Assembly (NCBI GenBank): GCA_023130215.1
Contig: JAGMAN010000001.1
Location: 1-15,685, forward strand
Direction of reading: 5' to 3'
Length of the DNA stretch: 15,685 nucleotides
From: a bacterium
Lineage (GTDB): Bacteria; NPL-UPA2; JAGMAN01
The notes beneath the pieces are model-generated. The model searched no databases and was not told where the DNA came from. It saw only the letters and a list, made by a program, of their open reading frames with translations. Within the stretch, counting starts at the first letter, position 1. Each line of letters begins with the position of its first letter. The position numbers were made by a program, and so were the translations under genes. Shown here piece by piece: positions 1 to 15,685 of the stretch.

Positions 1-67
1 GCTACACCTCTTAATAAAATCGCAACTCCTATATTACAACCCCTTAAGGAATAAGTCAAACAATTTT
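1..67 (-). repeat. Direct repeat R1, copy 1 (promoter-bearing, cut by window edge)
   Basis: This copy matches 2620-2695 base for base except for one 9-bp indel, which is one unit of a tandem TTGCGATTT present twice in the other copy. On the minus strand it holds a promoter-like pair, TTGACT (54-59) and TAATAT (31-36), 17 bp apart. In the second copy the same promoter leads to an ATPase-like start codon, so an ATPase gene probably begins just left of this window. The true length of the repeat is unknown because the window starts inside it. Confidence 0.85.
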
Positions 68-113
68 TTGATGCCTCTTGGGAATTCACCCAAGAAAGCT
101 GAGAACTTTTATC

Positions 114-143
114 TTGACAGGTGCGTCTACAATGGAGTATAAT
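114..143 (+). promoter_or_regulatory. Consensus sigma70-like promoter facing right
   Basis: Perfect TTGACA (114-119) and TATAAT (138-143) hexamers lie 18 bp apart on the plus strand. Nothing convincing is encoded downstream on that strand. Transcription from here would run antisense into the 3' end of the nucleotidyltransferase gene at 216-1094. A chance match in AT-rich DNA, or a relic promoter of a lost gene, is possible. Confidence 0.4.
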
Positions 144-215
144 TCAGGACGATGTGGAGAGAGCAGCAAAATCAGCGGATAAACTTTGAGTGGAAAAGCA
201 ATTTATCATTAGAAA

Positions 216-1094
216 TCATTTTAACAACAATGACAAGAATTCATTAACCTGCATATAAGAATCTGTGGCTATACGTTCCCTTTCTTCCTTTGACGCTTCT
301 CTGCTGCCAGCTAAAAAATCTGCCACCCACTGTGGGCCAATAGAATCTTTCGTCTTAAACTTTTCCTGGATATTCTCTATAGATTCATTAACAAGTCTAT
401 TTTTCCTATGAGGTCTTATGGTTTCTGCTGCAGAGCGAAAGCCATCTTTAAAATGCGAAACCATTGAATAAATATCGTAAGCATCTTTCTCACTGTAACG
501 CACACCAAGAACTATGCCCTTCGTAGTTAAAGTGGCAACCAAATCAGCTACCTGTATTTCTATTTCGTTGTAAGCACCTCCAGGCAACTTCCCCTTTAGC
601 CTATACATAAAAAAGTGCTCAAAAACGATGTCTATACCTCTGGCTTTTCTTATAAATAACTCCGATTGGATTATTTGATGGCGCCTTTGCCTTCCTCTGC
701 CACCGTATTCTGGGCCCAAGAAATCAACCTCTATCGGTTGTTTATCTTTATATCCGGGTATCGATATAGCCTTCTCAAAAGCATAGGGTATTGCTCTGCC
801 TTCTTTGTCTAAAGAATGGGTATAGCCGTGTTCTTCTATAAGCTTAAGTATTGACTCGTATTCAACTCCAGAAATCTTTTTTGGATTAACTGCAATATCA
901 ATATCTAAAGAGCCTGCGTGGACAAAATTGTCGTCAGGAGGTTTAAACATTTCAACGATAAAATAAGGTGCCCATCCACCTGCCAAAACAAGCGACTTTC
1001 TATAAGCGCCTAATATAGTCATTATCTCTAAGAGTATAGACTTTGACGCTCCTACAAGCCTGGCATCTAAATCCGCAATTGATCTCCTGGTCAT
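216..1094 (-). CDS. AbiEii-like nucleotidyltransferase, toxin of TA module 1
   Basis: A 292-aa protein with the nucleotidyltransferase fold of AbiEii/MNT-type toxins. The nucleotide-binding Gly-Gly is at residues 39-40, and the metal-binding Asp-Ile-Asp at 64-66 follows a Gly-Ser. A likely third carboxylate is Asp124 (IEVDF), and a late KDAYDIY motif resembles motif IV of the AbiEii family. Family members are type IV toxins that transfer nucleotides, in some cases to tRNA acceptor ends; the substrate here cannot be read. The gene starts 7 nt after the stop of the AbiEi-like gene, with AAGGAAG as ribosome site, so the two form one operon. It differs strongly from the second AbiEii-type protein at 2703-3545 and is not a duplicate of it. 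Toxin role is inferred from fold and pairing. Confidence 0.75.
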   Translation of the reverse strand: MTRRSIADLDARLVGASKSILLEIMTILGAYRKSLVLAGGWAPYFIVEMFKPPDDNFVHAGSLDIDIAVNPKKISGVEYESILKLIEEHGYTHSLDKEGRAIPYAFEKAISIPGYKDKQPIEVDFLGPEYGGRGRQRRHQIIQSELFIRKARGIDIVFEHFFMYRLKGKLPGGAYNEIEIQVADLVATLTTKGIVLGVRYSEKDAYDIYSMVSHFKDGFRSAAETIRPHRKNRLVNESIENIQEKFKTKDSIGPQWVADFLAGSREASKEERERIATDSYMQVNEFLSLLLK

Positions 1095-1101
1095 ATCTTC
1101 C

Positions 1102-2160
1102 TTAAAATTTTATTTTTTCTCTCCTTAAAAATTCAGCCTGTTCTCTGCCTCTGGCAGGATAATTATACAGGTCAAGATAGAGCTGAATATTGCCAACTAT
1201 ATTAATATCATTCACTTTCTGCACTTCATAAAAAACTTCTCCATCATAGGGAATATAAATAGAAATATTACTTCCCGATTCAACCGGGCGCAGATCAAGT
1301 AAACGAATCCATTCAGGAAGATTTTCGCTATTAGAAATATACATCTGCAGACTGGATACCCCCCTGATAAAAGGGGCAACCAAAGAGGCGCCGGATAACA
1401 GTGTGAGGGCATATCTTAAATTTTTATCTTCAGCAAATTGTCTAACCTTCTTGATTAGTTTCCCCAAATTCTGCTCAAAAGAGTAGTAAGCAAACATTTT
1501 ATTTTGGGTATAAGTATAATTCCTCTGCCATTCATCCAAAAGTTTACCTGGTTCAGTTAAAGAATAAAGGCCCCCTTTGTTTTTCTTAAGATATTCCTCA
1601 TCTATAAGCCAGCGGCAGACATTGGAGACCTGACCAAGACTTACTCTGGCAACTTGTGATAGCTCCAATATTTTCCACTTTTTTTTAGGCTCCTCAAGCA
1701 ATACTCTGACAATGCGGCTCGAGATGGGCTTGAATATTGTCTTAATCCTCCTTTTATCAACAAAAGGATTTTTATCTACGATTCTTTCGATATAAATATT
1801 ATTGAATTCCAAATAGCAATTGCCTGCTAAATCCAGATAGCCTATGCCTCCTTTTTTGAGAATCTCTCTTGTCCGTTCCCCTAAGAATGTTGTTATCACG
1901 ACAGGATATACTTTATTTAAATTCGCTAATTTTTCTTTAAATTGGGCGGATATTTCACGAGCCATACGTGGCTGCAAAAGCTCCTTGATTTCGCAAACTA
2001 GAAGCCATTCTTGCCGATTCTGTGTCTTTATCTTAAATGTTAAATCAAAGATCCAGCCGGAAATCTTCTTATCAATCTCTATCTTACCAAGCCTAAGTGT
2101 AGGCAATAAGGAAGGTAGTTCCTTTAAGATCCGCTGTCTTATTTCGTTGGCTTTCATCAT
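1102..2160 (-). CDS. AbiEi-type antitoxin/regulator with PD-(D/E)XK-like N-terminal domain
   Basis: A 352-aa protein, first gene of TA module 1. Residues about 1-130 look like a restriction-endonuclease-like fold: Asp39 (WIFDLTF) followed by Glu57-Ile-Lys59 (LVCEIK) fits the D-x(n)-ExK spacing, then comes a conserved-looking GYLDLAGNCYL stretch. Residues about 145-205 form a winged helix-turn-helix (ILELSQVARVSLGQVSNVCRWL). The C-terminal half is the effector-like domain seen in long AbiEi-family antitoxins. Such proteins repress their own operon and neutralise the nucleotidyltransferase. GGAGAG lies about 12 nt before the ATG, a rather long spacing; a second ATG follows at once. A strong promoter and palindrome lie directly upstream. 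Nuclease activity of the N-terminal domain is a guess; several such domains are only structural. Confidence 0.7.
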   Translation of the reverse strand: MMKANEIRQRILKELPSLLPTLRLGKIEIDKKISGWIFDLTFKIKTQNRQEWLLVCEIKELLQPRMAREISAQFKEKLANLNKVYPVVITTFLGERTREILKKGGIGYLDLAGNCYLEFNNIYIERIVDKNPFVDKRRIKTIFKPISSRIVRVLLEEPKKKWKILELSQVARVSLGQVSNVCRWLIDEEYLKKNKGGLYSLTEPGKLLDEWQRNYTYTQNKMFAYYSFEQNLGKLIKKVRQFAEDKNLRYALTLLSGASLVAPFIRGVSSLQMYISNSENLPEWIRLLDLRPVESGSNISIYIPYDGEVFYEVQKVNDINIVGNIQLYLDLYNYPARGREQAEFLRREKIKF

Positions 2161-2191
2161 ATCATTTATATTCTCTCCGCTATATAAAGAT

Positions 2192-2209
2192 TTTCAACAT
2201 TCGTTGAAA
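2192..2209. promoter_or_regulatory. Inverted-repeat operator candidate of module 1
   Basis: A perfect 7-bp inverted repeat, TTTCAAC-4 nt-GTTGAAA, touches the -10 box of the module 1 promoter and covers the expected transcription start. AbiEi antitoxins are known to bind inverted repeats for autoregulation, so this is the natural operator candidate. Confidence 0.6.
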
Positions 2210-2237
2210 GTATACTATATAGTGAAATATATGTCAA
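2209..2237 (-). promoter_or_regulatory. Promoter of AbiE-type module 1
   Basis: On the minus strand, TTGACA (2232-2237) and TATACT (2209-2214) are separated by 17 bp. The -10 box ends about 50 bp before the start codon of the AbiEi-like gene. Confidence 0.75.
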
Positions 2238-2277
2238 GTCTTGCGTTTTTGCGTTTTCACTTGAAATGAGATTAACT

Positions 2278-2489
2278 TCAGCCTTCTGGTGGGACTAAGG
2301 GGGCTACGGTCATAATCTTTTTAGCCTGCTCTGGATACTTAGCAATGAACTTTAACTCATCATTAGTGAGTGGCTTTTGAGTATGGACATTAGCATAGCG
2401 AGTTAACTCTAAGATTTTGGTTGCTTCCTCATCATCCTTAAATTCTATCTCCAGCTTATCATAAACATTTCTAAATCCTTTGATTCCTC
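2278..2489 (-). pseudogene. Displaced 3' tail of the acyltransferase gene
   Basis: These 212 bp align with 4601-4812, the last 70 codons and stop of the intact acyltransferase gene. There are 9 differences: 8 fall on third codon positions and are synonymous, one changes Arg to Lys, and there is no frameshift. Homology starts exactly at the stop codon and ends near 2489, where the sequence becomes the start of an ATPase-like gene. The fragment has no start codon or promoter of its own in frame. The pattern of change means both tails diverged while they were still coding. Confidence 0.9.
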
Positions 2490-2567
2490 TCTGCTCTTTA
2501 AATCTTCTCTCCCAGCAAAGTCTTGGGGACTTACGGGATTGTTGGAGTCATATGGATTTACAACCAT
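2490..2567 (-). pseudogene. 5' fragment of an AAA/ATPase-like gene, cut after 26 codons
   Basis: An ATG at 2565-2567 with a strong GGAGG ribosome site opens a frame containing NPYDSNNPVSPQDFAGRED. That resembles the N-terminal signature (NPYxxxxPVxxxxFxGRE) placed before the P-loop in many stand-alone bacterial and archaeal ATPases. After about 26 codons the sequence switches to the acyltransferase tail in the wrong frame, and the chimeric frame ends at a TAG at 2445-2447 (40 aa). No Walker motif is left. The intact gene is predicted to lie left of the window, behind repeat R1 copy 1. Family assignment rests on a short motif only. Confidence 0.6.
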
Positions 2568-2619
2568 TTCTATCCCTCCAGGTTAGATTATCGCAATTAT
2601 CGGAGAAGTCGCAAAAGAA

Positions 2620-2695
2620 GCTACACCTCTTAATAAAATCGCAAAAATCGCAACTCCTATATTACAACCCCTTAAGGAATAAGTCAAACAATTTT
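2620..2695 (-). repeat. Direct repeat R1, copy 2 (leader of the truncated ATPase gene)
   Basis: Second copy of the repeat at 1-67. It holds the -35/-10 pair and start of the 5' leader for the truncated ATPase-like gene, and begins about 8 bp beyond the stop codon of the AbiEii gene at 2703. It carries a tandem pair of TTGCGATTT units; the first copy has one. Further TTGCGAT/TTGCGAC motifs continue downstream at 2608-2614 and 2590-2596. Confidence 0.85.
2659..2687 (-). promoter_or_regulatory. Promoter for the truncated ATPase-like gene
   Basis: TTGACT (2682-2687) and TAATAT (2659-2664) are spaced 17 bp apart on the minus strand. The leader to the ATG at 2567 would be about 85 nt and contains four TTGCGAT/C motifs. 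Confidence 0.5.
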
Positions 2696-2702
2696 GATAC
2701 TG

Positions 2703-3545
2703 TCAAGAAATGAATAATCCTGCCTGTCTAAGTTCTCGCTGTACTGCTCGATAAACCCGGCTGAATTCCGGAAGTGCTGTCATTTGAGAAGTAAGACGCA
2801 GATTCCAAAGTTTTTCTAAGCGCGCTTCTTTCCGTAGAAACGTTTCCCTTATGTCAATCACTTTTTCACCCCGGAACCTCCACTTCTGCTCAATGGCTTC
2901 AACCAACCCGGATAGATTGACATATTGATTGTAAGTCAGGTGCCATATATCATAAAGATCCCGAGGCTCATTCCGCGCTCTATCCAGGAGAGCAACTACT
3001 TTTTCAACAGCTATCTCATCGAGGGAATAGACACAAACAGTTACATCGTCAGGCAGATCTTCGTATTCCTTGTATCCCTTGAGAACTATTCTCTCTTTAA
3101 TTGGGAAAACAATTTTTTCTCGTACTGTAATATCTATCTTGACTTCCTTACCGGAAACGCCGGGTAAAGGACCTTCATATCCCAGAAAAAAAGTATAGCT
3201 GTTTTCATGAGTATGGCGGTCATAACGGCTAAAATGCAGCTTGATGCCTGAGTCTTGCTGTATCCGACTAAAGGCAACATCAAGATCCTTTTGAATGTTC
3301 TCAAAAGGAAATTTCTCTACGAGCGTGAAATCAAGGTCTTCTGAAAAACGATATTCAGGGATATAGCATTTCTTGATGGCTGTCCCTCCTTTGAATACGA
3401 GAATATCCTTAAGCAGACTATAGGATAACCCTATTAAAAACCAGGAGAGGCAATAATCACGTTCAAGGACTGCCTCCGGAATACGCCGCCCTTTTTCTCG
3501 GGCGAGCCGATTGGACAATAACGAAAGATTGCGCTGGGGTATCAT
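2703..3545 (-). CDS. AbiEii/AbiGii-family nucleotidyltransferase toxin, module 2
   Basis: A 280-aa protein with all motifs of the canonical AbiEii family. Motif I is GGT at 53-55 with Lys58, then RFSEDLDF (66-73) with the two metal-binding Asp at 70 and 72. Asp138 in KIDITVRE is the likely third carboxylate. The late motif EIAVEKVVALLDRARNEPRDLYD spans about 177-199. These enzymes are the toxins of type IV TA and phage-abortive-infection systems and transfer nucleotides to RNA targets. The gene starts 3 nt after the stop of the AbiEi gene, implying translational coupling. Length is slightly below the usual ~300 aa but nothing essential is missing. Repeat R1 begins within 10 bp of its stop codon. 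Confidence 0.9.
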   Translation of the reverse strand: MIPQRNLSLLSNRLAREKGRRIPEAVLERDYCLSWFLIGLSYSLLKDILVFKGGTAIKKCYIPEYRFSEDLDFTLVEKFPFENIQKDLDVAFSRIQQDSGIKLHFSRYDRHTHENSYTFFLGYEGPLPGVSGKEVKIDITVREKIVFPIKERIVLKGYKEYEDLPDDVTVCVYSLDEIAVEKVVALLDRARNEPRDLYDIWHLTYNQYVNLSGLVEAIEQKWRFRGEKVIDIRETFLRKEARLEKLWNLRLTSQMTALPEFSRVYRAVQRELRQAGLFIS

Positions 3546-3548
3546 TGA

Positions 3549-4385
3549 TTATGTCCTTACCGCATATAGAAGTTCTTCAGGAGAGACATTAAGCTTAAGT
3601 CTCCATTTACGCAGGAATTTTCCCTCAGATGGTAAAAGAGGGTCTAACCGCACATAAGTTTCCGTCAAATATGGACGAAGGAGTTCACAATCTTTAGAAG
3701 TGCCTATTTTATAAAGCTCAAGTAAAAACCCGAGCCTGCGGATAACAGCGCCTACATCACTCTTCACTGCATATTTGATAAGCCGGCTTATATTCATATC
3801 CTGATGACGTATCCAGAGTCCCTTAGCCACCTCTGTCAGGCCGCCGCAATATTCCGGATGCTTAAGGCCGCCGATGATTGTTCGTTCAAGGTCACTGACC
3901 CTTACTTTTTCCTGTTTGGTTGCCCAATAGTCACTCAGACCAAAGAAAAGTTTTTTTTGACTATGAATAAATCGAAACTCAACACCAAGCGTGTTAACGG
4001 GCCTGCGTGGTTTTAAAGTTGTTACATAGACAACCAATTGAGGTTGAGTAACCATTCCATGAATTTCCATAGCTGTCCCATGAGAGAGATAGTAAGCCTT
4101 TCCGCCCATAATCTCACGAGCTGCAATGAGCGGATTTCCTATATATTCACATTCCTTTCCCATCTCAAACGGGACCAGGATGAAAAGCCCTGGTTTCAAG
4201 CGTGTAACGACTCCTCTGTTCACAAGCTTGCGGACAAAATTACGGGAGGAGGCTTCGTCTAAATGAAGGATTTTCTGTACCTCTTTCAGTCGAAACACAG
4301 GTTTATTTTGCTCATAAAGCGTGGTAACCAAATGAGCGGCCCGAGGTCCTAATGTTTTTAGTTTATCATTATTGTTATAACGCAT
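3549..4385 (-). CDS. AbiEi-family antitoxin and transcriptional repressor, module 2
   Basis: A 278-aa protein of the classical AbiEi type. An N-terminal winged helix-turn-helix (about 15-72, including VFRLKEVQKILHLDEASSRN and RLKPGLFIL) is followed by the AbiEi C-terminal domain with YYLSHGTAMEIHG (98-110). In characterised systems the N-terminal domain binds operator repeats and the C-terminal domain blocks the AbiEii toxin. It is the first gene of a two-gene operon, 3 nt before the toxin. The start is supported by GAAGGA six bases upstream; this ribosome site sits inside a palindrome that probably is the operator. It is unrelated in architecture to the longer AbiEi-like protein of module 1. 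Confidence 0.88.
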   Translation of the reverse strand: MRYNNNDKLKTLGPRAAHLVTTLYEQNKPVFRLKEVQKILHLDEASSRNFVRKLVNRGVVTRLKPGLFILVPFEMGKECEYIGNPLIAAREIMGGKAYYLSHGTAMEIHGMVTQPQLVVYVTTLKPRRPVNTLGVEFRFIHSQKKLFFGLSDYWATKQEKVRVSDLERTIIGGLKHPEYCGGLTEVAKGLWIRHQDMNISRLIKYAVKSDVGAVIRRLGFLLELYKIGTSKDCELLRPYLTETYVRLDPLLPSEGKFLRKWRLKLNVSPEELLYAVRT

Positions 4386-4387
4386 TT

Positions 4388-4406
4388 TGTGTCCTTCTGA
4401 GACACA
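4388..4406. promoter_or_regulatory. Inverted-repeat operator candidate of module 2
   Basis: TGTGTC-7 nt-GACACA lies between the -10 box and the start codon, covering the expected transcription start and the ribosome site. Its position relative to the promoter mirrors the palindrome of module 1 although the sequence differs, fitting autoregulation by each AbiEi protein on its own site. Confidence 0.55.
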
Positions 4407-4434
4407 TTTTACATCAAGAATATAACTTTGTCAA
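4406..4434 (-). promoter_or_regulatory. Promoter of AbiE module 2
   Basis: TTGACA (4429-4434) and TAAAAT (4406-4411) with a 17-bp spacer on the minus strand. The leader to the ATG at 4385 would be only about 14 nt. Confidence 0.75.
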
Positions 4435-4529
4435 GGGGAGTTCGCCATTTTTTTCTGAAGAACCAAATCGATTTTTTCAGTTTGTCGTCGGGGGAGCCAA
4501 GCTCGGGGTTGGTGGAAACCAATAGGGCG

Positions 4530-4560
4530 ATTTGTCTTTCTTTCCCAACAGTGAGACAAA
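4530..4560 (-). other. Stem-loop downstream of the acyltransferase gene
   Basis: ATTTGTCT and AGACAAAT form an 8-bp perfect stem around a 16-nt loop, about 40 bp past the acyltransferase stop. No T-run follows on either strand, so it is not a typical intrinsic terminator. Confidence 0.3.
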
Positions 4561-4600
4561 TTGGTCCATAATGCCACAGTTAACGCCAACAAACTCATTC

Positions 4601-5851
4601 TCAGCCTTCCGGTGGGACTAAGGGGGCTACGGTCATAATCTTTTTAGCCTGCTCTGGATACTTAGCAATGAACTTTAACTCATCATTAGTGAGTGGCTTT
4701 TGAGTATGGACATTAGCATAGCGAGTTAACTCTAAGATTCTGGTTGCTTCCTCATCATCTTTAAACTCTATCTCCAGTTTATCGTAAACATTTCTAAACC
4801 CCTTAATTCCTCCGTATTCTCCCACAGTTATCTTTCGACCGCTCTCCACTATCTCCGGCTCTCCCCTTCCTAACTCCTCGAAGTCGTAAAGTTCATAGTT
4901 GCGCCTATCTTTCAAAGCTCCATCAGCATGGATGCCGGATTCATGGGCAAAAGCATTCTCCCCTACCCCAACCTGATTTATGGGAATGGGAACTCCGAAG
5001 GCATAACCTGCATATTGGGCAATCTTCCACGCCTTGGCTAAGTCCACTCTCTCATCAAGAACATATTTATCCTGGTGGAAACCACTGGATTTCTTGATGG
5101 CTAAGATGACTGAGACAAGGTCTGCGTTTCCGGCCCTCTCCCCCATTCCGTTAAGGGCGGTATTTACATAGGCATCCACTCCTCCGTCAATAGCTCCCTT
5201 CGCTCCAGCCACTGAACAAGCCACCGCCATCCCCAAGTCATTGTGACAGTGAAGCTCTATGGGAATCTGGACCTCCTCTGCTAACATCTTCACTCTCTGG
5301 TAAATGGTAAAGGGGTCATCGTAACCAAGAGTATCGCAGTATCGGAACATAGCCGCTCCATGCTCTTTGGCGGCTTTAGCAAATCTCACCAAATACTCGT
5401 CATCGGTTCGGGAGGCATCCTCAGCATTGACTCCAACAGTCTCCGCCCCCAACTCTTTAGCTTTCTCCAATACCTCAACCATCATCTTGAGAACATCCTC
5501 CCTGGTCTTCCGCCCCTGAAATTTCCCGTTAGTCATCTGTTCTGAAGTGGAGATGGAAAGATTTATGTGCTTTATCTTCGTCAACCTGAAGGAGTTCTCC
5601 ACTTCCTTAAGTATAACCGGGCACCAGCCTTCCAGGCACATGGGCTTAATTACTCCCATCTCAGCTAATTCTAAATTGGCATTGATGTAGTTTATCTCAT
5701 GATGAGTGTAAGGGAAGCCAAGTTCGCTCTGAAATACCCCCATCTCATTGAGGAAGATGTTTATCATGGTCTTCTCTAATTTAGCTAATCCCAACCGGGA
5801 AGTCTGCACTCCGTCCCGATTGGTAACATCAATAATATAGATTTTGTTCAT
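4601..5851 (-). CDS. DRE-TIM acyltransferase (homocitrate synthase / Re-citrate synthase type)
   Basis: A 416-aa member of the HMGL-like acetyl-CoA-dependent acyltransferases. Visible active-site elements are Asp8 with Arg12-Asp13 (DVTNRDGVQ), Glu43, the metal-binding His201-x-His203 (ELHCHNDLG) and GMGERAGN (235-242). The family condenses acetyl-CoA with a 2-oxo acid. This branch, with [15 protein letters not shown] and [11 protein letters not shown], is usually labelled homocitrate synthase, but a Dehalococcoides protein so labelled was shown to be a Re-citrate synthase; oxaloacetate is therefore a serious alternative to 2-oxoglutarate. It lacks the C-terminal regulatory domain of 2-isopropylmalate synthase. 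Its start overlaps the serA stop by 4 bp, so the two are translationally coupled. The last 70 codons are duplicated at 2278-2489. No symbol is given because the substrate is uncertain. Confidence 0.85.
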
Positions 5852-7428
5852 AGTTTGGCTAACCTCACTTCCAGGATTTCTTTTATCTTCTCTATCTCCT
5901 TTAATGTTTTCTCCGGGACAGAGTTGTCCAGGTTAAGCACAGTTACTTCCCTGCCCCCTCTCTCCTTCCGACCTAAAGTCATGGCGGCAATATTTATCTT
6001 TTGGGTGCCAAGGATAGTTCCTATCTTTCCGATGATTCCTGGTTTATCCTCATGGGCACAGACGAGCATGTAGCCAGCCGGAACAGCATCCAGGTGGTAG
6101 CCATTTAGCCGAACGATCCTGGGGTCACTGCGCCCGAAAAGGGTCCCGGCCACCGATCCCCTTGCCTGAGGCGTCTCAACTTCAAGGGAGATGAGGTTAG
6201 CAAAATCTTCTAAGCGCTCACTCTTTGCTTCCATCACTTCTATCTCCCTCTCCCTGGCAATGAGGCGAGCATTAACGTAATTGACCCTTTCGCCCAGGAC
6301 GGATTCGAGCAATCCCTTGAGAATGGTCAGGGTTACTGGTGCTAAATCGTATTCGGTGACCTCTCCGCTGTACTTTATCCACACCTTCAGGATGCGACCC
6401 TTGAGCAGTTGAGCCTCAAGGCATCCGAGTTTCTCAGCCAAGCTGAGGTAAGGTTTTATCTCGTCATAGATTTCCGGCTCAATGGAGGGGACATTGACCG
6501 CATTGCGAATAGTCTTTCCCTTGAGAGCATCCACTACCTGATGGGCAATCTCAATAGCTACCCTCCTCTGTGCCTCCTTTGTGGATGCTCCAAGATGAGG
6601 GGTGAGGACTAAATTGTCCAATTCCATCAAGGGACTATTAAAAGGCGGTTCCTCCTCATAGACATCCAGAGCTCCGCCAGTCACCTTCCCACTCTTCATG
6701 GCTTCATAGAGAGCTTTCTCGTCAATAATCCCCCCCCGGGCACAGTTGATGATTTTCACCCCATCCTTCATCAACTTAAATTCCTCCGGTCCAATCAGAT
6801 GTTTGGTCTCATCAGTGAAGGGAGTATGAACAGTAATATAGTCTGCCTGTCCGAGAAGCTCTTTCAACTCTACCAGTTTCACTTCCAATCTCTTTGCCCT
6901 TTCCGGCGAGAGGAACGGATCGCAGGCAATGATCTGCATCCCCATGACCTGTGCTCTCTTAGCCACTTCCCCTCCAATCCTTCCTAAGCCGATTATGCCC
7001 AGGACCTTCCCGTAGACTTCCACCCCCATAAACTTCTTCCGTTCCCACTTCTTCTGTTTGAGAGACAGATAGGCCTGAGGAATATTACGCGACAGGGAAA
7101 GGAGCAAAGCCACCGTATGCTCAGCCGTGGAAATGGTATTGGCCCCCGGGCTGTTCATAACGATTACTCCCTTCTCAGTAGCCGCCTCTACATCCACATT
7201 GTCAACTCCTACTCCAGCCCGGCCAATTACTTTGAGACTGCTGCCAGCCTGTATTAGCTCCGTAGTTACATTAGTCCCGCTTCTCACAATAAGAGCATCG
7301 GCATCTTTTATTCTTTTCTTCAACTCGTCAGTGGAAAGTTTTGTGGCAACCTTTACCTCTATATCTTTTTCCTTCTTTAAAATCTCAAGTCCTTCTTCAG
7401 AAAGAGGGTCACTGACCAGAACCTTCAT
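5848..7428 (-). CDS. serA: D-3-phosphoglycerate dehydrogenase, long form
   Basis: A 526-aa protein of the long SerA type, which oxidises 3-phosphoglycerate to 3-phosphohydroxypyruvate with NAD+, the first step of serine synthesis. The nucleotide-binding GLGRIG is at 147-152. The catalytic set is Arg231 (CARGG), Glu at 258-260 (YEEEPP) and His278 (TPHLGAST). Residues about 315-445 match the intervening (ASB) domain and about 452-526 form an ACT domain ([16 protein letters not shown]), the usual site of serine feedback control. The start is backed by AAGGAGAGC. It lies downstream of hicA, separated by a hairpin, and overlaps the acyltransferase gene by 4 bp. With the class V aminotransferase upstream, it would supply two consecutive serine-pathway steps. 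Confidence 0.96.
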
Positions 7429-7461
7429 TTTTGCTCTCCTTGTTAAGGTCGCTAATGACGA

Positions 7462-7508
7462 ACTGACCGGATTTTCTGAAGCGTAGCTGGAGAAAATTCC
7501 GGTCCAGT
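7462..7508. other. Bulged hairpin after hicA (attC-like)
   Basis: Arms ACTG-ACCGGA-TTTTCT (7462-7477) and AGAAAA-T-TCCGGT-C-CAGT (7491-7508) pair over 16 bp. Two single unpaired bases (7497 and 7504) both lie on one arm. The box GTATAAC overlaps the hicA stop codon on the minus strand. Bulges on one arm plus a box touching a stop codon resemble integron attC sites, but the box at the far end (ATTAGCG) does not match GTTRRRY. It is not a terminator, as there is no T-run. Confidence 0.4.
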
Positions 7509-7519
7509 GCCGCGTTATA

Positions 7520-7702
7520 CTATCCTGATAATCCTAAATATTTCTTGATATGCTTTGCTAAATCATTGTCAATCTCCGTATGGCGCGGAACAGGTTGCTT
7601 TTGTCTGGTTACCGGATTTATATAAATATCGTGATTAGCTCCTGGTCTCAAGTAAACGCATCCTGCTTTCGTCAGCTGACGAATAAGCTCTTTGCGTTTC
7701 AT
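7520..7702 (-). CDS. hicA: HicA-family mRNA interferase toxin
   Basis: A 60-aa protein with the compact double-stranded-RNA-binding-like fold of HicA. The N-terminal helix (KRKELIRQLTKAGC) is followed by the signature RPGANHDIY; His24 is the expected catalytic residue. HicA toxins cut mRNA and are neutralised by HicB. The start codon overlaps the hicB stop (4 bp), so expression is coupled. The order is antitoxin first, the less common of the two hic arrangements. The pair sits between the aminotransferase gene and serA, so it interrupts what looks like a serine-synthesis operon. An attC-like hairpin begins at its stop codon. Confidence 0.9.
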   Translation of the reverse strand: MKRKELIRQLTKAGCVYLRPGANHDIYINPVTRQKQPVPRHTEIDNDLAKHIKKYLGLSG

Positions 7703-7890
7703 ACAGCTATCTCTTTCACCTGGTGTTCTTCTGGAACCTCATCCATAGCCATTGACATATAGGCGTCCTTGATATTTTCTTCAAGTTCTTCTATTGTTTC
7801 TCCTTGAGTCATTATCTCTGGATGCTCCAGAATCTTACCAATCCAAAACTTGTCTCCCTTCCAATATACCATAGTCATTTTGCTATACAT
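7699..7890 (-). CDS. hicB: HicB-family antitoxin, short form
   Basis: A 63-aa protein containing the HicB partial RNase H-like fold: a strand with YWKGDKFWIGKILEHPEIMTQGETIEELEENIKDA, then a helix with AMDEVPEE. Short HicB proteins like this one lack the C-terminal helix-turn-helix or ribbon-helix-helix, so autorepression may be absent or indirect. AGGAGGT seven bases before the ATG fixes the start. It follows the aminotransferase stop by 21 nt and overlaps hicA by 4 bp. Confidence 0.88.
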   Translation of the reverse strand: MYSKMTMVYWKGDKFWIGKILEHPEIMTQGETIEELEENIKDAYMSMAMDEVPEEHQVKEIAV

Positions 7891-7911
7891 AAAAGACCTC
7901 CTTTGCCAATT

Positions 7912-9051
7912 TCACCTTTTTAGCAGTACCTCCTCTGCTGCTTTTACTCCTGCTCCAAGCTCCACTTTGTATCCCAATTCAGATAGGGCCATCTCCAGGG
8001 CAGAGATAGCTACAATTAAGTCAAAAGTGTCAACGTAACCTAAGTGAGCAATGCGGAAAATCTTTCCCTTAAGCTGGGACTGTCCACCTGCAATGGTTAC
8101 TCCATATTTCTCCCGCATATTTTTCACCAGGGCCAGGCCATCAATCCCTTCCGGCACCTTCACCGCTGTTACTGCATTAGATGGAGCTTGCGGGGCAAAT
8201 AGTTTTAATCCTAAAGCTATAACTGCCGCCCGGGCAGCCCGAGCTAAACGAGCGTGCCGACCTAAAATATTCTCTAACCCCTCTTTCTTCATCTTCCTTA
8301 GCGCTTCCCTTAAGGCAATGACGAGGGAAATGGCTGGAGTGAAGGGATGGTCAGTCTTATTTAGACTCTCCTTTGCTTTTAAAAAACTGAAGTAATATTT
8401 GGGAAGTTTTGATTCTCGAACCAAATTCCATGCCTTCTCACTGACGCTGACGAAAGCTAAGCCGGGGGGAATCATCAATCCCTTCTGGGAGCCGGCTACC
8501 ACCACATCCACATTCCAATCATCTGACCGCAGTTCCATAGCTCCCAGGCCACTGATGGCATCCACTACTAAGACAGCTTCTTCTGCCTTCACTATCTCTC
8601 CGATTGCTTTGATATCATTTACTACTCCCGTTGAGGTCTCACAGAGGGTGGTAAAGACCGCTTTGATGTTCCCCTCTTCTTTCAGTTTCTGCTTGATTAC
8701 CTCTGGCTCTACCGGCTTCCCCCACTCTACCACAATGGGCACTACCTCCACTCCATAAGCCTCACCTATCTCCCGGAAGCGTTCTCCAAATTTTCCTCCT
8801 TCCACTACCAGGACCCTGTCCCCGGGTGAAAGAAGGTTAGCTGTGGCTGCCTCCATTGCGCCCGTGCCTGATGAAGCAAAGGTGAGAACATCATTCTTGG
8901 TCTGGAAGACATACTTTAATCCATCATTCACTTCCGCAAAAATCTCTCTATATTCCGGTGTGCGATGATGAATGATGGGCTGTGCCATAACGGCCAGAAC
9001 CTCGGGAGGAACTGGCGTTGGCCCAGGAGCCAGCAAATATCTTTTCTGCAT
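7912..9051 (-). CDS. Class V aminotransferase (serine/alanine-glyoxylate, possibly phosphoserine)
   Basis: A 379-aa PLP-dependent aminotransferase of fold type I, class V. It shows the N-terminal LAPGPTPVPPEV, the SSGTGAMEA phosphate-binding loop (60-68), Asp164 in VVDAISG that holds the pyridine nitrogen, and Lys190 in GSQKGLM for the Schiff base. Most relatives are serine-pyruvate or alanine-glyoxylate aminotransferases. Some, such as the methanogen enzyme, act on phosphoserine and replace SerC. Because serA lies in the same operon direction and no serC is visible, a phosphohydroxypyruvate transaminase role is a fair inference. The start has GGAG eight bases upstream. A divergent clpP tail ends about 15 nt before its ATG. 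Confidence 0.9.
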   Translation of the reverse strand: MQKRYLLAPGPTPVPPEVLAVMAQPIIHHRTPEYREIFAEVNDGLKYVFQTKNDVLTFASSGTGAMEAATANLLSPGDRVLVVEGGKFGERFREIGEAYGVEVVPIVVEWGKPVEPEVIKQKLKEEGNIKAVFTTLCETSTGVVNDIKAIGEIVKAEEAVLVVDAISGLGAMELRSDDWNVDVVVAGSQKGLMIPPGLAFVSVSEKAWNLVRESKLPKYYFSFLKAKESLNKTDHPFTPAISLVIALREALRKMKKEGLENILGRHARLARAARAAVIALGLKLFAPQAPSNAVTAVKVPEGIDGLALVKNMREKYGVTIAGGQSQLKGKIFRIAHLGYVDTFDLIVAISALEMALSELGYKVELGAGVKAAEEVLLKR

Positions 9052-9066
9052 TATTAAATCTCCTTC

Positions 9067-9108
9067 TTACTTTCTACTGGCAATAATTTCATCAATTAGG
9101 CTATACTT
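9067..9108 (-). pseudogene. Second, divergent clpP C-terminal tail
   Basis: Directly downstream of clpP the minus strand encodes KYSLIDEIIASRK and a stop. This parallels the last residues of the intact ClpP ([16 protein letters not shown]). About 30 of 39 bases match between the two. The remnant's stop lies 15 nt before the aminotransferase ATG. It reads as what is left of an earlier clpP copy that once abutted the aminotransferase gene. Confidence 0.7.
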
Positions 9109-9129
9109 TTCTCATTTATTCTTCTCATC

Positions 9130-9759
9130 CTATTTCTTTAGTTCTCTGTTGGTGATAATCTCATCAATTATGCCATACTCCTTAGCCTCTTCGGCTGACA
9201 TGAAAAAATCTCTCTCCGTATCTTTCTTGATCTTCTCTACGGGTTGTCCAGTATGTTTAGCTAAAATCTCGGCGAGCTCTTCCTTTAATCTTAAAATCTC
9301 CTTAGCCTGAATATCAATATCGGTAGCCTGTCCTTCCACCCCACCAATCGGCTGATGGATGAGGACCCTGGTATGAGGAAGTGCCAACCTCTTTCCTTTC
9401 TTCCCAGCAGCCAGGAGAAGAGCCCCTCCACTGGCTGCCTGACCGACACAGATAGTGGAGATATCCGGTTTTATGAACTGCATGGTATCATATATGGCCA
9501 TAGTGGCTGTTATGGAACCACCCGGACTATTAACATAGAGGTGGATATCTTTCTTGGCATCCTCAGATTCCAAGTAGAGAAGCTGTGAAATGAGAATGTT
9601 AGCCTCCAGGTCAGAAATGACCGCCGAACCTCCCCGCACCACCGTCATTGAACCTCCAAGAAATACTATTCTATCCCTGAGCAGTCTATCAAATATGTCA
9701 TAATGAACCCTACCTCTTCCATCATCCTCTACCACTCCCGGCAATCTATTCCAGTGCAT
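9130..9759 (-). CDS. clpP: ATP-dependent Clp protease proteolytic subunit, with an N-terminal insertion
   Basis: A 209-aa serine peptidase that forms the barrel chamber of ClpXP/ClpAP. The catalytic triad is Ser110 (GQAASGGA), His135 (LIHQP) and Asp184 (TERDFF). The usual Met after the catalytic Ser is Gly here. Between FLGG (33-36) and the [12 protein letters not shown] helix lies an insertion of about ten residues (around [10 protein letters not shown]) not present in typical ClpP, near the axial and hydrophobic-pocket region that contacts the ATPase. GGAGGAGG precedes the ATG and it lies 16 nt after tig, the classical tig-clpP pairing; clpX is not in the window. A divergent copy of its C-terminus follows at 9067-9108. 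Confidence 0.94.
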
Positions 9760-9775
9760 CTTTCCTCCTCCTCAT

Positions 9776-11083
9776 TTATGGAATAACAATTTTCCCTTCC
9801 CCTGGCTCCAGCAATCTCTTCCTCTGAGGCCTTAGCATTCTAACCTGATCTGGCGTTAAAATCAAGGATTTCTCCTTTTCCTTTATCCTGGCCTGGCTTA
9901 CTAAGAAATTTAGTGTCTTACGCCTCCTTACTCTATAAGCTAAGACCCTTCTATTATCCTCACTTAGAGTACCTTTTTTTCCCTTGGTCATAGACCTTGG
10001 CTCTGCCGTGGCTTCTTCTTCTATCTCTTCCCGGGTAGCCTCAATTCCCTCCTCCCTGGCAATCCCCTCCAGGACCAAAGTTGCTTTAACCTGCTTTAGA
10101 GCAGCCGGTCGAAGTTTCTCTCTCAGTTGACTCACCTCTGAGCCCTCCCCATCCAGCTCTAACTTTGAGGCCAGCATCAGATATTTTAGTTGTCTCTCAA
10201 CCAGAGTGGAAGGAACTTCCATTTCTGTCTTTTCCGCCAAGATACCGGTGAGCTTCTCCTTGAGTCTGCGCTCCTCTTCATCCCTGGCTCTTTGCTCCAA
10301 TCTTTTCCTGGTATCCTCCCTCAGCTCAGCTAAACTACTAAAGTTCCCCAGGTCCTTGGCAAATTCATCGTCCATGATAACTAATCGGCGCTCCTTTATC
10401 CCGTTTAACTTAACCCGGTAGAGGACCTTTTCCTTAACTTCTATCTCTCTTTCTTCACCAACCTGGCAGCCCACAAGACCCTCTTCAACCTCCTTAGGAA
10501 GAGCATTGGAACCCAATTGGAATAGGTAACCTTCTGCATTTTGAAAGGAAGCCTTGTTAAGGAAGCTCTTAAAATCCACTACTACCCAGTCGTTCCATCT
10601 TGCCGGGCGGCCCTCTATAGGAAAAAAATCGGCATTCTCCTCTCGTTCCATCTCCAAGACTCTGTCCACGTCTTCACTGCTAATTTCTATCCTCTCCTTC
10701 TCTACGATAAGCCCCTTATAGCCTTCTACCCTCACCTCCGGCCAGGTTTCTACTCTCACCTTAAAGGAAAAGGCATTCCTCTCTTCAGGAAGAGTATCTC
10801 CCGCCTCTATATCTGGATCGCCTATTGGGGTGATACTTGACCGCTTCACTGCTTCTGGGTAACTCCAGTCGACAATCTTCTTCAGAGCTTCGGTTTGAGC
10901 CAGCTTACTAAAATGCATCTTTAAGATATGGGACGGGACCTTGCCTCGCCTGAATCCGTCCACCCTGGCCTTCTTACTCAACTCCCTATAAGCAGCTTCA
11001 AATTGTCTGTCAACCTCCTCAGGAGGAACCTCAATCTTGAGGAGTTGTTTGCTATCAGACAACTTTTCCGATTCTACCTTCAT
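9776..11083 (-). CDS. tig: Trigger factor with a reduced FKBP domain
   Basis: A 435-aa ribosome-associated chaperone. The N-terminal domain holds the ribosome-binding signature GFRRGKVP (42-49). The middle FKBP-like domain begins at NDWVVVDF and runs to MDDEFAKDLG. The long C-terminal helical domain is the chaperone cradle, ending in a basic tail. In the FKBP domain the stretch normally reading like FPEDYHAEELAGK is missing: the chain passes from EEREIEVKEK directly to VLYRVKL. That segment carries residues of the prolyl isomerase pocket, so isomerase activity is probably lost while chaperone function remains. The ATG lies 18 nt beyond the tRNA-Gly gene with AAGGA as ribosome site, so tig may share a transcript with the tRNAs. 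Confidence 0.93.
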   Translation of the reverse strand: MKVESEKLSDSKQLLKIEVPPEEVDRQFEAAYRELSKKARVDGFRRGKVPSHILKMHFSKLAQTEALKKIVDWSYPEAVKRSSITPIGDPDIEAGDTLPEERNAFSFKVRVETWPEVRVEGYKGLIVEKERIEISSEDVDRVLEMEREENADFFPIEGRPARWNDWVVVDFKSFLNKASFQNAEGYLFQLGSNALPKEVEEGLVGCQVGEEREIEVKEKVLYRVKLNGIKERRLVIMDDEFAKDLGNFSSLAELREDTRKRLEQRARDEEERRLKEKLTGILAEKTEMEVPSTLVERQLKYLMLASKLELDGEGSEVSQLREKLRPAALKQVKATLVLEGIAREEGIEATREEIEEEATAEPRSMTKGKKGTLSEDNRRVLAYRVRRRKTLNFLVSQARIKEKEKSLILTPDQVRMLRPQRKRLLEPGEGKIVIP

Positions 11084-11101
11084 ACTCTTTTCCTTTTATA
11101 G

Positions 11102-11174
11102 AGCGAGGGACGGGTCTCGAACCCGCGACGACTAGCTTGGCAAGCTAGCATTCTACCAACTGAATTACCCTCGC
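11102..11174 (-). tRNA. tRNA-Gly (anticodon GCC)
   Basis: A 73-nt cloverleaf on the minus strand: acceptor GCGAGGG/CCCTCGC, anticodon stem CTAGC/GCTAG with loop TTGCCAA, and T-arm GGGTTCGAGACCC. CCA is not encoded. One base separates it from tRNA-Leu. Confidence 0.95.
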
Positions 11175-11175
11175 A

Positions 11176-11258
11176 TGGGCGGAAGAGGACTTGAACCTCC
11201 ACGGATACTCTCCACGAGATCCTAAATCTCGCGCGTCTGCCAGTTCCGCCATCCGCCC
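11176..11258 (-). tRNA. tRNA-Leu (anticodon TAG)
   Basis: An 83-nt class II tRNA with acceptor GGGCGGA/TCCGCCC, anticodon stem GCGAGA-type with loop containing TAG, a long variable arm, and discriminator A as expected for Leu. CCA is not encoded. Confidence 0.93.
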
Positions 11259-11271
11259 CCAACACCTTATA

Positions 11272-11344
11272 TACCCCCACCAGGGCTCGAACCTGGGACA
11301 CCCTGATTAAGAGTCAGGTGCTCTTCCAACTGAGCTATGGGGGC
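11272..11344 (-). tRNA. tRNA-Lys (anticodon CTT)
   Basis: A 73-nt cloverleaf: acceptor GCCCCCA/TGGGGGT (first pair G-U), anticodon stem CCTGA/TCAGG with loop CTCTTAA, T-arm CAGGTTCGAGCCCTG, discriminator A. Its 5' half is copied at 14394-14433, which makes it the likely integration target of the island to its right. Confidence 0.94.
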
Positions 11345-11379
11345 AACTGTTTATATATCAATGACTTATGATTCCTAAT

Positions 11380-11475
11380 CTTTTGGCACCCATTTCGGGA
11401 ATTGTGCCCTTATCGTACCTTAATTTCTGCCCCTCGGGAGCCTTCTCTGCCCCTCTTATAGACTCCCATTATCTT
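11380..11475 (-). pseudogene. Remnant coding tail next to tRNA-Lys
   Basis: On the minus strand a frame reads LRYDKGTIPEMGAK and stops just before tRNA-Lys. A second remnant at 14236-14280 reads LGHNKGTIFEPKE, and roughly three quarters of about 32 bases match between them. A short overlapping frame starts MGVYKRG (11410-11469), like the start of many phage-type integrases. Together they could be relics of an integrase beside its target tRNA, but no catalytic motif remains. Confidence 0.3.
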
Positions 11476-11526
11476 AATCTTAACGCTCCTTCCTAACTAT
11501 CATTTGAGCCCCTTCATATTCTGCCC

Positions 11527-11769
11527 CTAACCAATAGACAGCGGCATCTCCGTCTTTTCGCCAGTTGCTTCATTGATAACCAGAAGATTGCCCATGTCCT
11601 CATGTTTTATTTGTTCATTTGCGTTTAACAGCTCGATGCCATAAATCGTTCCATCTGAAGCCATGTCCACTACTAACTCATCGCTGATTCGGATTGTTTC
11701 TACATCAGCGATCTTCTCATGAAACCGAATATAAGCAATGTTATAACGAGGATCATAAGTGAATCTCAT
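11527..11769 (-). CDS. DUF2283 family protein
   Basis: An 80-aa small protein with the DUF2283 pattern: YDPRYNIAYIRF, then ELVVDMASDGTIYGIELLNA. The family is short, beta-rich and of unknown function; it is often found near toxin-antitoxin-type genes such as DUF4258. AGGAGG eight bases upstream and a promoter at 11837-11864 support independent expression. It is the first gene beyond tRNA-Lys in the putative island. No DUF4258 partner is visible. Confidence 0.85.
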   Translation of the reverse strand: MRFTYDPRYNIAYIRFHEKIADVETIRISDELVVDMASDGTIYGIELLNANEQIKHEDMGNLLVINEATGEKTEMPLSIG

Positions 11770-11836
11770 AGCATAGCCCTCCTTTCCCGATATTTAAAAG
11801 TTATGAATAAAGCGGGCTAACCTAATTACGGTCAAT

Positions 11837-11864
11837 ATAATAGCATAAGGTGATAGGTTGTCAA
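11837..11864 (-). promoter_or_regulatory. Promoter of the DUF2283 gene
   Basis: TTGACA (11859-11864) and TATTAT (11837-11842) with a 16-bp spacer, plus TGC directly before the -10 (extended -10). The leader would be about 60 nt. Confidence 0.6.
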
Positions 11865-11910
11865 TACAAAAAAACATACTTTGTCAAGACGACACAGAAA
11901 AATTAAACTA

Positions 11911-13422
11911 TTATATTAACTCTGACAATCCCAGCTCATCAAGAACCCAATCAATATTGACCCTTATTCCTTTCTCTTTGTTTAACTGTTCAAGGCCTTT
12001 TATATGAACCTTCATCAGCTCAACTAATTTGGGGCGCAACTTTGGATTTTTTGCTGCCTGCCTGGGAGTATTGTTATCAATCATCGGAATATTCTCATCT
12101 ATAAATTTTTTATACTGTTGTTCATAAACTTTCTGCATCAGTGCTTGTTCATCCTCCGGAGACATAAATACCTGCTCTTTTTCACTTTTTTCTGCTCTTT
12201 CGTCAACGGGCTTATTTGCTATTTGTTTGGCGATATCAACAACTTTTTCGTTTCTTAAAACAACCAAAGAGCCGAAATATTTCATAACCATCTTTTTAGC
12301 AAACTCATATTTTTGTTTAGTAAAAACCTCTACGGTCAGCTTATCCGGGTAAAGACGAATGTTGCCTAAACCTCCTACTCCCATACTTTCGTCTTCATGG
12401 CAAAAGGCGGGATTCATCTCTTTTTCAATAGCTTTTGATTCCCCTCTACGCAGCCAGCTATAATATAAGGTGTTAGCAGGATCTCCCTCTTCAGGATCTT
12501 TATCTTCCCATCGAAATTCGGGATATTTCTCAAGAATTGCCTCTATATCGCTTAATCTTCCTTTTATATCATAGGTTGCAACGCACTGATGCATATCCAT
12601 AGCACTAAAAACAGCCTTGCGTTTTTCGAGAGCTAAATCTATAGTAAGCTGGCAATACTCACCAAAATTCTCTGATAGATAATCCTTTAATTTAAAACCT
12701 GCCTTCTTGGCTTCTTTCTTGGTATCTTGCTTAATTATATCCATAAATTCATTGGAAATAAAGTCAGTAATCTCAATCCCTCCGTGAGATGCGCGACTGA
12801 AATTAGGGAAATGCGTCAGCCAGGTAAACATTTTTGAAAAACGCACAGCGCGGGAAGCTGTAGCCCTATCAAATAAGATAAAAGGTTTGCTTCCTGGTTC
12901 AAGTATATCAATGCACTCCATGGCCTGGCGGTCAAGTATCTTTTGGATTTCTACAATCGTCACACGAGAGGTTTTGAGGTAGCACATCATTACCTTTTCA
13001 TCATTGTTTAATCCTTCCCAGCCCTCAGATTCCCATTTATCAGTTAGTGTCTTTCCGTGCTTGTCTTGTTCTACAAAAAGGAGATTATATGCCGCCGCAC
13101 CTGCCGCTACTGTAAAAGAATGTTCATCTGCCATATCTCCGAATGACATATCCTCAACTACTTCCTCGAACTCGTCTTTGCTATAATGGGCGGCGGTATA
13201 TTCCATATATTTCTTTGACAATCCCGCATCAATCCTAAGCCATAAATCATACCCTGTTGTGCTAAAAGGAGAATGAGGGCAATCTGAGCTACATCTTATT
13301 TCTGAGTTCCGTTTTGCTCCACAGCAGGCAGAACATATCGCACCCTTAATGCCAGGGCATAAACGTCTTCCTGTTTTTCCGCATATATCACATTTATTCC
13401 TTTTATTCATAACACAATTCAT
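11911..13422 (-). CDS. Large Cys-rich protein of unknown function (503 aa)
   Basis: Not recognised as a named family. The first 50 residues are packed with Cys: 11, 14, 22, 30, 33, 34, 44 and 48, with CDIC and CSACC, followed by His50. This is enough for one or two zinc sites, like the small zinc heads of SEC-C-type proteins. The middle (about 60-430) is a soluble mixed domain with no clear catalytic motif. Near the end, IPMIDNNTPRQAAKNPKLRP resembles the xPxLxGxTPRxA helix-pair found at the C-terminus of many SEC-C proteins and MbcA/Xre-type antitoxins. GAGG five bases before the first ATG favours that start over Met5. The gene stands alone between an ORF6N relic and the DUF2283 gene inside the tRNA-Lys-bounded island. 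A zinc-dependent nucleic-acid-binding accessory protein is a guess. Confidence 0.8.
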   Translation of the reverse strand: MNCVMNKRNKCDICGKTGRRLCPGIKGAICSACCGAKRNSEIRCSSDCPHSPFSTTGYDLWLRIDAGLSKKYMEYTAAHYSKDEFEEVVEDMSFGDMADEHSFTVAAGAAAYNLLFVEQDKHGKTLTDKWESEGWEGLNNDEKVMMCYLKTSRVTIVEIQKILDRQAMECIDILEPGSKPFILFDRATASRAVRFSKMFTWLTHFPNFSRASHGGIEITDFISNEFMDIIKQDTKKEAKKAGFKLKDYLSENFGEYCQLTIDLALEKRKAVFSAMDMHQCVATYDIKGRLSDIEAILEKYPEFRWEDKDPEEGDPANTLYYSWLRRGESKAIEKEMNPAFCHEDESMGVGGLGNIRLYPDKLTVEVFTKQKYEFAKKMVMKYFGSLVVLRNEKVVDIAKQIANKPVDERAEKSEKEQVFMSPEDEQALMQKVYEQQYKKFIDENIPMIDNNTPRQAAKNPKLRPKLVELMKVHIKGLEQLNKEKGIRVNIDWVLDELGLSELI

Positions 13423-13431
13423 AAATGCCTC

Positions 13432-13566
13432 TTATTTCCCCATCTGTTTCTCAAGCTCCGCGGCAATGTACTGCTCCAGCTGGCGCCTCAAAACCCTGAG
13501 GTATGGGGCTCCCCATATCACTCCTTCTCCCAGTGAAGGTACGTTTAATGGGATGTTAGACTGATT
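13432..13566 (-). pseudogene. Unidentified C-terminal coding fragment
   Basis: A GC-richer stretch on the minus strand reads in one frame, including VPSLGEGVIWGAPYLRVLRR and ending in AAELEKQMGK before a TAA. It has no start codon; an in-frame TGA separates it from the ORF6N remnant. Its coding quality (third-position GC, amphipathic helix) suggests the tail of a lost gene, whose family I do not recognise. Confidence 0.4.
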
Positions 13567-13575
13567 TCTGGCAAT

Positions 13576-13740
13576 TCACACAAGTTCGCAGACACAATTT
13601 GGAGGTAGGCGCTTGGCATGTTGCCCTTTCTTTAAGCTTCCAAATTGGAATCTTAAAGAATCTGCCTCATCTTTAAGTCAGTTGAAACATAAAATCGTCG
13701 GGAAACCTCTCAATTGCCGTCGCTTTAGGTTAGCAAAAAA
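13576..13740 (-). pseudogene. Decayed ORF6N-domain gene
   Basis: The pieces NLKRR, IERFPDDFMFQLT and KDEADSLRFQFGSLKKGQ on the minus strand match the ORF6N domain, a DNA-binding domain of phage antirepressor-like and host proteins. They lie in successive frames: a shift around 13714-13720, one extra base at 13675, and a stop at 13576-13578 where LPYAFTEQG would be expected. Only the middle of the domain is left. It marks phage or mobile DNA inside the island. Confidence 0.75.
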
Positions 13741-13806
13741 GGCCGCTGTCCCCTTTTTTCTGAACGGAGGGCTGCAACGAGTTGATAGGCGCAACTGGCA
13801 GTTTTG

Positions 13807-14049
13807 TCAAACTACTTGAAAAGACTGTCCCAATGGTTGAAAATCTGCTGTCTCCTGTTGTAGGAGCTTCATTCTAATTCGCTCAAATCGACTTATAGTT
13901 TCCTGTGAATACAGGTGTTCACCACAATGAAGACATACCTCAGCCTTTACTTTCAAGACAGCAGTATTTTCCCCTCCACGCAACAACTTCTCGACCTCTT
14001 TTTTCACCATACCACCACCGCAAACCGGACACTTTTCAAACGGCAACAT
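13807..14049 (-). CDS. YgiT-type zinc-finger protein (MqsA-like antitoxin head)
   Basis: An 80-aa protein with two zinc-binding pairs, Cys7-x2-Cys10 (CPVCGG) and Cys39-x2-Cys42 (CLHCGE), the pattern of YgiT-type antitoxins related to the MqsA N-terminal domain. The conserved SRFERIR helix follows. There is no Xre helix-turn-helix domain, as is usual for this short form. Its toxin partner (commonly a DUF4258 protein encoded directly upstream) is not recognisable; only a 36-aa ORF sits there. GGAGGAGG upstream fixes the start. It may be an orphan antitoxin or the survivor of a decayed module. Confidence 0.85.
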   Translation of the reverse strand: MLPFEKCPVCGGGMVKKEVEKLLRGGENTAVLKVKAEVCLHCGEHLYSQETISRFERIRMKLLQQETADFQPLGQSFQVV

Positions 14050-14073
14050 GACTATATCCTCCTCCTTGTTTAA

Positions 14074-14184
14074 TTATAACACAATTAAAGGCATATAACC
14101 ACATTTTTCCAATTTATCATGAACTTCTACTCCCAAGATAGATTTGCTATCAATTCTTTTTTTTCTTCCCAAAAGGAGTTCCAT
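14074..14184 (-). CDS. Possible 36-aa ORF upstream of the YgiT gene
   Basis: A short frame on the minus strand, containing RIDSKSILGVEVHDKLEKCG, ends 24 nt before the YgiT-type ATG. There is no good ribosome site at its ATG. It could be the C-terminal remnant of the partner toxin expected in this place, but it does not show a family motif I recognise. Confidence 0.3.
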   Translation of the reverse strand: MELLLGRKKRIDSKSILGVEVHDKLEKCGYMPLIVL

Positions 14185-14194
14185 TAGACTCTAC

Positions 14195-14231
14195 AAAAAA
14201 AAGACCCGCTAAGTCATATAAAACTCAGCGG
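14195..14231 (-). terminator. Rho-independent terminator
   Basis: On the minus strand a stem of CCGCT/AGCGG extended by ACT/AGT, with one mismatch and an 8-nt loop, is followed closely by eight T. It overlaps the stop codon of the small tail at 14236-14332, so it marks the end of a former leftward gene and insulates the YgiT gene. Confidence 0.8.
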
Positions 14232-14332
14232 ACCACGGTCTCCTTCGGTTCAAAAATTGTGCCCTTATTGTGCCCTAACTCCAATAAATCGTCGGAGTCT
14301 TCACAATTCTCGCAATTATCCAAATGCCACTA
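14229..14332 (-). pseudogene. Gene tail ending at the terminator
   Basis: A 34-codon open frame without start reads NCENCEDSDDLLELGHNKGT and onward to a stop inside the terminator stem. Its middle resembles the remnant beside tRNA-Lys (11380-11475). It is probably the 3' end of a lost gene, perhaps an integrase, given its place next to the tRNA fragment. Confidence 0.35.
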
Positions 14333-14393
14333 AGCTTAGGTATCTCAACGCTTTAGCTTGACACACAAGGACTTACGCAGATAGCCCATTTCG

Positions 14394-14433
14394 GATTAAG
14401 AGTCAGGTGCTCTTCCAACTGAGCTGTGGGGGC
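14394..14433 (-). pseudogene. tRNA-Lys 5'-half fragment (attachment-site-like)
   Basis: Forty bases match the first 40 nt of the intact tRNA-Lys at 11305-11344 with one mismatch, in the same orientation, ending in the anticodon loop. No tRNA 3' half follows. A displaced tRNA half in direct orientation is the usual scar of an integrative element; the pair would bound an island of about 3.1 kb. Confidence 0.85.
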
Positions 14434-14473
14434 AAGTCTATCATATTGGATATTTAGATGGAATAATGTTTGG

Positions 14474-15256
14474 TCAAAATGTCCAGACAGGAGTACTGCC
14501 TACACTTAAAAGTTTGCCTTTACGATTTAATGCTTTTAGTTCTGCGATAATTATCTGCCAATAAATCCTGTCTTGCTGCCTGAATTTTTCAATTTCAAGA
14601 GCAATCGCGTTTGAGACAGAAGAAAAATTATTTTGCAACGCATACTTTAGACATTTCCTTGAAAGTTTCTTACAAACTTTTCTGGCATCTCGATGGTTTT
14701 TAAGATAAAATAATATATCTTCCGTTTCAAAACTATTAGTCAGGATCCATACCCAGTCTTCATCTTTTATAACACTTGCACGCATTTTCTCATATTCTTG
14801 CCTGACCAAATTCGAGATTATTGGATAATCTGTCAGCCGTCTTGTCTTTTTTATCTGAACCAAATCCCTCAGGCCAATAGTTGCGATTTTACCCCATTCT
14901 GTTTTGCAGAAATTGACATTCTTATAGGCCGCCTGAAAAGACCCTACTCTGGGAACGACACCCATAACATCCAGAAACCAAATGGGGTCCTCCTGCTCTG
15001 TAGAGGGAACCTCAAAGTGATAACCATGGCCATTTTGAATAAAATCAAATTTTATAGGCGGGGTAACCTTGTATATCTTTGCCTTCGATTTGCGCAGGCA
15101 GTCTATAAACTTTTTCCAATTTTCCGGCTCAGGAGAAATCCAGAGATCAATATCTTCTGAAAAGGTTGCCGCTCCATACAAGACAGTTGCCTGTCCGCTA
15201 ATAAGTAAATATTTTATATTATTGCGAGTAAGGTGTAGGAAAAATTTTTTTATCAT
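14474..15256 (-). CDS. Nucleotidyltransferase-fold protein, third TA-like enzyme
   Basis: A 260-aa protein with the nucleotidyltransferase core common in MNT/AbiEii-like genes: ISGQATVLYG (19-28), then FSEDIDLWI with Asp35 and Asp37, and a probable third carboxylate at Asp96 (WFLDVMG). The motif GLRDLVQIKKTRRLTDY follows, where such proteins keep conserved Lys/Arg. It shares little with the other two nucleotidyltransferases in the window. It overlaps by 38 bp with a 58-aa ORF upstream, implying a coupled two-gene unit. The ribosome site is weak (AAGAG), as expected for a coupled gene. Whether it is a toxin or a silent nucleotidyltransferase relative cannot be told from sequence. Confidence 0.8.
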   Translation of the reverse strand: MIKKFFLHLTRNNIKYLLISGQATVLYGAATFSEDIDLWISPEPENWKKFIDCLRKSKAKIYKVTPPIKFDFIQNGHGYHFEVPSTEQEDPIWFLDVMGVVPRVGSFQAAYKNVNFCKTEWGKIATIGLRDLVQIKKTRRLTDYPIISNLVRQEYEKMRASVIKDEDWVWILTNSFETEDILFYLKNHRDARKVCKKLSRKCLKYALQNNFSSVSNAIALEIEKFRQQDRIYWQIIIAELKALNRKGKLLSVGSTPVWTF

Positions 15257-15395
15257 GAACTGCTCTTTTATCTTTCAATAAACGCCGCATAGCCCATGAT
15301 CTACACAATCGTTCTGAAGGAGACATTCGAGACCACACAGACCTTTGATAGACCATTGGCCAACTATTTTCCACAAGATCAATCTTATTGCGCAT
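15219..15395 (-). CDS. Small protein (58 aa) overlapping the nucleotidyltransferase gene
   Basis: A 58-aa frame with AAGGG six bases before its ATG. It contains SVWSRMSPSERLCRSWAMRR and later AVHDKKIFPTP. The MSPSERLxRSW pattern looks like a real conserved helix and not a chance frame, and resembles small proteins I associate with genes of this kind, though I cannot confirm the family here. It ends 38 bp inside the nucleotidyltransferase gene in another frame. A promoter lies about 80 bp upstream. By position it is the candidate antitoxin or partner. An alternative 11-codon frame overlaps its start. Confidence 0.6.
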   Translation of the reverse strand: MRNKIDLVENSWPMVYQRSVWSRMSPSERLCRSWAMRRLLKDKRAVHDKKIFPTPYSQ

Positions 15396-15472
15396 ATCTG
15401 GCCCTTTTGGAATATTCCATATACACCTCTTTGTATACTCGTTATAAGTCGCTTATTATCCCTACCAATTTA

Positions 15473-15501
15473 ACAGTAGCATACAAAATTCTGTCTGTCA
15501 A
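15473..15501 (-). promoter_or_regulatory. Proximal promoter of the small-ORF/nucleotidyltransferase unit
   Basis: TTGACA (15496-15501) and TACTGT (15473-15478), 17-bp spacer, with TGC before the -10 (extended -10) on the minus strand. Confidence 0.55.
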
Positions 15502-15524
15502 TTACATTATTTCTCTTTTGCCAG

Positions 15525-15539
15525 TAAAAACCAACCTCC
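15525..15539 (-). repeat. 15-bp repeat upstream of the proximal promoter
   Basis: GGAGGTTGGTTTTTA on the minus strand, identical to 15656-15670. It lies 23 bp upstream of the proximal -35 box. Confidence 0.75.
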
Positions 15540-15609
15540 TAAACCTTACCAAGCATCCTTCCCCACCTTTTTTCTCCAATTTTCGCGCTTCCTTTTCAGG
15601 CTATGTTGG

Positions 15610-15639
15610 ATCTTATCACATTGGATTCGATCCTGTCAA
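15610..15639 (-). promoter_or_regulatory. Distal promoter of the small-ORF/nucleotidyltransferase unit
   Basis: TTGACA (15634-15639) and TAAGAT (15610-15615), 18-bp spacer, on the minus strand. No convincing gene lies between this and the proximal promoter. Confidence 0.5.
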
Positions 15640-15655
15640 GTATTTCGATGATCCT

Positions 15656-15670
15656 TAAAAACCAACCTCC
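15656..15670 (-). repeat. 15-bp repeat upstream of the distal promoter
   Basis: Second copy of GGAGGTTGGTTTTTA, 16 bp upstream of the distal -35 box; candidate binding site or trace of a duplicated promoter region. Confidence 0.75.
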
Positions 15671-15685
15671 CTTTCCACCTATAGT

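Follow-up and report, generated by a model that had tools for sequence, protein, structure and literature searches.

Integrase-less hotspots, with recombination in the core genes on their flanks, have already been described (PMC5635113, 2017). The locus reported here resembles them in that variable cargo lies beside a conserved gene, no integrase is seen and a homologous flank is involved. However, the flank in this case is a gene tail repeated within one contig, in the one genome sampled for its species, and relatives do not share the sequence that flanks the two AbiE cassettes on the right. Core defence hotspots of Pseudomonas aeruginosa likewise carry defence cargo at a constant position in the chromosome; those hotspots recur among strains, whereas here no relative was found with the same cargo and the species is represented by one genome (PMC10250203).

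The cargo itself is comparable to the AbiE type IV toxin-antitoxin (TA) system, in which the AbiEii toxin is defined by the motifs hG[G/S]...DhD, with x of about 15, lysine motif III and +DxxD (Dy et al., 2014; PMC3985639). As in that system, the modules are two-gene operons with AbiEi first and an AbiEii-type nucleotidyltransferase second, and the hGG...DhD and +DxxD motifs are present. In contrast to it, the toxin of the second module spaces GG and DhD by 23 residues and is missed by the Pfam AbiEii family (PF08843/DUF1814), and both modules are predicted from sequence.

Layout of the region

The window, that is, the whole stretch of DNA analysed, is a contig (C1) at its full length of 15,685 bases, window base 1 being contig base 1. 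It belongs to a draft genome of 1.01 Mb in 136 contigs, with an estimated completeness of 90% and contamination of 0.08%. The species is sampled by this one genome, and comparisons were made, according to the search, with eight relatives (G001-G008), with 10 relatives and 80 loci, or with 290 genomes.

Read on the minus strand, the region runs from a serA-like gene through the intact synthase gene, an 82-nt piece of galK, a 76-nt IS end, AbiEi-1 and AbiEii-1 to the repeat R1, an ORF start, a 212-nt copy of the synthase tail, AbiEi-2, AbiEii-2 and R1 again, where the contig ends (Table 1). The first-pass annotation had placed the repeats and operons correctly, and all were found again where it had put them. 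Its description of the same two landmarks around each operon holds in that the tails are 96% alike and R1 is shared, but the second R1 is cut at 67 nt and scraps of other genes split module 1 from the synthase. Just 67 nt of this second R1 can be seen, with no ATPase gene behind it, because the window starts at contig base 1. The direct repeat is far beyond chance, and chance is ruled out as the source of the arrangement.

Table 1. Positions of the features discussed, in order along the window.
Feature	Position	Strand	Basis or remark
R1 copy 2	1..67	-	Repeat match; cut by contig edge
AbiEii-2, divergent AbiEii-like nucleotidyltransferase	216..1094	-	292 aa; conserved AbiEi_2 partner
AbiEi-2, AbiEi_2-type antitoxin	1102..2160	-	PF09952 3e-10, over its cut-off
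Operator-like palindrome TTTCAACGAATGTTGAAA	2192..2209	-	Sequence pattern; precedes AbiEi-2
AbiE2 promoter-like site, TTGACA-17-TATACT	2209..2237	-	Sequence pattern
Synthase tail, repeat copy 2	2278..2489	-	212 nt, 95.8% to copy 1
ORF start, first 28 codons ('ATPase' of the first-pass annotation)	2484..2567	-	No family match; tail cuts in at 2489/2490
R1 copy 1	2620..2695	-	Repeat match; TTGACT-17-TAATAT promoter-like site inside
AbiEii-1 toxin, nucleotidyltransferase	2703..3545	-	PF08843 9e-40; PADLOC 8e-76; motifs
AbiEi-1 antitoxin	3549..4385	-	PF09407; PADLOC AbiEi 8e-76
AbiE1 promoter-like site, TTGACA-17-TAAAAT	4406..4434	-	Sequence pattern
IS4-like element end, 76 nt	4455..4530	.	83% to C66:1-76; outer tip at 4455
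Internal galK fragment, 82 nt	4531..4612	-	96% to C11:1428-1509; joins synthase stop at GAAGGCTGA
Synthase tail, repeat copy 1	4601..4812	-	Last 212 nt of intact gene
Intact synthase gene, HMGL-like + HCS_D2	4601..5851	-	Domain matches; homocitrate/isopropylmalate/citramalate-synthase type

The gene originally called an acyltransferase is present, although its family is of the HMGL/homocitrate-synthase type, and a search of the bin found one full copy of it in the genome. It makes no direct contact with AbiE1, since the galK fragment and the IS end lie in between. The word at which the synthase stop and galK are joined, GAAGGCTGA, occurs in both genes. Compared with the intact galK, the fragment has only two synonymous changes and a further one where it is joined, and for this reason was probably cut recently from a working allele. 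A full copy of the IS element, bounded by 23-bp inverted repeats and encoding a DDE transposase, opens another contig (C66).

R1, of 67-76 nt, lies downstream of each AbiE operon. Its two copies share identical blocks of 52/52 and 25/25 nt and differ only by one 9-nt tandem unit, in keeping with the near-complete identity first reported for them. The ORF that follows R1 opens with MVVNPYDSNNPVSPQDFAGREDLKSREE, a motif that we take to be reminiscent of the start of some AAA-type ATPases; it reaches a stop after 40 codons and is out of frame with the synthase tail. Its 28-residue start had no match in Pfam, PDB chains, plasmids or the 290 genomes other than its own. The DNA of R1 and the ATPase start was absent from G001-G008 in a DNA search, no R1 was found in viral contigs, and a plasmid search with the whole region gave two weak AbiEi matches and nothing else.

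The two AbiE-type operons

By its sequence, AbiE1 looks like a standard AbiEi/AbiEii pair, and both operons look genuine. AbiEi-1 lies directly upstream of AbiEii-1 with a gap of 3 nt, in the operon order of AbiE type IV TA systems, and AbiEii-1 carries GG-x15-DLD, the lysine motif KVVALLDR and RDLYD under the published definitions (PMC3985639). The two cargos are unrelated, as had been proposed: there is no significant DNA similarity between the operons, and the kinship of the toxins is distant, at 21% identity across 107 aa (E 0.016).

Module 2 is taken as a predicted, divergent AbiE-like TA pair. AbiEii-2 had no Pfam or NCBIfam hit over cut-off, and its PADLOC match to AbiEii was weak (E 0.031); comparison of its profile with that of AbiEii by hhalign gave a probability of 88.5%. 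The motifs GG-x23-DID, KGIVLGVR and KDAYD can be recognised in it, and a single-sequence AlphaFold model was too poor to use (mean pLDDT 33). In 12/12 loci from other genomes with upstream DNA visible, an AbiEi_2 homologue stood directly upstream of the partner homologue on the same strand, and the pair recurs across genomes of many different families (L153-L165 and window 216-1094). An AbiEi_2 antitoxin accompanied by a conserved nucleotidyltransferase that falls below current Pfam and NCBIfam cut-offs is a simple annotation gap to close.

A second AbiEi_2 homologue of the genome, on contig C66 (L006:4177-5238), is followed by an isochorismatase-like gene; it has no evident nucleotidyltransferase partner and is apparently a solitary antitoxin. 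Between AbiEii-2 and R1, a perfect TTGACA-18-TATAAT site is present on the plus strand (window 114-143), with no obvious product.

A mosaic synthase tail

The likeness of about 95% claimed for the tails was measured at 95.8% over 212 nt, and the differences are unevenly spread. Copies 1 and 2 differ at eight positions in the first 73 nt, seven of the eight changes being synonymous, while the next 129 nt are the same in copies 1 and 2 and in a third copy on contig C11, a stretch in which G001 and G002 do differ. Over the last 139 nt, copies 1 and 2 show only one difference. Within the 73 nt, their divergence is similar to the distance of either copy from G001 or G002, which is about genus-level. 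The left part of copy 2 thus looks like a working allele from a diverged strain and its right part like the resident type. Such a mosaic, with 8 of 73 positions differing and then 129 identical, would arise if diverged strains had recombined, or if the assembly had passed through the stretch that they share; for the one genome of the species, it is suggestive of a hotspot of homologous recombination. Wherever the DNA search detects the tail in a relative, there is a single copy of it.

A third tail and the neighbours of the synthase in relatives

Outside the window, contig C11 opens with the third copy of the tail, of which 130 nt are visible, the contig start cutting it. It is followed by a PHD_like antitoxin (PF12910), a truncated HicA-like remnant, the intact galK, pyruvate dehydrogenase (PDH) genes and a gene resembling LptD. 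The names given to the last two were read from sequence. We rejected an assignment of the first C11 ORF as HicB, as its match is to PF12910, PHD_like. In the third tail the usual ending (PPEG and the stop) is missing and the frame would run on through some 20 other residues (L005:127-199), so that this copy is either defunct or, in another strain, a changed C-terminus. One assembly hence holds three tail contexts, each with a different TA-type cargo: AbiE1 after the scraps; AbiE2; and the PHD-like antitoxin with the HicA-like remnant and galK.

In the sister genome G002, of the same genus, the same pyruvate dehydrogenase begins some 60 nt after the synthase, so that C11 retains the native right-hand neighbour, with cargo inserted. 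The neighbour in G001 is a prs-like gene, and those in other genomes, with no AbiE or other TA gene found among them, include prs, PDH and purA-type genes besides others, under names read from sequence of which only some were family-tested. No homologue of AbiE or of the ATPase start was found near the synthase, in flanks of up to about 8 kb, among 80 loci and 10 relatives. The first-pass annotation had proposed a conserved slot between an acyltransferase and an ATPase gene, and had suggested that relatives in which the two were never neighbours would speak against it. This largely held for the relatives searched, G002 having PDH in that place, and it speaks against the slot; R1 is missing from G001-G008, the 28-aa start from the 290 genomes, and AbiE or ATPase neighbours from the relatives. 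As neither R1, nor the ATPase start, nor AbiE lies beside the synthase in relatives, a fixed slot was not found. What survives of the proposed swappable cargo is variable TA cargo behind a shared tail, in three contexts and with a mosaic tail, but not the fixed two-gene slot.

Origin of the arrangement

The explanation that we favour, if tentatively, is that the 3' end of the synthase gene is a genuine hotspot of recent rearrangement in a small TA-rich genome, and that the TA operons are its persistent passengers. In this scheme, DNA from a diverged strain would have recombined homologously through the shared tail. We infer, from one side of each join only, that short-homology joins at GAAGGCTGA (gene end to galK) and GAGGAAT (ORF start to tail), together with the IS element, would have cut and joined the remaining parts. 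The outcome would be a partial head-to-tail duplication, with two cassettes carrying different TA operons. These operons would be ordinary passengers, each driven from a promoter of its own and pairing an AbiEi-type repressor/antitoxin with a nucleotidyltransferase of AbiEii type; by analogy with AbiE, they probably persist by addiction and possibly act by abortive infection of phages. Dedicated exchange machinery is neither needed nor seen, and no integrase-like protein was found among the long ORFs of 1-4815, the DNA to the left of the window lying beyond the contig. In our view the locus has the look of a place where DNA is locally rearranged, not of a device dedicated to swapping genes, and some of the arrangement may be an artefact of assembly.

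The main rival, which we regard as a real possibility, is a composite of two or more strains, each with its own cargo after the gene, between which the assembler crossed via the 129 nt of identical tail. That stretch is the same in three contexts and exceeds common k-mer sizes, C11 starts at the first base past a difference between copies 1 and 2, as it would at a branch of the assembly graph, and the genome is a draft in 136 contigs. However, the 2489/2490 junction has no long shared sequence from which an assembler could invent it and would be absent from either simple parental strain; furthermore, the bin holds one full synthase copy and no duplicate of the rest of the window, and the contamination estimate is 0.08%. 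It is unlikely, we believe, that all the pieces form one chromosomal array, running gene, AbiE1, tail, AbiE2, further DNA, tail, PHD antitoxin, galK and PDH, in which each TA cassette brought its own tail and TA/defence genes were captured, with no integrase, by homologous recombination in the gene's 3' end. If the tandem is true, the locus would offer, from a candidate phylum that has been little studied, a fresh snapshot of TA cargo building up beside a core gene with no integrase in sight.

Distinctly unlikely is the model first put forward, of a dedicated, exchangeable defence slot between synthase and ATPase that received a second allele from a circle by single crossover. The order of the parts and the shared flanks fit an integrated circle, the mosaic tail suits such an event, and a circular donor with a single crossover is a possible source of this order. 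The slot is not conserved, though, as the synthase of relatives has neither AbiE nor the ATPase start next to it; the 'ATPase' has no recognisable identity; and a crossover with a diverged donor predicts differences on the 3' side too, where there is just one in the last 139 nt. Harder still to credit is a plain tandem duplication of tail, cargo, R1 and ORF start in one genome, with later decay and replacement of one cargo: the head-to-tail order agrees with it, as does a scrap of galK behind the first tail and an intact galK behind the third, but the cargos are unrelated, and the nearly all synonymous differences between the tails are at odds with decay in situ. Site-specific integration by an element that enters the 3' end of the gene and supplies a new tail would account for the sharp left boundary of the tail copy but is very improbable, given that 1-4815 has no integrase-like ORF and that the differences cluster close to the boundary, just where an att core would be expected to show none.

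The original observation was careful and correct and its interpretation over-specific. The kind of locus is ordinary, and its modest interest comes from the fresh junctions and the poorly annotated AbiEi_2 partner.

Other repeats and TA-type loci in the window

Several TA-type loci are present in the window. Beside serA (window 7520-7890), a small HicA toxin (PF07927) has an upstream UPF0150/HicB-like partner with a weak match. A 260-aa nucleotidyltransferase-like protein (window 14474-15256) matches AbiEii only below threshold (E 0.078).

A duplicate of the 5' half of tRNA-Lys(CTT), at 98% identity (window 11271-11346 and 14394-14435), suggests that the synthase locus is not the only one to undergo such events. 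The two halves flank an insert of 3 kb that encodes an MqsA-type antitoxin and a 503-aa protein and contains a DUF2283-like ORF, and words like AATTGTGCCCTTAT, together with CCCATTTCGG, occur near both ends of it. The tRNA region of G002 can be aligned with either copy, as far as 11358 and 14447, respectively. A dispersed repeat at window 15526-15640 is 82-85% identical to C114:6774-6887 and C59:42-147.

Follow-up and report, generated by a model that had tools for sequence, protein, structure and literature searches.

The window analysed here is a stretch of 15,685 nucleotides that forms one contig (C1) of a 1.01-Mb draft metagenome assembly in 136 contigs. The 3′ end of a metabolic gene occurs in it twice, once on the intact gene and once as an orphan that has no gene body and lies between two AbiE-type toxin–antitoxin (TA) pairs. 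The locus raises the question of how a gene tail came to stand among TA genes, and whether the differences between the two tails record where each of them evolved.

Anatomy of the duplicated gene end

The tails are 212 bp each and 96% identical, and they are the sole ungapped direct repeat longer than 52 bp in the window. The positions of the tails and of the surrounding features are collected in Table 1. The preliminary description called the gene an acyltransferase, a fair label for an HMGL-like protein with a homocitrate-synthase second domain. Read in the direction of this gene, the order is the gene, an 82-bp galactokinase (galK) scrap, the end of an insertion sequence (IS), AbiE pair B, the D2 leader followed by the beginning of an ATPase-like ORF, the orphan tail, AbiE pair A, a second D2 copy, and the end of the contig. 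The upstream end of the orphan tail is fused to the start of the unrelated ORF.

Table 1 Features of the window that bear on the duplicated tail, in order of position
Feature	Position	Strand	Evidence or remark
Second copy of D2, at the contig terminus behind module A	1..67	-	
Module A partner ORF, presumed nucleotidyltransferase	216..1094	-	weak NTP_transf_8, E = 0.05
Module A antitoxin, AbiEi_2-type	1102..2160	-	PF09952 3e-10
Tail copy 2, the orphan 3′ end without gene body	2278..2489	-	repeat comparison
Same-lineage block of tail copy 2 (tail positions 54-212)	2278..2436	-	2 differences from copy 1
Putative breakpoint interval in copy 2, between tail positions 53 and 71	2419..2437 (copy 1: 4742-4760)	-	53 private to copy 2; 71 private to copies 1 and 2
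Diverged block of tail copy 2 (tail positions 1-53)	2437..2489	-	7 silent differences from copy 1
ATPase-like ORF 5′ end (MVVNPYDSNNPVSPQDFAGREDLKS...), runs out of frame into tail copy 2	2448..2567	-	no Pfam match
D2 repeat behind module B; resembles a leader or promoter and precedes the ATPase-like ORF	2620..2695	-	
Module B toxin, AbiEii-like nucleotidyltransferase	2703..3545	-	PF08843 9e-40; PADLOC AbiEii 8e-76
Module B antitoxin, AbiEi-like	3549..4385	-	PF09407; PADLOC AbiEi 8e-76
IS-end remnant, 76 bp	4455..4530	.	83% identical to a transposase-element terminus (C66:1-76)
Galactokinase fragment, 82 bp	4531..4612	-	96% identical to full galK at C11:1428-1509
Tail copy 1, 3′ end of the functional gene	4601..4812	-	repeat comparison
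Intact HMGL-like / homocitrate-isopropylmalate synthase-like gene, 416 aa	4601..5851	-	PF00682 + PF22617; best NCBIfam TIGR02660, below its cut-off
serA, preceding the acyltransferase gene	5848-7428		

The sister genomes, Nitrospirota bacterium CSMAG_2268 (G001) and candidate division NPL-UPA2 bacterium MAG-914 (G002), belong to other species and carry the acyltransferase gene without a second tail. No second tail copy was found at 80 loci of related genes. A weak, partly masked sample of about 142 kb of the genome itself held no further fragment duplications of this kind outside C1 and contig C11. ComEC is present in the genome.

Contig C11 begins with a third tail copy of 129 bp (C11:1-129). 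It departs from the tail at a different point and continues into a Phd-like antitoxin gene, galK, and a pyruvate dehydrogenase (PDH) gene, the last two identified by eye from their translations. In G002, PDH directly follows the acyltransferase gene, and C11 2723-5073 aligns to that genome at 89%. The G001 gene has behind it an ORF that was taken, by eye, for ribose-phosphate pyrophosphokinase. The differing downstream neighbors indicate that the space behind the gene varies in the genus. Because PDH directly follows the gene in G002, C11 looks like the older downstream neighbor of the gene. Any link from the left end of the window to C11 would lie across an assembly gap.

Clustered differences and the ancestry of the tail

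Alignment of copies 1 and 2 bore out the count in the preliminary description: nine differences in 212 bp, eight of them at silent third positions and one an AGA/AAA (Arg/Lys) exchange. All nine are transitions. Silent changes at eight or more of nine sites exceed chance (P = 0.0013, transitions placed at random sites of the tail sequence). Numbered along the tail in the 5′ to 3′ direction of the gene, the differences fall at positions 8, 11, 14, 29, 35, 47, 53, 73, and 203. Seven are in positions 1-53 (7/53, 13%, all silent) compared to two in positions 54-212 (2/159), with a Fisher P of 0.001 that is optimistic because the split at 53 was picked after the data and the alleles of the relatives had been viewed. 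A statistic that needs no split is the longest difference-free run between the copies. Its length of 129 bp has a permutation P of 0.0016 when all sites are used and of 0.0002 for third positions. This block, at 2288-2416 in the same-lineage part of copy 2, is identical in all three tail copies. On this clustering, a single-history reading of all nine differences was rejected.

The changes were polarized with outgroup states from G001, G002, and G003, the last presumed to be the next relative, NPL-UPA2 bacterium Unc8. In positions 1-53, copy 1 and copy 2 differ at seven sites, copy 1 and G001 at four, and copy 2 and G001 at three, so each copy is closer to that sister species than to the other copy. 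Changes have occurred on both sides, at positions 14 and 29 in the gene and at 11, 53, and probably 8 in the orphan; positions 35 and 47 carry alleles shared with one sister or another. All are silent and stand at the level of between-species divergence. The copies do not group here and every difference is silent, and both versions therefore evolved under selection in separate functional genes.

Positions 54-212 differ between the copies at two sites versus 12-14 against the other genomes. At positions 71, 87, 110, 122, and 125, copies 1 and 2 share alleles that are absent from all three relatives. Both residual differences, at 73 (the Arg) and 203, are changes on the functional gene. Bootstrap analysis made the two copies mutual nearest neighbors in 0% of replicates for positions 1-53 versus 99.4% for positions 54-212. 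By these alleles the 3′ block is evidently a recent copy in which both differences, the amino acid change included, arose on the functional copy. The orphan tail, or else the gene, is thus a mosaic of two parents, and the breakpoint lies between tail positions 53 and 71. The preliminary description held that the tails had diverged in separate functional genes and should each group with a different lineage. When both tails were compared with related genomes, this view stood for the first 53 bp, where the copies fall apart and all changes are silent, but failed for the remaining 159 bp, where they group together to the exclusion of all other genomes. Silent-difference counts can mislead when they span the full length of a mosaic duplicate.

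The further proposal, that an AbiE cargo brought one of the tails in with it, is plausible. The gene body could equally be the foreign part, brought in afterwards by ordinary recombination. When the gene body was compared with G001 and G002 in sliding windows, no obvious switch was seen; with two genomes this comparison has little power.

Toxin–antitoxin modules and the DNA between them

Module B is predicted from its domains to be an AbiE type IV system, with an AbiEi antitoxin adjacent to an AbiEii nucleotidyltransferase. The module A antitoxin belongs to an AbiEi antitoxin family (PF09952), and its partner ORF had no AbiEii-family match at threshold in Pfam or PADLOC. Phage and plasmid origins of the cargo were considered and rejected; the module A antitoxin is without a match in phage records, and those listed among plasmids reach at most about 32% identity. 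Viral contigs gave no match to a 41-base stretch of the tail. A second AbiEi_2-type gene lies near the IS on C66 (4189-5235) and is 39% identical to the module A antitoxin.

Other parts of the window also carry TA-like genes. A HicA-like toxin ORF with a small upstream partner (7520-7890) lies between serA and an aminotransferase gene, so the window holds several TA-type loci. The 5′ half of a tRNA-Lys(CTT), up to the anticodon loop, is duplicated at 14394-14435 and 11305-11346 (41/42 bases). Between the two copies is a 3-kb stretch with a DUF2283 gene, a 503-residue ORF, and an MqsA-like antitoxin gene. A 260-residue nucleotidyltransferase-like ORF (14474-15256) with sub-threshold similarity to AbiEii adjoins the tRNA fragment. 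The tRNA piece is a second partial duplicate beside TA cargo in the window, and the displaced part is the 5′ half, not the usual 3′ half.

The spacers consist of scraps. The galK piece is internal to that gene and is joined to the acyltransferase gene end at a 12-bp microhomology, CCAGAAGGCTGA, at about 4601-4612. galK and the ancestral form of the gene end share this microhomology, in which copy 1 itself carries CCG in place of CCA. Such a joint is what a deletion or an illegitimate joint leaves. The ORF start fused to the orphan tail resembles that of an ATPase; a search of the genome with its first 40 residues found no intact copy. The two D2 copies are 88% identical over 76 bp with one 9-bp indel. 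When other copies of the spacer sequence were sought, only the window itself matched. The leader at 2620-2695 has several TTGCGA/TTTGCGA words and is possibly an operator array. A promoter-like stretch at 107-171 (TTGACA...TATAAT) recurs at four places in G001 (C104, C21, C87, and C69) with 76-92% identity.

Candidate routes to the orphan tail

We put at about an even chance the reading that the orphan tail is the scar of an insertion of TA-bearing DNA directly behind the acyltransferase gene by homology-anchored recombination. Homology in the gene's end would have let incoming foreign or strain-variant DNA recombine with the resident gene, and the other end of that DNA would have joined with little or no homology, an illegitimate joint. 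The old gene end and the older AbiE module would have been displaced downstream. The same event probably took place at least one time earlier, leaving the third tail copy before the Phd-like gene and galK on C11. The mosaic tail is the homologous junction expected of homology-facilitated illegitimate recombination. Candidates for the other junction are the gene/galK joint at its 12-bp microhomology and the ATPase/tail joint. A two-parent mosaic makes general homologous recombination likelier than site-specific integration. The single-crossover version of this insertion has a real weakness. A simple single crossover between diverged tails would yield copies that differ from end to end, and a conversion tract or an already mosaic donor must therefore be added. 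The homologous crossover and the illegitimate joint are both read from one draft metagenome assembly.

The same blocks would also arise if a local duplication came first and ordinary homologous recombination later swapped the body of the gene, together with tail positions 1-53, for an allele of another lineage, in which case the AbiE cargo need not have carried a tail. This accounts directly for a near-identical 3′ block of 159 bp beside a diverged but silent 5′ block, and for the location of both residual 3′-block differences on the functional copy. We consider it unlikely, as it leaves unexplained the galK, IS-end, and ATPase-start scraps and the two different AbiE pairs between and beside the tails, and the switch that it would place in the gene body is not obvious in the low-powered comparison with G001 and G002. 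An assembly artefact or a mixture of strains is an improbable source of similar rank. Strains with the arrangements gene–C11, gene–AbiE A, and a galK–AbiE B unit would share the exact 129-bp block, and their arms would have been misjoined. Three right-hand arms (the galK scrap, AbiE A, and C11) but only two left-hand arms do meet at exactly this block, the terminus of C11 falls on the base just inside the difference at tail position 73, and the window contig ends inside another repeat, D2. Short reads can misjoin arms, and the draft is fragmented into its 136 contigs. The 5′ and 3′ blocks of copy 2 join upstream of the 129-bp block, however, where there is no long shared repeat, so the mosaic is not easily a chimaera. 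The 9-bp indel likewise marks the D2 copies as two real sequences. The module order, unlike the copy 2 mosaic, depends on the arms of the 129-bp block.

A site-specific island would be an integrase-borne element that carries the gene 3′ end to serve as attachment site and restores the gene when it inserts, with the AbiE pairs as cargo. The locus has the icd/icdC anatomy of a duplicated 3′ end, mostly silent differences, and an intact gene, but we find this route very unlikely. There is no integrase in the window and no PF00589 match on its contig; such matches sit on other contigs, two of them near full length, and the distal end of the unit is off the contig. The units carry galK and IS scraps, and a site-specific crossover alone would not yield a 159-bp block of the same lineage.

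An extension of homology-anchored insertion would make the gene end a serial docking site at which TA units were stacked by homologous recombination into a tandem array, which seems doubtful to us. It is no less doubtful that each unit would end in the same leader/ATPase start plus a copy of the gene tail. The corresponding order, gene – AbiE B – spacer – AbiE A – spacer – Phd-like TA, is likewise put forward with considerable reserve. If the docking-site reading were true, the locus would be an integrase-free cassette array whose units could also be lost by recombination between spacers. If the array is real, an uncultured phylum offers a case of TA pairs accumulating behind a housekeeping gene with no integrase involved.

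An orphan gene tail with silent differences is a scar from which DNA import can be read, and here two parents are resolved within 212 bp. The scar in NPL-UPA2 is of a kind of event already known in other bacteria, here in a poorly known phylum. In the orphan immunity-gene arrays of the Vibrio cholerae T6SS, modules were added successively behind a conserved gene, and older modules with the older effector 3′ end were pushed downstream; homology-facilitated illegitimate recombination is the proposed mechanism (Sci Rep 2017, PMC5361080). The present locus likewise has modules behind a conserved gene and, on the insertion reading, an older 3′ end shifted downstream, but the displaced gene is an effector in V. 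cholerae and a housekeeping metabolic gene here, with modules of the AbiE type. Insertion of the cryptic prophage e14 in icd of E. coli K-12 left a 165-bp duplicate (icdC) with 12 exchanges and two conservative replacements (PMC11148124). Both cases have a duplicate of a metabolic gene 3′ end, mostly silent exchanges, a position on the far side of imported DNA, and an intact gene product, but e14 is an integrase-carrying prophage, whereas no integrase is seen in the window and the duplicate is a mosaic. In E. coli conjugation at lacZ, both homology-facilitated illegitimate recombination and single crossovers are described, and the crossovers duplicated 109-950 bp of the gene end (PMC3240628). 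These products share with our locus one homologous junction at a gene end and a partial duplication of that end, but they come from laboratory constructs without a second lineage or serial insertion.
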